DNA from: Auritidibacter ignavus
GTDB lineage: Bacteria; Actinomycetota; Actinomycetes; Actinomycetales; Micrococcaceae
DNA: 64,000 bases
Assembly (NCBI RefSeq): GCF_003703835.1
Contig: NZ_RDQR01000008.1
Location: 1 to 64,000 of the forward strand
Direction of reading: 5' to 3'
The position numbers and the translations under genes were made by a program. Shown here in pieces: positions 1 through 64,000 of the stretch (its first letter is position 1; each line of letters begins with the position of its first letter). Under the pieces are notes generated by a model that worked only from the letters and a program-made list of their open reading frames with translations, did not search any database and was not told where the DNA came from.

Positions 1-323
1 AGGCACGTCGAGGTCTTTCAGATGGCTTGTGTAGGAACTTCCATCATCGGAAGGCCTCGACCTCTATCCAGCTATCGACGCGCCACTTCCCCGAGACCCC
101 CGTCTACACCCTCGATTGTGAAGAGCCGGATTAGCTGTCGGCAAACATACCGGCAGACCGGACTACCATAGAGCAGGTAGGCTTGTCGGCTCCGCGCCGT
201 GTCACTGCCTGTGCCCTGGTAGCACAGCGGGAGAATTCCTGATCACGAGCTGCTCGCGATCTGACTGACAACGACCTGAGAACAACTGCGACCGTGTAAG
301 TCGGAGAGGACCTAGACGATACC
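1..323. other. Upstream region of uvrA, possible 3' end of a gene
   Basis: No confident gene lies here. One plus-strand frame is open from base 3 to a TAG at 131-133. Its second half has coding-like third-position GC and would end in ETPVYTLDCEEPD, so it could be the last ~44 residues of a gene entering from the left, but I do not recognise the family. Bases 134-323 should hold the uvrA promoter. I saw no clear -10/-35 pair and no actinobacterial SOS box (GAAC-N4-GTTC type). Confidence 0.3.
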
Positions 324-3317
324 GTGACCACTACCTCGACCGGTTCAGAGAACTACTCGCTGGCCTCGGGACCCCACCCGGGACAGACCGTCGCTCACCA
401 CGATTCGGTCGAAGCCGACCGGATCATTGTGGCCGGCGCCCGTGAGCACAATCTGAAAAATGTCAGTATCGATATTCCTCGCAATGCTTTCGTGGTGTTT
501 ACCGGACTATCTGGCTCCGGTAAGTCGTCCTTGGCGTTTGACACCATCTTCGCCGAGGGCCAACGCCGGTACGTGGAATCACTGTCTGCCTATGCCCGGA
601 TGTTCTTGGGCCGTGTCGATAAGCCCCAGGTTGATTTTATTGAGGGACTCTCCCCGGCGGTATCGATCGACCAGAAATCCACTTCGAAGAACCCTCGGTC
701 CACCGTGGGCACGATCACCGAAATCCACGACTATATGCGCCTGCTGTGGGCCCGGATCGGGACTCCGCACTGCCCGGAGTGCGGTGAGCCTGCCTCCCAG
801 CAGACCCCGCAACAAATCGTCGATCAGTTGCTGGAATTACCGAAGAAAACCCGCTTCCAGATCCTGGCCCCGGTGGTGCGCGGCCGCAAGGGCGAATTCG
901 CCGACCTCTTTGCCGAGCTCTCCCAGCAAGGCTTCTCCCGCGCCATCGTGGACGGAGAGCAGATCCAGCTGGCCGAGGCCACCAAGCTGCAGAAACAGTA
1001 CAAGCACAATATCGCCGTGATCGTTGACCGGCTGGTGATCCGCGACGGTATCCGCACCCGACTGACCGACTCGGTCGAAACCGCCCTGAAACTTGCCGAG
1101 GGGATCTTGGTCGTCGATTTCGTCGACGTCAAAGCCGAGATTGACCCGGAGAAAAAGAACACCGCCGAATGGGTCGCCGAAGATGAGCAGGGCCGGGCCA
1201 AATATCGGTCGTTTTCCGAAAAGCTGTCCTGCCCCAACGGGCACGTGCAGACCATTGACGAAATCGAACCCCGCTCGTTCTCCTTCAATAGCCCCTTCGG
1301 CGCCTGCCCGACCTGTACCGGTATCGGCTCCCGGTTGCAGGTTGATCAGGACTTAGTGATCCCAGACCCGGATCTGAGCCTGGAAGAAGGCGCGATCGCA
1401 CCCTGGCACATGGGTAAAGCTGCCTCCCAGTATTGGCAACGGCTGATGGCAGGTCTGGCCGATGAGCTGGGCTTTTCGATGACCACCCCGTGGAAAGAGT
1501 TGCCCGCCAAGGCCAAAAAAGCACTGTTGCACGGCAATAATTACAAAGTCGAAGTGGCATACCGCAACCGGTGGGGTCGGGAACGGCGTTACACGTCCGG
1601 TTTCGAGGGCGTGGTGGACTACATTAAGCGCAAATACGCCGAAACCGAATCCGATCACGCCCGTGATCGGTATGAGTCCTATATGCGCCAGGTGGCCTGC
1701 CCGGATTGCCACGGTGCCCGGCTGAACCCCACTTCGCTTTCGGTGATGGTTGGGGGAAAATCAATCGCCGAGGTCTCGGCCATGCCCATGGAGGACACCA
1801 TTGACTTCATGGAGAACTTGCAGCTCAGTGACCGGGACGCCAAAATCGCCGACCAGGTGCTCAAAGAAATCAACGCCCGGTTGCACTTCTTGGTCGATGT
1901 CGGTCTGGACTATCTGAACCTGGAACGCCCGGCAGCCACTCTCTCGGGTGGTGAAGCCCAGCGTATCCGGCTAGCCACCCAAATCGGATCCGGTCTGGTC
2001 GGGGTGCTCTACGTACTCGACGAGCCCTCGATCGGGCTCCACCAGCGCGATAACTCCCGCCTGATTGGCACATTATTGCGCCTGCGCGACTTGGGCAATA
2101 CCTTGATCGTGGTCGAACATGATGAGGAAACCATTGAAGCTGCCGACTGGATTGTCGATATTGGCCCGGCTGCCGGACGGGCCGGGGGAGAGGTGGTCCA
2201 CTCCGGTTCGCTCGAAGATCTCAAAAACAACACCCGCTCGATCACTGGCGACTATTTGGCCCATCGACGCACCATCGACGTTCCCGCGACCCGCCGACCG
2301 ATTGACCGCCAGCGGATCGTCCGAGTGGTCGGCGCCCGCGAAAATAACCTCGATAACGTCACCGTCGACTTCCCCTTGGGAACTTTCATCGCGGTGACCG
2401 GTGTCTCCGGATCGGGGAAGTCCACCCTGGTCAATGAGGTCCTGTACAAGGTCATGGCCAATGAACTCAATAACGCGCGCCTGGTGCCGGGCCGGCATAA
2501 GAAAGTCACGGGTCTGGACCAGTTGGACAAGGTGGTCCACGTCGATCAGTCCCCGATCGGACGTACGCCTCGGTCCAACCCAGCTACCTATACCGGCGTC
2601 TTCGACGCGATCCGTAAGCTCTTCGCTGACACCCCCGAAGCAAAAGTGCGTGGCTATCAGCCCGGCCGATTCTCCTTCAATATCAAGGGTGGTCGCTGTG
2701 AGGCCTGCTCCGGTGATGGCACACTAAAGATCGAAATGAACTTCTTGCCGGATGTCTATGTGCCCTGCGAGGTCTGTCACGGAGCCCGGTATAACCGCGA
2801 AACTCTCGAGGTCCACTATAAGGGCAAAAATATTGCCGAAGTGCTGGATATGCCGATCGCTGAGGCCGCCGAGTTCTTCTCCGCCTACGGAAAGATCTCT
2901 CGTTATCTGAACACACTGGTCGATGTCGGCCTTGGCTACGTGAAGCTAGGCCAACCGGCGACCACACTATCCGGTGGTGAAGCTCAGCGGGTCAAACTCG
3001 CCACCGAACTGCAAAAACGCACGGCAGGGCGGGCGGTCTATGTGCTTGATGAACCGACCACTGGCCTGCACTTTGAAGATATCCGTAAGCTGTTGTTGGT
3101 GTTGACTCGGCTGGTTAATAAGGGCAATACCGTGATCACCATCGAACACAACCTGGACGTGGTGAAATCAGCCGACTGGATTATCGATATGGGACCCGAA
3201 GGCGGTTCCGGTGGTGGCCAGGTCGTCGCCACCGGAACCCCCGAACAGGTGGCCACCGTCCAGGGATCCTATACCGGTCAATACCTGGCCCCGCTACTCC
3301 ATGGCGCACAGGACTAA
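324..3317 (+). CDS. uvrA: Excinuclease ABC subunit A (UvrA)
   Basis: This is the damage-recognition ATPase of nucleotide excision repair; it loads UvrB on bulky DNA lesions. The 997-residue product has the two ABC cassettes typical of UvrA: Walker [10 protein letters not shown] near residue 65 and GVSGSGKST near 695, each followed by an LSGGEAQR signature. The zinc module near residue 315 starts CPNGH and ends CPTC, so one usual Cys of the first CxxC pair is replaced in a His-containing motif. The later CEAC...CEVC module is intact. The start is a GTG with GGAGAGG about 14 nt upstream. An N-terminal extension of roughly 35 residues precedes the conserved core. It is transcribed alone, with an opposite-strand gene ending 30 bp downstream. 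The assignment is secure; only the exact start is uncertain. Confidence 0.97.
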
Positions 3318-3347
3318 CCACGTGGAGGATTCCCCGAGTCCCGAGTC

Positions 3348-5270
3348 CTATTGACAGATCACCCGAGGCCATGCCGAGTAGGTCCAGGTCCAGGACTCGT
3401 CATCGGTGTTGCCCTCAGGATCGGTACGCGAGCGTGTAACGTCCACGGTGAACCCCTGTTGGCCACCGGCTTCCGGAACACAGTTGGGTTCGCTCGAGGT
3501 GATGGTCTGCGAATTGGTGTAGTTATACGGCTCTGAGGTTGACGTCGACACATCGTAGTAGTCGTTGCCCCACACGCGCACGTGAACTTTCTCATCGTCC
3601 AGCCACATTTCGACAATCACGGGAGCATCGGTGTCATTGAGCCAGCGGACGTTGATTTGGCCTTCCCAGAATGTCGATTCCCGGCCCTTAGGATAGCGGT
3701 CAAACCAGCGCGAGTGGGGACGGTGTTCTTTAATGTCCATCCCCGATAAGAAGCCAGCGTTATAGGCCATGGTCGCAATTTGCGAGACACCGCCACCGAC
3801 CGCTTGCGCGGTCACACCCGACTGGACGACACCGGAAGAAACGTAACCGTTGACTTCGGTCACCGGGCCCAGGGACTCGGCCAGGTTGAATTCCTCGCCG
3901 GGCATCATCACGGTCCCGTTGACGCGTTCAGCACCCACCTCAAGGTTCGGCGTACGCGTGGGATCATCCGGATACGGCGTCGAAAACTCTGCGACCTCGT
4001 GGGTGACATCCCAGGCCTCAGCATCCTCTGTGGTCACCTCCGGATCCTGGGATTTGACCTCGACTTCGACACTGCGGGTCTGATCCTGCGCCAGGTCCTG
4101 CTCAATAGCGTCAGCGACCTCCTCACCCGCTATCCCGGTGCCGCTTTCTCCCGGGACTACCTCCGGACGAGCCGATCCAGCCTTTCCACTGAGCTTGACC
4201 GTCGCATCGGTAGCCGAGGAAGCGAACCCGTCCTCATTGGCCTCCAGCGATGCGACCAACGAGTCCTCGTCCAGTTCCAAAGACGGTGTCGCATCGCCGG
4301 TGCCCTCGCTCGATGACTCCTGCATCGACGCTGTCGAGCCCGTCGAGTCCGTTGATGCCTCAGATTCCTCGCTATCTTCCGAACTGTCTGCGGTGGCTGA
4401 AGGGCCCTGCATTCCGGTGTCCACCTGGGCTGCTTCCCCCAACTGCTCCGGGGTGAGCTCAGTGGAGGCCTCGCCGGCGGTGACCGTATAAGAGTCAGCG
4501 ACGAGTGGTTCGGCTGTGTTTTCCACGAAGCTCTGCCAGGTGTCAGCGGAGATTTGAGGCTCCAGCGTCTCGCCCTGAACATGGATCTCCTCGGATTCCT
4601 GCAACCAGTTCTCCTCCACGTGACTTGCGAGCCCTTCGGCGGTGATTCCCACGCCCGACACGGGAGCCTGGTATGCCACGTCACCGGCGTTGAAGGTCAC
4701 CGACCCTTCGACGGGTTCCTGGCTCATCTGCTCGGAAAGACCGCGCAACGCCTCGGTGGCCTGAGATTCATCGATCGTCGTCTCCGCCTCACGGTGGCCT
4801 TCACCGGTGAGGCGTTGCCACAACACCACCGGGGAGAAATTCAGGCCACGATACTCCTGCAGTACACCGTCGACGTCGTAGTCCAAGCCAATCTCTTCGG
4901 GCACCACGGTGGCGGTCACATCGTCCTGAGTCGCATCGTCTACTGTGGGGGTTTCGTCCCCCGTGGCACTGTCCTGGGACTGGATGTCTCTCACCAGGGT
5001 CAACTCACGAGAGGCTCGTTCGTCCAACTCGTCCTCGACCTTCTGCTGGGCTTGGTCAACATTCATACCCGACACATCGATTCCCTCGACGGTGAAGTTC
5101 GCTGGTAGGCGATCCTCAAAAGCCATGGCAGTGCCGACATAGACGCCCACGCCCAACACGACGATGCCACCGCCCAGAACCCATGGCCAGATGCGTCGTG
5201 AGCGAGAGGACTCGGTGGCAGAGCCGGCCGAATCGTGATGGGCAGCGGGATGATCGTGTTCAATGGGCAT
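3348..5270 (-). CDS. VanW family membrane-anchored cell-wall protein
   Basis: The 640-residue product has a short cytoplasmic N-terminus, one membrane segment at about residues 27-48 and a large exported part. The region after the membrane segment resembles peptidoglycan-binding (PG_binding_4-type) repeats. A Ser/Asp/Glu-rich low-complexity stretch (about 285-330) splits it. The VanW domain lies at about 430-565 and includes the GGGVSQIATMAYNA core. VanW proteins are linked to the cell wall and sometimes to glycopeptide resistance, but their biochemical role is unknown; nothing here indicates a resistance cluster. I chose the ATG at 5270 because the residues upstream of it (from 5399) are Cys-rich and unlike a signal-anchor. 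Two palindromes precede the gene. It is convergent with uvrA. Confidence 0.85.
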   Translation of the reverse strand: MPIEHDHPAAHHDSAGSATESSRSRRIWPWVLGGGIVVLGVGVYVGTAMAFEDRLPANFTVEGIDVSGMNVDQAQQKVEDELDERASRELTLVRDIQSQDSATGDETPTVDDATQDDVTATVVPEEIGLDYDVDGVLQEYRGLNFSPVVLWQRLTGEGHREAETTIDESQATEALRGLSEQMSQEPVEGSVTFNAGDVAYQAPVSGVGITAEGLASHVEENWLQESEEIHVQGETLEPQISADTWQSFVENTAEPLVADSYTVTAGEASTELTPEQLGEAAQVDTGMQGPSATADSSEDSEESEASTDSTGSTASMQESSSEGTGDATPSLELDEDSLVASLEANEDGFASSATDATVKLSGKAGSARPEVVPGESGTGIAGEEVADAIEQDLAQDQTRSVEVEVKSQDPEVTTEDAEAWDVTHEVAEFSTPYPDDPTRTPNLEVGAERVNGTVMMPGEEFNLAESLGPVTEVNGYVSSGVVQSGVTAQAVGGGVSQIATMAYNAGFLSGMDIKEHRPHSRWFDRYPKGRESTFWEGQINVRWLNDTDAPVIVEMWLDDEKVHVRVWGNDYYDVSTSTSEPYNYTNSQTITSSEPNCVPEAGGQQGFTVDVTRSRTDPEGNTDDESWTWTYSAWPRVICQ

Positions 5271-5293
5271 ACTGTGTGATTCCAGAAAATTCT

Positions 5294-5310
5294 GTGCACT
5301 CTGAGTGCAC
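5294..5310. repeat. Inverted repeat upstream of the VanW gene
   Basis: GTGCACT-CTG-AGTGCAC is a perfect 7-bp inverted repeat with a 3-nt spacer, 24-40 nt before the VanW start codon. It could be an operator or a hairpin in the 5' leader. Confidence 0.6.
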
Positions 5311-5336
5311 ATATGGTGATCGATGGGAGCAGTCGG

Positions 5337-5350
5337 AGCCTGTACAGGCT
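5337..5350. repeat. 14-bp perfect palindrome upstream of the VanW gene
   Basis: AGCCTGTACAGGCT is fully self-complementary. It sits just downstream of a minus-strand TACAAT (5370 to 5365) that could be the -10 of the VanW gene, which is where a repressor site would lie. Confidence 0.55.
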
Positions 5351-5575
5351 GGCAACACCTAAGGATTGTACCGAGGAAAATCGCTTCCGCACACTGCAAC
5401 GATGCGTGTGTTGGGATCGTAGTGACCCGACGGTAGCGCTCCGTAAGGTGAGCTGATCACGCAACGGTGCTGGTGCTGCTGGTCAACGGGTATAATCGTG
5501 CTGTCCACCGGCTGAGATCATGCTGGGTAGCAATTTCGGTTGTCATCACTACCACCATCATTTGTGAGGAGCTTC

Positions 5576-6265
5576 ATGCGATTGCGCGAACGAAATCCGG
5601 TGCGGATCGGATTTCGTGGCCTCGTGAAGGTCACGTGTCGCCCTGACATTTCGGGGTTGGACCATATTCCCGACACCGGAGGGTTCATCGTCGCCTCCAA
5701 TCATCTGTCATTCTTTGACTCGGTGTTGCTACAAAGTATGCTCCCGCGTCTGGTGCGGTTTTTCGCCAAAGCCGAATACTTCACCGCACCGGGGATCAAA
5801 GGCAAGCTCCAGAAGAGTTTCTTCGAATCGGTCGGATCTATTCCGGTGGATCGTGGACAAAAAGCCGCCTCAGTGGCTGCCCTGGATCGGCTGGTGGAAT
5901 TCCTGGACAACGGTGAAGGCGTGGGCATCTACCCCGAAGGCACCCGCTCCCGCGATGGCCGACTCTACCGTGGCAAGACCGGGGTCGGCTGGTTGGCCTT
6001 GACCACCGGCGCACCGGTCATTCCGGTGGGATTGACTGGAACCGACCGTCTGCAACCTCCGGGACGTAACTTGATCGTGCCCCATAAATTCGGGCTTACG
6101 GTGGGAGAGCCCCTGCAGTTTGAAAAAAATGGCCCGAAGCACAAGCCCAAGCTTCGCCGCCAGATCACCGACGAGATTATGGACGCGATCGCTCAGTTAA
6201 CCGGCCAAGAACGCGTGGATTCCTATAATTCCGCCGCCTCGGCCGAGCAGGATACGGAGAACTGA
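5576..6265 (+). CDS. 1-acyl-sn-glycerol-3-phosphate acyltransferase (PlsC-like)
   Basis: This membrane-associated enzyme probably moves an acyl group onto lysophosphatidic acid, the second acylation of phospholipid synthesis. The 229-residue product has the family's NHLSFFD block (NHx4D catalytic motif) near residue 45 and the YPEGTRSRDG substrate-binding block near 120. I set the start at ATG 5576 because GAGGAG lies 4 nt before it; an in-frame TTG at 5540 has no such support. It is followed after 6 bp by uvrC, so the two are probably cotranscribed. The lysophospholipid substrate is inferred from the family; other acyl acceptors are possible. Confidence 0.88.
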   Translation: MRLRERNPVRIGFRGLVKVTCRPDISGLDHIPDTGGFIVASNHLSFFDSVLLQSMLPRLVRFFAKAEYFTAPGIKGKLQKSFFESVGSIPVDRGQKAASVAALDRLVEFLDNGEGVGIYPEGTRSRDGRLYRGKTGVGWLALTTGAPVIPVGLTGTDRLQPPGRNLIVPHKFGLTVGEPLQFEKNGPKHKPKLRRQITDEIMDAIAQLTGQERVDSYNSAASAEQDTEN

Positions 6266-6271
6266 TCAGCT

Positions 6272-8197
6272 GTGGCTGATCCCGCAACCTATCGACCACG
6301 TACCCGGGATATTCCCACCGACCCCGGGGTCTACCGGTTCAAAGATGCCACCGGCCGGATTATCTATGTGGGCAAAGCAAAAAACCTCCGGAACCGGCTG
6401 ACGTCCTATTTCGCCTCGCCGCAACAACTGAGCCCGAAAACCCGAGCCATGGTCACCTCTGCCAGCGGTGTGGAATGGACCATTGTCGCCAGTGAGCAAG
6501 AGGCGATCCAGTTGGAATACACCTGGATCAAACAGTTCACCCCGCGCTATAACATTATGTACCGCGACGATAAGTCGTATCCGTATCTGGCGGTGACCAT
6601 CAATGAGCGCTTCCCGCGGGTGATGGTGATGCGGGGAGATAAACGTCCCGGTGTGAAGTACTTTGGTCCCTTCCACCCGGTCAAAGCTATTCGTGAAACC
6701 ATGGACCTGTTGTTGCGTGTCTTCCCGGTCCGCACCTGCTCGGCCGGAGTATTTCGCCGGGCCGAACTGTCCGGTCGACCGTGTCTGATGGGATACATCG
6801 ACAAGTGCTCCGCCCCTTGTGTGGGCAATATTTCCGAAGCCGACCATCGCCAACTTGCCCACGACTTCATCAGTTTTATGAACGGCAACATCCGGCCTTA
6901 CGTCAGGGAACTCGAGACCAAAATGGCCGAGGCCGTGGCCGAGTTGCGCTACGAGGATGCCGCCCGCTATCGCGACGACATTGCCGCGTTGAACAAAGTC
7001 TTTGAACGCAACGCGGTGGTGCTACCCGAAAATACCCAAGCCGATATTTTTGCCTTCGCCGATGACGAGCTAGAAGCCGCTTTCCAGGTCTTTCACATTC
7101 GCGACGGCCGGATTCGTGGTCAGCGTGGCTGGGTGGTGGAAAAGGTCGAAGACGTCTCCGAACAAGATCTGATCGAACAACTCCTTCAGCAAGTCTATGG
7201 CCAGCTCGATGATCAAGACCGCATCCCTGCCGAGGTCTTGGTCCCGGTCTTGCCCGGCGAGGTGTCGGGTTTAGAATCCTGGCTTGAAGAGCGTCGTGGC
7301 GCCCACGTGAATTTGCGGGTCCCGCAGCGAGGCGCCAAAAAGGATCTGATGCATACCGTCAAAGACAACGCCGTGGAGGCCCTACGGTTGCACAAATCTC
7401 GTCGTTCCGGAGATATTACCGCCCGATCAGCGGCCCTGAAAGAACTCCAGCAAGCTCTGGGCCTGCATGAACCGCTGTTGCGGATCGAATGCTACGACAT
7501 CTCCCACACCCAGGGCACCAATGTGGTCGGGTCCATGGTGGTATTTGAAGATGGTCTGCCCAAAAAACGCGACTATCGACTGTTTAACGTCACCGGCGAA
7601 GCCGCCCGGGACGACACGCGAGCCATGGACGATGTGCTCACCCGCAGGTTCAAGAAGTATCTGCAGGAACAAGCTAACACCCCTGAGCCTTTCTCAGGGC
7701 AACTGGATCCAGCTGAGCTGGCCGCCGAGGACGATCAGGACCGTCAACGCTTCTCCTATCCGCCCTCTCTGGTGGTCGTCGATGGGGGACCGGCGCAGGT
7801 CGCATCGGCCGCCCAGGCGCTGGCCGACCTTGGGATCGACGATATTCCAGTGGTCGGTTTGGCCAAGCGCCTCGAAGAGCTGTGGGTCCCCGGTGATGAC
7901 TTCCCGTTGGTGCTACCACGCAGCTCGGAGGGGCTCTACCTGTTGCAACGGCTACGCGATGAGTCCCACCGGTTCGCGATCACCGCCCACCGCAAACGTC
8001 GCGCCAAGGCCATGACCCACTCCGCTCTCGACGACATTGCTGGACTGGGCCCGGCCAAACGCAAAGCGCTGTTGGCCGAATTTGGGTCTGTCAAAAAGAT
8101 CACCGCCGCGACTGTGGACCAACTCCAAAATGCCCAAGGGATCGGGCCGGCGCTGGCTGAGACGATTTATACGGCCCTACACCCGGACGAGACGTAG
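6272..8197 (+). CDS. uvrC: Excinuclease ABC subunit C (UvrC)
   Basis: UvrC makes both incisions around a lesion marked by UvrA and UvrB. The 641-residue length is normal. Domains in order are the N-terminal GIY-YIG nuclease (PGVYRFKD then [13 protein letters not shown]), a Cys-rich segment (CSAPC near residue 180), the UVR motif that contacts UvrB (about 205-240), the RNase H-like 5' nuclease ([18 protein letters not shown] near 405) and a C-terminal double helix-hairpin-helix ([15 protein letters not shown] near 590). The GTG start has GGAGA 11 nt upstream. It is the first well-packed gene of the uvrC-rapZ-yvcK-whiA group conserved in Actinobacteria. Confidence 0.97.
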
Positions 8198-8300
8198 CAA
8201 GCCGAAGGTTCCCAGGACTCCTGAGCAGCTGAGACTCTTGCGCAGATTAACCGTCGTGCTCCCGGCGATCTTCGGGCGCGAAGTGAGTAGGCTTAACGGC

Positions 8301-9212
8301 ATGACGACACCCGTGGAACCCTCCGAGCTGGAACCTGTCAAACCACCCCGCACCGAGGTCCTGATCATTACCGGAATGTCCGGTGCCGGACGGACTACCG
8401 CCGCCCACGCCTTAGAAGACCAGGGCTGGTATGTGGTCGATAATTTGCCACCGCAACTGTTCGTGACCATGTCACAGCTGATCTCCAAGACCACCGAAAG
8501 CACGGGTCTCAAGCTCGCCCTCGTGGTTGATGTGCGAAGCAAAGAATTTTTCACCTCGGTCCAGGAAGCCATGCACCAGTTGCGGGTCGATGGCACCGAG
8601 CTGCGGGTGCTGTTCCTTGACGCTGATGACGCGGTCCTGGTCCGGCGTTTCGAATCCGGACGTCGCCCGCACCCGTTGCAGGGCGATGGTCGCATTAATG
8701 ACGGGATCGGTCGCGAACGAGAACTGCTCGAAGATCTTCGCGACCAGGCCGAGCTCATCCTCGACACCTCGAAGATGAATGTCCACGACCTCACCAAGGC
8801 CACCCGGGACCTGTTTTCAGATCAGGGCCCGATCGTGCTGCGCATCAATGTCCTGAGCTTCGGTTTCAAGTATGGGGTGCCTCAAGACGCCAATTTCTTA
8901 GCCGACGTGCGCTTCATCCCCAACCCGCACTGGGTGCCCGAGCTGCGCCCGTTGACCGGACTCGATGAGCCCGTGTCAGAATTCGTGCTTGCCAAGCCCG
9001 GAGTGAATATTTTTCTGGATCACTACGTCCAAGCCCTGCACCCGGTGATGGAGGGCTACCGGGCCGAAAATAAGCACTATGCCACCCTGGCCATCGGGTG
9101 CACCGGTGGTAAACACCGCTCGGTGGCGATTGCCGAAGAACTGGGGCGTCGCTTACGACAACAGCCCGGGCTGAAAGTCACCATTTCCCACCGAGATCGG
9201 GGCCGAGAATGA
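8301..9212 (+). CDS. rapZ: RNase adapter protein RapZ family (nucleotide-binding)
   Basis: This 303-residue P-loop protein is of the RapZ/YvcJ family. In E. coli RapZ presents the small RNA GlmZ to RNase E, but Actinobacteria lack that circuit and the role here is unknown. The Walker A reads GMSGAGRTT, with Arg where most P-loops have Lys. The C-terminal block [17 protein letters not shown] is the conserved RapZ_C signature. The ATG at 8301 matches the family start; in-frame sequence upstream overlaps uvrC and is not conserved-looking. It overlaps yvcK by 4 bp (ATGA), indicating translational coupling. Confidence 0.93.
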
Positions 9213-10261
9213 GCGTGCATTACACCGGTCAGCTACCGCTGACCCCCTCCCGTTCTAATGCGGCCCGTAAATCCGGGCACCATGCTCCCGCGCTGAAAGT
9301 CACCGCACTGGGTGGTGGCCACGGACTGTACTCGACTCTGTCAGCGTTGCGACTCATCGCCGGTGAACTCACCGCCGTGGTGACCGTGGCCGATGACGGC
9401 GGTTCCTCTGGCGTGATCCGCCAAGAACTCGACGTGATCCCTCCCGGGGACCTCCGGATGGCTCTGGCGGCGCTGTGTGATGACACCGACTGGGGGAGAA
9501 CGTGGCGCGATACGATGCAACACCGTTTCATAACTCAACGCGCCGATGGCACTCCGGGGACCCTGAACAACCACGCGCTGGGCAACCTGTTGATCGTGGC
9601 TCTGGGCGAGTTACTGGGCGATCCGGTCGCCGGACTGCAATGGGCCGGAGCCCTGTTGGGAGCCCGCGGCACGGTGCTGCCGATGTCCCGGGTCCCGCTG
9701 ACCATCTCCGGTACGGTGCTCTCGGGCAACGATCAGGGAGAACTGATCCGGGAAACCATCACCGGTCAGGCTGAGTTGGCCCGCGCCGCTGCCGCCGGCT
9801 CGGTGGTCTCGATCCGTCTCGACCCGGACACCGCCTCGGCCACCCCCGAAGCGCTAGAAGCCATCGATCTTTCCGACTGGGTTGTGCTGGGTCCCGGGTC
9901 CTGGTTCACCTCAGTCTTGCCCCACTTGCTGTTACCCCAGCTGCGCAACGCGCTGATCCAAACCACCGCACAACGCGCCCTGGTGATGAACCTGCAACCC
10001 AATACCACCGAGACCAACAACATGTGCGCCGCCGACCACCTGGAGGTGCTCCATCAGTACGCTCCCCAACTGCGTTTTGACGCGATCATTGTCGATCACT
10101 CCGTGGTCGATGATACCGACCGCGACCAGTTTGAGCAGACAGCAGAAAAACTTGGTGCTGAAGCAGTTTTTAGTAGGGTATTGGACGATCAGCGCGATGG
10201 GGTCCACGATCCACTGAAACTGGCGGTGGCTTTCGACGAGATCTTTTCGCGGTTCTCATGA
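9209..10261 (+). CDS. yvcK: YvcK/CofD-like gluconeogenesis factor
   Basis: This 350-residue member of the YvcK (GluN/CuvA) family probably binds UDP-sugars and influences cell shape and growth on gluconeogenic carbon sources. The nucleotide-binding loop is [16 protein letters not shown] near residue 35, followed by [12 protein letters not shown] near 60 and GPGSWFTSV near 230, as in the family. The start overlaps the rapZ stop by 4 bp. whiA follows after about 96 bp, with its stop codon TGA just before a run in the same frame. The rapZ-yvcK-whiA trio is conserved across Gram-positive bacteria. Confidence 0.94.
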
Positions 10262-10357
10262 TTGCTCGCCAGTTGCGTCACACCTGGTGGCGCGGAAACA
10301 CTCGGTAAAACACTCGGGCCATCTTGCCGATGTGCCGTTGTCGAAAGAGGGTATTGC

Positions 10358-11341
10358 ATGGCACTGACAGCCGCTGTGAAGCAAGAGCTGTGCCAGATTC
10401 CGGTCACCACCTCCTCGGAGCGCGCCGCTGAGGCCGTGGCCATGTTGCGTTTCGCCGGTGGTATCCACCTCATCTCCGGTCGCATCGTGGTCGAGACCGA
10501 ACTCGACCACCACGAAGCGGCCCAGCGTCTGTGCCAGACGATCCAAGGGCTCTACGGCCACCAAACCGAAGTGATCCGCGTCTCCGGCCAAAATTTGCGC
10601 CACGGGGACCGCTATGTGATCCGTGTGTTGGCCGGTGGAGCCGAACTGGCCCGCCAGACCGGTTTGGTCGACCCCCGCGGACGTCCGGTTCGTGGCATGC
10701 CACCGGCGATCGTCAACGGCTCCACGGCCGATGCCGCCGCTACCTGGCGCGGGGCCTTCCTGGCCCATGGTTCCCTGACCGAGCCGGGCCGTTCTTCCGC
10801 CCTGGAAGTCACCGCACCCGGACCCGAGGCTGCTCTGGCCATGGTCGGTGCTGCCCGTCGGTTGGGCGTGATGGCCAAGGCGCGCGAAGTACGCCAATCC
10901 GATCGAGTCGTGATTCGCGATGGAGATGCCATTGCCGACCTGCTCACTGCCATGGGGGCCACTGGAACCGTTAAAGTCTGGCAAGAGCGCCGTACCCGCA
11001 AAGAAGTTCGGGCCTCTGCCAACCGGCTGGCGAACTTCGACGACGCGAACCTCCGTCGCTCCGCCCAGGCCGCCGTGGCCGCCGGCGCCCGGGTCGCTCG
11101 CGCCCTGGAGATCCTGGAAGACGATGTGCCCGAGCACCTGGAATACGCCGGCAGGCTCCGCATCGAGCACCAGCATGCCTCCCTGGATGAACTGGGGCGA
11201 CTGGCCGAACCGCAGATGACCAAAGACGCCATCGCCGGCCGTATTCGCCGGTTATTGGCCATGGCCGATAAGCGTGCCGCCGAGGAAAACATTCCCAATA
11301 CCCACGACGCCGTGCCTGAAGAATTACGCGAAGATGACTAA
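10358..11341 (+). CDS. whiA: DNA-binding regulator WhiA
   Basis: WhiA joins an N-terminal degenerate LAGLIDADG homing-endonuclease fold to a C-terminal helix-turn-helix. In Streptomyces it works with WhiB to trigger sporulation septation, and in other Gram-positives it affects division. This 327-residue copy starts [15 protein letters not shown] at ATG 10358, with AAGAGGG about 6 nt upstream. The C-terminal HTH region includes [20 protein letters not shown] near residue 275. In-frame codons back to 10262 exist but lack family similarity. A non-sporulating host is likely, so a growth or division role is inferred. Confidence 0.95.
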
Positions 11342-11578
11342 ACTCTCGCCCTGAGCTGATCCGAGTCAGTGTGCTCTTGATCGCTACCGGGTCACGTTGT
11401 CTAGGATGAGAATCAACGGGCGTGGCCTTGAAGACGCGTCCCGTCGCTGTTCGCCGGAGCGATCACGACAGCTTATGGTCGACACACCGCACCGGCTGAC
11501 AGAACTGATCAAAAACCCTGCCCTGCGTGCGTGGCCCCACCGCCAGACGCCATCGTGGGGGATGTATGAGGAGGAAAC
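11342..11578 (+). promoter_or_regulatory. whiA-sodA spacer with candidate sodA promoter
   Basis: TTGATC (11377-11382) and TAGGAT (11402-11407), 19 bp apart, form a candidate promoter that would give sodA a leader of about 165 nt. No ORF inside is convincing. Confidence 0.35.
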
Positions 11579-12202
11579 GTGGAAAAGTACGTTCTGCCCG
11601 ACCTAGACTACGATTTCGCAGCCCTGGAGCCCCATATCTCCGGCCGCATCATGGAGCTTCACCACGATAAGCACCACAATACCTACGTAAAAGGCGCCAA
11701 CACCGCGCTGGAAAAGCTGGAGGCAGCTCGCGAAGCCGGTGACTTCTCCGCGATTAACCAGCTCTCCAAGGATCTGGCCTTCAACCTGGGTGGTCACACC
11801 AACCACTCCATCTTCTGGAAGAACCTCTCCCCAAACGGTGGCGACAAGCCCACCGGCGAGTTGGCTGCCGCCATCGACGAGTACTTCGGTTCCTTCGATT
11901 CCTTCCGCGACCACTTCACCGCAGCTGCTCTGGGTATCCAGGGTTCGGGCTGGGCGATCCTGGCTTACGAGCCGATCGGTGGCAACCTGGTCATCGAGCA
12001 GTTCTACGATCAGCAGAACGGTGTCCCCGTGGCGACCATCCCGCTGTTCCAGCTGGACATGTGGGAGCACGCCTTCTACCTGGACTACCAGAACGTCAAG
12101 GCCGATTACGTTAAGGCCATTTGGAACATCGTCAACTGGGAAGATGTTCAGCGGCGCTTTGAGGTAGCACGCTCCCAGGCATCCGGTCTGGTCACCCCGT
12201 AA
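11579..12202 (+). CDS. sodA: Superoxide dismutase (Mn/Fe type)
   Basis: Cytoplasmic dismutation of superoxide to peroxide and oxygen. The 207-residue length is normal. Metal ligands are visible: His in [12 protein letters not shown] (near 27), His in NHSIFW (near 80), and Asp and His in [11 protein letters not shown] (near 160). The [10 protein letters not shown] form and the metal-site context suit a Mn- or cambialistic enzyme; the sequence alone does not settle the metal. The start is GTG with a very strong GAGGAGG 5 nt or so upstream. It is transcribed alone between whiA and gap and followed by a hairpin terminator. Confidence 0.96.
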
Positions 12203-12234
12203 CCATCGCGTTGTCGTAGCGTGAACCATGCTTC

Positions 12235-12265
12235 GGGGGCACCTTGCACCTAGCAGGGTGCCCCC
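12235..12265 (+). terminator. Hairpin terminator after sodA
   Basis: GGGGGCACC (12235-12243) pairs with GGTGCCCCC (12257-12265), and the loop can form a further TGC/GCA pairing. There is no strong T-run, as is common in high-GC bacteria. Confidence 0.65.
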
Positions 12266-12367
12266 GGTGCTGTTTAGACTGGACAACGGGAGGCCGGCGT
12301 AGCATCTCGACCTCGCTACCATGCTTACGGCAACACAGTCTTTTGCGAAAGGCAGGCTTGACCTGAC

Positions 12368-13369
12368 ATGACAAAAATCGCCATCAATGGTTTCGGACGT
12401 ATTGGACGTAACGCGTTACGGGTTATCGAATCTCGCCACCCCGATCTTGAATTGGTGGCCGTCAACGATCTGACCAAACCCGAAGACCTGCTTTTCCTGA
12501 CCAAATACGACACGGTGCTGGGTAACTACCCACACGAGATCAGCTACGACGGCGGCAATATCATCGCCAACGGCCAAACGATCCGCGTGTTCCAGGAAAA
12601 GGACCCGAACAACCTGCCCTGGGGCGAGCTTGGTATCGATGTCGTGATTGAATCCACCGGTAAGTTCCGGGATCGCCAGGCCGCTAGCGCCCACCTCAAC
12701 GCCGGAGCCAAGAAGGTCGTGCTCTCTGCCCCCGGAAAAGGCGTTGATGGCACCTTCGTGGTCGGTGTCAACGATCAGAACCTCACCGAAGAGATGACTA
12801 TCATCTCCGCTGCCTCCTGCACGACCAACTGTTTGGCCCCAATGGCCAAGACCCTGCACGATAGCTTCGGCATCGTCGACGGCATTATGACCACCATCCA
12901 CGCCTATACCGGCGATCAGCAGCTGGTCGATGCCCCGCACAAGGATCAGCGTCGCGCTCGGGCCGCGGCCCAAAACATGATCCCGACCTCCACCGGGGCC
13001 GCCAAAGCCATCGGCGAAGTGATCCCGGATCTGAAGGGCAAGCTCGATGGTTTCGCAATGCGCGTGCCGGTGATCACCGGCTCTGCCACCGACCTGACCG
13101 TCGAGCTCGACCATGAGGTGTCCATCGAGGAGGTCAACGAAGCCTTCAAAAAGGCCTCCGAAACCCCCGAGCTCTCCGGACGCCTGGTGTACTCTACCGA
13201 CCCGCTGGTCTCGGCTGACATCGCAACCACCCCCGCAGCTTGCACCTATGACGCCCCGCTGACCAAGTCCATTGGTCGCGTGGTGAAGGTTATTGGGTGG
13301 TACGACAACGAGTACGGTTACACCTGCCAAATGCTTGACCTCGTCGAGCGTGCCGCCGACACTCTCTAA
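12368..13369 (+). CDS. gap: Glyceraldehyde-3-phosphate dehydrogenase, type I
   Basis: Oxidises and phosphorylates glyceraldehyde-3-phosphate to 1,3-bisphosphoglycerate with NAD. The 333-residue product has the NAD fold start INGFGRIGRNALR, the acidic NDLT at 33-36 that favours NAD, and the catalytic ASCTTNC with Cys near 151. A weak AAAGGCAGG lies upstream of the ATG. It opens the gap-pgk-tpiA-secG run. The spacer to pgk holds a large hairpin, so pgk may be partly uncoupled from it. Confidence 0.97.
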   Translation: MTKIAINGFGRIGRNALRVIESRHPDLELVAVNDLTKPEDLLFLTKYDTVLGNYPHEISYDGGNIIANGQTIRVFQEKDPNNLPWGELGIDVVIESTGKFRDRQAASAHLNAGAKKVVLSAPGKGVDGTFVVGVNDQNLTEEMTIISAASCTTNCLAPMAKTLHDSFGIVDGIMTTIHAYTGDQQLVDAPHKDQRRARAAAQNMIPTSTGAAKAIGEVIPDLKGKLDGFAMRVPVITGSATDLTVELDHEVSIEEVNEAFKKASETPELSGRLVYSTDPLVSADIATTPAACTYDAPLTKSIGRVVKVIGWYDNEYGYTCQMLDLVERAADTL

Positions 13370-13422
13370 CCCCTGGAACTCGGCTCTGACACCATCATCA
13401 GCCCCCTGGATCACCAGACGTT

Positions 13423-13463
13423 CGGCCCGGGCGAGTCCACTGCTCGGTGGACCGCTCGGGCCG
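13423..13463 (+). other. Strong hairpin in the gap-pgk spacer
   Basis: Left arm 13423-13440 and right arm 13447-13463 form a 17-bp stem with one bulged A (13434), one G-U pair and a 6-nt loop (TGCTCG). It may end gap transcripts, stabilise processed mRNA or mark the border of a pgk promoter: TATGCT at 13467-13472 directly follows. Confidence 0.65.
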
Positions 13464-13504
13464 GTGTATGCTCCTGAATATCGCCGTTTGAAAGGTCTCC
13501 TCCT

Positions 13505-14734
13505 ATGCCTGCACAAAACCTCAACGACTTGCTTGAGCAGGGAGTCAGCTCCCGCTACGTCTTGGTTCGGTCTGATCTGAACGTGCCTCTGGATTCCGGA
13601 ACCGTCACGGACGACGGTCGGATCCGCGCCTCATTGCCGGTTTTGGAAAAGCTCGCCACAGCAGGAGCCAAGGTGATCGTCATGGCTCACCTGGGACGCC
13701 CCAAGGGTGAGGCCAACCCCGAATTTTCCCTGGCCCCCGTGGCTACCCGGCTGGCTGAACTCACCACGATCGCGGTCCAGCGTGCCACCGATTTGACCGG
13801 TGAAGATGCTCGTTCCAAGGCCGATGCGCTGGCCGACGGATCGATCCTGTTGCTGGAAAATGTCCGCTTCGATCCCCGCGAAACCTCCAAAGATGACAGC
13901 GAACGGGCTGAGTTGGCAGCTGAACTGGCAAGTTTGGTCGGCGACACTGGGGTTTATGTTAACGACGCCTTCGGCGCGGTGCACCGCAAGCACGCCTCTG
14001 TCTTCGATATCGCCCGGCACCTTCCGGCCTACCAGGGTGACCTGGTCGCTACCGAGTTGCAGGTACTCGACCAGCTGATCACCGAACCGGCTCGCCCCTA
14101 CGTAGTGGCCCTGGGTGGATCTAAAGTCTCCGATAAGCTTGCGGTCATCGATAACTTGCTCGACAAAGCCGACACGCTACTGATCGGCGGGGGAATGGTT
14201 TTCACCTTCCTCGCCGCGCAGGGGCATCAGGTCGGCTCCTCACTACTCGAAGAAGACCAGATCGATACCGTGGCCGAATACCTGAAGCGCTCCGGCCAAG
14301 GCGGCGCGGCCACCATCGTGTTGCCGACCGATATCGTGATGGCCGAAACGTTCGGTGCTGACGCCGGGCATGAAGTTCGCCCCGTCGATGGTCTGGCAAC
14401 TGGTACCTATGGAGAGTCGGCCATGGGCCTCGATATCGGGCCCGACTCGGCAGCCCATTACGCCCAGACCATCCGCGCAGCTCACACCGTCTTCTGGAAC
14501 GGCCCGATGGGTGTCTTCGAGCTACCCGCCTTCGCGGCCGGCACCAAGGCCGTAGCCGAAGCCCTCACCGCGGTTGATGGACTCTGCGTGGTTGGCGGTG
14601 GCGATTCAGCAGCTGCCGTGCGCAATCTGGGCTTCGGTGACGACCAGTTCGGCCATATCTCCACCGGAGGTGGGGCCTCCCTGGAATATTTGGAAGGACG
14701 CGAGCTACCCGGTGTGCAGGCCCTGCAGAACTAA
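13505..14734 (+). CDS. pgk: Phosphoglycerate kinase
   Basis: Transfers the acyl-phosphate of 1,3-bisphosphoglycerate to ADP. The 409-residue product has the substrate-binding RSDLNVPLD near residue 22, the [10 protein letters not shown] block near 58 and the nucleotide-binding C-terminal [13 protein letters not shown] near 365. Start ATG 13505 has GAAAGG about 9-13 nt upstream. It is followed by tpiA after about 97 bp, as usual in Actinobacteria. Confidence 0.97.
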
Positions 14735-14831
14735 GACAGGCTCTGTAGCACGTGCAACCCGACCGTTGGCACGGCGTAGCTCGTCGAGCCTTTGCTGACC
14801 GGACCCGAGAAGATGAAGGACTGATCTGTGC

Positions 14832-15647
14832 ATGACCTCCACAACTAACGGAGCCTATGACCGCACCCCGCTGATGGCCGGTAACTGGAAGATGAACCTC
14901 GACCACCAGCAGGCCGTCACGCTGGTGCAAAAGCTTTGCTGGACCCTCAACGATGCCGATCACGATTTCGACACCATTGAGGTCGCGGTTTTCCCGCCCT
15001 TCACGGATCTCCGCAGTGTGCAGACCCTGATCCGCGGTGATAAGCTCCCGGTCTCTCTGGGAGCCCAGGATCTCTCCCCACACGCCTCCGGAGCCTACAC
15101 CGGTGATATCTCGGGCCAGTTCCTCGCTAAACTCGACTGCCGGTACGTGCTCGTCGGCCACTCCGAGCGTCGTAGCGTCCACCAGGAATCCGATGAGATC
15201 GTGGCCGCCAAAGTCCAGGCCGCCTTCACGCACGGGCTCGTGCCGATCCTCTGTGTCGGCGAGGACCTCCAGGTGCGTGAAGACCATCGCCATCTCGAGC
15301 ACACCCTGGGCCAGGTCCGCGCCGGGATCGCCAAAGTACCCACCCAGCACGTGCAAGACCTGGTTATTGCCTACGAGCCGGTCTGGGCAATCGGCACTGG
15401 CGAAGTCGCTGGCCCTGAGGACGCTCAAGAAATGGCCTCAGCGATCCGTGAGTTACTGAGTCAAGACCACGGGCCCGAGGTGGCCCGCTCGGTACGAATC
15501 CTTTACGGCGGTTCGGTGAAGGCCGCTAATGTGGCCAGCATCATGCGCGAGAAAGACGTCGATGGTGCCCTGGTCGGTGGGGCCAGTCTCGACGAAGCCG
15601 AATTTGCTAGTATTGTTAGGTTCGAGCATCATTTGTTGACCGACTAG
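14832..15647 (+). CDS. tpiA: Triose-phosphate isomerase
   Basis: Interconverts dihydroxyacetone phosphate and glyceraldehyde-3-phosphate. The 271-residue product begins with the family block MAGNWKMN (catalytic Lys), followed by VGHSERR (catalytic His near 110), AYEPVWAIGTG (catalytic Glu near 182) and the phosphate-binding ILYGGSVKAAN near 220. It lies between pgk and secG on the same strand and is probably part of the same transcript. Confidence 0.97.
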   Translation: MTSTTNGAYDRTPLMAGNWKMNLDHQQAVTLVQKLCWTLNDADHDFDTIEVAVFPPFTDLRSVQTLIRGDKLPVSLGAQDLSPHASGAYTGDISGQFLAKLDCRYVLVGHSERRSVHQESDEIVAAKVQAAFTHGLVPILCVGEDLQVREDHRHLEHTLGQVRAGIAKVPTQHVQDLVIAYEPVWAIGTGEVAGPEDAQEMASAIRELLSQDHGPEVARSVRILYGGSVKAANVASIMREKDVDGALVGGASLDEAEFASIVRFEHHLLTD

Positions 15648-15684
15648 CTGGCCGTCACCCACGGCGTAAAGGAAGAATCTTTTC

Positions 15685-15936
15685 GTGGAAATTTTACAGA
15701 TTGTCCTGCAGATCCTTTTGGTGATCATCAGTGTGTCCATGGTGCTGTTGATCCTATTGCACAAGGGCCGCGGGGGCGGTATGTCCGATATGTTTGGTGG
15801 TGGCGTAACCTCCGGACTCAGCTCTTCGGGCGTTGCTCAACGCAACCTCACTCGCCTGACCGTCTTCCTCGGCGTACTGTGGGGTGCGATCATCATCGTC
15901 CTGGCGCTGTTGCCCCAGTTCATGCGCGAATTCTGA
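15685..15936 (+). CDS. secG: Preprotein translocase subunit SecG
   Basis: Small subunit of the SecYEG channel that assists SecA-driven export. The 83-residue product has two membrane segments (about 5-25 and 55-77) around the conserved glycine-rich loop HKGRGGGMSDMFGGG. Start is GTG 15685, preceded by AAGGAAG. The tpiA-secG linkage is typical of Actinobacteria. Its stop lies 49 bp from the convergent pgl stop; I saw no hairpin between them. Confidence 0.94.
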   Translation: MEILQIVLQILLVIISVSMVLLILLHKGRGGGMSDMFGGGVTSGLSSSGVAQRNLTRLTVFLGVLWGAIIIVLALLPQFMREF

Positions 15937-15985
15937 TCCCTGCCAGTTTTCTCTCAGCCCGGTCAGCTTCCGCCACATCCTGCAA

Positions 15986-16831
15986 CTAGCCCTCAGACAG
16001 GGCCTGCTCATCCACCCACCACAGCGTTTCGACCCGTCCCCGCACCACCAGAGCCGGTAGCACCTCGTCCATCGCACGCTGTTGCCCGGATGCTGGTGGT
16101 GGCGTGTCAGCAGAGCGCACCGCACCCACCGGTCCGGCCTTGCCCGCTCCCGGGGCAAAAAGCCAGACGTTGTCGCCACTGTTCAGCGCTTCCAGGCTCA
16201 ACGACAACCGTTCCGGCGGGGGCTTCGGCGATCCCGTCACCGGGATGACCGTGCGCCCGGTTATCGTGACACCCGGCAACCCCGGGAAGAGGCTTGCCAC
16301 GTGACCGTCTTCGCCAACTCCCAGTAGCACCACATCAAACCGTGGCAGTCGCTGATCAACTCCGGGATCCCGCTCGGCTGCCGTTGCCAGCTCCGTGGCG
16401 TACTGCTCGGCAGAGGTTGCCAACACGTCGTGGTGGTCTCGGTCAGCATGCCCTGCTGTGGCAGCCGGCATGGGGTGAAACTGCTCCCGGCCGAGGCCGT
16501 AGGACGCAACGAGTGTGCCCACCAGCGCATCCCAGGCCTGTCGCGCATTGCGCTGCGCATCAGTCGCGTCCAGATAGCGCTCATCGCCGAACCACAACTG
16601 CACGCCCGACCAATCAGTGACCTGTCCCAAAAGGTTCTTCTGTGGATCCGCGAGCCGTTCCAGCAACCCTATACCGGAGGTTCCTCCGGTGAGCACGATC
16701 TGCGCCCGGCCACGCTGGTCCAAGGCCCGATTAATGACCGCCACCAGCTCAACAGCGGCCGCCTCGAGCAACTGTGCCTTATCCGGGAACACCGCCACAG
16801 TTGCTCCGGTACCTGTACTTTCCCGGCGCAT
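15986..16831 (-). CDS. pgl: 6-phosphogluconolactonase
   Basis: Hydrolyses 6-phosphogluconolactone made by Zwf. The product (281 residues from ATG 16831) has LTGGTSGIGLLERL near the N-terminus, VQLWFGDERYL near 85 and LLGVGEDGHVASLFPG near 160, all diagnostic of the DevB/Pgl family. The start is uncertain. GTG 16885 would add 18 residues, overlaps the opcA stop by 11 nt and has AAGGCGG 9 nt upstream. I kept ATG 16831 because family members begin about 10 residues before the VAVFPD strand. It is the last gene of the tkt-to-pgl run. Confidence 0.92.
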   Translation of the reverse strand: MRRESTGTGATVAVFPDKAQLLEAAAVELVAVINRALDQRGRAQIVLTGGTSGIGLLERLADPQKNLLGQVTDWSGVQLWFGDERYLDATDAQRNARQAWDALVGTLVASYGLGREQFHPMPAATAGHADRDHHDVLATSAEQYATELATAAERDPGVDQRLPRFDVVLLGVGEDGHVASLFPGLPGVTITGRTVIPVTGSPKPPPERLSLSLEALNSGDNVWLFAPGAGKAGPVGAVRSADTPPPASGQQRAMDEVLPALVVRGRVETLWWVDEQALSEG

Positions 16832-16874
16832 GGCATGAGCGAGCCCACCGTGGTGTGATGCGGTTGGAGTGTCG

Positions 16875-17825
16875 TTATCGGGCACTGGGATGCACCGCCT
16901 TAATATTGGTAGCTGGCAATCCTTGGGCCAGCACGCGACCAAAGAACTCATCCGGGTCCAAGCGACGCAATTCTTCGGTCAAACACTCCTGGCGTGACCG
17001 GCGAGGCAACGAAATGCGCTGCACTTTCCGGTCCTGTTGATACAGAAAGGCCACCGGGGATTCCTCATTGCGCGCCAGCACGATGTCTCCGCCGCGCCGC
17101 ACCAAACGCACCGATCGCAGCCCCGGACCAGTCCCGGTCGAAGCCAAGGTGACCGGGATCTGCAATTGCATCTGCAACCATGCGCCCATCAAAATCGTGG
17201 CCGCATTATTCTCGGCCCCGTCCACGGTCGCTGCCAGCACCGACGCCGGGTCGATCGTGTCAAAAATCGCCGCCACCTGGTTGCGCCACATGGTCAGCCG
17301 CGTCCACGACAGATCGGTATCCCCGGCCCGGTAGCCTTCACGAAGTAGCTTCAGAGCCGTCGGGGCGTCCACGCCGGTGGGTGCGCTGGTATCGACAATC
17401 CGGCGATGGGCGATCCGGCCCAGTGGTGACTCAGCCGGGATTGTGGGAGCCGTGCCGGGCCACCACACGACGATCGGCGCGTCGGGGAGCAGGAACCCGT
17501 TGATCAACGTCGCCGATTCCACCGCGTTCTGGCCCGAAGTGTAAAGCACCACCACGTCCGAGGCTCCGGCGTCGCCACCAACGCGGATTTGAGCATCAAG
17601 CCCGGTCTGCTTCCGCTGGTCGCCGGTAGCCAGCACCACGATCCGGCAGGGATGTTCCCGCGAGGCCTGGTTGGCTGCCTCAATGGCTTCTTCTACACTG
17701 TCCGCGGTGGTTGCAATGATCAGCGACAGTACCCGACCTAAGGCGACCACGCCACCAGATTCACGCAGCCGGCCGATCTCCTTCAGGACCTGATCGACGG
17801 TGGTATCGGATAGCTCCACAATCAT
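16875..17825 (-). CDS. opcA: Glucose-6-phosphate dehydrogenase assembly protein OpcA
   Basis: OpcA is an actinobacterial and cyanobacterial protein needed for full activity and redox control of Zwf. The 316-residue product starts [17 protein letters not shown]; the ATG at 17825 shares its A with the zwf stop (TAATG) and has GGAGGAGA about 5 nt upstream. The conserved PDAPIVVWWPG is near residue 125. A longer start at 17840 would overlap zwf without its own ribosome site. Tight coupling with zwf fits its partner role. Confidence 0.94.
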   Translation of the reverse strand: MIVELSDTTVDQVLKEIGRLRESGGVVALGRVLSLIIATTADSVEEAIEAANQASREHPCRIVVLATGDQRKQTGLDAQIRVGGDAGASDVVVLYTSGQNAVESATLINGFLLPDAPIVVWWPGTAPTIPAESPLGRIAHRRIVDTSAPTGVDAPTALKLLREGYRAGDTDLSWTRLTMWRNQVAAIFDTIDPASVLAATVDGAENNAATILMGAWLQMQLQIPVTLASTGTGPGLRSVRLVRRGGDIVLARNEESPVAFLYQQDRKVQRISLPRRSRQECLTEELRRLDPDEFFGRVLAQGLPATNIKAVHPSAR

Positions 17826-19420
17826 TACGGTCTCCTCCAAGCGCGCCCGTCACGGGCCATCATGTCATCCGCTCCGGCCGGCCCCCAGGACCCTGGCTCA
17901 TAGGGTTCTGGCTGGTCCGGTAACGACTCCCAGTACTGTTCAAATGGGTCCAGGATCCGCCACGACTGCTCGACCTCTTCGTGCCGGGGGAACAGTGGCG
18001 GGTCACCCAACAATACGTCCAAAATCAGGCGTTCATAGGCCTCGGGGCTGTCCTCGGTGAAAGCATGACCGTAGCCGAAGTCCATGGTTACATCGCGCAC
18101 CGTCATCTGAGTGCCCGGCACCTTGGAGGCAAAACGGATCGTCACCCCTTCGTCGGGCTGGACTCGGATCACCACGGTGTTGTGGCCGAAGTCTGTGGTC
18201 CCGTGGGACGGGAAGATCAGATCCGGGCTCTTCTTGAACACCACCGCGATCTCGGTGACCCGCCGACCTAAGCGCTTGCCGGTGCGCAAGTAGAAGGGCA
18301 CCCCCTCCCAGCGTCGGTTGTGGATCCCCAATTTGAGCGCGGCATAGGTCTCGGTCCGGGAATGGGGATCGAATCCCTCTTCGTCCAAAAAGCCCAGGAC
18401 CTTTTCTCCGCCTTGCCAGCCCCCGGCGTATTGGCCCCGGGCCGAACAGTGTCCCAGGTCCTGGGGCACCACCACGGATTTGAGCACCTTTTCTTTTTCT
18501 GCCCGCAGATCATCGGCCCGGTAAGACAGGGGTTCTTCCATCGCGGTCAGCGCCAGCAACTGCAACAGGTGGTTCTGGATCACATCCCGGGCGGCCCCGA
18601 CCCCGTCGTAGTAGCCGGCACGGCCCTCAATCCCGATCGATTCAGCCATCGTGATCTGCACATGGTCGACGTGTTGGGCATTCCACAACGGTTCATACAG
18701 CCGATTGGCAAATCGCAGGGCCAAAATATTCTGGACGGTTTCTTTCCCTAAGTAGTGGTCGATCCGAAACACGTCATCGGGGGAGAAGACCTGCTCGATC
18801 ACCTCGTTGAGCTCCCGAGCCGAAGCCAGATCATGCCCGAAGGGTTTTTCGATCACCACCCGGCGCCACGGAGCCAGCGCAGTATCCGTGTCAGCACCGA
18901 GCTGTTTGCCAGCCAGCCCGTGATCGACCAGATGACGGGAGACCGTTTCGAACCACGCCGGCGGGATCGACAGGTAGAACGCAGTGTTGCCCCCAGTGCC
19001 ACGTTGGTCTTGCAACTCCTCCAACGTGGCGGACAGTCGCTGGTAGGCCTGCTCGTCGTCAAAACCGCCCGAGATGAATCGGAATCCACCCGACAGCTGG
19101 GCCCAGACGATCTCGTTGAAACTCGTCCTGGCGTGTGCCCGCACAGAGGCCTGCACGAAGGCGGTGAATTCCTGCTGGTCCCAGTCGCGTCGACCGAACC
19201 CGACCAGGGAGAAACTCGGTGGCAGCAACCCGTTATGGGCCAGATCGTAAATGGCCGGCAACAGTTTCTTGCGCGCCAGATCGCCGGTGACCCCGAACAT
19301 GACCATGGCCGAGGGTCCAGCAATCGAGGTCAGGCGCCGGTCGGCCGGGTCACGCAACGGATTGGTATGACGCGACGGGCGGGGCGGATCCTGGGGTGTT
19401 GCGGGCCATGCTGGTGCCAC
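17825..19420 (-). CDS. zwf: Glucose-6-phosphate 1-dehydrogenase
   Basis: First enzyme of the oxidative pentose phosphate pathway; makes NADPH and 6-phosphogluconolactone. The 531-residue product has the NADP loop [19 protein letters not shown] near residue 43 and the substrate/catalytic RIDHYLGKE near 216. Start is GTG 19420 with AGGAAGG about 10 nt upstream. It lies between pgi and opcA on the minus strand. No 6-phosphogluconate dehydrogenase (gnd) is present in the window, so the oxidative branch is completed elsewhere. Confidence 0.97.
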
Positions 19421-19479
19421 GTGTGCTGTGCCTTCCTGCTACGTAGGGTGTGTTGATCGGTGGTGATCGACAGATGCGG

Positions 19480-21129
19480 CTAGATCTGTTCGGCAGCGTT
19501 GATCAGGGTCTCGATCGCTGCCGAGCGGTCCTTGAGATGTATCCGCACCACCGGTTGTCCGGTTTCGGTCAGCACCGAGCCATCTCCGGCGGCTTGGGCG
19601 GTGATCAACTCTGCGAAACTGTAGTTCAGCCCCGGGATTTGCAGGTCGAGTTCGGAATCGGCGGTAATTTGAATGAACACGCCGGTGGCCGGACCGCCCT
19701 TGTGGAACTGTCCGGTGGAGTGCAGGAACCGCGGGCCCCAGCCGAAGGTCACCGGCCGACCGTAACGACGGGCCAGCGCCGGGCGCAGGCGGGTGAGGTG
19801 CTGTTGCCGCAACCGGTTGGTGTAGGCCTGCACCGCCAGGTAGCTATCGTCCTCCAGCACCGTACCGAGTACGGTGAACACTTCGGTGAGGATCTGTTGG
19901 GCTTCACCGGTGGCTTCCACATCGCCGAGCAACCCAGCCGGGCCGAATAGATCGAATTCGGCGGTGCTGATCTGGGGTGGTTCCGGTGTGGTCGGCTCGG
20001 CCAGTACTGCGCGGGTGGCGACCTTGGCCGATTCCACATCAGGCTGATCGAAGGGGTTGACCCCGATCAGGCTGGCTGCGGCCACGGTGGTGACCTCCCA
20101 GAACACTAGCTGGGCACCTAAACTGCCATAAATCTGCACCTCGTCGTCCCGAGGATCTTCCGGATTCAACGTCGCCTGGGAATCCCCGGGGTCGGCGATC
20201 AGGTGCAGATGGATCACGTCCTCGTCGTGACTACGGTTCTCCGCGGCACCGGGCTCGACGATCACCGGCAAGAATCCGGTCCCGTGTTTTCCGGTGGATT
20301 CGGCGATGAGCTGTTCAATCCAGTCCCCAAATCCGGGCAGAGCTTGATCAAAATTAGTGATGATAAGTTTATTGCGACTCGGCGCCCCGGCCCCCAAGAC
20401 TGCGGCAGCCCGTAACGCCGGGTTGGTCTCGTCGTCCTCGTACAGACTGTGGGAAGCAGCCTCGGCATCGTCGACGATCGTGGTCAGCTCAACTCCGGCC
20501 AGTCCGGCCGGCACCAGCCCGAAGGCCGACAGGGCCGAGTAGCGCCCGCCAATGGTGGGATCGGCTTCAAACACTGCGGTGTACTGGTGGTCTCGGGCCA
20601 GCGACTCCAACGGAGATCCGGGGTCGGTGACGGCAATCAGGTGATCGCCGGGCGTCAGCCCGGCATCCTGCAGTGCTTGAGTAAACGCACGCCGGGCCGC
20701 GTCGGTTTCAGCCGTGGAGCCGGATTTGGAGGAAATCACGAAGACCGTATCGGCCACCCCGGCGGCCAAAATCGAGCCCACCAATTCCGGGTCGGTGGAA
20801 TCCACCACATCCAGCCGGACCCCGGCGGCGCGGGCCATGACTTCAGCACCCAGCGAGGAGCCACCCATCCCGGCCAACACCACCCGGGTGATGCCCTTGT
20901 CAGCCAGCTGCTCGCGTAACTGGGTGATCTGTGGGATCAGCTCGAAGGCTGCGTCGAAGGGGTCGACCCAGCCCAGACGTTGCGACGCTTCAGCTTCGGC
21001 CTCGGGGCCCCACAGTGTGTGATCACGCTCCAACAGGCGGGAGGCGAAGTGGTTGCTGAGCAATTCCTCAACACGCTGGTCAACACCGTGGAGGGCGTTA
21101 CCGGAAAGATTGATCCCCAGAGAATTCAT
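19480..21129 (-). CDS. pgi: Glucose-6-phosphate isomerase
   Basis: Interconverts glucose-6-phosphate and fructose-6-phosphate. The 549-residue product has the SIS-fold blocks VVLAGMGGSSLGAEV near residue 83 and VFVISSKSGSTAETDAA near 130, plus GGRYSALSAFGLVP near 195. This form is close to the isomerase part of the actinobacterial tal-pgi fusions, and the gene lies directly after tal. Here tal and pgi are separate, about 60 bp apart. Start ATG 21129 has AGGAGC 6-7 nt upstream. Confidence 0.93.
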   Translation of the reverse strand: MNSLGINLSGNALHGVDQRVEELLSNHFASRLLERDHTLWGPEAEAEASQRLGWVDPFDAAFELIPQITQLREQLADKGITRVVLAGMGGSSLGAEVMARAAGVRLDVVDSTDPELVGSILAAGVADTVFVISSKSGSTAETDAARRAFTQALQDAGLTPGDHLIAVTDPGSPLESLARDHQYTAVFEADPTIGGRYSALSAFGLVPAGLAGVELTTIVDDAEAASHSLYEDDETNPALRAAAVLGAGAPSRNKLIITNFDQALPGFGDWIEQLIAESTGKHGTGFLPVIVEPGAAENRSHDEDVIHLHLIADPGDSQATLNPEDPRDDEVQIYGSLGAQLVFWEVTTVAAASLIGVNPFDQPDVESAKVATRAVLAEPTTPEPPQISTAEFDLFGPAGLLGDVEATGEAQQILTEVFTVLGTVLEDDSYLAVQAYTNRLRQQHLTRLRPALARRYGRPVTFGWGPRFLHSTGQFHKGGPATGVFIQITADSELDLQIPGLNYSFAELITAQAAGDGSVLTETGQPVVRIHLKDRSAAIETLINAAEQI

Positions 21130-21190
21130 CGTTGGCTCCTGTCGATACGGGGTGTCCGTGCGCTGAGATTGGTGGGAACGGGTGGATCGG

Positions 21191-22324
21191 TCAGGCGGTC
21201 TTGGCGCGGTCTAGTTGGTCGGTTACGGTGGTCCAGAGCTCTAACCACGCGGTCTCAAATTTGGCGATGCCCTCGTCTTCCAGGGTGGTGACCACCTGCT
21301 GGTAGTCGATCCCGACCTTCGCCAGATCGTCGAGGAGCTGATCATCGTCGGCAAAATAGGTCGAGATCTCTGGCTGGTCGACCTCCCCGTGATCGGCGAA
21401 AGCTTCCAGGGTAGCCAGTGGCATCGTGTTGACGGTGTGCTCGGCGATCAACCCCTCGACGTAGTACACATCGGAATAGGCGGGGTTCTTCGTGCCGGTG
21501 GAAGCCCACAGCGGCCGCTGGACTCGCGCGCCGGCATCGCGGAGATACCGCCACCGCTCGGTGTCCTGGGCGTTGATGAAGATCCGGTAGGCCAGCCGGG
21601 CATTGGCCAGTCCGGCCCGGCCCTGCAATTCCGCGATTCGAGCCGGTTCCAGGGCGGTCTGCTGTAATTGCGCGTCGATCTCGGTGTCAACCCGAGAGAC
21701 GAAGAAGCTGGCCACCGAGTGGATAGTGCTCAGATCGCGTCCGGCCCGGTGGGCGGCTTCCAGCCCCAGCAACCAGGCGTTGATCACTTCCCGATAGCGC
21801 ACCAGCGAGAAGATCAGGGTCACGTTCACCGAAATTCCAGCCGCCAAGACTTCAGTGATCGCCGGCAGGCCTTCAGTGGTGGCCGGGATTTTGATCATCA
21901 GATTCTCGCGTCCCACCGCGTCGGCCAGCTGGAGTGCCTGATCAATCGTGGCCTGGGTGTCCTTCGCCAGTCGCGGGTCGACCTCCAGCGAGACCCGACC
22001 ATCCACACCGTGGGTGGACCGGTAGATCTCTGCAAACAGATCGCAGGCTTCGCGCACGTCCCGGGTGGTCAGTTCCCTCACGGCCCGTTCGGTATCGGCT
22101 CCCTCGGCGGCCAGGGCGCGCAGCTGGGACTCATAGCCGACCCCATCGGCCAGCGCCTTGGCGAAAATCGAGGGGTTGGTCGTGACTCCGGTGAGAGTGT
22201 AGGACTCGATCATCTCGCGCAACAGTCCTGAGGTGATCGCCGGACGGGAGAGATCGTCCAACCAGATCGAGACACCCCGGCCGGTGCTCAGCTCTGCGGT
22301 GCGGGGACTGGGTTGTACTGTCAC
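21191..22324 (-). CDS. tal: Transaldolase
   Basis: Moves a three-carbon ketol unit between sugar phosphates in the non-oxidative pentose phosphate branch. The 377-residue product has SIWLDDLSR near residue 20, TGVTTNPSIFAKA near 45, the Schiff-base lysine block NLMIKIPAT near 140 and WASTGTKNPAYSDVYYVE near 280. Length and motifs fit the actinobacterial Tal type. GTG 22324 is the start; the ribosome site is weak. It lies between tkt and pgi. Confidence 0.96.
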   Translation of the reverse strand: MTVQPSPRTAELSTGRGVSIWLDDLSRPAITSGLLREMIESYTLTGVTTNPSIFAKALADGVGYESQLRALAAEGADTERAVRELTTRDVREACDLFAEIYRSTHGVDGRVSLEVDPRLAKDTQATIDQALQLADAVGRENLMIKIPATTEGLPAITEVLAAGISVNVTLIFSLVRYREVINAWLLGLEAAHRAGRDLSTIHSVASFFVSRVDTEIDAQLQQTALEPARIAELQGRAGLANARLAYRIFINAQDTERWRYLRDAGARVQRPLWASTGTKNPAYSDVYYVEGLIAEHTVNTMPLATLEAFADHGEVDQPEISTYFADDDQLLDDLAKVGIDYQQVVTTLEDEGIAKFETAWLELWTTVTDQLDRAKTA

Positions 22325-22408
22325 GGGTTACGCTCGCTTTCTGCGTGGGACCACGCGGGATCAACGTCGTGCCGGCAGGCGGTCATCGCTCGGTGTTCGG
22401 TCGCCGGC

Positions 22409-24568
22409 TCACCCATCGCCGGATCCGCCACGCACCAGGTTTCTGGCGGCGGCCACCACCGCGTCAACGGTGATTCCGAACTGCTCAAAGAGGGTCTGGT
22501 AGTCGGCTGAGGCACCGAAATGCTCCAGCGAAATATGGGCGGCGTTTGGTCCGGTGTAGCGTTGCCAACCCTGGGCCACCCCGGCCTCGACCGAGACGGT
22601 GGGAACACCGGCCGGTAGCACCTCCGCCCGGTAGGTGGCATCCTGGGTGTCGAACCATTCCAGACAGGGTGCCGAAACCACGCGGGTGCCAATCCCGTCG
22701 GCCTCGAGCTGGTCGCGCGCTGCCACGGCCAGCTGTACCTCGGATCCGGTCGCGAGCAACACCACATCCGGCATAACGCTCTGCGGACCGCCAGCTCCTT
22801 GGGCATCAATCAGCACATAGGCGCCCCGGGCGACATGCTCCGCCGAGGCGAAGCCCCGTTCGTCCCTGGGCATGATCGGTAACGCCTGACGCGACAGCAC
22901 CATCCCGGCCGGCCGGTCCGTGTGGGACAGTAGGGTTTTCCAGGCCACCGAAACCTCGTTAGCGTCGGCAGGCCGGATCACGTCCAGTCCGGGTATTGCG
23001 CGCAGGGATGCCAGGTGTTCCACTGGCTGGTGGGTCGGACCGTCTTCACCCAACCCGATCGAGTCGTGGGTCCACACGAACACCGAGGGGGCGCCCATCA
23101 GCGCGGCCAACCGGATGGCGGGTCGCTGATAGTCGGAGAAAATCAAAAACGTTCCCATATAGGCCCGGGTCAGCCCGCCCAGGTTCACGCCGTTAATGAT
23201 CGCCCCGGCAGCGTGCTCTCGAATTCCGAAGTGCAACACCCGCCCATAGGGGTGTCCGCTGAAGGCTCCGGTAGACCGGCGTTCAGGAATGAAGCTGGGG
23301 TTGTCCTTCATGGTGGTGTTATTGGATCCGGCCAGATCCGCCGATCCGCCCCACAGTTCTGGCATCACATCGGCCAGCGCGTTGAGCACCTGGCCGGAGG
23401 CCGCCCGAGTGGCGATCCCCTTCTGGTCGGCGTCAAATACCGGGAATGCCTCGGCAAACCCCTCGGGCAATTTTCGGGCGATCAGGCGGTCATACAGGGC
23501 CGAGCGTTCCGGGTTGGCAGCCCGCCACACTGCTAGAGCCTCGTCCCATGTAGCCCGGTACTGGCCGTTGCGGTGTTTGACCTCGCGGGCGCGCTCGAGT
23601 AACTCAGGTTCAATGTGGAAGTGTTGCTCGGGATCAACATCCAGAGCGTGCTTGAGCCCGGTCAGCTCCTCGGGGCCTAGCTTCGAGCCGTGGATCGCCC
23701 CGGTGTTCTGCTTGGTCGGGGACGGCCACCCGATAATGGTGCGCAAGATGATCAGCGTGGGCCGCTGGGTTTCTGCTTTGGCCGCCACGATCGCCTGGTA
23801 CAGCGACCTGGTGTCCTCAACGTAGTCACCCCCGGCCGTCCAGTCGATCTCTTCCACGTGCCAGCCGTAGGCCCGGTAGCGGGCGGCCACGTCTTCGCTA
23901 AAGGCGATCTCGGTGTCATCTTCGATCGAGATCTTATTGTCGTCGTAGATCACCACCAGATTGCCCAGTTCCTGGGTACCGGCCAATGAGGACGCCTCGG
24001 AGGTTATCCCCTCCTGCATATCCCCGTCGGAGGCGATCACAAACACGTGATAGTCAAACGGGCTAGTCCCGGTCGCAGCCTCGGGATCCAACAATCCGCG
24101 CAACCGACGCTGTTCGTAGGCGAAACCCACCGCCGAGGCGAGGCCCTGACCTAGCGGCCCGGTGGTGATCTCCACATGATCGGTATGACTGTACTCGGGA
24201 TGCCCCGGGGTCTTCGAGCCCCAGGTGCGCAACGCTTCCAGATCGCTCATCTCCAGACCAGCTCCGGCGGCGAATAACTGCAGGTACAGGGTCAGCGAGG
24301 TGTGACCGGGGGAGAGGATGAACCGGTCCCGACCGTGCCAGCCGGCATCGGTGGGATCCCAGCGCATGACGTTCTGAAATAACTGCCAGGCCACCGGAGC
24401 CAGCGAGATCGCGGTTCCGGGGTGCCCAGATCCGACCTTTTCGACCGCATCAGCAGCCAGCACGCGCAGCGAATCGACGGTGCGCTGATCCTGCTCGGTA
24501 TAGGTATAGTCTCGGGCCGGTTGGAGCCGGTTTAGGTGATGATGTGTCTGTGCATCTTGTGAGACCAC
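22409..24568 (-). CDS. tkt: Transketolase
   Basis: Thiamine-diphosphate enzyme that moves two-carbon units between sugar phosphates. The 719-residue product has VGSGHPGTAISLAP near 45, the thiamine-binding IASDGDMQEG near 178, the GEDGPTHQPVEHL block near 490 and the C-terminal domain. I chose GTG 24568 because AGGAAGG lies 6 nt before it; the longer frame to 24619 has no such site. It heads the tkt-tal-pgi-zwf-opcA-pgl run. An inverted repeat lies about 150-180 bp upstream. Confidence 0.96.
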   Translation of the reverse strand: MVSQDAQTHHHLNRLQPARDYTYTEQDQRTVDSLRVLAADAVEKVGSGHPGTAISLAPVAWQLFQNVMRWDPTDAGWHGRDRFILSPGHTSLTLYLQLFAAGAGLEMSDLEALRTWGSKTPGHPEYSHTDHVEITTGPLGQGLASAVGFAYEQRRLRGLLDPEAATGTSPFDYHVFVIASDGDMQEGITSEASSLAGTQELGNLVVIYDDNKISIEDDTEIAFSEDVAARYRAYGWHVEEIDWTAGGDYVEDTRSLYQAIVAAKAETQRPTLIILRTIIGWPSPTKQNTGAIHGSKLGPEELTGLKHALDVDPEQHFHIEPELLERAREVKHRNGQYRATWDEALAVWRAANPERSALYDRLIARKLPEGFAEAFPVFDADQKGIATRAASGQVLNALADVMPELWGGSADLAGSNNTTMKDNPSFIPERRSTGAFSGHPYGRVLHFGIREHAAGAIINGVNLGGLTRAYMGTFLIFSDYQRPAIRLAALMGAPSVFVWTHDSIGLGEDGPTHQPVEHLASLRAIPGLDVIRPADANEVSVAWKTLLSHTDRPAGMVLSRQALPIMPRDERGFASAEHVARGAYVLIDAQGAGGPQSVMPDVVLLATGSEVQLAVAARDQLEADGIGTRVVSAPCLEWFDTQDATYRAEVLPAGVPTVSVEAGVAQGWQRYTGPNAAHISLEHFGASADYQTLFEQFGITVDAVVAAARNLVRGGSGDG

Positions 24569-24993
24569 GGAGGACCTTCCTGCAGGGTGAACTTGTGCGA
24601 CGATGACTTTCCCTGCCACCCGGATCGTCTCCGGACAGGCTCTGGAGAAAAGTGCTGCGTCTTCAGCTTAGCGCCGATCGAGCCGTCCATGCGATGGATC
24701 ATCCCGAAAACCAGCAGATCCCATCGGTTCGCCCCCAACCGATGGCCCGCACTAGACAAACCGGTCGCCGTAGCCGGCACCACCGGCATGGCAGGCACCA
24801 TCAGCATGTCAGAAAACTCAGCACCGAGCTCAACCGGGTAGACTAGACACAGACACCAGACGACGAGAATATTAACCACGCGTCCCGACACCCACCGTGG
24901 CGGTATCTGCTGGCATCACCACACCTCATCTGCCTGACTGCATCATCGCGACGTGGGCCAAGACCGCACCCTACCGAATCGGACTCACGATAG
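24569..24993. promoter_or_regulatory. Divergent tkt/ctaB intergenic region
   Basis: This 425-bp gap must hold promoters for tkt and ctaB. TAGACT at 24839-24844 is a possible plus-strand -10. The region is rich in inverted repeats, the best being at 24721-24745, and a smaller TCCAT-GCG-ATGGA is at 24686-24698. No ORF convinces. Confidence 0.45.
24721..24745. repeat. 9-bp inverted repeat between tkt and ctaB
   Basis: CCATCGGTT (24721-24729) and AACCGATGG (24737-24745) are perfect complements around a 7-nt C-rich spacer. It is a candidate operator or leader hairpin. Confidence 0.6.
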
Positions 24994-25992
24994 ATGTCGA
25001 CTTCCGTTAAAAGCACTCAGCAGACCACACCGGGTTCCGCCTCCGAAACCACCTCACGGCCAGGCTCGATCGGTCTGAAGCGTAAGATCGCCGCCTACGT
25101 GTCCTTGACCAAGCCCCGCGTGATGGAGCTGTTGCTGGTCACCACGTTGCCAACCATGATCTTCGCCGCCCAGGGCTTCCCCTCGGGGTGGCTGATGCTA
25201 GCCACCATGGTCGGCGGTGCCGCGGCGGCCGGGTCTTCGGCCGCGTTCAACTGCTACATCGATCGCGATATCGACAAGGTGATGGACCGCACCCGATCCC
25301 GGCCGCTGGTCACCGGTGAGGTCACCCCGCGCGAAGCCTTGATCTTCGCATCGGTGCTGGGCGCGATCTCCTTGGTCATCCTCGCGGTCGGCACCAACTG
25401 GCTGGCCACCGCGCTGGGGGCACTGGCCATCTTCTTCTACGTGGTCGTCTACTCCCTGATCCTTAAGCGCCGCACCGAACAGAACATCGTCTGGGGCGGG
25501 ATCGCCGGCTGTTTCCCGGTACTGATCGCCTGGGCGGCCGTGCGCGAGACCATCGAATGGCCAGCCGTGGTGCTGTTCGCGGTGATTTTCTTATGGACCC
25601 CTCCGCACTACTGGCCGCTGTCGCTGAAGTACAAATCCGATTACCGGCAGGCCAACGTCCCCATGCTGGGTGCAATCGCCACCGCCCGGAAAGTCTCCAC
25701 CCAGTGTGTGCTCTATACCTGGGCGACGGTGATGTGTTCGCTGTTGCTGGTGCCGTTGGGGTGGGCTGGTGTTGTCTACACCGTGATCGCGGCAACGGTG
25801 GGTGGCTGGTTCATCTATGAGAGCCACGTTCTTTACCGGGAATCGCAGAAACCGGATTTTCAGGACAAACAGGCTATGAAGGTCTTCCACTTGTCGATTA
25901 CCTATTTGACCCTGCTGTTCATCGGCCTGGCCATCGACCCGTTCGTGGGTGAGCCGCTGATGGCCGAGGCCGTGACCGCCCCGGCGCTTTAG
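24994..25992 (+). CDS. ctaB: Protohaem IX farnesyltransferase (haem O synthase)
   Basis: Integral membrane prenyltransferase that adds a farnesyl group to haem B to make haem O for cytochrome oxidase. The 332-residue product has about nine hydrophobic segments and the two Asp-rich sites: [20 protein letters not shown] near residue 87 and the [14 protein letters not shown] loop near 210. An N-terminal Ser/Thr-rich tail of about 25 residues precedes the first conserved block ([14 protein letters not shown]). It is divergent from tkt; ctaA lies 800 bp away on the other strand. Confidence 0.96.
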
Positions 25993-26105
25993 CCCCGATA
26001 GACCGGGTCTCGGTCCGGTACGGTTATCGCTCCGGGACAGGCTCGGTCGCTGTGGGCACGCTGTTGCAGGTCAAGCTGTTGCAGATAGCAGATAAAGGAC
26101 TCATC

Positions 26106-26648
26106 GTGACATTCAGGTACCGTGCCGTACACTCTCCGCACACCGCGACGTCCGTATCCGGATGCGCGCACCGTGGGCTGGCCTTGCTCGCTGGGCTGGC
26201 GCTGGTGGGCTCTTTGGGGCTGAGCGGTTGCGTCGAATCCGAGCACCGCGAGGCCACCCCGGATGGCAATGCCGCCCCCACCCATGTCGCACCCGACCAC
26301 TTTCCGGACAACCAACTCGGCGACACCGGGCGCTGGATCCTGAACCAAATTAACGGCAACCGCGCCATTGACCGCTCCGACTGGTACGACCGGGTGGCCC
26401 CTGAACTGACTGAACAGATCCCCGTCGACTCGTTGGTGGGCACCCTCAATGCCGAGCTACGCCCCCAGAAGCCGTATGTGATGACCCACTACGAACAGAC
26501 CGACCAGGCTAGCGCGATGATGACGTTGACTCCCGATATCTCCGCCCAGCCACTGGATCTGCACTTCAGTATCGACGAGGCCGGACGACTCACCGAGCTG
26601 TGGTACCGCGATACCAACGATCCGAGCGCCAGCGCTGATCCCAGCTAA
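26106..26648 (+). CDS. Predicted lipoprotein, unknown function
   Basis: The 180-residue product has a basic N-terminus, a hydrophobic stretch and a lipobox LGLSGC near residue 42, so it is probably exported and lipid-anchored. The mature part has a small alpha/beta domain (DWYDRVAPELTEQIPVDSL ... HFSIDEAGRLTELWYRD) that recalls the SnoaL/NTF2-like or DUF3887 domain seen before some serine hydrolases. No hydrolase domain follows. Start GTG 26106 has AAAGGA 8 nt upstream; in-frame sequence back to 26052 is unsupported. Convergent with ctaA. No function is assigned. Confidence 0.72.
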   Translation: MTFRYRAVHSPHTATSVSGCAHRGLALLAGLALVGSLGLSGCVESEHREATPDGNAAPTHVAPDHFPDNQLGDTGRWILNQINGNRAIDRSDWYDRVAPELTEQIPVDSLVGTLNAELRPQKPYVMTHYEQTDQASAMMTLTPDISAQPLDLHFSIDEAGRLTELWYRDTNDPSASADPS

Positions 26649-26780
26649 GGTCTGGCCTCCCCACTCACCGACACCGGTCTGGCCTGTCGGAAGGTGTGAT
26701 CCTGACCCACCATCAAGGGGTGCAGGAGGGAAAGCGGGTGTTAGCGGGCCGGGCCGGGAGAGGCGCCTTCGGCCTGGGCG

Positions 26781-27869
26781 TCAGCCACCAGATTGGCCGG
26801 GTCCATGTTGGCCGCGAATCTCGGAGAGCGGGGATCCACCAGAGCGGGGATCCACCACAGTGTCGTGCCAGGAATAGGACGAGCATTGCCGATCCATCAT
26901 ATTGGTCATCAGCCACGCTAGGAGCCCGGTTCCGAGCATGTGCCCCAGCACGGCCACGATGGGCAGACCGTTAAAGTGCTGATAGTAGCCCACGCTGGCC
27001 TGCAGGACGATCACCGCAACCATGGCCCAGACGCTGATCCGCTGGCGCTGGGAGGACGCCAACCGATGCACCAACACCAGCAGGACGATCACCACGGCGA
27101 TCAGCAGGTAAACCGGGATGACGTGCCAGCGGGTCACGATCGCCGGATCAAAATCGTGGCGGGGCGCTTCGGCATCTCCGCCGTGGGGGCCCGAACCGGT
27201 GACGACGGTGCCGAGGATCAAGGTGATCCAGCCCAGCACGAAAGCCGCACGTGCCAACCCGCGGGTCGTGGCGGTGGTCTCGCCATCCACCAGGGACGGG
27301 ACCTGCTCCACCTCGCCGCCGCCGATGCGACGCTCCAGTCCCACCCGGTTGACCAGTAGGGCGGCCAGGCAGACCAAGAAGCTCGATAACAAGAAGTGCA
27401 GGGAGACCACCCAGGGGTTCAGCTCGGTCAGGACCGTCATTCCACCGATCACCGCTTGCCCGGGAATGCCACACAGCAGAATAATCGATAGCCAGAAGAT
27501 TGCACGGTAGGTGGCCCGCAGTCGCCAGATCGCCAACAGCATCAGCACCGCGACCGCGGTGAGCACAAAGGTCAGCGTCCGATTGCCGAACTCGATATAA
27601 CCGTGGATTCCCATTTCGGGGGTGTTCGTCAAAGACTCGGGGGTACATTTCGGCCAGGTCGGACAGCCCAGCCCAGATTCGGTCAGTCGCACCGCGCCAC
27701 CGGTGACGATAATGCCGATTTGAGTTATCAGTGAGGCCACCGCCACCGCCATGGTCCACCCGGTCACCGAGGTGGGCATCAACCAGTCTTTGGTCCGCTG
27801 GAGCGGGGACCGGGACGTTTCAGTATGGTGCTGAGTGTGGACATCATCCCGCAGCGCGAAACCAGACAC
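26781..27869 (-). CDS. ctaA: Haem A synthase (COX15/CtaA)
   Basis: Membrane enzyme that oxidises haem O to haem A for aa3-type cytochrome oxidase. The 362-residue product has about eight membrane segments, the Cys pair in LGCPTWPKC near residue 70, and the haem-ligand blocks HGYIEFGNRTLTF and LHFLLSS. Start GTG 27869 has AAAGAGG 9 nt upstream; a TTG at 27878 abuts that site and is rejected. The last ~20 residues are altered by a perfect 16-bp tandem duplication (26825-26856). Without one copy the frame would run on to a TAA at 26741 with a coding-like tail. The catalytic core is intact, so it is probably functional. Confidence 0.92.
   Translation of the reverse strand: MSGFALRDDVHTQHHTETSRSPLQRTKDWLMPTSVTGWTMAVAVASLITQIGIIVTGGAVRLTESGLGCPTWPKCTPESLTNTPEMGIHGYIEFGNRTLTFVLTAVAVLMLLAIWRLRATYRAIFWLSIILLCGIPGQAVIGGMTVLTELNPWVVSLHFLLSSFLVCLAALLVNRVGLERRIGGGEVEQVPSLVDGETTATTRGLARAAFVLGWITLILGTVVTGSGPHGGDAEAPRHDFDPAIVTRWHVIPVYLLIAVVIVLLVLVHRLASSQRQRISVWAMVAVIVLQASVGYYQHFNGLPIVAVLGHMLGTGLLAWLMTNMMDRQCSSYSWHDTVVDPRSGGSPLSEIRGQHGPGQSGG
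26825..26856. repeat. 16-bp perfect tandem duplication in the ctaA 3' end
   Basis: AGAGCGGGGATCCACC occurs twice head to tail (26825-26840 and 26841-26856). Sixteen is not a multiple of three, so it shifts the reading frame of ctaA. Confidence 0.9.
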
Positions 27870-27930
27870 GTTGATCAACCTCTTTCAACATTCGGCCCAG
27901 GGGTCACGGCAATCGGAGCGAAACTCTTAG

Positions 27931-28818
27931 TTATCGCCATTTAAACCAGCGTACTGTGCACCCGGTGAAGATCGCCGCCCAGACCACTAAGATGACGAAG
28001 CTGAGCAGATCGAATTGACCGCGCACCGTGGCGGCCCGCAACCCCTCACCCAGGGCAGCCGAGGGCAAAAACTGCAAGAGCTCACCGAACAGGTTCTCGG
28101 GCACGGCAAAAACCACGCCACCGGCGGCCCCCAGGATCACCCAGAGCAGATTCGTGATCGCTAAGGTTGCTTCCGGGCGGACGGTTCCAGCAATCAGCAG
28201 GCCCAAGGCGGTAAAGGTGACCGCTCCCAGTACGATGAAGATCCCAGCGTATAACACCCCGACAGCGACCGGTCGCCACTCGAGAAACAGCGCGGCGAGC
28301 CCTAAAACCATCAGTTGCACGATCAGCACCAGTACCACCGCGACCGCCTTGCCCAGCAGGAGTCCGGTCGGTCCCAGGGGAGTGGTGGACAGGTAGCGAA
28401 GCACCCCGTAGCGTCGGTCAAATCCGGTCGCGATGCCCTGACCAGTTAGTCCCGAGGACAACACCGCCAAGGCCAACACGCCGGGGGTCGCGAGGTTCAC
28501 CGGCGAGATCGTGGACCCTTCAGCGACGATGAAGTCAGTCACCGACAGCGCGATCAGCACCATCAGTGGCAAGATGATCGACACCAGTAGCTGTTCCCCA
28601 TTGGACAAGGTGGTGCGGGTTTCATAGCCGCCCTGAGCAATCACGCGCCGAAACAAACCTGAGGCGTGAGGCCTGGCCACCGGCGTGAGATCCAGCATAC
28701 GATCCTGATAGTGCGAACGGTATGTCAACTCATCGGCCTGTTCACGGAGCTGTCCATCGGGCCGGTCATCCGGGTGTGGGTCGGGCCGTGCCGGTTGGTC
28801 CGGGTGCTGTTGGCTCAC
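27931..28818 (-). CDS. ABC transporter permease (ABC-2 type)
   Basis: Membrane half of an ABC exporter. The 295-residue product has a 65-residue hydrophilic N-terminus and about six membrane segments. The block GFDRRYGVLRYLSTTPLG is typical of ABC-2/DrrB-type permeases. Start GTG 28818 overlaps the ATPase stop by 4 bp (GTGA) and has GGGAGG about 6 nt upstream. The substrate is unknown. Homologous pairs sit between ctaA and sufR in mycobacteria and other Actinobacteria, where they are loosely called antibiotic-transport proteins; the position suggests a haem- or membrane-related role, which is inference. Confidence 0.88.
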   Translation of the reverse strand: MSQQHPDQPARPDPHPDDRPDGQLREQADELTYRSHYQDRMLDLTPVARPHASGLFRRVIAQGGYETRTTLSNGEQLLVSIILPLMVLIALSVTDFIVAEGSTISPVNLATPGVLALAVLSSGLTGQGIATGFDRRYGVLRYLSTTPLGPTGLLLGKAVAVVLVLIVQLMVLGLAALFLEWRPVAVGVLYAGIFIVLGAVTFTALGLLIAGTVRPEATLAITNLLWVILGAAGGVVFAVPENLFGELLQFLPSAALGEGLRAATVRGQFDLLSFVILVVWAAIFTGCTVRWFKWR

Positions 28819-29804
28819 GGGGTCACCTCCCAAAACACATCTTCTAACGACCGCCGGGACATCGACAGATCACGCGGCAGAATATCCCAGCGTTGCCACC
28901 ACCGGGTCAATTCCACGTAGTCGGCTGGTTCTTGCAGTCCGCGCACCTGCCAGGTTTCCATCCCGACCATACCGGTCGCTTCGGTAGCGGTAACCCGGTG
29001 TACGCTCAACGCCTCGGGCACATCGGCCAGGGCGTGGTCCGACAGGGGAGTTTCGACCGAGAACAGCACAGCGGGACGGTCATGATGATCCGTCAATTCG
29101 GCAACGGTTCCTTCACGCTCCACCCGGCCGTGATTGATCAGGATGACCCGATCGGCTAGCTTTTCGGCATCATCGAGGAGGTGGGTGGTGAGTACGATGG
29201 CCAGTCCGGCGTGTTTCATCTGCTGGATCAGCTCAAACACGACCCGGCGAGAGACTGGATCGAGTCCGGCCGAGGGCTCATCCAAGAAGATCACCGAGGG
29301 CCGACCGATCAGCGCGGCAGCCATTGCAACCCGCTGTTGCTGGCCCCCCGACAGTCGGCGTATGGTCCGATCCTGAAACTCGGTGATCTCCAACCGGTTG
29401 ATCAAAGCGTAAATATCCAGGGGCTCTCGGTAGAGGTGAGCCAGATGTTCAATCAGGCGCAAGGGCGTCACCGACGGTGGTAATCCGCCATCCTGCAACA
29501 TCACCCCAACCTGGCTTCGCAGCGCTGCGGTGGCGGTAAAGGGGTCCTGACCTAACAGCCGGACACTACCGGCAGAGGGCTTGACCAGTCCCTGGGCAAT
29601 CGACAACGTGGTGGTTTTGCCGGCACCGTTGGGCCCCAATAGGGCCGTCACCTCCCCGGCGCGGGCTTGCAGGCTCATACCCCGCAGAATGTTGACGGTG
29701 CCTTCGTCAGAATTCACGCTCAGCCACACATCATCAACGTCGAGCAGGATCTGATCTGATCCAGCGTTGCTCGTGTCTGGATGGAGAGAGGATGCAGAAG
29801 TCAC
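28815..29804 (-). CDS. ABC transporter ATP-binding protein (exporter type)
   Basis: ATPase partner of the adjacent permease. The 329-residue product has Walker A LLGPNGAGKTTT near residue 60, signature RRLSGGQQQRVAMA near 150, Walker B VIFLDEPSAGLD near 173, and a C-terminal extension common in DrrA-like ATPases. I chose GTG 29804. It has no ribosome site, but TATAGT (29817 to 29812, minus strand) lies 7 nt before it, as for a leaderless mRNA. Longer in-frame starts (29831, 29912) lack support. Divergent from sufR. Confidence 0.88.
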   Translation of the reverse strand: MTSASSLHPDTSNAGSDQILLDVDDVWLSVNSDEGTVNILRGMSLQARAGEVTALLGPNGAGKTTTLSIAQGLVKPSAGSVRLLGQDPFTATAALRSQVGVMLQDGGLPPSVTPLRLIEHLAHLYREPLDIYALINRLEITEFQDRTIRRLSGGQQQRVAMAAALIGRPSVIFLDEPSAGLDPVSRRVVFELIQQMKHAGLAIVLTTHLLDDAEKLADRVILINHGRVEREGTVAELTDHHDRPAVLFSVETPLSDHALADVPEALSVHRVTATEATGMVGMETWQVRGLQEPADYVELTRWWQRWDILPRDLSMSRRSLEDVFWEVTP

Positions 29805-29811
29805 GGTGTTC

Positions 29812-29817
29812 ACTATA
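29812..29817 (-). promoter_or_regulatory. Candidate -10 of a leaderless promoter (ABC exporter)
   Basis: TATAGT on the minus strand ends 7 nt before the GTG at 29804. No convincing -35 is visible. Confidence 0.5.
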
Positions 29818-29924
29818 GCTACTTGGATCATGGCTATTCGGACAGCAGAAGCTATTCGGAGATCAGACGTGGAGCAGGTGGGGGCCGGTCTTGACCGGTC
29901 ATCCGGCGTCATCTCGTCGCGAAC

Positions 29925-29938
29925 TTAGGCATGCCAAA
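29925..29938. promoter_or_regulatory. Candidate SufR operator
   Basis: TTAGGCATGCCAAA is an imperfect palindrome (12 of 14 positions symmetric) lying just upstream of the sufR -35 position, where a SufR or iron-regulator site would be expected. The match to a known SufR box is not established. Confidence 0.35.
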
Positions 29939-29961
29939 CTATCAGTCCGCACGATCCCGCG

Positions 29962-29967
29962 TATAAT
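29962..29967 (+). promoter_or_regulatory. sufR promoter -10 element
   Basis: TATAAT lies 11 nt before the sufR ATG, giving a transcript with almost no leader. The -35 region is weak, which fits a regulated promoter. Confidence 0.6.
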
Positions 29968-29978
29968 TAGGAAATATC

Positions 29979-30758
29979 ATGGTTACTTATTTTCCCCGTC
30001 ACCAAGAGACTTCCGGAACGAAGTCTGCGACGCAGTCTGGCGAACCGGCCGGTAGCTCTCGGGAAAACACCCGCGAGAAGGTGCTCCATGCCGTGCTGAC
30101 GCGCGGGCCGGTGAGCGCCGCTGCCATCGGTAGTGAGTTGCATCTGACTGCCGCGGCCGTGCGACGCCACCTCGACGCTCTCGAGTCCGAGGGGTTGATC
30201 GAGGTTAAGTCGGTCTCCGGCGATGCGGGTGCCGGGCGTCCCTCCAAACGCTATGTCGTCACGCACGAAGGACAACAACAGCTCGGGGATGATTACCTGG
30301 CCGTGACGAGCGCTGCCATGGAAATGATTGCCGAGCTGGGTGGGCCCGAGGCGGTCCGCCGGTTCGCCCGGGACCATTTCGCCGAGGTCGAGACGCTATT
30401 CCTGGATCGAGCCACCGACGAGATGACGCTGTCGGAGCGGATCAAGGTGCTCACCGCCGTGTTGGATGAACTCGGTTACGCGGCCACCACCCGGCGCGCC
30501 GGACGCGGTGCACGCGTGACGACCCTGCGGGCAGCCCAGATTTGTCAGGGACACTGCCCGATCAAGGATCTGGCCGCGCAGTACCCCGAGTTTTGTGAAG
30601 AAGAAACCGAACTGTTCGCCCGGTTGTTGCAGGTAGATGTGCGCCGATTGGCGACCCTGCCCACCGGCGGGCATGTGTGCACCACGCACGTGCCCCTAGG
30701 GCGCAAGGCCTATGCGTCGTTGACTGCCCAAGCCGAACAGAATGCTGCCCGAGCTTAA
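29979..30758 (+). CDS. sufR: Iron-sulfur repressor SufR
   Basis: DeoR-like winged-helix repressor that senses Fe-S status and controls the suf operon. The 259-residue product has an HTH (SAAAIGSELHLTAAAVRRHL near residue 47), the winged-helix GRPSKRYVVT near 87, and the cluster-binding cysteines in CQGHC (near 190), FCEEE (near 206) and HVCTTHVP (near 236). It lies directly before sufB with an 80-bp spacer and probably autoregulates. Start ATG 29979 is fixed by the nearby -10. The assignment is secure by domain and by context. Confidence 0.95.
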   Translation: MVTYFPRHQETSGTKSATQSGEPAGSSRENTREKVLHAVLTRGPVSAAAIGSELHLTAAAVRRHLDALESEGLIEVKSVSGDAGAGRPSKRYVVTHEGQQQLGDDYLAVTSAAMEMIAELGGPEAVRRFARDHFAEVETLFLDRATDEMTLSERIKVLTAVLDELGYAATTRRAGRGARVTTLRAAQICQGHCPIKDLAAQYPEFCEEETELFARLLQVDVRRLATLPTGGHVCTTHVPLGRKAYASLTAQAEQNAARA

Positions 30759-30838
30759 GCGGTGACCATCCGGAGTGATCCGGAGGCAAGCCGTTGCGAC
30801 CACCCGACCATGACAACCAGCGATAAAAGAGGTTGATG

Positions 30839-32299
30839 ATGACCGATCAGATCAGTCAAGACACCGCCGATCCACGGGTCATTCAAAGAGTTCTGGACGA
30901 CAATCCAGAACTGAAGTCCCTGGGTAACTACGAATTCGGCTGGCACGACTCCGACGAGGCCGGCGCTGTTGCCAAACGTGGCCTGGATGAGGACGTCGTC
31001 CGGCACATCTCCAGCATCAAAGAAGAGCCCGAATGGATGCTGAAAACCCGGTTGAAGGGTCTGCGCTACTTCGACCGCAAACCGTTGCCGACCTGGGGTG
31101 CCGACCTGTCCGGGATCGATTTCGATCGTATTAAGTATTTCGTGCGTTCCACCGAGCGTCAGGCCAGCACCTGGGAAGAACTTCCCGAAGACATCTTGGA
31201 GACTTACGAGCGGTTGGGTATCCCCGAGGCCGAGCGTGAGCGCCTGGTCGCCGGTGTGGCCGCCCAGTACGAGTCCGAGGTGGTCTACCACCAGGTCCGT
31301 GAAGATCTGGAGGCCCAGGGCGTGATCTTCATGGATACCGACACCGCTTTGAGAGAACACCCGGAGTTCTTTGAGGAGTACTTCGGCTCGGTGATTCCGG
31401 TCGGCGATAATAAGTTCGCCGCGCTGAACACCGCGGTCTGGTCCGGTGGGTCCTTCGTCTACGTCCCCAAGGGCGTACACGTCGAGATCCCGTTGCAGGC
31501 CTACTTCCGGATCAATACCGAGAACATGGGTCAGTTCGAACGGACGCTGATCATCGCCGACGAGGACTCCTACGTCCACTACATCGAAGGTTGCACCGCC
31601 CCGATCTACCAGACCGATTCGTTGCACTCAGCTGTGGTGGAGATCGTGGTCAAGAAGAACGCCCGCGTGCGTTACACCACCATTCAGAACTGGTCGAATA
31701 ACGTGTATAACCTGGTCACCAAGCGTGCCGTGTGCGAAGAGGGCGGGACCATGGAGTGGATCGACGGCAACATTGGCGCCAAGACCACCATGAAGTACCC
31801 AGCCGTCTACCTCACCGGTGAGCACGCTCGCGGTGAGACCCTGTCGATGGCTTTCGCCGGCGCCGGCCAGCACCAGGATACCGGTTCCAAGATGGTACAC
31901 CTGGCTCCGAATACCTCCTCGAACATCGTCTCCAAGTCGGTGGCGCGTGGTGGGGGGCGCGCAGCCTACCGTGGCCTGGTCCAGATCGTGTCCGGGGCGA
32001 AGAACTCCGCGAACTCCACGATCTGTGACGCACTGCTCGTTGATACCATTTCGCGCACCGACACCTACCCCTACATCGATATTCGCGAAGACGACGTCGC
32101 TCTCGGCCACGAGGCCACCGTCTCCAAGGTCTCTGAACAGCAGCTGTTCTACCTCATGAGTCGTGGCCTGTCCGAGACGGATGCGATGGCGATGATCGTC
32201 CGCGGGTTCGTGGAGCCGATTTCCCGGCACTTGCCCATGGAATACGCACTGGAACTGAACAAGCTAATCGAATTGCAAATGGAAGGATCGGTGGGCTAA
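30839..32299 (+). CDS. sufB: Fe-S cluster assembly scaffold SufB
   Basis: Scaffold subunit of the SufBC2D complex on which new Fe-S clusters form. The 486-residue length is normal. Conserved blocks are [17 protein letters not shown] near 105, the SCR-like beta-helix part, and [12 protein letters not shown] near 390, which holds the Cys expected to accept sulfur. ATG 30839 has AAAAGAGG 6 nt upstream; the ATG and TTG codons just before it fit the spacing less well. sufD starts 2 bp after the stop, so the two are translationally linked. Confidence 0.97.
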
Positions 32300-32301
32300 C
32301 G

Positions 32302-33576
32302 GTGACCAACGCTACACACGCTCGTGACACGGAAACCGGGGGAGCGGCTCCCCTGATTCCAGGCATGACGGATGAGGGTGAGACCTTGTCCACGGAGATC
32401 GCCGATGCCACCCAGGCGTCCCACCTGGATGCCGAGACCAAACAGAAATTCGGTACCTCACGCGCCGACCGGACCATCAGCTACGATCTGGCGGACTTCC
32501 CACAGCTCACCGGACGCGAAGAGGAATGGCGGTTCACTCCGATCGAGCGGCTTTCCGGTCTGGAGTTGCCCGGTGGCGATGAGCAGCGACTGACCGGACC
32601 GGCTCCGCAGGTCACCGTGGAAGAAACCCAGGGCGTCACGGTCGAAACCGTCGGCCGCGACGATCAGCGTCTGGGGCAGGCTTTCATTCCTGATGATCGC
32701 GTCTCAGCGGCTGCCTGGCACAACTTTCAGGAGGCCACCGTGATCACTGTGGCTGACGAAACCGAACTCGACAAGCCGTTGCTGGTCGATATCGCTGGCC
32801 AGTCCCAGGAGCCAGCCGCTCAACACGTGCGAATTCACATAGGTCGCCATTCCCAGGTGGTGCTGGTGATCAACCAGTCCGGATCAGCGGTGCTGGGTCA
32901 AAATATCGAGATCACTGTGGATGAGGGTGCCTCACTGAACGTGGTCAGCATCCAAGCCTGGGACGAGGGTTCGGTCCACGCCGGATCCCAGCAGGCCAAG
33001 GTGGGTCGCGACGCCAAGTACCGCCATACCTTGGTCACCTACGGCGGTTCGTTAGTCCGATTGACGCCGACGACCCGCTTCGCCGGTCCCGGCGCCAACG
33101 TGGAGATGTATGGCCTATACTTCGCTGATGCCGGCCAGCACCTGGAGCACCGGATCTTCGTGGATCACTCCACCGAGAACTGCGTCTCCGATGCGCTGTA
33201 CAAGGGAGCGCTACAGGGTGATTCGGCTCGTACTGTGTGGGTTGGCGATGTGCTGATCCGTAAAGAGGCAGAAGGCACTGATACCTACGAGAAGAACGAG
33301 AACCTGTTGCTCACCGACGGCGCGCAAGCCGATTCGGTTCCGAACCTGGAGATCGAAACCGGCGTCATTGAAGGTGGCGGACACGCATCCTCCACCGGTC
33401 GCTTCGATGAGAATCAGCTGTTCTACCTGATGGCCCGGGGTATTCCCGAGCCCCAGGCCCGCAAGCTGATCGTGCGTGGGTTTTTGAACGAAATCATCCA
33501 GAAGATCGGTATCGACGATGTGGAACGCCGACTCGTGGAAGTCATGGAAGCCGAAATCCGCGGGCTAGAATTCTAA
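32302..33576 (+). CDS. sufD: Fe-S cluster assembly protein SufD
   Basis: Partner of SufB in the SufBC2D scaffold. The 424-residue product has the SufB/SufD beta-helix domain at about 180-400, including FVDHSTENCVSDALYKG with the conserved His near 290. The C-terminal QLFYLMARGIPEPQARKLIV closely parallels the SufB C-terminus, as expected of paralogues. GTG 32302 follows the sufB stop by 2 bp. The first ~45 residues are acidic, variable and not diagnostic. Confidence 0.95.
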   Translation: MTNATHARDTETGGAAPLIPGMTDEGETLSTEIADATQASHLDAETKQKFGTSRADRTISYDLADFPQLTGREEEWRFTPIERLSGLELPGGDEQRLTGPAPQVTVEETQGVTVETVGRDDQRLGQAFIPDDRVSAAAWHNFQEATVITVADETELDKPLLVDIAGQSQEPAAQHVRIHIGRHSQVVLVINQSGSAVLGQNIEITVDEGASLNVVSIQAWDEGSVHAGSQQAKVGRDAKYRHTLVTYGGSLVRLTPTTRFAGPGANVEMYGLYFADAGQHLEHRIFVDHSTENCVSDALYKGALQGDSARTVWVGDVLIRKEAEGTDTYEKNENLLLTDGAQADSVPNLEIETGVIEGGGHASSTGRFDENQLFYLMARGIPEPQARKLIVRGFLNEIIQKIGIDDVERRLVEVMEAEIRGLEF

Positions 33577-33659
33577 TTCCCGCGAGCTACCCACTACCAA
33601 CGACGACCGGAGGCCGGTTGGCCTTCACCAAACCAAGGCATCAAGGAGAATTTGTAGCT

Positions 33660-34427
33660 ATGTCAACCCTTGAGGTAAAGAACCTCCACGTTTCGATCGA
33701 GACCGAAGACGGCGTCAAAGAGATTTTGAAAGGCGTGAACCTGACCGTCAATTCCGGTGAGACTCACGCGCTGATGGGCCCCAACGGCTCAGGAAAGTCC
33801 ACTATGGCCTCGGCCATCGCCGGTCACCCGGCCTATGAAGTCACCGCAGGTGAGATCCTGCTCGACGGTGAGGACCTGCTGGAAAAGTCTGTCGACGAAC
33901 GCGCTCAGGCCGGTCTGTTCCTGGCCATGCAGTACCCGGTGGAAGTCCCCGGCGTGACCATGACCAACTTCCTGCGCACCGCCAAGACCGCCATCGACGG
34001 TGAGGCGCCCTCCTTGCGTCACTGGTCCAAGGAAGTCAAGGACGCCTTCGAACGGCTCCAGATGGACCCGGCGTTCTCCACCCGTAACGTGAACGAAGGG
34101 TTCTCTGGTGGTGAAAAGAAGCGCGCCGAAATCTTGCAGCTGGAACTATTCAAGCCTAAGTTCGCCATCCTGGATGAGACCGACTCCGGGCTGGACATTG
34201 ACGCGCTACGTATCGTGTCCGAAGGTGTCAACCGGGCACAGGACGCCAACGGCTTGGGCACCCTGTTGATCACCCACTACACCCGCATTCTGCGCTACAT
34301 CAAGCCAGACTTCGTGCACGTGTTCGTGGACGGTCACGTGGTGGACTCCGGAGGTCCTGAGCTGGCCGATAAGCTGGAAGAAGAAGGCTACATCAACTAC
34401 GAAAAGGCTGCCGTAGCTCAGGCCTAG
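33660..34427 (+). CDS. sufC: Fe-S assembly ATPase SufC
   Basis: ABC-type ATPase that drives conformational change of SufB-SufD. The 255-residue product has Walker A MGPNGSGKST near residue 39, the signature FSGGEKKRAEILQL near 147, and Walker B FAILDETDSGLDIDAL with the SufC-specific ETDSGLD form. ATG 33660 has AAGGAG 11 nt upstream and gives the family start MSTLEVKNLHV; the in-frame codons back to 33618 are not supported. It lies 83 bp after sufD. Confidence 0.97.
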   Translation: MSTLEVKNLHVSIETEDGVKEILKGVNLTVNSGETHALMGPNGSGKSTMASAIAGHPAYEVTAGEILLDGEDLLEKSVDERAQAGLFLAMQYPVEVPGVTMTNFLRTAKTAIDGEAPSLRHWSKEVKDAFERLQMDPAFSTRNVNEGFSGGEKKRAEILQLELFKPKFAILDETDSGLDIDALRIVSEGVNRAQDANGLGTLLITHYTRILRYIKPDFVHVFVDGHVVDSGGPELADKLEEEGYINYEKAAVAQA

Positions 34428-34493
34428 TCGGCCCGTGTGGCCACAGCCTGACAGCGCGAAAGCCACGACCGACCTGAAGAAGGTGTTCCCATC

Positions 34494-34820
34494 ATGACTG
34501 ACGTGAGTGCACAAACACCGATCGAGGACCTCGAAGAGGCCCTGAAAGACGTGATTGACCCCGAACTGGGTATCAACGTCGTGGATCTGGGGTTACTCTA
34601 TGGTCTGAACTACGCCGAAGACGGTGTGCTGATCGTGGATATGACATTGACCACTGCAGCCTGCCCGCTGACGGATGAAATCGAAGATCAGGTCGGTCGG
34701 GCTATCGGCACGATGGTGGACGAATGGCGACTGAACTGGGTCTGGATGCCACCATGGGGCCCAGAACGCATTACTGAAGACGGGCGCGATCAGATGCGGG
34801 CCTTAGGGTTCAACATCTAA
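34494..34820 (+). CDS. sufT: SufT-like metal-sulfur cluster assembly factor (MIP18/DUF59)
   Basis: Small MIP18-family protein linked to Fe-S maturation. The 108-residue product is a single domain: DVIDPELGINVVDLGLLYGL (about 18-38) and TLTTAACPLTDEIE with the conserved Cys near 62. It follows sufC by 66 bp. In many Actinobacteria sufS (cysteine desulfurase) and sufU lie between sufC and this gene; here both are absent from the operon. A strong hairpin follows downstream. Confidence 0.92.
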   Translation: MTDVSAQTPIEDLEEALKDVIDPELGINVVDLGLLYGLNYAEDGVLIVDMTLTTAACPLTDEIEDQVGRAIGTMVDEWRLNWVWMPPWGPERITEDGRDQMRALGFNI

Positions 34821-34886
34821 GATCGGTCAGGGCGATCGTGTGCCGATCTGGCACGTCCGATCGATCCAGCTGATCGGACTGTCCGG

Positions 34887-34909
34887 CAGGAGGGGGCAAC
34901 CCCCACCTG
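34887..34909 (+). terminator. Hairpin after the suf operon
   Basis: CAGG-A-GGGGG / CCCCC-A-CCTG forms a 9-bp stem with one A-A mismatch and a CAA loop. It lacks a T-run. It is the likely end of the suf transcript. Confidence 0.55.
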
Positions 34910-35073
34910 TTGCAGTGACTCCTGATCCACCTCGAGGGCCGTGTTCACCTGTGTTGTCACCTGACACCGGTGGATACGGTCCTTGATCGTCTCCATCTAC
35001 TCCAACCACCCCATTTCTTCTCGTAAACTCCCGTTCGTGACATCGTCACGTCCCGCACAGAAAAGGACCGCAC

Positions 35074-35805
35074 ATGACTGAGCTGTTGACCGTCGCCGTG
35101 GATGGTTCGGCCCTGGGCAATCCCGGTCCTGCCGGATGGTGCTGGTATATCTCTGACGAGCACTGGGCCGCTGGCGGGTGGGACGAGGCCACCAATAACC
35201 AGGGCGAGTTACAGGCTGTGATTGAGTTGCTGGCGACCACGGCAAATCTGGACACCGACCTGCACATCGTGGCGGATTCGCAATACGTCATCAACTCCAT
35301 CACCCAGTGGATGCCGGGCTGGAAGAAACGCGGGTGGAAGAAGAAGGACGGCAAACCGGTGCAGAACCAGCAGATGATGATCCACCTGGATCGGCTGATG
35401 ACTCAAGCCCAGCAGGCCGGACGAAAAATCCGGTTTGACTGGGTGAGAGGTCACACCGGGCATGAGCTGAATGAGGCCGCCGATCAACGGGCACGGGCCG
35501 TTGCCGAAGCCTTCCGGGACGGTACCGTACCTGATTATGGCCCGGGATTAAACAGCGCGGGGAGATCATCGCATCTCACGGCCTCGGAGTCGGTCGCACA
35601 GCCAGCCTCAGCCGACCGTCTCGCGTCTGGAACCACCACGACGCAACCGAGACCCGGGGTGCAGGTGACGACCGAGCTCAGTCACGATGAATCGGAGACG
35701 ATTATTGCCCGAGCCCGACAGGCTCAGCGTAGTCCGCAACAAGAGCTCGCCCGCCTGATCCGACTGGCAATGAACCACGATTACCAGAGCCCGCCCGGCC
35801 ATTGA
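35074..35805 (+). CDS. rnhA: Ribonuclease HI with C-terminal extension
   Basis: Degrades RNA in RNA-DNA hybrids. The type 1 RNase H domain fills residues 1-150 with the acidic active site in place: Asp10 (TVAVDGSALGNPGPAG), Glu45 (NNQGELQAV), Asp68 (IVADSQY) and Asp137 (NEAADQRA). The basic handle WKKRGWKKKDGKPVQN is present. A further ~90 residues form a variable linker and a charged, probably helical tail of unknown role. AAAAGG lies upstream of ATG 35074. Transcribed alone or with the ABC-F gene downstream. Confidence 0.92.
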   Translation: MTELLTVAVDGSALGNPGPAGWCWYISDEHWAAGGWDEATNNQGELQAVIELLATTANLDTDLHIVADSQYVINSITQWMPGWKKRGWKKKDGKPVQNQQMMIHLDRLMTQAQQAGRKIRFDWVRGHTGHELNEAADQRARAVAEAFRDGTVPDYGPGLNSAGRSSHLTASESVAQPASADRLASGTTTTQPRPGVQVTTELSHDESETIIARARQAQRSPQQELARLIRLAMNHDYQSPPGH

Positions 35806-35915
35806 GCCTATTATTCTAGTCTGGAGTTGCCCCAGATGTGCACCTCTGCGCCACCCTGGTGTGCCTCCGTGCGGAACCCTTTCAGCTACGACCACAACCC
35901 CCAAAGGTAACCCTG

Positions 35916-37514
35916 ATGATTTCTGCTCATAATCTGACCGTCACCGTTGGCTCGCGCACCCTGCTAGAGGACGTGAGTTTCCGTGTGGACCGCGGTACCC
36001 GGGTCGGTTTAGTCGGGCGCAACGGGGCCGGCAAGACCACGTTGACCAAGGTGTTGATGGACGAGGTAGTCCCAGCCACCGGCGAGGTGACCCGAACCGG
36101 ATCGGTCGGATATCTGCCACAGGATCCACGGTCGGGCGATCCCGAGCAAACGGCGCAAGAACGGATTTTAGAAGCGCGTCAGCTCGGAGAACTACTCCGC
36201 CGGATGCGCAAGGCCGAGGCGGAGATGTCGTCGCCAGATCCCGACGTGATGGAACGAGGCATCAAGCGGTACCCCGCCGCTGAGGCCGCGTTTATTTCCG
36301 CCGGAGGCTACGCTGCCGAATCGGAGGCCAATGCCATCGCCGGGAACTTAGGGATCGACGCCGAAATGCTGGAACGGCCATTGAAAACGCTCTCTGGTGG
36401 GCAACGTCGCCGAGTTGAATTGGCCCGGATCCTCTTCTCAGCTCCGGACACCATGATTCTAGACGAGCCCACTAACCACTTGGATGTGGACTCGGTGGAA
36501 TGGTTACGCGACTACCTCAAAACCTACTCCGGGGGGCTAATCGTGATCTCTCACGATCTGGCATTGATCGATGAAGTGGTCAATACCGTCTTTTTTCTCG
36601 ACGCCACGCGCAGTGTCATTGACATTTACAACATGGGGTATCAGGCCTACCTGAAACAGCGTGAGGATGATGAACGTCGGCGTCGCCGGGAACGGGCTTC
36701 AGCGGAGAAGAAAGCAGCGGCTTTGTATGCGCAGGCCAATAAGATGCGCGCGAAGGCGACCAAAGCGGTGGCCGCCCAGCAGATGGCTAAAAGGGCCGAC
36801 AAGATGTTGGAGGGACTGGCCGAAGAGCGTCACACCGAAAAGGTGGCCAACCTACGATTTCCGGCTCCAGCCCCGTGCGGTAAGGTGCCTCTGTCGGCCG
36901 AGGGGTTGACCAAATCCTATGGCACCCAGGAGGTGTTCACCGGGGTGGACCTGGCTATCGACCAGGGGTCTCGCGTGGTCATCCTCGGCTTCAATGGGGC
37001 CGGTAAAACGACATTGCTGAAGCTCTTAGCGGGATTGGAACAGCCTGATGCGGGACGGGTCGTTCCCGGACATGGCCTGCGACTGGGGTATTACGCCCAG
37101 GAACACGAGACGCTGGATGTCAACCGCACGGTGCTGGAAAATATGCAACGCTCCTCGTTGCACCTGGACGATACCGCGGTGCGAACTGTGCTCGGATCAT
37201 TCTTATTTTCCGGCGACGATGTTTACAAGCCAGCCGGGGTCCTTTCGGGTGGCGAGAAAACTCGCTTAGCTTTGGCAACCTTGGTGGTGTCCTCGGCCAA
37301 CGTGTTGTTGCTCGATGAGCCAACCAACAACTTAGATCCGGCATCTCGTGAGGAAATCTTGGACGCGATCCGTCGCTATGAAGGTGCGATCGTGTTGGTG
37401 ACTCACGACGAGGGTGCGGTCCAGGCCTTGGACCCCGACCGCGTGTTGATCCTGCCGGACGCCGATGAGGATATGTGGTCAGAGGACTATCTGGACCTGG
37501 TTTCACTGACCTGA
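35916..37514 (+). CDS. ABC-F family ATPase
   Basis: Soluble twin-ABC ATPase of the ABC-F family, which act on ribosomes as translation factors or antibiotic-protection proteins. The 532-residue product has two cassettes: GRNGAGKTTL near residue 33 with LSGGQRRRVELARIL near 160, and GFNGAGKTTLLKLL near 358 with LSGGEKTRLALATLV near 443. The charged linker (about 245-315) is Arg/Lys/Ala-rich. There are no membrane segments, so it is not a transporter. ATG 35916 gives the canonical MISAHNLTVTVGSRTLL start; AAAGG lies about 8 nt upstream. Its 3' end overlaps the convergent DUF222 gene by 28 bp. I cannot tell housekeeping from resistance types. Confidence 0.9.
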   Translation: MISAHNLTVTVGSRTLLEDVSFRVDRGTRVGLVGRNGAGKTTLTKVLMDEVVPATGEVTRTGSVGYLPQDPRSGDPEQTAQERILEARQLGELLRRMRKAEAEMSSPDPDVMERGIKRYPAAEAAFISAGGYAAESEANAIAGNLGIDAEMLERPLKTLSGGQRRRVELARILFSAPDTMILDEPTNHLDVDSVEWLRDYLKTYSGGLIVISHDLALIDEVVNTVFFLDATRSVIDIYNMGYQAYLKQREDDERRRRRERASAEKKAAALYAQANKMRAKATKAVAAQQMAKRADKMLEGLAEERHTEKVANLRFPAPAPCGKVPLSAEGLTKSYGTQEVFTGVDLAIDQGSRVVILGFNGAGKTTLLKLLAGLEQPDAGRVVPGHGLRLGYYAQEHETLDVNRTVLENMQRSSLHLDDTAVRTVLGSFLFSGDDVYKPAGVLSGGEKTRLALATLVVSSANVLLLDEPTNNLDPASREEILDAIRRYEGAIVLVTHDEGAVQALDPDRVLILPDADEDMWSEDYLDLVSLT

Positions 37515-39007
37515 GCTGCGCCCATGCCGGAGAAGTAATCGTTAGCTTCCCCATCCGATCGGTCGCGACCTTGCAGGTCCTCGGAAGGTGTCGGAGCGTT
37601 GGGATCGGCCGGACCGGCGGGAGAATCGTCATCGGGTGGGTCGTTGGAGCAGGTTTCACAGCGCGGTGATTGTCTCTGCTGAAACGGTGGTTTGGGTGGC
37701 GGTAACGGCCTGAGGCTACCGGGAAGCAACGGGTCGGTGGGGGCTTCATAGGTATGATTGGTGGGAGTGGTCACCTGCAGCCCGTCGGCATCGGACTCGT
37801 GCTTCCAGCCGATCTTCTCCTTGGTTTGGTTACACACCCGACACAGTCCCTGACCGTTGTCATAGCTGGTGGCGCCACCATCGGTGTGTCGCTGCGCGTG
37901 GTCGGTTTCTTCTACCGGGTTCTCGCAGTGCGGTGTGCGGCAGATATCGTCGCGCAGACTGATCATCTTCTTCAGTCCTGCCGGAAAGAGCCGGGAACCG
38001 GATTCCATGGACACCATTTTGCCGGTCTGTCGATCGACAAAGAGCTTGGTAAGGAACAGCTTGGCCTCGGGGTTGGCCAACCATTTCCGAACGGTGGCTG
38101 CGGGCACGGGGCCCTGGCCGGCAATCATGGCGGGGGTGTTATCGTCGCCGAGGAATGCGTCGGCGGTGAGCACGATGTTGACCTGGGCAGCGACATTACC
38201 GGCCTTGGACTGCCCGGTGATGCGTTCGACCAACAGGTCAGCCATGATTTGTTCAAGAGTGCGGTGATCGGCCGGACCGTGCCGTTCTAATGTCGTGCGT
38301 TGGGTGGGCGCGAGGAGTTTCTTGGCATCACGTTCTAAGGTGTTGTAAACAGCTGCAACCTGTTCGGAGGGCAGATACGCGTTAAGGTTGGCCATACCGG
38401 GGCCAGCGCTCCCCGTGGTCACACGTCGGTTCTTGCGGGCTGTAGCCGCGCGACGAGCGAGCTGGTCGGCGTCGAGCCGTTGAGCATGGCCACGTGACCG
38501 CTTGCCCAACTGTCTGGGTGAGAGCCGACCGTATTGGTCGCTGAGCAGATCGTCGATCTCGGTGATGATCCTGGGGGCCAGGCCACGAACTTCCCGGGAT
38601 AGGGTCATAGCGTGGGCTTCGGAGAGCTCCCCGGAGCGCATGGCACCGAGGGCACCGGGCATGTGGTCGGTGATGGTACGGGCGGCGTTGAGAAATCCAT
38701 TGCCACGTTCGGGGGATTGTTTGCGTGCCATGGCGATCTCGGCCCCGAGCCCCGAACCACGCCGATTCTTGGGGATGCCGGCGGCTTTTTCGCGGTCCAG
38801 ACGGAGCTTCTCTAACTGGGAGGCGGCTTGAGCCTGCATGGCCACAGCCGTGGCTTGGATTTTTTCCAAGGTTGAGATGACATCGATCGCGGTGGATTCG
38901 TCGGTGAGCGTCAAGGATTCGGCCAGCGCCCAATGGTGCTGGTGGAGCGTGGTGAGCTCTGCCAGCACGGTCTGATCGGAGTTCTCGCGGGGAATCTGTG
39001 GGCTCAT
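37487..39007 (-). CDS. DUF222 / HNH endonuclease domain protein
   Basis: Member of the actinobacterial DUF222-HNH family, often found in many copies per genome and of unknown role. The 506-residue product has the helical DUF222 domain (about 20-320) and a zinc-type HNH module (CRTPHCENPVEETDHAQRH ... LCRVCNQTKE, about 365-415), followed by a Pro/Asp-rich tail. The HNH residues look intact, so nuclease activity is possible. ATG 39007 is supported by a -10-like TAGTGT 7 nt upstream; earlier in-frame codons are rejected. Its stop overlaps the end of the ABC-F gene. Confidence 0.88.
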   Translation of the reverse strand: MSPQIPRENSDQTVLAELTTLHQHHWALAESLTLTDESTAIDVISTLEKIQATAVAMQAQAASQLEKLRLDREKAAGIPKNRRGSGLGAEIAMARKQSPERGNGFLNAARTITDHMPGALGAMRSGELSEAHAMTLSREVRGLAPRIITEIDDLLSDQYGRLSPRQLGKRSRGHAQRLDADQLARRAATARKNRRVTTGSAGPGMANLNAYLPSEQVAAVYNTLERDAKKLLAPTQRTTLERHGPADHRTLEQIMADLLVERITGQSKAGNVAAQVNIVLTADAFLGDDNTPAMIAGQGPVPAATVRKWLANPEAKLFLTKLFVDRQTGKMVSMESGSRLFPAGLKKMISLRDDICRTPHCENPVEETDHAQRHTDGGATSYDNGQGLCRVCNQTKEKIGWKHESDADGLQVTTPTNHTYEAPTDPLLPGSLRPLPPPKPPFQQRQSPRCETCSNDPPDDDSPAGPADPNAPTPSEDLQGRDRSDGEANDYFSGMGAAQVSETRSR

Positions 39008-39014
39008 GGCCACC

Positions 39015-39020
39015 ACACTA
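39015..39020 (-). promoter_or_regulatory. Candidate -10 of a leaderless promoter (DUF222 gene)
   Basis: TAGTGT on the minus strand ends 7 nt before ATG 39007. No ribosome-binding site lies between them. Confidence 0.45.
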
Positions 39021-39177
39021 GGTGGGGGACCATCATGGACGGCTGATGGGGATGATGATTGTGGAGTCCTGGCCGCAAAACCGCCACATGTGGAGGCTAC
39101 CGCCGACCGATGCGAAAGCAGTACTAGGTTGGGAAGATTGAGCACGTAGGGACGATCGCGCACGGTGCAACGTGCGG

Positions 39178-40074
39178 TCAGTATCCCATCATCTCGTCTT
39201 CAATTTCCTCATCGGTCTTGGAACCATCACGGCGACGCTTGACCGGCTTGGCGCGCTCGATTCGCTGGGCGGAGAGGAAACCTTGTTCTTCGGTTTCTCC
39301 GGACATCTCGTCTTCGCGACGTTGAATGGCCTTCAGACGGGCCATATAACCCCAGACGACGAAGCTCATCAACCCAAAAGTGAACCACTGCATCGAATAG
39401 GACAGGTGCGGTCCTTCATCCCGCTCGGGCGGGGGCAGTTGTTGGGGCGTGGATTCGGCATCGGGGGTTTCGCTGGCCATCAGCCCATAGGCTGCCTCGG
39501 CGATATCGTCGTCGACGAGATTATTGATCGCCGGTAGATCAATCGAGGCGACTTGGCCGGCGGGGGCCTGACGTTGCAGGGTGGGCTCGCCGTCGACCAC
39601 ACGGGCAATAAGCTGGACGGTGCCTCCCGGCGGGTCGGGGACGGCGTCAGGACCATCGGCGCCAGCACCGGTGGGCAACCAACCACGGTCGATCAGGATC
39701 GTATCGCCTTCAACGGTGCGAAAGGGTACCAGCACCTCATAACCGGGGCTTCCAGCTCGGGGCCGGTTGCGGGCCAGCAAGGTGTCGTCCGTCAGGTACT
39801 CGCCCTCTATACTGACCGGGGTCCATTTGTCCTGCTCGTCGAACTCGGTAAACATTGAGGAATTTTCGGCGTAGGGGACCGGGTCTTGATCGTAATTGGC
39901 CACGATTTTGTTGATCTCATCGAGCTTGTGCATGCGACGATCCATCTGCCAGTCGCCAAGGAAGTAACAGACCACCGCGAAGAGGATGCAGAATATGAAT
40001 CCGGCGATCCAGGGGCCGGATAAGAGAAACCGGAAGTCCAGCTTCGGTTTCGGGTCGGTGGTGTGTGAAACCAT
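39178..40074 (-). CDS. SURF1-family cytochrome oxidase assembly protein
   Basis: SURF1 proteins help insert haem A into cytochrome aa3 oxidase. The 298-residue product has membrane segments at about 20-42 and 215-235, with the SURF1 domain between them: LGDWQMDRR near 42, RPRAGSPGYEVLVPF near 105, and LIDRGWLPTGAG near 127. The charged C-terminal tail is cytoplasmic. ctaA and ctaB in the same window make the link to haem A consistent. It follows the small Cys-rich gene, with only about 11 bp between them. Confidence 0.9.
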   Translation of the reverse strand: MVSHTTDPKPKLDFRFLLSGPWIAGFIFCILFAVVCYFLGDWQMDRRMHKLDEINKIVANYDQDPVPYAENSSMFTEFDEQDKWTPVSIEGEYLTDDTLLARNRPRAGSPGYEVLVPFRTVEGDTILIDRGWLPTGAGADGPDAVPDPPGGTVQLIARVVDGEPTLQRQAPAGQVASIDLPAINNLVDDDIAEAAYGLMASETPDAESTPQQLPPPERDEGPHLSYSMQWFTFGLMSFVVWGYMARLKAIQRREDEMSGETEEQGFLSAQRIERAKPVKRRRDGSKTDEEIEDEMMGY

Positions 40075-40085
40075 GGACGTCTCTG

Positions 40086-40346
40086 TCAGAGGGGTCGGGT
40101 GAATTTCCAGAAAGTGCGCGCGGCGAGGAATTGTTCCAGGTACTGGCGATGGGCATCGCAGGCCAGCCAGGTCTTTTCCCGCTCGCGGGCGTGAATTTTG
40201 GGGTTATTCCAGACTATCTTCCATCGGGCGGTTTCTTGGCATCCGCGACGGGAACATTTCTGTTCGACCTCGGTCTGCCCAGCATCGGTGGCTGCCGAGC
40301 TGGCTGCAAACAGTTGGCCCAGCACGTCGTGTCCATGATCGGTCAT
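40086..40346 (-). CDS. Small Cys/His-rich actinobacterial protein, unknown function
   Basis: The 86-residue product holds CSRRGC near residue 31, the central IVWNNPKIH near 45 and TWLACDAH near 60. The spacing of Cys and His could form a small zinc ribbon; that is inference. Similar small proteins next to SURF1 are common in Actinobacteria and are sometimes mislabelled as an acetone carboxylase. ATG 40346 overlaps the DUF3099 stop by 4 bp and SURF1 begins 12 bp after its end, so it is coupled to both. No function is known to me. Confidence 0.8.
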   Translation of the reverse strand: MTDHGHDVLGQLFAASSAATDAGQTEVEQKCSRRGCQETARWKIVWNNPKIHAREREKTWLACDAHRQYLEQFLAARTFWKFTRPL

Positions 40347-40870
40347 GACGTGCTCCGGTCAGCGCGGTCGACCCGGTCAGCGCGGTCGGCCCGGTTGTGG
40401 CCGGGATCATCCGCAAGAGGATCGGCGTGTTGGTTCTGCGGTGCCCCCGGCGACGCCTCCGCTTCCTCAGACGCATCCGGTTCCTCAGAGGGCATGAGCT
40501 GCCCGTAAAGCGCCGAACCCTGCGCCGACGACGAGGAGGAAGAACCGGGACTGGGCTCGGGTTGCGGAAGTGCCTGTTGATCTTCGACGGTCGTGGATCC
40601 GATCTGTCGAGTGTTGTTGGCCAACACGACGGCGAAGTAAGGCAAGACCATCGCGGCAATGAAGAGCATCCAACGCAACCAGCCGTCGGCGAGCACCGCA
40701 CCGATGAAGCATACGGTACGGATCGTCATCTGGATGGTGTAACGCCGGATGCGGCCGGACTGATCTTCGGTTAACGAGGTGTCGGCCGAGGTGATCTCGT
40801 ACACCTCGTTGTCGTGCCCGCCACGACCGGAGGCCGGCCGCGAGGAGCGACCTCGGTGGTGTTCAGTCAT
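40343..40870 (-). CDS. DUF3099 membrane protein
   Basis: The 175-residue product has the DUF3099 core: RIRRYTIQMTIRTVCF, two membrane segments (about 50-70 and 73-92) and the block LPYFAVVLANN. The N-terminus is hydrophilic. The C-terminus is acidic and Ser-rich and ends in Arg-Ala-Asp repeats made by an 18-bp tandem DNA repeat (40356-40391). ATG 40870 has AAGGCA upstream; in-frame codons back to 41050 overlap the fabG promoter region. The family has no known function. It is coupled to the small Cys-rich gene and SURF1. Confidence 0.85.
   Translation of the reverse strand: MTEHHRGRSSRPASGRGGHDNEVYEITSADTSLTEDQSGRIRRYTIQMTIRTVCFIGAVLADGWLRWMLFIAAMVLPYFAVVLANNTRQIGSTTVEDQQALPQPEPSPGSSSSSSAQGSALYGQLMPSEEPDASEEAEASPGAPQNQHADPLADDPGHNRADRADRVDRADRSTS
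40356..40391. repeat. 18-bp tandem repeat, two copies
   Basis: Two 18-bp units (40356-40373 and 40374-40391) differ at a single position. They encode Asp-Arg/Arg-Ala-Asp runs at the C-terminus of the DUF3099 protein. Confidence 0.75.
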
Positions 40871-41059
40871 CGGCTTGCCTTCTGGGTGGGTGCCATAGCG
40901 CGGTTGGTTGTCCCGTTTTGTCTCGTTATCCTGCAAGTCATCCTCCATTGTCCCACTTTCGCCCGTAGAGTGGACACTGATCAATCCGGGTGTTTCTTCC
41001 CCGGTGAACGCCCAATCCCGTACCGTCGTGAAATCGTCCCCTCGCACCAAGGAGCAGAG

Positions 41060-41800
41060 ATGTCCGAGCAGTCTGATCAGAGCCCGCAGTCCATAACCGC
41101 CCGCACCGTTTTGGTTACCGGTGGTAACCGGGGGATCGGCCTGGCCATTGCCGAAGCCTTCCGGGATGCCGGAGAGCGCGTGGTGATTACCTCCCGCTCC
41201 GGTACCGGTCCCGAGGGGCTAGAGTGCGTGACAGCCGATGTGACCGATATGGCCTCAGTCGATGCGGCCTTTACCGAGGTGGAAGAAAAATTCGGGCCGG
41301 TCGAGGTGCTGGTGGCCAATGCCGGGATCAACGACGACCAGTTGTTGCTACGGATGGACGAGGACAGCTTCTCCAACGTGGTCGATACCAATCTGACCGG
41401 TGCTTTCCGGGTGCTCAAGCGCGCTGCTAAGGGCTTCATCCGGGCCAAGAAAGGTCGCGTGGTGCTGATCTCGTCGGTGGTGGGCATGTTGGGCTCGCCG
41501 GGGCAGATCAACTACGCGGCCTCGAAATCGGGACTGATCGGCATGGCCCGGTCGTTGACCCGGGAACTGGGATCCCGAAATGTGACCGCCAATGTGGTGG
41601 CACCGGGATATATCAATACGGAGATGACCGAGTCGCTGGACGAGGACTTGAAGAAGAAGTACAAGACCCAGATTCCGGCGGCGCGTTTCGCCGAGCCGTC
41701 CGAAGTGGCCGGTGTGGTGCGTTGGTTGGCTTCCGATGAGGCCAGCTATATTTCCGGGGCCATCATTCCGGTCGACGGTGGTTTGGGGATGGGACACTGA
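41060..41800 (+). CDS. fabG: 3-oxoacyl-ACP reductase (FabG-type SDR)
   Basis: Short-chain dehydrogenase that probably reduces 3-oxoacyl-ACP with NADPH in fatty acid synthesis. The 246-residue product has the cofactor loop VTGGNRGIGLAIAEAF near residue 17, VANAGINDDQLLLRM near 88, the active site ISSVVGMLGSPGQINYAASK (Ser, Tyr, Lys) near 140-155 and GYINTEMTESL near 185. ATG 41060 has AAGGAG 5 nt upstream; a longer in-frame extension overlaps DUF3099. The substrate is inferred from high similarity to FabG. Confidence 0.93.
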   Translation: MSEQSDQSPQSITARTVLVTGGNRGIGLAIAEAFRDAGERVVITSRSGTGPEGLECVTADVTDMASVDAAFTEVEEKFGPVEVLVANAGINDDQLLLRMDEDSFSNVVDTNLTGAFRVLKRAAKGFIRAKKGRVVLISSVVGMLGSPGQINYAASKSGLIGMARSLTRELGSRNVTANVVAPGYINTEMTESLDEDLKKKYKTQIPAARFAEPSEVAGVVRWLASDEASYISGAIIPVDGGLGMGH

Positions 41801-41866
41801 CCCGAACTGATCAGCTCTGATCGTGAGATATCGTCAGAGGGAATGGATACGAGGAGAAAGAGCATC

Positions 41867-42652
41867 ATGACCGAATTACCAGATCTCACCGGTCGCGGGG
41901 CGATCGTCACCGGGTCGTCTCGCGGGGTCGGAGCCGATACCGCGAAGTTTTTAGCCGAGCGTGGCGCCGGGGTGGTGGTGAACTACCGCCAGAAAGCACC
42001 GCGGGCCAAGAAGGTCGTCTCCGCCATCGAGGAAGCCGGTGGCAAGGCGGTGGCTGTTGGCGCAGATATCACTGAGGCTCAGGGCCGGACCGCCATGATT
42101 CAGGCAGCCACGGAGAATTTCGGAGAGCTGTCGATCCTGATCCTGAATGCCTCCGGGGGCATGGAATCCGATCTGGGTGAAGATTACGCCATGCGATTGA
42201 ACCGTGACGCCCAGGTGGCGCTGTTGACCGAAGCCGCTGAGGTGATGCCCGAACAGTCCGAGGTCGTGTTTGTGACCAGCCACCAGGCACACTTCATCGA
42301 TCAGGTTGATACCTTGCCGGAATACGAGCAGGTTGCCCGGTCCAAGCGCGCCGGAGAAGTGGCCCTGCGCGCGCAGATCCCGGCATTGACTGCCAAGGGC
42401 ATCCGGCTGGTGGTCGCCACCGCCGACATGATCGAAGGCACCATTACCGCCACCTTGCTCAACCGCATGCGTCCCGGAGCGATCGAGGCACGTCGCCAAG
42501 CTGCCGGAAAGCTCTATACTGTGGCGGAATTTGCCGAAGAAATTGCCGGATTGGTAGGTCGCACCGATCTTCAGACCGGTCACACTGAATATGTCGGGGG
42601 AGCCGAGGACTTCTTGGCCGTGGCCGGCGATCCAGACCACGCAGAGAACTGA
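41867..42652 (+). CDS. Atypical short-chain dehydrogenase/reductase
   Basis: The 261-residue SDR has a normal cofactor loop (VTGSSRGVGADTAKFL near residue 14) and a recognisable LNASGG block near 95. The catalytic Tyr is not at its usual place: the SKRAGE lysine is preceded four residues earlier by Val, and the nearest Tyr is seven residues before it. It may bind NAD(P) without classical SDR catalysis or may use a shifted Tyr. ATG 41867 has GAGGAG 10 nt upstream; an in-frame ATG at 41843 is possible. It follows fabG by 66 bp on the same strand, and such pairing with fabG is common in Micrococcaceae. Confidence 0.85.
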   Translation: MTELPDLTGRGAIVTGSSRGVGADTAKFLAERGAGVVVNYRQKAPRAKKVVSAIEEAGGKAVAVGADITEAQGRTAMIQAATENFGELSILILNASGGMESDLGEDYAMRLNRDAQVALLTEAAEVMPEQSEVVFVTSHQAHFIDQVDTLPEYEQVARSKRAGEVALRAQIPALTAKGIRLVVATADMIEGTITATLLNRMRPGAIEARRQAAGKLYTVAEFAEEIAGLVGRTDLQTGHTEYVGGAEDFLAVAGDPDHAEN

Positions 42653-42673
42653 TCAGACCGCGCTGGGGGCGGA

Positions 42674-43705
42674 TCAGTAACCCAGTAGCGCCCGGACCGG
42701 ATCCAGGGACGCAATATCGAGTTCTAGATCCGCGTGCGGGCGCAGTGCTGGTTTGGCGTTGAAGGCAATGCCATAGTCGGCACGTTGCACCATCTGCATG
42801 TCATTGGCACCGTCACCGATGGCGACGACCACCGCAGCAGTGGGCGGGTCGGTGGTTCCGAGGGTCTCGCGCCAGCGAGTAAGTTGCTGTCCTTTCACGG
42901 TAGCGTCAACAACCTCGCCCACCACGGCACCGGTCAGACGGTCGTCGACAATTTCCAGGGTATTCGCCCTGAACTCGTCTAATCCCAGTCGGTGGCGGAG
43001 GATCTGCAGCACCTGGGTGAAGCCACCCGAGACCGCGCAGGCAGTTCCGCCGTGGGCGTGGGCCGCGTTGATCAGGTTTGTCGCGCCGGTGGTCGGGGTA
43101 GCCAGCTGGGCCACCTCGGCAATGACCTGGCGAGGCAGTCCGGCCAGCGCGGCGACTCGGTGGTGCAGGGACTGGCTGAAGTCGATTTCGCCACGCATGG
43201 CACGCTCGGTCACCTCGGCCACTTCGGCTTCCCGGCCCGCGTGGGCGGCTAATAGTTCAATGACTTCTTGCTGGATCAGCGTGGAGTCCACATCAAAAAC
43301 CAACACAACGGGTGCGGTGTTGAGGCGTTGTACCAAATCAGCCGGTAGCACAGCAACATGGAACCCTTCGGCACGATCCCCGGCCAGAGCGGACTCTAAT
43401 GAGGCAGTACCTTTCTCGTCATGGTCCTCAGTCTGGTGATCCTGCCCTTGATCTGCAACCACGAAACGATAACCGGCCCACCCGGGACCGGCGACTGGCT
43501 CAACGTGGCGGGCTCTGGGATGCTGACACGCAACGGGCCGTGGACCATCAGCAGTTTCGGGGGCGGAATCTGAGCGGTAGAGCACGATGCGGGATCCGGC
43601 AGGGATATCCGACACCCCGGCCAGTTCACGCCCGGCGAGCTCGCCGACGTTCTGCTCGCAGGATTGCAACGCGGGAAAGCTTTTCCAGGACTGATTCGTT
43701 GCCAT
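42674..43705 (-). CDS. serB: Phosphoserine phosphatase
   Basis: Last step of serine biosynthesis. The HAD-fold part of this 343-residue protein has FDVDSTLIQQEVIELLA near residue 135 (nucleophile Asp), CAVSGGFTQVL near 215 and the metal-binding IGDGANDMQMV near 290. The N-terminal ~115 residues are unlike the ACT domains of some SerB proteins and look variable. ATG 43705 has GAAAGGA about 7 nt upstream. It is convergent with the SDR gene (22 bp apart) and divergent from the ABC ATPase. Confidence 0.93.
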   Translation of the reverse strand: MATNQSWKSFPALQSCEQNVGELAGRELAGVSDIPAGSRIVLYRSDSAPETADGPRPVACQHPRARHVEPVAGPGWAGYRFVVADQGQDHQTEDHDEKGTASLESALAGDRAEGFHVAVLPADLVQRLNTAPVVLVFDVDSTLIQQEVIELLAAHAGREAEVAEVTERAMRGEIDFSQSLHHRVAALAGLPRQVIAEVAQLATPTTGATNLINAAHAHGGTACAVSGGFTQVLQILRHRLGLDEFRANTLEIVDDRLTGAVVGEVVDATVKGQQLTRWRETLGTTDPPTAAVVVAIGDGANDMQMVQRADYGIAFNAKPALRPHADLELDIASLDPVRALLGY

Positions 43706-43742
43706 GCCGATTCCTTTCAAGACCTACAACCGTGCTTTAGCC

Positions 43743-43748
43743 TAGTCT
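43743..43748 (+). promoter_or_regulatory. Candidate -10 of a leaderless promoter
   Basis: TAGTCT lies 6 nt before ATG 43755. A GGAG sits in the gap, too near the start to act as a ribosome site. Confidence 0.5.
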
Positions 43749-43754
43749 GGAGAC

Positions 43755-44612
43755 ATGGCCTCTTCCGATACAGTTGACACGCCCGCCACGTCCCTGCCAT
43801 CACCCCACGAATTTGATCCCCAACCCGACGCGGTGCTGGAATTTGCCGACGCGACGGTCGTGCGTGGCCAGCAAACCATCCTGGATGCGGTGAGCTTCTC
43901 CGTGACAGAAGGGCAACGCTGGATCGTGATGGGCCCCAACGGGGCCGGTAAGTCCACGCTGATCAACCTCGCTGCCACCCGGATGCACCCGACTCGCGGT
44001 AATGTCGCGATTCTGGGGGAGACCTTAGGCGCGGTGAATGTCTTCGAGTTGCGCCCGCTGGTGGGTGTGAGCTCAGTGCAGGTGGCCCGCCAGATCCCGG
44101 CCACGGAGAAGATCTTGGATACCGTAGTCACCGCGTCGTGGGGTGTTACCGGCCGGTGGACTGAAGAATATGATCAGCTTGACCTGGATCGGGCGCGCTG
44201 GTTGTTGCGTCGGTGGGGCATCGCTCACGACGGCGACCGGCGCATTGGAACTCTGTCCGAGGGTGAACTCAAGCGCGTGCTGATCGCCCGGGCGATGATG
44301 ACGGACCCAGAACTACTGCTCTTGGATGAACCGGCGGCCGGACTGGACCTGGCCGGGCGTGAAACGCTGGTGCGCTCCTTAGCCCAGCTGGCTGAGGACC
44401 CCTTGGCCCCCACCCCGGTGCTGGTCACCCATCACGTGGAGGACATCCCCCAAGGCTTCACCCACGCCTTGGTGCTGCGCAACGGCCGGGTGGTTTCGGC
44501 CGGACCGATCGAAACGGCACTGACCGAAGAAACACTCTCGGAGGCTTTCCGGTTGCCGTTGCACGTCTCGCGTACCGCCGAGGGACGATTCACCGCCTTC
44601 GCCCGCGGCTAG
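43755..44612 (+). CDS. ABC transporter ATP-binding protein (YlmA/ModF-like)
   Basis: Stand-alone ABC ATPase of 285 residues. Walker A is MGPNGAGKSTLINLA near residue 62; the signature is the unusual LSEGELKRVLIARA near 177; Walker B is LLLLDEPAAGLDL near 200. No permease or binding protein is adjacent, so the partner is unknown and the substrate cannot be named. The N-terminal 25 residues are Ser/Pro-rich. Start ATG 43755 is supported by TAGTCT just upstream. The gene is divergent from serB. Confidence 0.85.
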   Translation: MASSDTVDTPATSLPSPHEFDPQPDAVLEFADATVVRGQQTILDAVSFSVTEGQRWIVMGPNGAGKSTLINLAATRMHPTRGNVAILGETLGAVNVFELRPLVGVSSVQVARQIPATEKILDTVVTASWGVTGRWTEEYDQLDLDRARWLLRRWGIAHDGDRRIGTLSEGELKRVLIARAMMTDPELLLLDEPAAGLDLAGRETLVRSLAQLAEDPLAPTPVLVTHHVEDIPQGFTHALVLRNGRVVSAGPIETALTEETLSEAFRLPLHVSRTAEGRFTAFARG

Positions 44613-44762
44613 GACCGGTTCGCAAACGCGCGACCGCAACACCCCCAGAGCACGTCCGGCCCATTCCTCGGATGGGTTCCCGTGCAGGGGGACGCAAACC
44701 CTCACCTGAGCCGGATCGAGCCACGGCAGTGCGATCGACGTTACTTCTGGCCCACCGGACGG

Positions 44763-44768
44763 TACACT
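44763..44768 (+). promoter_or_regulatory. Candidate -10 of a leaderless promoter (TauE/SafE gene)
   Basis: TACACT ends 7 nt before GTG 44776. A weak TTACTT lies about 16 bp upstream. Confidence 0.55.
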
Positions 44769-44775
44769 ACCTTGG

Positions 44776-45621
44776 GTGGAAATACTCGGATTGGAACTAT
44801 GGCAGGTTCTGCTGGTGCTCTTGGCCGGCTTTTGGGCCGGAACTATTAACTCGGTGGTGGGCTCGGGCACGCTGGTAACGTTCCCGGTCTTGGTCTCGGT
44901 GGGCTTCCCGCCGGTAACAGCCCAGATGTCCAATGCCATCGGCCTGGTCGCCGCCGGATTCTCCGGCACGTGGGGCTACCGTCGCGAGCTGTACCAGGCT
45001 AAAGCCGTCGTCCCAGTGCTGACCACCGCCTCATTGCTTGGTGGACTGATCGGATCCGGTTTGCTCATGGTGCTCCCCGAGGCCGTGTTCAGCTTCGTGG
45101 CACCAATCCTGATCGTGTTCGCGATCATTTTTGTCATCCTGCAACCGAAAATGTCCGCCTGGGTGAAAGCGCGCAAGGCCCGACAGCAGCAAGACGATGC
45201 ACCGCCGGCCGAATCCGAGTCCATCGTGCCGGTGCCCACCGGTCCGGTGTCACCGTTGCTGTGGGTGCTGGTGTTTTTGATCGGTGTTTACGGCGGGTAT
45301 TTTGTCGCTGCCCAAGGCGTGTTGCTGATCGGTGTGTTGGGGGTGTTCCTCAATGGTTTGCTGGTGCACGCTAATGCGGTCAAAACCTGGCTGTCCACGG
45401 TCGTTAATGTGGTGGCAGCGCTCGGATACATCATCTTCGCCTTCGACCGGATCAACTGGACCGCGGTGCTACTGATCGCGGTCTCATCCCTGATCGGTGG
45501 TTCTGTCGGAGCCCAAATTGGTCGCCGGATCTCGCCGTTGGTGCTACGGATCGTGATCGTGATCGTAGCCGTGGCCGGTCTGATCAACCTGGTCTTCGAT
45601 CCCTTTGGGACCGGAGCGTAG
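44776..45621 (+). CDS. TauE/SafE-family sulfite/anion exporter
   Basis: Membrane permease of 281 residues with about eight segments in two similar halves, GTINSVVGSGTLVTFPVLV near residue 22 and GGYFVAAQGVLLIGVLG near 173. A hydrophilic loop (about 120-160, rich in Lys, Gln, Ser and Pro) separates them. Family members move sulfite, sulfoacetate or related anions; the substrate here cannot be read from the sequence. Start GTG 44776 is supported by a leaderless promoter and no ribosome site. It is probably transcribed with the RNA methyltransferase gene 50 bp downstream. Confidence 0.88.
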   Translation: MEILGLELWQVLLVLLAGFWAGTINSVVGSGTLVTFPVLVSVGFPPVTAQMSNAIGLVAAGFSGTWGYRRELYQAKAVVPVLTTASLLGGLIGSGLLMVLPEAVFSFVAPILIVFAIIFVILQPKMSAWVKARKARQQQDDAPPAESESIVPVPTGPVSPLLWVLVFLIGVYGGYFVAAQGVLLIGVLGVFLNGLLVHANAVKTWLSTVVNVVAALGYIIFAFDRINWTAVLLIAVSSLIGGSVGAQIGRRISPLVLRIVIVIVAVAGLINLVFDPFGTGA

Positions 45622-45674
45622 CCCAATATTTTTCACACCGACAACCCAGTCAACAACACCCGAAGGTGTCGACC

Positions 45675-46520
45675 ATGACCCGCTATGAGGTAACTCCACA
45701 GGATCTTCAGCATCCTGCGGACACGCTGGCGGTATACTTTAACCTGAAAGACGCCACGCTACGCACCCGTACTGATGCCCGCTATGGGATCTATCTGGCC
45801 GAATCATCGACCGTGGTGCGCCGGGCGTTGATGGCGGGGCACACCCCGCGCTCCTTTCTGCTGGCCCACCGGTACCTGGACTCCTTTGCCGATGTGTTGG
45901 CGGCGTACCCCGAGGTGCCGGTATTCACCGCCGATGACGACCTGCTTGCGGCACTGACCGGATTCCATCTGCATCGCGGGGCGCTGGCGGCGATGGAACG
46001 ACCCGCACCGAGGACGTTGGAGGCGGTCACCGGGAAAGGCACCCGGCGGGTGATCGTGGCCGAAGGGGTCAATAATCATACCAATGTGGGCTCAATTTTT
46101 CGCACCGGCGCGGCATTGGGCTGGGACGCGGTCATTCTGACTCCCACCGCAGCCGATCCGTACTATCGGCGCGCATTGCGGGTGTCGATGGGCGCGACCT
46201 TCACGTTGCCCTTTGCTCGGGTAACCCATACGGTCTCGGCGATCCAGCGACTGCAGGCCCAGGGGTTCACCACGATCGCGTTAGAATTGACCGATCAGGC
46301 CCAGGATATCGGTGATCCGATGTGGCAACATCTCGATCGGCTGGCTTTGGTCCTCGGCGCTGAAGGCCCCGGAATCACCCAACCGACCCTGGAAGCCGTG
46401 GATGCCCACGTGCAGATCCCGCAGCACACCGGGGCCATCGAGCACACCGGGGTCGACTCGCTCAACGTCGCCCACGCGGCCTCGATCGCCATGTGGCAAT
46501 TGCGCGCCCCATCGCTCTGA
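45675..46520 (+). CDS. TrmH/SpoU-family RNA 2'-O-methyltransferase
   Basis: SAM-dependent RNA ribose methyltransferase of the SPOUT class. The 281-residue product has an N-terminal substrate-binding part and the SPOUT knot motifs: NVGSIFRTGAALG near residue 140 (motif 1, with catalytic Arg), LALVLGAEGPGI near 220 (motif 2) and SLNVAHAASIAMW near 260 (motif 3). ATG 45675 has GAAGG 8 nt upstream; GTG 45666 overlaps that site. The target, tRNA or rRNA, is not known from sequence. Confidence 0.92.
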   Translation: MTRYEVTPQDLQHPADTLAVYFNLKDATLRTRTDARYGIYLAESSTVVRRALMAGHTPRSFLLAHRYLDSFADVLAAYPEVPVFTADDDLLAALTGFHLHRGALAAMERPAPRTLEAVTGKGTRRVIVAEGVNNHTNVGSIFRTGAALGWDAVILTPTAADPYYRRALRVSMGATFTLPFARVTHTVSAIQRLQAQGFTTIALELTDQAQDIGDPMWQHLDRLALVLGAEGPGITQPTLEAVDAHVQIPQHTGAIEHTGVDSLNVAHAASIAMWQLRAPSL

Positions 46521-46611
46521 TCGGCCTGGCACGGCCCCAGCCCCAGCACTGACAGACCCGGCGTGATGTCGGTGTCGCCAGGGCCATTGGCCGTGCACGG
46601 TACCAACGGTG

Positions 46612-46708
46612 TATGATGAATAGCTGGCCCTGATGGGCTATTGCACGATGATTGATCGATCTTTCGTGTCCCTGGCAAAATCCAGGGACACCCAGCGAAG
46701 GAATCCTG
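46612..46708 (+). promoter_or_regulatory. Structured leader of rpmE2 with promoter
   Basis: TATGAT at 46612-46617 is a good -10. The transcript would carry a leader of about 85 nt with two hairpins. TGGCCC/GGGCTA at 46625-46640 has a TGAT loop. A 10-bp stem has its left arm at 46666-46675 and right arm at 46682-46691, with a CAAAAT loop. The second ends just before the ribosome site GAAGGA (46697-46702). This is where a ribosomal-protein autoregulatory leader would lie; L31 leaders are known in several bacterial groups, but I cannot check a match. Confidence 0.65.
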
Positions 46709-46966
46709 ATGAAAACTGATATTCACCCCGATTACCACTTGGTAATCTTCAACGATCTGGCCTCCGGCGAAAAAGTGCTGACCCGGTCCACCGTCACCTC
46801 CGAGCGCACCATGGAGTGGGAAGACGGCAACGAGTACCCGGTCATCGACGTCGAGATCTCCTCAGTCTCTCACCCGTTCTACACTGGTAAACAGCGCATT
46901 ATGGACAGCGCTGGTCGTGTGGAGCGCTTCAACGCCCGCTTCAAAGGCTTCGGCGGTAAGAAGTAA
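46709..46966 (+). CDS. rpmE2: 50S ribosomal protein L31 type B
   Basis: Zinc-independent form of ribosomal protein L31. The 85-residue product begins [16 protein letters not shown], has [17 protein letters not shown] near residue 48 and the [12 protein letters not shown] end. It lacks the CxxC pairs of the zinc-binding A type. Where both forms exist, B replaces A in zinc shortage under Zur control. I saw no clear Zur box here. The start has GAAGGA 6 nt upstream. A strong terminator follows. Confidence 0.95.
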
Positions 46967-46993
46967 GCTTGTTGATCAACTCGACGCTCAGAT

Positions 46994-47039
46994 AGCTCCC
47001 ATTCGGTCAGTTTCGACGACCGGGTGGGAGCTTTTGTTT
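46994..47039 (+). terminator. Rho-independent terminator after rpmE2
   Basis: AGCTCCCA (46994-47001) pairs with TGGGAGCT (47025-47032), with an inner CGGTC/GACCG stem and a TTTTGTTT tract. It is the clearest intrinsic terminator in the window. The last bases overlap the stop of the convergent ABC gene. Confidence 0.92.
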
Positions 47040-48735
47040 ACAGCCGGGAGCGGTCGATCTGTAGCTCGGGCACCGCGGTGAGCAACTGTTGTGTGTAGGG
47101 GTCGCGCGGCGCGGCGAAGATATCGCTGGTGGCCCCTTGTTCCACGCACCGGCCCCGATACATCACCGCCACCTGGTCGCTCATGTGCTCGATCACTCCC
47201 AGATCGTGGGAGATCAGCACCATGCTGGTCCCACGCGCGCGTTGAATCTCATCTAGCAGGTCCAGGATGGTGGCTTGGATCGAAACGTCGAGGGCGGACA
47301 CCGGTTCGTCAAGCACGAGCACCTCGGGGCTAGTGGCCAGGGCCCGGGCAATAGCCAGTCGCTGACGTTGCCCCCCGGAGAGTTGGGCCGGGTTGCGGGA
47401 GGCCAATGAGGGGGCGAGCCTGACGCGGTTGAGTAGGTCGGTGACCTGGTCACGATAGCGTGCCCCGCGTCGGTGACGGCCACGGCTGAGCGCATCAACG
47501 AGGATATTTTCGACACTGTAGCGCGGATCGAAACTGGCCAGTGGGTTTTGATAGATCGCACCGAGCCGTTCCCGGTGGGCGCGTCGATCCGATTCGGTGG
47601 CGGGGGTAAACTGCGTCTGGCCGAGCCTGACGGTGCCGGCATCGGGTTCTTCCAACCCGAGGATGAGCCGGGCGGTCGTGGTTTTGCCGGACCCTGATTC
47701 GCCAACAATCCCTAGGGTGGTGCCTCGGTTGAGGCTGAAACTGACCCCGTCCACGGCGGTCAGAGAGCCGAAGGACTTGCTCAGCCCGTCCACGACCAGC
47801 ACCGGGCAGGACTGCTGCTGGGTGGTTGTCGCTGAGGAGAGCTCTGGGCGGTCGGCTGGTTGTTTGGGGCGTGAGGGTTCGACCGTGGTCGGCGACAGCG
47901 GCTGGTGTCGGGGAACCCCGCGGGGCATCGCCTTGAGCAGGGTTTTGGTGTAGTCGTGTTCGCAGGCGGTGAGCATGGTCTCAGTGGTACCGGTTTCGAC
48001 AATTTCGCCGTGGCGCATCACCGCGATCCGATCGGCTACCCGGACAACTTGGGCCAGATCGTGGCTGATCATCAGTACCGCGCGGCCCTGGTCCCGCATG
48101 GTAGCCAGCTGGTCGAGCACCACCGCGGTCAGCGGCGCATCGAGGGCGGTGGTGGCTTCATCGGCGATGACCACCTCGGGGTTTCCAATCAGGGCTTGGG
48201 CGATCAACACTCGTTGGCGCATCCCGCCGGAGAGTTGGTGGGAGTATTGTCGAGCACGTCGGTCCGGATCCGGCATTTTGACCGCTTCCAGGGCCTGGAG
48301 CACCCGGTCGCGACGCGTCGTGCGATCCAGCCAGCCGTGCCGGCGTAAGACGTCGTCGATCTCCCGACCGATGGGACGTAACGGGTCCAAGGCGGACAGG
48401 GCATCTTGGAGGATCATCGCGATCTGGTTACCGCGCAGAGCCCGCCAGTCCCGTTCGCCATAGGCCCGGGCGTCAGCACCGAAGATCTCCAGGGTGTCGG
48501 CGTGGACCGTGCCACCCGATAAGCCCATCAGGCTACGGGCGGTCACAGATTTGCCGGAGCCGGATTCACCCACCAGGGCCAAACACTCCCCAGCGTGCAC
48601 GCTGAAGCTGATGCCTTGCACCGCCGGGGTGGCCGAAAAGCTGACGGTGAGGTTTTCGACGGTGATCAGCGGGTCGCTGGGTGCGGGGCGATCGACAGGT
48701 TCTGGGCGGTTGGAGCAGGGGAGGCGGTGTTGCAT
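47038..48735 (-). CDS. Fused oligopeptide-type ABC transporter ATP-binding protein
   Basis: Two OppD/OppF-type ATPases in one 565-residue chain. The first half has GESGSGKSVTARSLMGL near 55, signature LSGGMRQRVLIAQAL near 170 and IADEATTALD. The second has GESGSGKTTTARLILGL near 345, LSGGQRQRLAIARAL near 445 and LVLDEPVSALDVS. A Pro/Ser/Gln-rich linker joins them. This arrangement powers peptide, nickel or other solute importers with a DppB/DppC-like permease pair, which is present upstream. ATG 48735 lies 1 nt after the permease stop. The substrate is unknown. Confidence 0.92.
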   Translation of the reverse strand: MQHRLPCSNRPEPVDRPAPSDPLITVENLTVSFSATPAVQGISFSVHAGECLALVGESGSGKSVTARSLMGLSGGTVHADTLEIFGADARAYGERDWRALRGNQIAMILQDALSALDPLRPIGREIDDVLRRHGWLDRTTRRDRVLQALEAVKMPDPDRRARQYSHQLSGGMRQRVLIAQALIGNPEVVIADEATTALDAPLTAVVLDQLATMRDQGRAVLMISHDLAQVVRVADRIAVMRHGEIVETGTTETMLTACEHDYTKTLLKAMPRGVPRHQPLSPTTVEPSRPKQPADRPELSSATTTQQQSCPVLVVDGLSKSFGSLTAVDGVSFSLNRGTTLGIVGESGSGKTTTARLILGLEEPDAGTVRLGQTQFTPATESDRRAHRERLGAIYQNPLASFDPRYSVENILVDALSRGRHRRGARYRDQVTDLLNRVRLAPSLASRNPAQLSGGQRQRLAIARALATSPEVLVLDEPVSALDVSIQATILDLLDEIQRARGTSMVLISHDLGVIEHMSDQVAVMYRGRCVEQGATSDIFAAPRDPYTQQLLTAVPELQIDRSRL

Positions 48736-48736
48736 G

Positions 48737-49552
48737 CTAGAGGGTGACCTTTCCGGACGAATGGGCCGATCCGGCACCGATCCCGCGACCAATCAGGGTG
48801 GCTCCGGCGGCAACAACCACGATGGCTAGCCCGGGGAAGACGGTCATCCACCAGGCCAGGTTTAGGTAGGTGCGGCCACTGGCCAGCATCGCTCCCCATT
48901 CCGGGGCCGGAGGCGGGGTGCCCAGCCCTAAGAAGCTCAAAGCTGAGGCCCATACCACCGCTTGACCGATCCCGAGGGTGACCAGCACCATCAAGGTCCG
49001 CAGCGCATTGGGGATCAGGTGGTTGACGGTTTTGCGCACCGGTCCCCGGCCCAGTACCGTGGCTGCCTCCATCATCTCGCTACCGCGCAGGATCCGGATC
49101 TGGGAACGGATCAGGCGGGCGTAGCCCGGGGCCGTTGAGCAGCCCACAGCGATAATCGCCGGTTCGGGTCCGGGTCCGGTGAAGGCGATAATGATCAGAG
49201 CCAGCAACAGGGCGGGAACCGCGTAGAGTGTTTCCAACACGGCCAGGATGGCCTGGTCGATCCACCGCGGTCCTAAGGCCGCCAGTGAGCCCAGGACCAG
49301 GGCGACGCTCATGCCGAGTGCGGTGGCCAATAATCCGATCTGCAGCGAGTCGGCGGTGCCGTGAATGATGCGAGTGTAGATATCGCGGCCGGATTCATCG
49401 GTGCCCAGCGGGTGATCGACCGAGGGCGAGCTGAACGCTGCCGCTGGATCGACGGCCAGCGGGTTGCCGGGGGCCAGCACTCCGGGGAACACGGCAGCGA
49501 CGGCGAGCACGCCGATGAAGATCGCAGAGAAGATTTGACCGGTGCGACTCAC
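48737..49552 (-). CDS. ABC transporter permease (DppC-like)
   Basis: Second permease of the peptide-type importer. The 271-residue product has about six membrane segments, the LGTDESGRDIYTRIIHGT block near residue 50 typical of DppC/OppC, and the EAA-like loop EAATVLGRGPVRKTVNHLIPN near 165. GTG 49552 overlaps the preceding permease stop by 4 bp (GTGA), so the two subunits are coupled. Confidence 0.92.
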   Translation of the reverse strand: MSRTGQIFSAIFIGVLAVAAVFPGVLAPGNPLAVDPAAAFSSPSVDHPLGTDESGRDIYTRIIHGTADSLQIGLLATALGMSVALVLGSLAALGPRWIDQAILAVLETLYAVPALLLALIIIAFTGPGPEPAIIAVGCSTAPGYARLIRSQIRILRGSEMMEAATVLGRGPVRKTVNHLIPNALRTLMVLVTLGIGQAVVWASALSFLGLGTPPPAPEWGAMLASGRTYLNLAWWMTVFPGLAIVVVAAGATLIGRGIGAGSAHSSGKVTL

Positions 49553-50604
49553 GAACGTCTCACCCCCGGTTCCGGCACCACGCTAGGTGCGATGGTCTCC
49601 TCGGCTACGGTGGCGGGGAGTGGACCGTCGGGGCTGTCCTGGTCGGGATGCTGATCCGCGCCGGCGGGATTGATGAGTTGCTCGGTAGCTTCGGCCAGGG
49701 CCATGACGACGATGTAGCAGACCGCGCACAGCACAGCGATGCCGGTCACCAGCGGGATATCGCGACTGAGTACCCCTTGTAGCAGGGCCCGTCCGATACC
49801 GGGCCGGGCAAAGACCTCTTCAACCACCACCGCCCCGGACAGCAACGACGAGAACGACCAGCCCGACATATTGAGCACCGGCAAGATCGAGTGGCGCAGT
49901 CCGTGGGCGAAAAACACCTGCACGGTGCTCGCGCCACGGGCGCGGGCAGCCAGCACGAAGGGGCTGGACATCGCCTGAGTGAGCGAGTCCCGCATCAGCT
50001 GGGCCATGAACCCAGACATCGGGATCGCCAGGGTTAGCGCCGGCAGGATAAGACCAGAGGCCCGACCGTTATCGATCGAGGGGAGCAGACCCAGGTTGGT
50101 GGAAAACACGGTGATCAATACCGCGCCGAGCCAGAAGTGTGGCACCGCGGCTGCGATGATTTCTAACAGACTCGTCATCCACCGGCTGGCCCGGCCACGA
50201 CCGACCGAGATCAGCGACAAGACCAATGCCAGGAGCCATGCGGTGAGCAACGAGACCACGGCCAACAACAGTGTCTGCGGGAAGACGTCGCCGATGATCT
50301 CGGTCACCGGGTCCTGATAGGAATAGGACACCCCAAGATCACCGCGGAGCAGATTGCCCAGAAAAATCAGATACTGTTCGACCAGTGGGCGGTCGAGACC
50401 ATATTCGGCACGGGCCATATCGAGTGCTTCGGCCGAGGCCTGGGAGCCGGGCCCGCCCATAATGGCTTCAGCCGGATCTCCGGGGATCGCCCGCACCCCG
50501 ATAAAGATCGCGGTCACTACCAGCCAGAGCACCACCACGGCGCGGACCAGTTGGCGCACCAACCAGGTTCCGAGGGGTTTGAGCACGGCGGAGGCCCTCC
50601 TCAT
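49549..50604 (-). CDS. ABC transporter permease (DppB-like)
   Basis: First permease of the importer, 351 residues and about six membrane segments. The N-terminal block AIFIGVRAIPGDPAEAIMGG near 35 and the GASTVQVFFAHGLRHSILPV loop near 220 are characteristic. The C-terminal ~40 residues after the last segment are hydrophilic and variable. I chose ATG 50604; a TTG at 50607 is also in frame. It lies 45 bp after the binding-protein gene. Confidence 0.9.
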   Translation of the reverse strand: MRRASAVLKPLGTWLVRQLVRAVVVLWLVVTAIFIGVRAIPGDPAEAIMGGPGSQASAEALDMARAEYGLDRPLVEQYLIFLGNLLRGDLGVSYSYQDPVTEIIGDVFPQTLLLAVVSLLTAWLLALVLSLISVGRGRASRWMTSLLEIIAAAVPHFWLGAVLITVFSTNLGLLPSIDNGRASGLILPALTLAIPMSGFMAQLMRDSLTQAMSSPFVLAARARGASTVQVFFAHGLRHSILPVLNMSGWSFSSLLSGAVVVEEVFARPGIGRALLQGVLSRDIPLVTGIAVLCAVCYIVVMALAEATEQLINPAGADQHPDQDSPDGPLPATVAEETIAPSVVPEPGVRRS

Positions 50605-50649
50605 CAAGCCACCCCGGCCTCGTCATGCGCTGACCGGTGGCCGGTTGTC

Positions 50650-52338
50650 TTACTGCGCATCAACAAAGACGCTGTAGTACAGCGGGTTCGCGACCGCGTT
50701 GGTATCACCCATACCGCCGACGTCAGCCCGATAGAGGAACTGGTTCTGTTGGTTGTACAACGGCAATACGTAGTAATCCTCCAGGATGCGCCGCTGAGCC
50801 TGCTCGTACAGATCGGCCCGCTCTTGCTCATCGGTGGTCTGTTCGGCATCCATCAACAGCTGGTCAATCTCGTCATCAGTGACCTGGGCGTTATTGGCGA
50901 AATATCCCGACGGTGCCGGGATCGTGCCCTCGGAGTGGTAGAGAATCCGCAACACCGACGGACCTACCTTGGTGTAGGGGGCCGAAACCAGATTGTAGTT
51001 GTGCTCACCCAGCGCAGCGTACCAACTGGACAGGTCAAGCAATTCGATCTGGACATCGAAGCCCACCTCCGCGGCGGTGGCCTGAATCTGTTCAAACAGC
51101 GACTGCTCGGCCGGCACGGACTGGTTGGTGGAGACCGGGAAAGTTAATTCCAGGCGTTCGCCATCTTTGGTGCGAATCCCGTCGTCATCCTTGGTGTCCC
51201 ATCCAGCCTCGTCGAGCAACTGATTGGCCCGATCGACATCCGGGCTAAACAGCTCTTCGGCGGAGATGCCCAACGGTTCCACCGAGCTCAACAGCGAGTA
51301 GCTGCGGTCAACCGTGTCGAAGAACAGGCCATCGATCGAGGAGTTGATATCCAGGGATTTGATGAACGCCTCGCGCACGGCGGGATCATCAAAGGGCGCC
51401 TTGGCGGAGTTCAGCTCGAGGCGGTTCGATGATCCCGGACGGGGTGCGTCGAGATGGCCGAAGGTGCCGGTATCGATGGCTTGCCGGACGTTATCGGGCT
51501 GGGGATTGTCGATCACATCGACCTCGCCGGATTCCAGGGCGGCATAGCGGGTGGATGCTTCGGGGATGAACCGCCAGATGATCTCATCCAGGTAGGCTTG
51601 GCCGTCGTTGTCTTCGGCTCGGGCGTCCCGGCCCTCATCGCGGTTGGGGAGCACGTAGTCGTCGTTGCGTTGCAAGATGATCTGCTGTTGCCGATCCCAG
51701 GATTCGACGACGAAGGGCCCGGTTCCGATCGGTTGTTCACAGATCTCATTTTCGGTCCGGTCCAGGGACTCCGGAGAGTGGATCGCGGTCCACTGCATGG
51801 CCAGGGATTCCAGCAAGGAGTTATCGGGGCGGGACATGTGTAGCTCGGCGGTCCGATCATCAACGACGTCCACAGACTCGACCTGTTCGACCCCCAGGTA
51901 CCCGGTCGAGGACTTGGTTTCGGGATCCTGCAGGTGCTCGACATTGGCCTTGATAGCCTCCGAGGTCAGCGGGGTGCCATCCGAGAACTGGATGCCTTCG
52001 CGCACGGTGATCGTATAGGTCAGCCCATCATCGGACAGCTCGGCGGACTCGGCCAACCACGGAATGATCTCGTCGTTCTCATCGCGGGTGAACAGCGTCT
52101 CCAAGAACTGGGAGGAGACCAGGGACTGCGGATAATTGCCCCCATTATGCGGGTCCAGGCAGTCGGGTTCGGCATCACCGGTCGCATAGGTCAGCGTGCC
52201 ACCGACAACCGGTTCGCGGTATTCATCGGCGGCCGGCCCGGAGTTATCACCGGAGCAACCGGCCAGGATCAGCGCGCTGAGTGGCAGAGCGCTGAGCAGG
52301 GCGCGTCGTGAACGGGAACGATGTGAGCGATGGGACAT
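50650..52338 (-). CDS. ABC transporter substrate-binding lipoprotein (family 5)
   Basis: Extracellular solute-binding protein of the peptide/nickel class. The 562-residue product starts with an Arg/Ser-rich signal peptide and lipobox LILAGC near residue 28, so it is anchored by lipidation. The SBP_bac_5 core has LTYTITVREGIQFSDGTPL near 105 and QPIGTGPFVVESWD near 200. It heads the four-gene importer operon. Peptides are the default guess; nickel, opines or glycosides cannot be excluded. An inverted repeat lies about 90 bp upstream. Confidence 0.92.
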   Translation of the reverse strand: MSHRSHRSRSRRALLSALPLSALILAGCSGDNSGPAADEYREPVVGGTLTYATGDAEPDCLDPHNGGNYPQSLVSSQFLETLFTRDENDEIIPWLAESAELSDDGLTYTITVREGIQFSDGTPLTSEAIKANVEHLQDPETKSSTGYLGVEQVESVDVVDDRTAELHMSRPDNSLLESLAMQWTAIHSPESLDRTENEICEQPIGTGPFVVESWDRQQQIILQRNDDYVLPNRDEGRDARAEDNDGQAYLDEIIWRFIPEASTRYAALESGEVDVIDNPQPDNVRQAIDTGTFGHLDAPRPGSSNRLELNSAKAPFDDPAVREAFIKSLDINSSIDGLFFDTVDRSYSLLSSVEPLGISAEELFSPDVDRANQLLDEAGWDTKDDDGIRTKDGERLELTFPVSTNQSVPAEQSLFEQIQATAAEVGFDVQIELLDLSSWYAALGEHNYNLVSAPYTKVGPSVLRILYHSEGTIPAPSGYFANNAQVTDDEIDQLLMDAEQTTDEQERADLYEQAQRRILEDYYVLPLYNQQNQFLYRADVGGMGDTNAVANPLYYSVFVDAQ

Positions 52339-52426
52339 GAGGGGGTGTGCTCCAAGATCTGTGATGAGAGTAAACCTAATGTTGGCACGAACTTAATACC
52401 GAACTCCAACGTATCGTATGTCCCGG

Positions 52427-52450
52427 TGTCACGTCAGAAGCGACGTCACA
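52427..52450. repeat. Inverted repeat upstream of the importer operon
   Basis: TGTCACGTC and GACGTCACA face each other across a 6-nt spacer with one mismatch. It may be an operator for the importer or a hairpin ending the gene whose stop lies at 52468. Confidence 0.5.
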
Positions 52451-52467
52451 GCGGTCACACAGGGCAC

Positions 52468-53037
52468 TCATGCATCCGAGTCTGGACGGGGATCGTGGCC
52501 GGATTTGTCTGAGTTGTCTGTCTCTAAGAGGGGGAAGAATCCCGTGCCCTGGTAACGGTCCTCATCGGTGGTCCGGCGCGGGCCCGCAGGGCGGGAGTCT
52601 AGGAAGGCCATAACGCAGGCCATCACCGCGCAAAAGACCATGATTACGGCCATGGGGTTGGAGATTGCTGAGGCGGCTCCTGCCATGGCTTCTCCAAACA
52701 TTACGCCGACCACAGAGGACGTGCTTCCCGGGGCGTCGGGCAGGAAGAAACCAAGCACCAGACCGCAACCCAGTGAGATCCCCAGCCAGCCCAGACTTCG
52801 GCTGGGAACGCGGGTGCCTCGCAGATGCGGAACCGTCAGCGTGAGTATTCCGAGGATAGCCAGCACGGGCACCAGCGTGAGTGCGTAGATCACACTCAAC
52901 GCTCCGGCGGTGCCGATCAGCACACGAGAGAGCCCGACCCATGCCACCACCATGATAAGTGCCACCCAGGTCAGTCCCACCAGACCGGGACGCGGCGGAT
53001 GGGGACCGGTGGTCATCTGGGAGGAATCTTCGGCCAT
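52468..53037 (-). CDS. Hypothetical four-helix membrane protein
   Basis: The 189-residue product has a short polar N-terminus, four membrane segments (about 18-40, 44-63, 75-95 and 115-140) and a charged C-terminal tail rich in Asp and Arg. I do not recognise a family. ATG 53037 is a compromise: a TTG at 53058 and an ATG at 53016 are also in frame, and none has a good ribosome site. It is divergent from the lipoate ligase with about 38 bp between starts, so the promoters overlap. Confidence 0.65.
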   Translation of the reverse strand: MAEDSSQMTTGPHPPRPGLVGLTWVALIMVVAWVGLSRVLIGTAGALSVIYALTLVPVLAILGILTLTVPHLRGTRVPSRSLGWLGISLGCGLVLGFFLPDAPGSTSSVVGVMFGEAMAGAASAISNPMAVIMVFCAVMACVMAFLDSRPAGPRRTTDEDRYQGTGFFPLLETDNSDKSGHDPRPDSDA

Positions 53038-53063
53038 GCCTTCGAGGTTACCGGTCAACAGCG

Positions 53064-53069
53064 TAGGCT
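53064..53069 (+). promoter_or_regulatory. Candidate -10 of a leaderless promoter (lipoate ligase)
   Basis: TAGGCT ends 6 nt before GTG 53076; no ribosome site lies between them. Confidence 0.5.
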
Positions 53070-53075
53070 AGAGAT

Positions 53076-54194
53076 GTGAGCGAAAATCATGACGAAGTCC
53101 AGCAGTCCCGTTCCGCCGTCCACGGTGCCACCCAAGATTTTCACGGGGAGTTTAAGGTCCCCGGGGGAAAACTCGTCGTCGCCGATCTGCAGGTGGCCGA
53201 CGGTGTCATCACCACCATGAACCTCAACGGGGATTTCTTCTTGGAACCCGATGAGGCCCTAGCCGAGATCAACCGGGCCCTGTTGGGCTTGCCGGTGGAT
53301 GCCTCGCATGCCGAGCTGGCCAGTGCGGTCAATCACGCGGTGGCCGAAGGCACGGTGATGTTCGGTTTTGATGCCAATGCGATCGCCACCGCGGTGCGTC
53401 GTGCCACCGGTTATGCCACCCGGTGGGAGGATCACCAGTGGGAGGTCATCCGCCCACAGGTGATTCCGATCCAGACCCAAGTGGCCCTGGACCAGTTGCT
53501 CACCGAGGATGTGGCCGCCGGACGCACCCGCCCGGCGATGCGGTTGTGGCAGTGGCCCGAAGATCAACCCTCGGTGGTGATCGGCTCCTTCCAGTCCTAC
53601 TCCAATGAGGTCGATCCCCAGGCCGTCGACGAGCACGGGATCACCGTGGTGCGTCGCGTCTCCGGTGGTGGGGCGATGTTCATGGAAGACGATAACTGCG
53701 TAACCTACTCGCTGTACTTACCGACCTCGCTCGTCGATGGGATGAGCTTTACCGACTCGTACCCGTTCCTGGATTCTTGGGTCATGGACGCATTGGCTTC
53801 CACCGGGGTAAAGGCGTTCTACCAGCCACTGAATGACATTGCCACTCCGGAGGGCAAGATCGGTGGGGCAGCCCAAAAGCGATTGGCTGCTGGGTCAATG
53901 TTGCACCACGTGACGATGAGTTACGACATTGATGCCGAGAAGATGACCCAGGTGTTGCGCATTGGCCGAGAGAAGATCTCTGATAAGGGTGTTCGTTCGG
54001 CCAAGAAGCGCGTGGATCCGCTCCGGCGCCAAACCGGTCTCAGCCGGCAACAGATCTGGGACGTGCTGATCAACACCTTTGCCGAGCACTACCAGGCCGA
54101 GGTGCGGGACCTCACCGATGAGGAGATCACCCGTGCTGAGGCGTTGGCGGCCGAGAAGTTCTCCACCGAGTCCTGGACCCACCGGGTGCCTTAG
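53076..54194 (+). CDS. Lipoate-protein ligase family protein
   Basis: Enzyme that activates lipoate and attaches it to lipoyl domains of 2-oxoacid dehydrogenases. The 372-residue product is arranged in an unusual order. A small domain at about 22-95 (FKVPGGKLVVADLQVADGVI, FFLEPDEALAEINRALLG) resembles the accessory domain that is C-terminal in E. coli LplA. The catalytic BPL/LplA domain follows, with VVRRVSGGGAMFMEDD near 200 and GKIGGAAQKRLAAGSMLHH near 265, which has the conserved Lys. Start GTG 53076 looks leaderless. Its end overlaps the convergent antiporter gene by 4 bp. Confidence 0.9.
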   Translation: MSENHDEVQQSRSAVHGATQDFHGEFKVPGGKLVVADLQVADGVITTMNLNGDFFLEPDEALAEINRALLGLPVDASHAELASAVNHAVAEGTVMFGFDANAIATAVRRATGYATRWEDHQWEVIRPQVIPIQTQVALDQLLTEDVAAGRTRPAMRLWQWPEDQPSVVIGSFQSYSNEVDPQAVDEHGITVVRRVSGGGAMFMEDDNCVTYSLYLPTSLVDGMSFTDSYPFLDSWVMDALASTGVKAFYQPLNDIATPEGKIGGAAQKRLAAGSMLHHVTMSYDIDAEKMTQVLRIGREKISDKGVRSAKKRVDPLRRQTGLSRQQIWDVLINTFAEHYQAEVRDLTDEEITRAEALAAEKFSTESWTHRVP

Positions 54195-55822
54195 GGCCAG
54201 CTGGTGTGCGGGGAACCGCCGATGTGGACCCGGCCGTGGAGCGTTTCTTCCTTTTCCAAATCGGTCAGGATCCGGCTGAGGATCCACAACTCGATGAACA
54301 GCGCCACGACGGTGGCACCCAGACCCCACCAGGGCCCCGGGGTCAGCCCGGCGACCAGATAGCCGACCAGCCCGGCCCCGGCGGCCACGGTTGCGTAGGG
54401 TAGCTGGGTGCGCACGTGGGTGATGATGTTGGCCTGGGACCCGGTCGAGGACAGGATCGTGGTGTCTGAGATCGGGGAGATGTGGTCGCCTAGCACCGCC
54501 CCGGCCAGTACCGCGCCCAGAGTGACCATCAAATGGTCATCGGCACCCAACGAGACCACGATGGTTCCAGCGATCGGGATCAACAGGCCGAAGGAACCCC
54601 ACGAAGTGCCGGTGGAGAAGGCCATGAATCCAGCCACCAGGAACAGCATCAGTGGCAACCACTCGACCCCCAGGGTGGAGTCGCTGATCAGCTCGGCGAG
54701 GAATTCACCGGTGCCGAGCACTTCAATCAGGGCGCCGAGCATCCAGGCGAGCATGAGGATACCGATCGCCGGGGTCATGGATTTCAGCCCGGCGAACACG
54801 CCACGACCCAGCGCGCGGGCAGAATGGGAGAAAGATGTGTCGGTGCCGGTGTTGCGGATGTAGTAGAACAACGCGACGATCGTACCTAACAAGCCGCCGA
54901 GTACCAGCGATTCGGTAAGCATCGTTTCACCGAGCGCATCGATGGGGTTCAGCGCACCGGATTCCAGCCAGCCGGTAACATACATCAGGCCGATCACGCT
55001 CAGGGTCAAGACCACCAGGGGGACCACCAGGGTGGATACTCCGGCCGTTTTCGCACTGGGAAGGTCTTCATCCAATTCGCCGGGGATCAGTTCTCCGTCC
55101 CGGTAGGGTTTACCTTCGGTGATTGCCCGGCGCTCTTCAACCCGCATACTGCCAAGGTCTAGTTGTAGCGCGACGACGGCGATCACCAGGATGACTGCGG
55201 CGATGGCGTAGTAGTTGGACACCGCGGCCCCGAGGAAGAGCACCACGTCGTTGAATCCCAGCGTGGAGGCGGCAATGACGGGGGAGAGTAGCCCGATGAT
55301 GCTAGCGCCCCAGGAGGAGAAGGGGACCAACACGGTCATCGGGGCTGCGGTGGAATCGACGATATAGGAGAGTTTTGCGCGGGAGACCCCGAACTTATCG
55401 GTCACCGGCCGAGCAACCTGGCCGACGGCCAACGCGGAGAAATAGTCGTCGATAAACAACAAGAAGGCCATACCCAAACTGAGGCCTTGGGCGCCACGGC
55501 GGGAGCTGATCTTCGTGCTGACCCAATGGGAAAAGGCTCGATTTCCCCCGGCCATCATCATCAGGGTGGTCATCACTCCCAGCTGCCACAGGAAGATCAC
55601 AATAAAGAGGTTATAGGTGTCGAACTCCCCGTCGGCCCAGAACTGGGCCGCAAAAGCTTCCCAGACCGCCACCAGAAACTCAACCGGATGAAAGTTGGCG
55701 ACCAGCAGGGCGGCGAGCACGAGACCGGATGCCAGCGAGGTCACCACCCGACGGGTAAGGATGGCCAACACGATGGTCAGCACGGGTGGAAGGATAGTAA
55801 GCCAAGGAAGTTGTTCAACCAT
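54191..55822 (-). CDS. Na+/H+ antiporter, NhaC family
   Basis: Membrane antiporter of 543 residues with about 12-13 segments. Family blocks include LFIDDYFSALAVGQVARPVTD near 115, DSTAAPMTVLVPFSSWGASI near 155, and FSTGTSWGSFGLLIPIAG with GDHISPISDTTILSS near 420-450. It probably exchanges sodium for protons in pH and salt tolerance, although NhaC relatives can move amino acids or dicarboxylates. The central loop (about 225-260) is charged. The ATG at 55822 has GGAAGTT-like sequence upstream, a weak site. Confidence 0.87.
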   Translation of the reverse strand: MVEQLPWLTILPPVLTIVLAILTRRVVTSLASGLVLAALLVANFHPVEFLVAVWEAFAAQFWADGEFDTYNLFIVIFLWQLGVMTTLMMMAGGNRAFSHWVSTKISSRRGAQGLSLGMAFLLFIDDYFSALAVGQVARPVTDKFGVSRAKLSYIVDSTAAPMTVLVPFSSWGASIIGLLSPVIAASTLGFNDVVLFLGAAVSNYYAIAAVILVIAVVALQLDLGSMRVEERRAITEGKPYRDGELIPGELDEDLPSAKTAGVSTLVVPLVVLTLSVIGLMYVTGWLESGALNPIDALGETMLTESLVLGGLLGTIVALFYYIRNTGTDTSFSHSARALGRGVFAGLKSMTPAIGILMLAWMLGALIEVLGTGEFLAELISDSTLGVEWLPLMLFLVAGFMAFSTGTSWGSFGLLIPIAGTIVVSLGADDHLMVTLGAVLAGAVLGDHISPISDTTILSSTGSQANIITHVRTQLPYATVAAGAGLVGYLVAGLTPGPWWGLGATVVALFIELWILSRILTDLEKEETLHGRVHIGGSPHTSWP

Positions 55823-55887
55823 GAGTGATGAGTCTTTCGGCGCGTGAGCGGACCTCCACGGCCCGCACGCGTGGGACCGCGAGAAAA

Positions 55888-58662
55888 CTATTGCCGGTTA
55901 TTATGCCACCGTTTGGCCTGGGCGTATAGCTCACAACGCAGATCTTCGGCCAGTTCGGTGATGACCCGACGCAATGCGGCCGGGGCATTGCGGTGCTCCG
56001 TCAACCAGCTGGTGCTTTGTGCCAGGAGCCACTGGGAGTCCACGAGCTGACTGGTGTTGTCCTGATCCGGCTGAGTTGCTTGTTGAAAGGAGCCGGTGAA
56101 GTCCTGGTGACCGGGGTACAGTCCGGTGATGGTCCGGGAGGCCAAGCCGTTGGACCGGTCAGACCAGATGGACTCAAGGTGATCGCGCAGACGGTCCCAG
56201 GTGTTGTCGAGGACAGCCTGTCCGCTGATACTCACCCCGTGGGCGATGGCGGTCAGCTCGTGGTTAGACAGGGCCGTGCCGTGATCATCGGTACCGGTGA
56301 GTACCTGATCGACGAAGCGATGTTGCTGTTCGACCTCGGGCAGGGCAGCGCGGGCGGTGAGATAGTGGATTCGGTTGGCGGCCGAGACGTGTTGGTCCAG
56401 TTCACGGTCTAGTCGCTGCTGGTCGACAGCACCGTGACTGGCGAGCGCGATTAAGAACTGCCAACGTAGCTCATCATCCACCCGCAGCCCGGGGGCGAGC
56501 CCAGAGGTGTGGACCGGGTCGCTACTGCCGAGCAGGACCACCAGGTCGCCACCGAGCTCAGGGAGGTGATGGGCGAGCCGGGCCAGGGCCCGGGCCGCAT
56601 TGAGCTGACGATCGGAGCCATCACCGAGAGTTTCGAGTCCACCGGTCAGAGATTCGGCAAGACGGCGTCGGAGCTGCACACGCTGCCCGGTCGGTGCAAA
56701 CCGTTCCAGGGCGGTAATCGCCTGGTTCAGCATCCGGGCATGGACGCCCACATCGTTGATCTGGGGGCTAATCCGGGCTACCCCGGCCACAAAGTCTTCG
56801 GCTGGAAGTTCGGCGTGGCGGACCATGGTCCACAGCGACGCCCAGGTGACGCCACTGGCGAGGTCATCTGCTATGGGGTAGGTCAGTGCGGCCGAGACCG
56901 AGGCCGGATCGAGCTGAAGGCGTGCGTAGGTCAGATCACGGTCATTGGCGAGCAGCAACCGGGGTGTGTGCGGGGCGCTGACCTGGGACTCGTGACCTTG
57001 CAGAGACACGGTGGTCTCGGTCGTGTCAAAAAAGACCGGTTCCGACAGGGCCCGGGTTAACCAGGTGGTGCCTTCGGTGGCGCGTTCCGGATTGGATTGG
57101 TAGATACCGACCTCGAGGGTGTGCGGGCGAAGCTGATCGTTGCCGGTGACCGGGTCGGTACCATGTTGGGTCAACGTGACACTACTGAGATGCTCGTCGG
57201 GGTGCAATCTCAGGGTTGAGAATCCGCTGGTATGCAACCACGCCTGTGCCCAGGCGGTGGTGTCGGTCCCGGCGGTGCGACCCAGGACCTCCATGAAGTC
57301 CTTCAAGGTCGCGTTGCTGTAGGCGAAACGGTCAAAGTAGTCCCGACAGGCGGCCATGAAGTTGTCTTGGCCGATGAAGGCGACCAGCTGTTTGATCACC
57401 GCGGCACCTTTGGCATAGGTAATGCCATCAAAGTTTTGTCGGGCTGCCTCCAGATCGGCAATATCGGCCACGATCGGGTGGGTAGTGCTGTAGCGGTCCT
57501 GGAGGTAAGCCCAACCCTTGCGTCCGTGAGCGAACGTGGTCCAGGAGCCCGGGAACTCGGTAGCTTCAGCCACGGCTAAGGCTCCCATGAAGTCAGCGAA
57601 GGATTCTTTGAGCCAAAGGTCATCCCACCATTTCATGGTCACCAAGTCACCGAACCACATATGTGACATTTCGTGCAGCAGCGTGTTGGCCCGGGCTTGG
57701 TGTTGTGCTGTGGTGCTGGAGGAGGTGAAAACATAGTCCTCGGTGAAGGTCACCAGCCCCGGGTTCTCCATGGCGCCCAGGTTGTATTCGGGGACGAAGG
57801 CTTGATCGTATTTGCCCCAGGGGTAGCTGAAACCGAAATGGTGGTGGAAAAAGTCCAACCCGCGTCGGGTGAGATCGAAGAGTTCCTCGGCATCAACAGC
57901 ATCGGCCAGAGACTCACGGGCGAAGATCCGCAGTTCGATCGGTGCTGTGTCGGTCTCGGCGTGGCCTTGCCACCGGTCGGTGAACACACGATAGGGACCG
58001 GCCAGGAGGGTTGTGATGTAGGTCGAGATCGGCGCTGTGGGGGCAAAGCTCACCCGAACCATGCCCGGCCGGTCCAGCGTCGTGCGCTCAGTCTCGGGCT
58101 GGTTGGAAGCCAGCACCCACTGCTCAGGCCCGGAAAGGTGGAAGGTGAAGCGCGCCTTCAGGTCAGGCTGTTCGAAGGTGGGGAATACGCGACGAGCATC
58201 GGCGGGCTCGTATTGGGTGTAGAGGTACACCTGGTTGGTCTGAGGGTCTTGGAACCGGTGAAGCCCTTCTCCTGAGCGGGAGTATCGCGATCGCGAGGAA
58301 ATGCTGACCTGGTGTTCGCCCGGGGCCAGCTCGGTGAGGACGATCCGGTTGTGACCAAGCATCTCCCCGGGTACGGCGACGCCGTCGACCAGGACCTGTG
58401 TCACGCTGGCGCCCAGGTAATCCAGGAAGGTGGTCACCGACGGTTGGTCACTGGTGACCTCGAGGTGGATCTGGGTGTGGACCGGGTAGTCGGGTTGGTC
58501 AAGATTTTCGGCGTCGGTGACATCGACGTCGACGTCATAGCTGATCACTCGCAACATCTCAGCCCGTTGCTGGGCTTCGGCTCGGGACAATCGGGTAGTA
58601 TCGGGGATACCGTCAATGATCTGGGGCTGAGCAGCGCTGTTGATGTCGACCATGTTCTCCAT
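55888..58662 (-). CDS. pepN: Aminopeptidase N (M1 family)
   Basis: Cytoplasmic zinc aminopeptidase of 924 residues. The substrate-anchoring LGAMENPG is near residue 298, the zinc motif LLHEMSHMWFGDL near 330 (HExxH) with the second Glu in LWLKESFADFMG near 352, and the ERAP1-like C-terminal domain follows. Length and order match actinobacterial PepN. ATG 58662 or ATG 58653 may be the start; the second has GGAG only 4 nt upstream. The gene ends 66 bp before the antiporter start on the same strand, so the two could be cotranscribed. Confidence 0.95.
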   Translation of the reverse strand: MENMVDINSAAQPQIIDGIPDTTRLSRAEAQQRAEMLRVISYDVDVDVTDAENLDQPDYPVHTQIHLEVTSDQPSVTTFLDYLGASVTQVLVDGVAVPGEMLGHNRIVLTELAPGEHQVSISSRSRYSRSGEGLHRFQDPQTNQVYLYTQYEPADARRVFPTFEQPDLKARFTFHLSGPEQWVLASNQPETERTTLDRPGMVRVSFAPTAPISTYITTLLAGPYRVFTDRWQGHAETDTAPIELRIFARESLADAVDAEELFDLTRRGLDFFHHHFGFSYPWGKYDQAFVPEYNLGAMENPGLVTFTEDYVFTSSSTTAQHQARANTLLHEMSHMWFGDLVTMKWWDDLWLKESFADFMGALAVAEATEFPGSWTTFAHGRKGWAYLQDRYSTTHPIVADIADLEAARQNFDGITYAKGAAVIKQLVAFIGQDNFMAACRDYFDRFAYSNATLKDFMEVLGRTAGTDTTAWAQAWLHTSGFSTLRLHPDEHLSSVTLTQHGTDPVTGNDQLRPHTLEVGIYQSNPERATEGTTWLTRALSEPVFFDTTETTVSLQGHESQVSAPHTPRLLLANDRDLTYARLQLDPASVSAALTYPIADDLASGVTWASLWTMVRHAELPAEDFVAGVARISPQINDVGVHARMLNQAITALERFAPTGQRVQLRRRLAESLTGGLETLGDGSDRQLNAARALARLAHHLPELGGDLVVLLGSSDPVHTSGLAPGLRVDDELRWQFLIALASHGAVDQQRLDRELDQHVSAANRIHYLTARAALPEVEQQHRFVDQVLTGTDDHGTALSNHELTAIAHGVSISGQAVLDNTWDRLRDHLESIWSDRSNGLASRTITGLYPGHQDFTGSFQQATQPDQDNTSQLVDSQWLLAQSTSWLTEHRNAPAALRRVITELAEDLRCELYAQAKRWHNNRQ

Positions 58663-58705
58663 GCTAGACCACTGCCCAAGCGGTCCTGCAGGAATCTGGT
58701 CCGGG

Positions 58706-59965
58706 TTAGTCGAACGTCGCGGCGTGGCCCGATGGCAGAATGATCTGGTTCTTCGGCAGCACGGTCAGCCCGGAGTCAGTCACGGTGAACCCCCGCCGGC
58801 GGTCTTCTTCAGGGTCCAACCCAATCGAGACACCCTCGGGGACCACGACGTTTTTGTCGATAATCGCGTCTTTGATTTGCGCGCCCTCACCGATCTGTAC
58901 TCCGTCGAGGATCACGGAGCTCTCCACCCAGGCATCGTGCATGACCCGAACGTTGTGGCTGAGCACTGAGCGGGAGACGGTCCCGCCAGAGATGATAACC
59001 CCCTGGGAGACAATGGAATCCACTGCGGTACCGGGACGTTTTGAGGCCGAACGGACCAGCTTCGCCGGGGGAGAGACAGACTGGTGTGTGAAGATCGGCC
59101 AGTGTTCGTTATAGAGGTCAAAGTCCGGCCAGGGCTTGACCAAGTCCATGTGGGCTTCGTAGTAGGAGTCAAGGGTACCCACGTCGCGCCAGTAGTGATA
59201 GTCCGTACCGGCACCGGGAACTTCATTGCGGGTGAAGTCATACACGCCGGCGGTGCCGGCTTCGACGAAGCGGGGGATAATATCTCCACCCATATCGTGT
59301 TTGGTATCGGCAAGCTTGGCATCACGGTTTAGAGCATCCACCAGGGCGTCTTTGGTGAACACGTAGTTACCCATCGATGCCAGGAAATGATTCGGGTCAT
59401 CGGGAAGACCGTCGGTGGTGGCCGGTTTCTCCACAAAACGAGCGATCCGGGTCGGATCCTGGTCATCGGTCTCGATGACGCCAAAGGAGGACGCCATTTC
59501 CACCGGCTGACGAACGGCTGCCACGGTGGCTTCAGCACCGGATTCGATATGTGCCTGCACCATCTGTTCGAAGTCCATCCGGTACACGTGGTCAGCACCG
59601 ATGACCACCACAATGTCAGGCATGGCGTCCGAGATGAGGTTCATGGACTGATAGATCGCGTTAGCCGAGCCGAGAAACCACTGTTTACCGCGACGCTGTT
59701 GGGCTGGCACCGAGGCGATATAGTTGCTCAACTGCGTGGACAGTCGCCATGTCTCAGAAATGTGACGGTCCAGAGAATGAGATTTGTACTGGGTCAGTAC
59801 CACAACCTGGAGGTAACCCGAGTTGACAATATTTGACAGGGCGAAGTCAATCAGGCGGTACTGGCCTCCAAAGGGAACCGCAGGTTTGGCTCGATCGGCG
59901 GTGAGAGGCATCAGACGTTTTCCTTCTCCACCGGCTAGCACAATGGCCAAAACCTTCTTTTTCAC
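58706..59965 (-). CDS. glgC: Glucose-1-phosphate adenylyltransferase
   Basis: Makes ADP-glucose, the donor for bacterial glycogen and for maltose-1-phosphate. The 419-residue product has [16 protein letters not shown] near residue 7, [11 protein letters not shown] near 40, [16 protein letters not shown] near 125 and the FVEKPATT block near 185, followed by the left-handed beta-helix. GTG 59965 has GGAGGG 8 nt upstream; the frame back to 59992 lacks one. It is divergent from the glgM-like gene, the same pairing as in mycobacteria, and ends 44 bp from pepN. Confidence 0.96.
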
Positions 59966-60102
59966 GAGTTCATCCCTCCAACGACGTACCACCAGAGCAG
60001 GATTGACATCAACCGAGCCTGTGATTCGAGACTACCCAGCCACGAGGGTTTAACGCCATAGTTCTGGGCCGGACCCCCGTATCAATTCGACGAATTTCCG
60101 TT

Positions 60103-60108
60103 TAGGGT
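60103..60108 (+). promoter_or_regulatory. Candidate -10 of a leaderless promoter (glgM-like gene)
   Basis: TAGGGT ends 6 nt before GTG 60115, with no ribosome site between them. Confidence 0.45.
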
Positions 60109-60114
60109 TAGAGT

Positions 60115-61314
60115 GTGCGCATCGATATCGTGACCAAGGAATTCCCACCCGAAATCTATGGCGGAGCCGGTGTTCATGTTGCCGAGCTCACTAAAGTGCT
60201 GGCCCAACGTGTTGAGCTGATGGTTCACGCCTTCGGTACGGATCGCGATCCGAACTATCACGGGGCCACAGTCTCCTCGTATCCCACCCCTGCCGAATTG
60301 TCCGCAACCAACGGTGCGGTTCAAACGTTGGGGACCGACCTGACCATCCTCGATGATCTGGCCGGCACCGATTTAATCCACACCCATACCTGGTATGCCA
60401 ATATGGCCGGTCACCTCGGAGGGCTCCTCCACGGGGTGCCCCACATTCTGTCCGCCCATTCGCTGGAGCCACTGCGACCGTGGAAAGCCGAACAACTGGG
60501 TGGGGGATATCAGCTGTCATCGTGGGCTGAGGCCACCGCGTATGCCTCGGCGGCTGCCGTGATTGCTGTGTCCCACGGGATGAAGAATGACATCCTGACC
60601 GCCTATCCGCAGATCAATCCGGGGAAGGTGCACGTCATTCATAACGGCATTGACACGCAGGTCTGGCAACCTCGCACCACCCGCAAGGTCCACCAGCGGC
60701 TGGGCATTGATCCGGAGGCTCCCACCGTGGTCTTCGTTGGACGCGTCACCCGTCAAAAGGGTGTGCCGCACCTCTTGCGTGCGATCCGTGAACTGACACC
60801 TGAGGTCCAAGTTGTCTTGGCCCTGGGGGCTGCTGATACCCCGGAATTGCAACACGAGGTGGATGATCTGCTCGCGACTTTGCAGAAAGAACGGCAGGGC
60901 GTGCACATCCTGCGCGGCATGACTCCGCGTGATGACCTGCAAGAACTGCTCTCGGCCGCCACGGTTTTCGCCTGCCCGTCGATCTACGAGCCACTGGGGA
61001 TTGTCAATTTGGAAGCCATGGGCTGTCAGACCGCTGTGGTGGCCTCAGCGGTCGGCGGTATTCCCGAGGTTGTCGACGACGGCACCACCGGGTTGCTGGT
61101 CCATTATCAAGATCGTGGGGATCAAACCGGGGAACCGGTGGATCCCAATGCCTTTTCCTCTGACTTTGCTACCGCGCTACAACAGGTGCTGGATGACCCG
61201 CAACGGGCTCAGAGCATGGGGGAGGCCGGTCGTCAGCGTGCTATTGAGCACTTCTCCTGGGAGGCCATCGCGGATCAGACCGTTGAGCTCTACCGCCAGG
61301 TGCTCAACGGCTAA
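60115..61314 (+). CDS. glgM: Glycogen synthase / maltose-1-phosphate synthase (GT4)
   Basis: GT-B glucosyltransferase of family 4, 399 residues. N-terminal EFPPEIYGGAGVHVAELTK (about 8-28) and the ADP-sugar end FACPSIYEPLGIVNLEAMG near 290 are typical. The mycobacterial homologue beside glgC was first called GlgA and later shown to be GlgM, which makes maltose-1-phosphate from ADP-glucose and glucose-1-phosphate for the GlgE pathway. Length and glgC divergence favour that, but many databases will still say glgA. GTG 60115 appears leaderless. A bidirectional hairpin follows. Confidence 0.9.
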   Translation: MRIDIVTKEFPPEIYGGAGVHVAELTKVLAQRVELMVHAFGTDRDPNYHGATVSSYPTPAELSATNGAVQTLGTDLTILDDLAGTDLIHTHTWYANMAGHLGGLLHGVPHILSAHSLEPLRPWKAEQLGGGYQLSSWAEATAYASAAAVIAVSHGMKNDILTAYPQINPGKVHVIHNGIDTQVWQPRTTRKVHQRLGIDPEAPTVVFVGRVTRQKGVPHLLRAIRELTPEVQVVLALGAADTPELQHEVDDLLATLQKERQGVHILRGMTPRDDLQELLSAATVFACPSIYEPLGIVNLEAMGCQTAVVASAVGGIPEVVDDGTTGLLVHYQDRGDQTGEPVDPNAFSSDFATALQQVLDDPQRAQSMGEAGRQRAIEHFSWEAIADQTVELYRQVLNG

Positions 61315-61369
61315 CTGGCTGGCGCGAAGACCGGCTGACGGAGTTGGGATCCGCCCGGCTTTCGCGACG

Positions 61370-61420
61370 ACAATAGCCCCCGACCAGGACCGTTTCGGTC
61401 ACTGCTGCGGGGGCTATTGT
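61370..61420. terminator. Bidirectional hairpin between glgM and the acyl-CoA oxidase gene
   Basis: A perfect 13-bp stem (61370-61382 with 61408-61420) encloses a smaller GACCG/CGGTC hairpin. It lies between convergent genes and can fold in both directions; there is no clear T-run. Confidence 0.75.
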
Positions 61421-61440
61421 CTCAAAGGGCGAATGACGAG

Positions 61441-63513
61441 CTATCCGTTCTTTTGTTGTTTCGCAGCCTGCTTGGCGCGACGGCGGAGCACCTTTTCATG
61501 AATCGGTGCATCGCCAGAAGCACGCTGAGCACGGTAGTATTCTGCGGCCTCGTCCTGGCGTTGTTGCTCTACGCCACTGGTGATGTCCATACGCAAATTC
61601 TCCTGGGAGAATCCGAAGGCATCCACCAGTTGTTGAGCGTAAGGACGCAGGCGGGCCACCAAACGGTTGTTGTACTCACGTAGCACGCGGGAGCGGTGCT
61701 GGGAGATCCGACCGTTTTCGATGAACCACCCGAGATCGTTTTCGATGGCGCTGAAGGTGAACAGATTGCGCAACCAGGTCAAGATCGTGCGGGTATCGTC
61801 GTCCTTGGTGTTATGAACCACCTTGGTGAAGGATTCCCACCGGAGCAACTCGGCGTGGCACTTGGCGGCCTGGATGACCTCGTACTGGTTTTGGTTGTAG
61901 ACCGCGGCCTGTTCAGCTTGAGACTTCTTAGCGACCGAGCGCAAGGCACTGGCGACCGAAGCGATCCGAGTCCGCACCCGGTCAGCCAGCAGCTCATGCT
62001 GAACTTCTTCGTTCTTCAGCCATTCACCAGCACGAATATCTGAGCCCAGATCCACCACCTGCTGCGCGACACGGCGCAGGCCCGAGCGCTGGTAGACAGC
62101 TTCATTGGCCTGCTCGACCAGGTAGCGACCCACGGTTCCGGCTGACTGACCGGCGAATTCTTTGGAGTAGTCGGTCAGCAAACGGCGTCCGACCAATTGC
62201 AACAGCACGTTATTGTCGCCTTCGAAGGTGGTGTAGATGTCGAGGTCGGCGCGCAACTGTGTGAATCGGTTCTTAGCCATGAACCCGGCACCCCCACAGG
62301 CTTCGCGACATTCTTGCAAGGTATCCAAGGCATTCCAGGTGGTCGTCGGCTTGATAGCGGCCGCGAAGGTTTCCAGTTCCTGACGGTTCTGATCGGAATC
62401 GTCTTCTGCTGAAAAGACCTCATTGAACTTCTCCAGCAGGTCATTAGAGACGAACGTATCGGCGTAGGTGCGAGCCAGTCGGTCCAGCAAACGGCGCTGG
62501 TGCAGCTGGTAGTCCAAGATGAATTCTTCGTCGATATCCGAGGAGGCATTGAACTGACGGCGCTGGTTGGCGTAAGTGATCGCACCGGTCAGGCCCACCG
62601 CAGAGGCCAGCGAGCTGGATACCGACAACGAGACACGGCCCTGTACCAGGGTGGAGAGCATCGTGAAGAAACGACGGCCCGGGGAATCAATATCAGATGT
62701 GTAGGTGCCATCCTCTTCCACGTCGCCGTACCGGTTGAGCAGGTTGAAGCGCGGAATGCGCACATGGTCAAAGTGCAACCGGCCGTTATCGACACCGTTA
62801 AGACCGCCCTTATAACCGTCATCTTCACCGCCGACGCCGGGCAGGAAGTTGCCCTGCTCATCGCGAACCGGCACGAAGAAGGCATGCACGCCGTGGTTGA
62901 CGCCTTTGGTGATCAGCTGAGCGAAGACCACCGCGGCCTTACCGTGCAGCGCGGCGTTACCCAGATAGTCCTTCCAAGCGGCCTTAAACGGCGTGTGGAT
63001 TTCGAATTCGCCGTCTTCGGGAATATAGGTTGCGGTGGTCGCCACCTTGTCGACATCGGAACCGTGGCCGATTTCGGTCATCGCATAAATGCCGGGAAGC
63101 TCTAGGCTGATCACGTCTTCAAGCCACTTTTCGTGGTGTTTTTCGGTGCCCAGGTGCAGGATGGCGGCTCCGAACAGTCCCCACTGCACACCGGCTTTAA
63201 TCTGCAGCGAGGGGTGTGCGTGGACGAGTTCGGAGAACCCAGCCACGTTGCCACCGTGATCGTCTTCGCCACCGAAGCGCTTCGGGAAGGCCTTCGAGAT
63301 TAGATTCCTCTCGGTGAGCAACTTGAGTTGCTCCAGGTTGCGCGCCCGGTGCTCGGCCAGCGTGAGATCAATGGGGTGGTGTAGGTCAGCCGATTCAGCC
63401 TCTTTGCGCATCCACAGGTGTGCGTCGGACCAACGCCCCAACGTTGCTTTCTGGAGCTCGTCGGAATCGATGGTGAGTTTCTCGTCATCAGCGGGGAACG
63501 GGGTAATGCCCAT
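61441..63513 (-). CDS. Acyl-CoA oxidase / dehydrogenase family protein
   Basis: FAD enzyme of 690 residues, the length of acyl-CoA oxidases rather than ~390-residue dehydrogenases. FAD/substrate blocks are GIYAMTEIGHGSD near 140 and the catalytic-Glu block TTFEGDNNVLLQLVGRRL near 430. The extended C-terminal helical domain is present, with a Lys/Arg/Gln-rich tail. It introduces the 2,3-double bond in acyl-CoA, passing electrons to oxygen if it is a true oxidase. ATG 63513 has GAGGAG about 11 nt upstream. A probable TetR-type regulator lies upstream on the same strand. Confidence 0.9.
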   Translation of the reverse strand: MGITPFPADDEKLTIDSDELQKATLGRWSDAHLWMRKEAESADLHHPIDLTLAEHRARNLEQLKLLTERNLISKAFPKRFGGEDDHGGNVAGFSELVHAHPSLQIKAGVQWGLFGAAILHLGTEKHHEKWLEDVISLELPGIYAMTEIGHGSDVDKVATTATYIPEDGEFEIHTPFKAAWKDYLGNAALHGKAAVVFAQLITKGVNHGVHAFFVPVRDEQGNFLPGVGGEDDGYKGGLNGVDNGRLHFDHVRIPRFNLLNRYGDVEEDGTYTSDIDSPGRRFFTMLSTLVQGRVSLSVSSSLASAVGLTGAITYANQRRQFNASSDIDEEFILDYQLHQRRLLDRLARTYADTFVSNDLLEKFNEVFSAEDDSDQNRQELETFAAAIKPTTTWNALDTLQECREACGGAGFMAKNRFTQLRADLDIYTTFEGDNNVLLQLVGRRLLTDYSKEFAGQSAGTVGRYLVEQANEAVYQRSGLRRVAQQVVDLGSDIRAGEWLKNEEVQHELLADRVRTRIASVASALRSVAKKSQAEQAAVYNQNQYEVIQAAKCHAELLRWESFTKVVHNTKDDDTRTILTWLRNLFTFSAIENDLGWFIENGRISQHRSRVLREYNNRLVARLRPYAQQLVDAFGFSQENLRMDITSGVEQQRQDEAAEYYRAQRASGDAPIHEKVLRRRAKQAAKQQKNG

Positions 63514-63661
63514 GGTGATCTATCTCCTCGTTATTGGTGTTGGGATTTTTGAGATCGTGTGCTATCTGGTGTGTTGTCCGTAGGTTGTTGGCGTTTGGTC
63601 GGTGGGACCGTGCAGAGGCCACCGGCGGTGTGACAGTCTGGAGCCCAAATAGTGTCGATGT

Positions 63662-64000
63662 TTAGGTCCGCACTCTCACTGCCCGAGGGGTAGTCGTCAT
63701 CGGGGCGTTGAGGCCCTGGACGAGCCAGTGGCTCATCCGTTTGGCTAAATCGTCAGCCGATGGCACCTGGCGCCCGGCGCTCATATCAATCAACCATTTC
63801 TCGCCGGCGTTGCGGATGAATCCAACCGCAGCATAGGACCAGTAGCGACGAGCTGCCTGATCGGCGCCATTATCTTCCACAGGGAATTCCTGTTGGGCCC
63901 GCTGCTCGACGAGTTCGGCAGTCCGGGAGAAGAACTGCGAAACCTCGTGTTCGCCACGTGTCGAAAAGAAATAGACATTGGGGGAGGACCGTGCCAGGCG
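63662..64000 (-). CDS. Probable TetR-type regulator, C-terminal part (cut by window edge)
   Basis: An open frame enters from the right edge and stops at 63662, giving 113 residues. The sequence (SSPNVYFFSTRGEHEVSQFF, then RRYWSYAAVGFIRN and MSHWLVQGLNAP) looks like the ligand-binding half of a TetR/AcrR regulator. The helix-turn-helix would lie beyond the window, so the family call is an inference. It precedes the acyl-CoA oxidase gene by about 150 bp and may control it, as TetR/FadR-like proteins often do for beta-oxidation genes. Confidence 0.55.
   Translation of the reverse strand, partial: RLARSSPNVYFFSTRGEHEVSQFFSRTAELVEQRAQQEFPVEDNGADQAARRYWSYAAVGFIRNAGEKWLIDMSAGRQVPSADDLAKRMSHWLVQGLNAPMTTTPRAVRVRT

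Follow-up and report, generated by a model that had tools for sequence, protein, structure and literature searches.

The gene rpmE2 of Auritidibacter ignavus, encoding type B ribosomal protein L31 (bL31B), follows a folded leader that a first-pass annotation had proposed as a candidate autoregulatory RNA. Is this leader a structured RNA under selection, and if so, what would it do for L31? We examined it in the 64,000-nucleotide stretch of contig NZ_RDQR01000008.1 analysed here (the window) and in relatives of the organism. Its features are collected in Table 1.

Table 1. Features of the rpmE2 leader and gene, in window coordinates.
Feature	Position	Strand	Basis
rpmE2 promoter, -10 box (TATGAT)	46612..46617	+	sequence reading; TANNNT conserved in related leaders
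Hairpin 1 (UGGCCC/GGGCUA), transcript 5′ end	46625..46640	+	fold; similar YYGG in relatives
Basal helix, 5′ side; partner 46695-46702 (covers the Shine-Dalgarno sequence)	46660..46667	+	predicted fold; not a family trait
Hairpin 2, 10-bp stem, loop CAAAAU; the conserved element	46666..46691	+	sequence, fold, covariation
Family-wide core of hairpin 2	46668-46689	+	covariation
Shine-Dalgarno sequence GAAGGA	46697..46702	+	sequence; block resembling AAGG in alignment A2
rpmE2 gene for bL31B, 85 aa	46709..46966	+	NCBIfam NF002462, E 1.2e-39

Layout of the leader and control signals around it

Both hairpins claimed by the first-pass annotation are present, and each folds better than shuffled sequence. 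The fold energy is -9.9 kcal/mol for hairpin 1 (z -2.42, 1 of 200 shuffles as good), -15.5 kcal/mol for the 8-bp core of hairpin 2 with four downstream bases (z -5.12, 0 of 200), and -36.9 kcal/mol for the whole leader at 46612-46720 (z -3.43, 0 of 200). The description of the second stem as a perfect 10-bp helix could be confirmed base by base: GUGUCCCUGG (46666-46675) pairs with CCAGGGACAC (46682-46691) at 10 of 10 positions around the loop CAAAAU (46676-46681), and 5 nt separate the end of the stem from the start of the Shine-Dalgarno sequence, with the ATG at 46709. We found no terminator hairpin with a T run in the leader and rejected transcription attenuation on this ground. Downstream of the gene, an inverted repeat (AGCTCCCA/TGGGAGCT, 46994-47032) with a T-rich tail lies between rpmE2 and a convergent transporter gene; it is likely a terminator that the simple scan missed owing to its long loop. 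The upstream gene on the same strand (45666-46520) encodes a relative of rRNA/tRNA 2′-O-methyltransferases that falls below the RlmB cut-off.

The predicted fold also contains a basal helix, not mentioned in the earlier annotation, in which the bases just upstream of hairpin 2 pair with the Shine-Dalgarno sequence and bury it. Such a helix could by itself hide the ribosome binding site, as a thermometer or a default-off switch. Across 69 leaders, the pairing of the upstream flank with the Shine-Dalgarno region scores -6.54 kcal/mol against -6.55 kcal/mol for shuffled flanks and reaches p<0.05 in only three, so the basal helix is at most a local addition and occlusion is rejected as a shared mechanism. 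Purely structural control would also leave the conservation of the hairpin loop unexplained, and we consider it very unlikely.

A simple sigma-70 scan of the leader returned no full promoter and no -35 match. The TATGAT box named as a -10 element is nevertheless in place, and TANNNT followed by a short spacer and YYGG is kept in 70 of 79 related leaders (10 of these loci being without hairpin 2), compared with 15.3 in shuffles (maximum 25). This conserved spacing supports a promoter with a predicted start at ~46622-46623, upstream of both hairpins; a start downstream of 46691, which the annotation had listed as evidence against a regulatory leader, is not what the spacing predicts. A similar pattern occurs in 22 of 50 leaders of type-A L31 genes, compared with 2.0 in shuffles (maximum 6), making the region equivalent to 46608-46630 a promoter and start pattern shared by L31 genes of both types. 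The bases of the YYGG region seem, in type-A leaders, to make the foot of the hairpin described by Rfam family RF03158. A 5′ YYGG resembling hairpin 1 is found in Microbacteriaceae loci without hairpin 2 as well, and the 5′ end of the leader may serve a separate function.

Control by Zur is the usual arrangement for zinc-independent L31. The genome has a single match to PF01197 over the cut-off, leaving rpmE2 as the only L31 gene found and Zur with no zinc-binding paralogue to set it against. An order-wide Pfam search gave one PF01197 match each in 12 of 12 Micrococcaceae genomes among those listed, and type-B L31 thus appears to be the sole L31 of Micrococcaceae cells. The annotation had seen no Zur box, and this observation stands: using a Zur consensus with up to 3 mismatches, we found none within 1 kb, the number of matches was that of shuffled sequence, and the nearest match lay more than 1 kb away. 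We therefore rejected Zur control of rpmE2.

Conservation and covariation of hairpin 2

We surveyed 150 leaders by pattern (sets of 30, 40, and 80, in which some genomes occur twice and, in one set, a few start codons are off by at least one codon), including those of Arthrobacter, Micrococcus, Kocuria, Rothia, and Nesterenkonia. A hairpin of the CUGG-6-CCAG type was read in 135 of them, one being a misread long form (L091), and 107 of the 135 carry the loop CAAAAU. Two of the 15 leaders without the short hairpin have a long form (L102 and L149) and 13 have neither; the records of these 13 name either genera of the Microbacteriaceae or that family itself. CUGG-CAAAAU-CCAG is nearly invariant across Micrococcaceae. 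One genus, g15 (L013, L021, L026, L029, and L069), has the loop UCCCAA with a G-U closing pair, and some of its members score below the covariance model used in the genome searches. Three records, L132 (Curtobacterium sp. S6), L135 (Acidobacteria bacterium G2_11), and L146 (Sporosarcina beigongshangi), hold a Micrococcaceae-type rpmE2 together with the hairpin and are probably mislabelled or contaminated. In one locus, an abiF RNA match upstream of rpmE2 (L043:90-125, minus strand) scores exactly at the Rfam gathering score of 37 bits.

The covariance model, R1, comprises the hairpin and the Shine-Dalgarno sequence and was built from 43 leaders, some of them from the genomes searched, so that those rows match by construction. 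It matched in 147 of 149 Micrococcaceae genomes (E<=0.05), 148 of which have an rpmE2 protein match. All 146 best matches that could be set against an rpmE2 position lie directly upstream on the same strand, leaving two of the 148 genes without a match (in G043 and G067), with the deviant UCCCAA loop present in congeneric relatives; the one further genome, G066, matched the model weakly (E 0.01) and gave no rpmE2 match. Order-wide, R1 was found in 33 of 297 genomes at E<=0.002, namely 23 Micrococcaceae, 9 of one sister-family genus (g104), and a stray far from rpmE2 (G224). At the level of the class it was found in 15 of 394 genomes at E<=5e-4: 6 Micrococcaceae, 8 of the same sister-family genus, and 1 of another family. 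Within the studied genome, a pattern search for the 14-mer core outside the locus gave three copies with one mismatch, compared with a single match for the reversed control sequence; no Rfam family, and hence no rRNA, was found at the loci of these copies. Hairpin 2 is therefore all but restricted to the 5′ untranslated regions of L31 genes, as is expected of an L31 leader.

A second expectation for such leaders is a conserved secondary structure with compensatory changes, and hairpin 2 has this too. Alignment A1 holds 85 distinct segments, obtained from the 150 rows after removal of the 15 without the pattern hairpin and of the long-form L091; alignment A2 holds 43 hand-picked segments out of 69 non-redundant ones. 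In A1, 90.4% of the cells of the 8-bp stem are paired, and 106 cells show double changes, compared with 39 in shuffles (none of 500 reached the observed number) and 8-47 with slid partners; the covariation score is 0.327, compared with 0.115. CUG and CAG are invariant, three of the four loop-proximal pairs never vary, and the loop-closing pair hardly does; the outermost two pairs of the studied 10-bp stem are not general in the family. Since related sequences can mislead shuffles, we also traced the changes along an rpmE2 tree covering 88 leaders and found 11 branches with pair-to-pair double changes, compared with 0-3 for slid partners; the same tree has 19 pair-breaking single changes and 10 double changes that are not pair-to-pair. 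The covarying pairs that the annotation had suggested looking for among Micrococcaceae leaders are thus there, and the absence of compensatory changes that it had named as grounds for dropping the idea was not what we observed. In addition, G-U accounts for 47.5% of the non-Watson-Crick cells, compared with 24.9% in shuffles (none of 2000 reached this share). Hairpin 2 is a real structured RNA.

Longer versions of the element occur in two groups. In the genus Brevibacterium (family f37; the L149 and L261 leaders are the same) the core reads GRGC-A-CUGG-CNG-(helix)-A-YCAG-GS-GCYC. Alignment A3, made of 16 non-redundant segments of the Brevibacterium family plus one added by hand (L271), is 95% paired, with double changes at 8 of 14 pairs and 35 double-change cells compared with 11.8 in shuffles. 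A model built from this form, R2, matched in 34 of 396 genomes of the order, all of them of the Brevibacterium genus, and two loci from other genera of the Brevibacterium family (L259 and L287) lack the element. From 30 Nesterenkonia genomes searched we obtained 24 further leaders, 16 with the short hairpin and 8 with the long form; among the latter, 7 match CUGG-CNG-(helix)-A-YCAG exactly and the eighth (L311) has a five-base variant. Of 23 distinct cores from Brevibacterium and Nesterenkonia, 22 have a distal helix spanning 5 bp or more, compared with 0.4 in shuffles. Within one genus, the hexaloop and the C-N-G/A internal loop with its distal helix occupy the same place.

These results bear on two ways in which hairpin 2 could be something other than an RNA signal. 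The repeat TGG-CAAAAT-CCA is short and palindromic and could in principle be a DNA operator bound by a repressor protein. The G-U enrichment together with the compensating changes indicates selection on RNA, and on this ground we rejected the DNA palindrome; moreover, the element lies downstream of the predicted start, and in the long forms the half sites are pushed apart by a covarying helix whose length varies, an arrangement that would be incompatible with a dimeric repressor site. We regard a DNA operator as extremely unlikely. GC-rich leaders often fold, and hairpin 2 might have been a chance fold of this kind, a reading of negligible probability that is contradicted by the covariation, the G-U enrichment, the placement before rpmE2, and the distal helices of the long forms.

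Comparison with described L31 leaders

Eckert and Weinberg 2020 (PMC7247131) predicted five L31 leaders, one of them for Actinobacteria. The annotation's suggestion of an Rfam search brought no match: the L31 leader families do not hit the studied leader at E up to 10 or match in the scanned type-B loci, and the RF03158 gathering score was reached in neither, although RF03158 recovers 12 of 20 class-level type-A L31 loci in a positive control and the search therefore works. Hairpin 2 thus falls outside the known L31 leader families and behaves like a new one.

The L31-Actinobacteria leader (RF03158) shares with hairpin 2 a single hairpin just before the L31 gene and a 4-bp YYGG/CCRG helix. Its layout is 3 bp, a 1x2 loop, CCGG/CCGG, a UUCA/AC loop, and a distal helix, while that of Brevibacterium is 4 bp, a 1x2 loop, CUGG/YCAG, a CNG/A loop, and a distal helix. 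By eye the two look strikingly alike, each with a small lower loop, an asymmetric upper loop in which the 5′ strand is longer by two bases, and a helix beyond it, and some Nesterenkonia show a similar layout. In contrast, the studied hairpin reads CUGG-CAAAAU-CCAG rather than CCGG-UUCA/AC-CCGG, has no two-storey layout, and precedes a type-B gene, whereas the RF03158 control loci precede type-A L31. With no score and a different core, membership in RF03158 or another Rfam family was rejected.

Descent of hairpin 2 from the L31-Actinobacteria leader is suggested by layout, and cross-searches with models do not favor it. R2 gave 4 weak matches in 47 short-form loci of the family and sister family (E at least 1.2, none spanning the CUGG hairpin as such), missed both L091 and L102 in a set of 10 loci that included these long forms, and gave 2 weak matches in 20 type-A loci. 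R3, the type-A model (alignment A4 holds 28 of 34 type-A segments), gave 54 weak matches in 53 loci with a best E of 0.16; of the few that were compared with the leader position, none fitted. Since models built from each form miss the others, we do not file the element under RF03158, and the link between short and long forms comes from the shared CUGG-C..-A-YCAG core read directly rather than from a model score.

The remaining known motifs resemble hairpin 2 in outline. Those described for Coriobacteria, Corynebacteriaceae, and Firmicutes are likewise single hairpins upstream of rpmE, predicted from covariation (PMC7247131); they are set apart here by the Rfam non-match. The gamma-proteobacterial rpmE operator is also a hairpin next to the Shine-Dalgarno sequence in the 5′ untranslated region, with a single ribosomal protein gene downstream, but it is described as needing internal bulges for control (PMC10931766, PMC9825181), whereas the studied hairpin, read here from sequence, has an uninterrupted stem topped by a conserved hexaloop and precedes a type-B gene. 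In the literature that we searched, which included few subscription papers, we found no description of an rpmE2 leader in Micrococcaceae or of this sequence. As far as Rfam 15 and this literature show, hairpin 2 is an undescribed L31 leader motif.

Proposed control by L31B

We propose that the leader is a cis-acting RNA operator through which L31B represses its own translation, a reading to which we assign a probability of about three in four (0.77), with the ligand, the repression, and the block of initiation all inferred. Hairpin 2 would form in the 5′ untranslated region of the rpmE2 mRNA, and surplus L31B without a free ribosome to join would bind it through the CUGG/YCAG stem and the CAAAAU loop; in the long forms, the protein would contact the C-N-G/A internal loop in place of CAAAAU. 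Bound L31B would then keep the 30S subunit off the GAAGGA sequence 5 nt downstream, acting at translation initiation. The proposal draws on E. coli, where bL31 is reported to use its disordered N-terminal segment to bind an irregular hairpin adjacent to the Shine-Dalgarno sequence of rpmE and thereby repress that gene, and where bL31B acts on the same rpmE RNA (PMC10931766, PMC9825181). That the conserved part of hairpin 2 is the loop with its closing pairs also points to recognition by a protein.

The protein need not be L31B. Hairpin 2 is known from its position and conservation, and it could be bound by another ribosomal protein, a general RNA-binding factor, or some other ligand, or serve as an RNase or mRNA-stability element; the latter role would suit hairpin 1, given its place at the start of the transcript. 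We consider this unlikely, though it is the alternative that we take most seriously, because the element accompanies rpmE2, with the order-wide matches confined to Micrococcaceae and one sister-family genus apart from the single stray, and association with a single gene is a usual mark of ribosomal protein leaders (PMC7247131).

If L31B is indeed the ligand, hairpin 2 would be a further L31 leader beside the five predicted, one whose conserved core spans just 14 nt and which belongs to a family with type-B L31 as the only L31 found. The presence of short and long forms in one genus offers a direct test of whether L31B reads the bases of the loop or the shape of the internal loop. More tentatively, a single ancestral L31 operator may have outlived a change of ligand: type-A L31 would have been replaced by type-B as the sole L31 in several Micrococcales families with the layout kept, and the core would have passed from CCGG-UUCA/AC-CCGG to CUGG-CNG/A-YCAG with a distal helix (Brevibacterium and some Nesterenkonia) and on to the minimal CUGG-CAAAAU-CCAG (most Micrococcaceae and one sister genus). 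We think this history possible rather than probable; if true, the series would be a graded case in which RNA and protein co-evolved toward a very small ribosomal protein binding site. Hairpin 2 also bears on why one ribosomal protein has so many unlike leaders.
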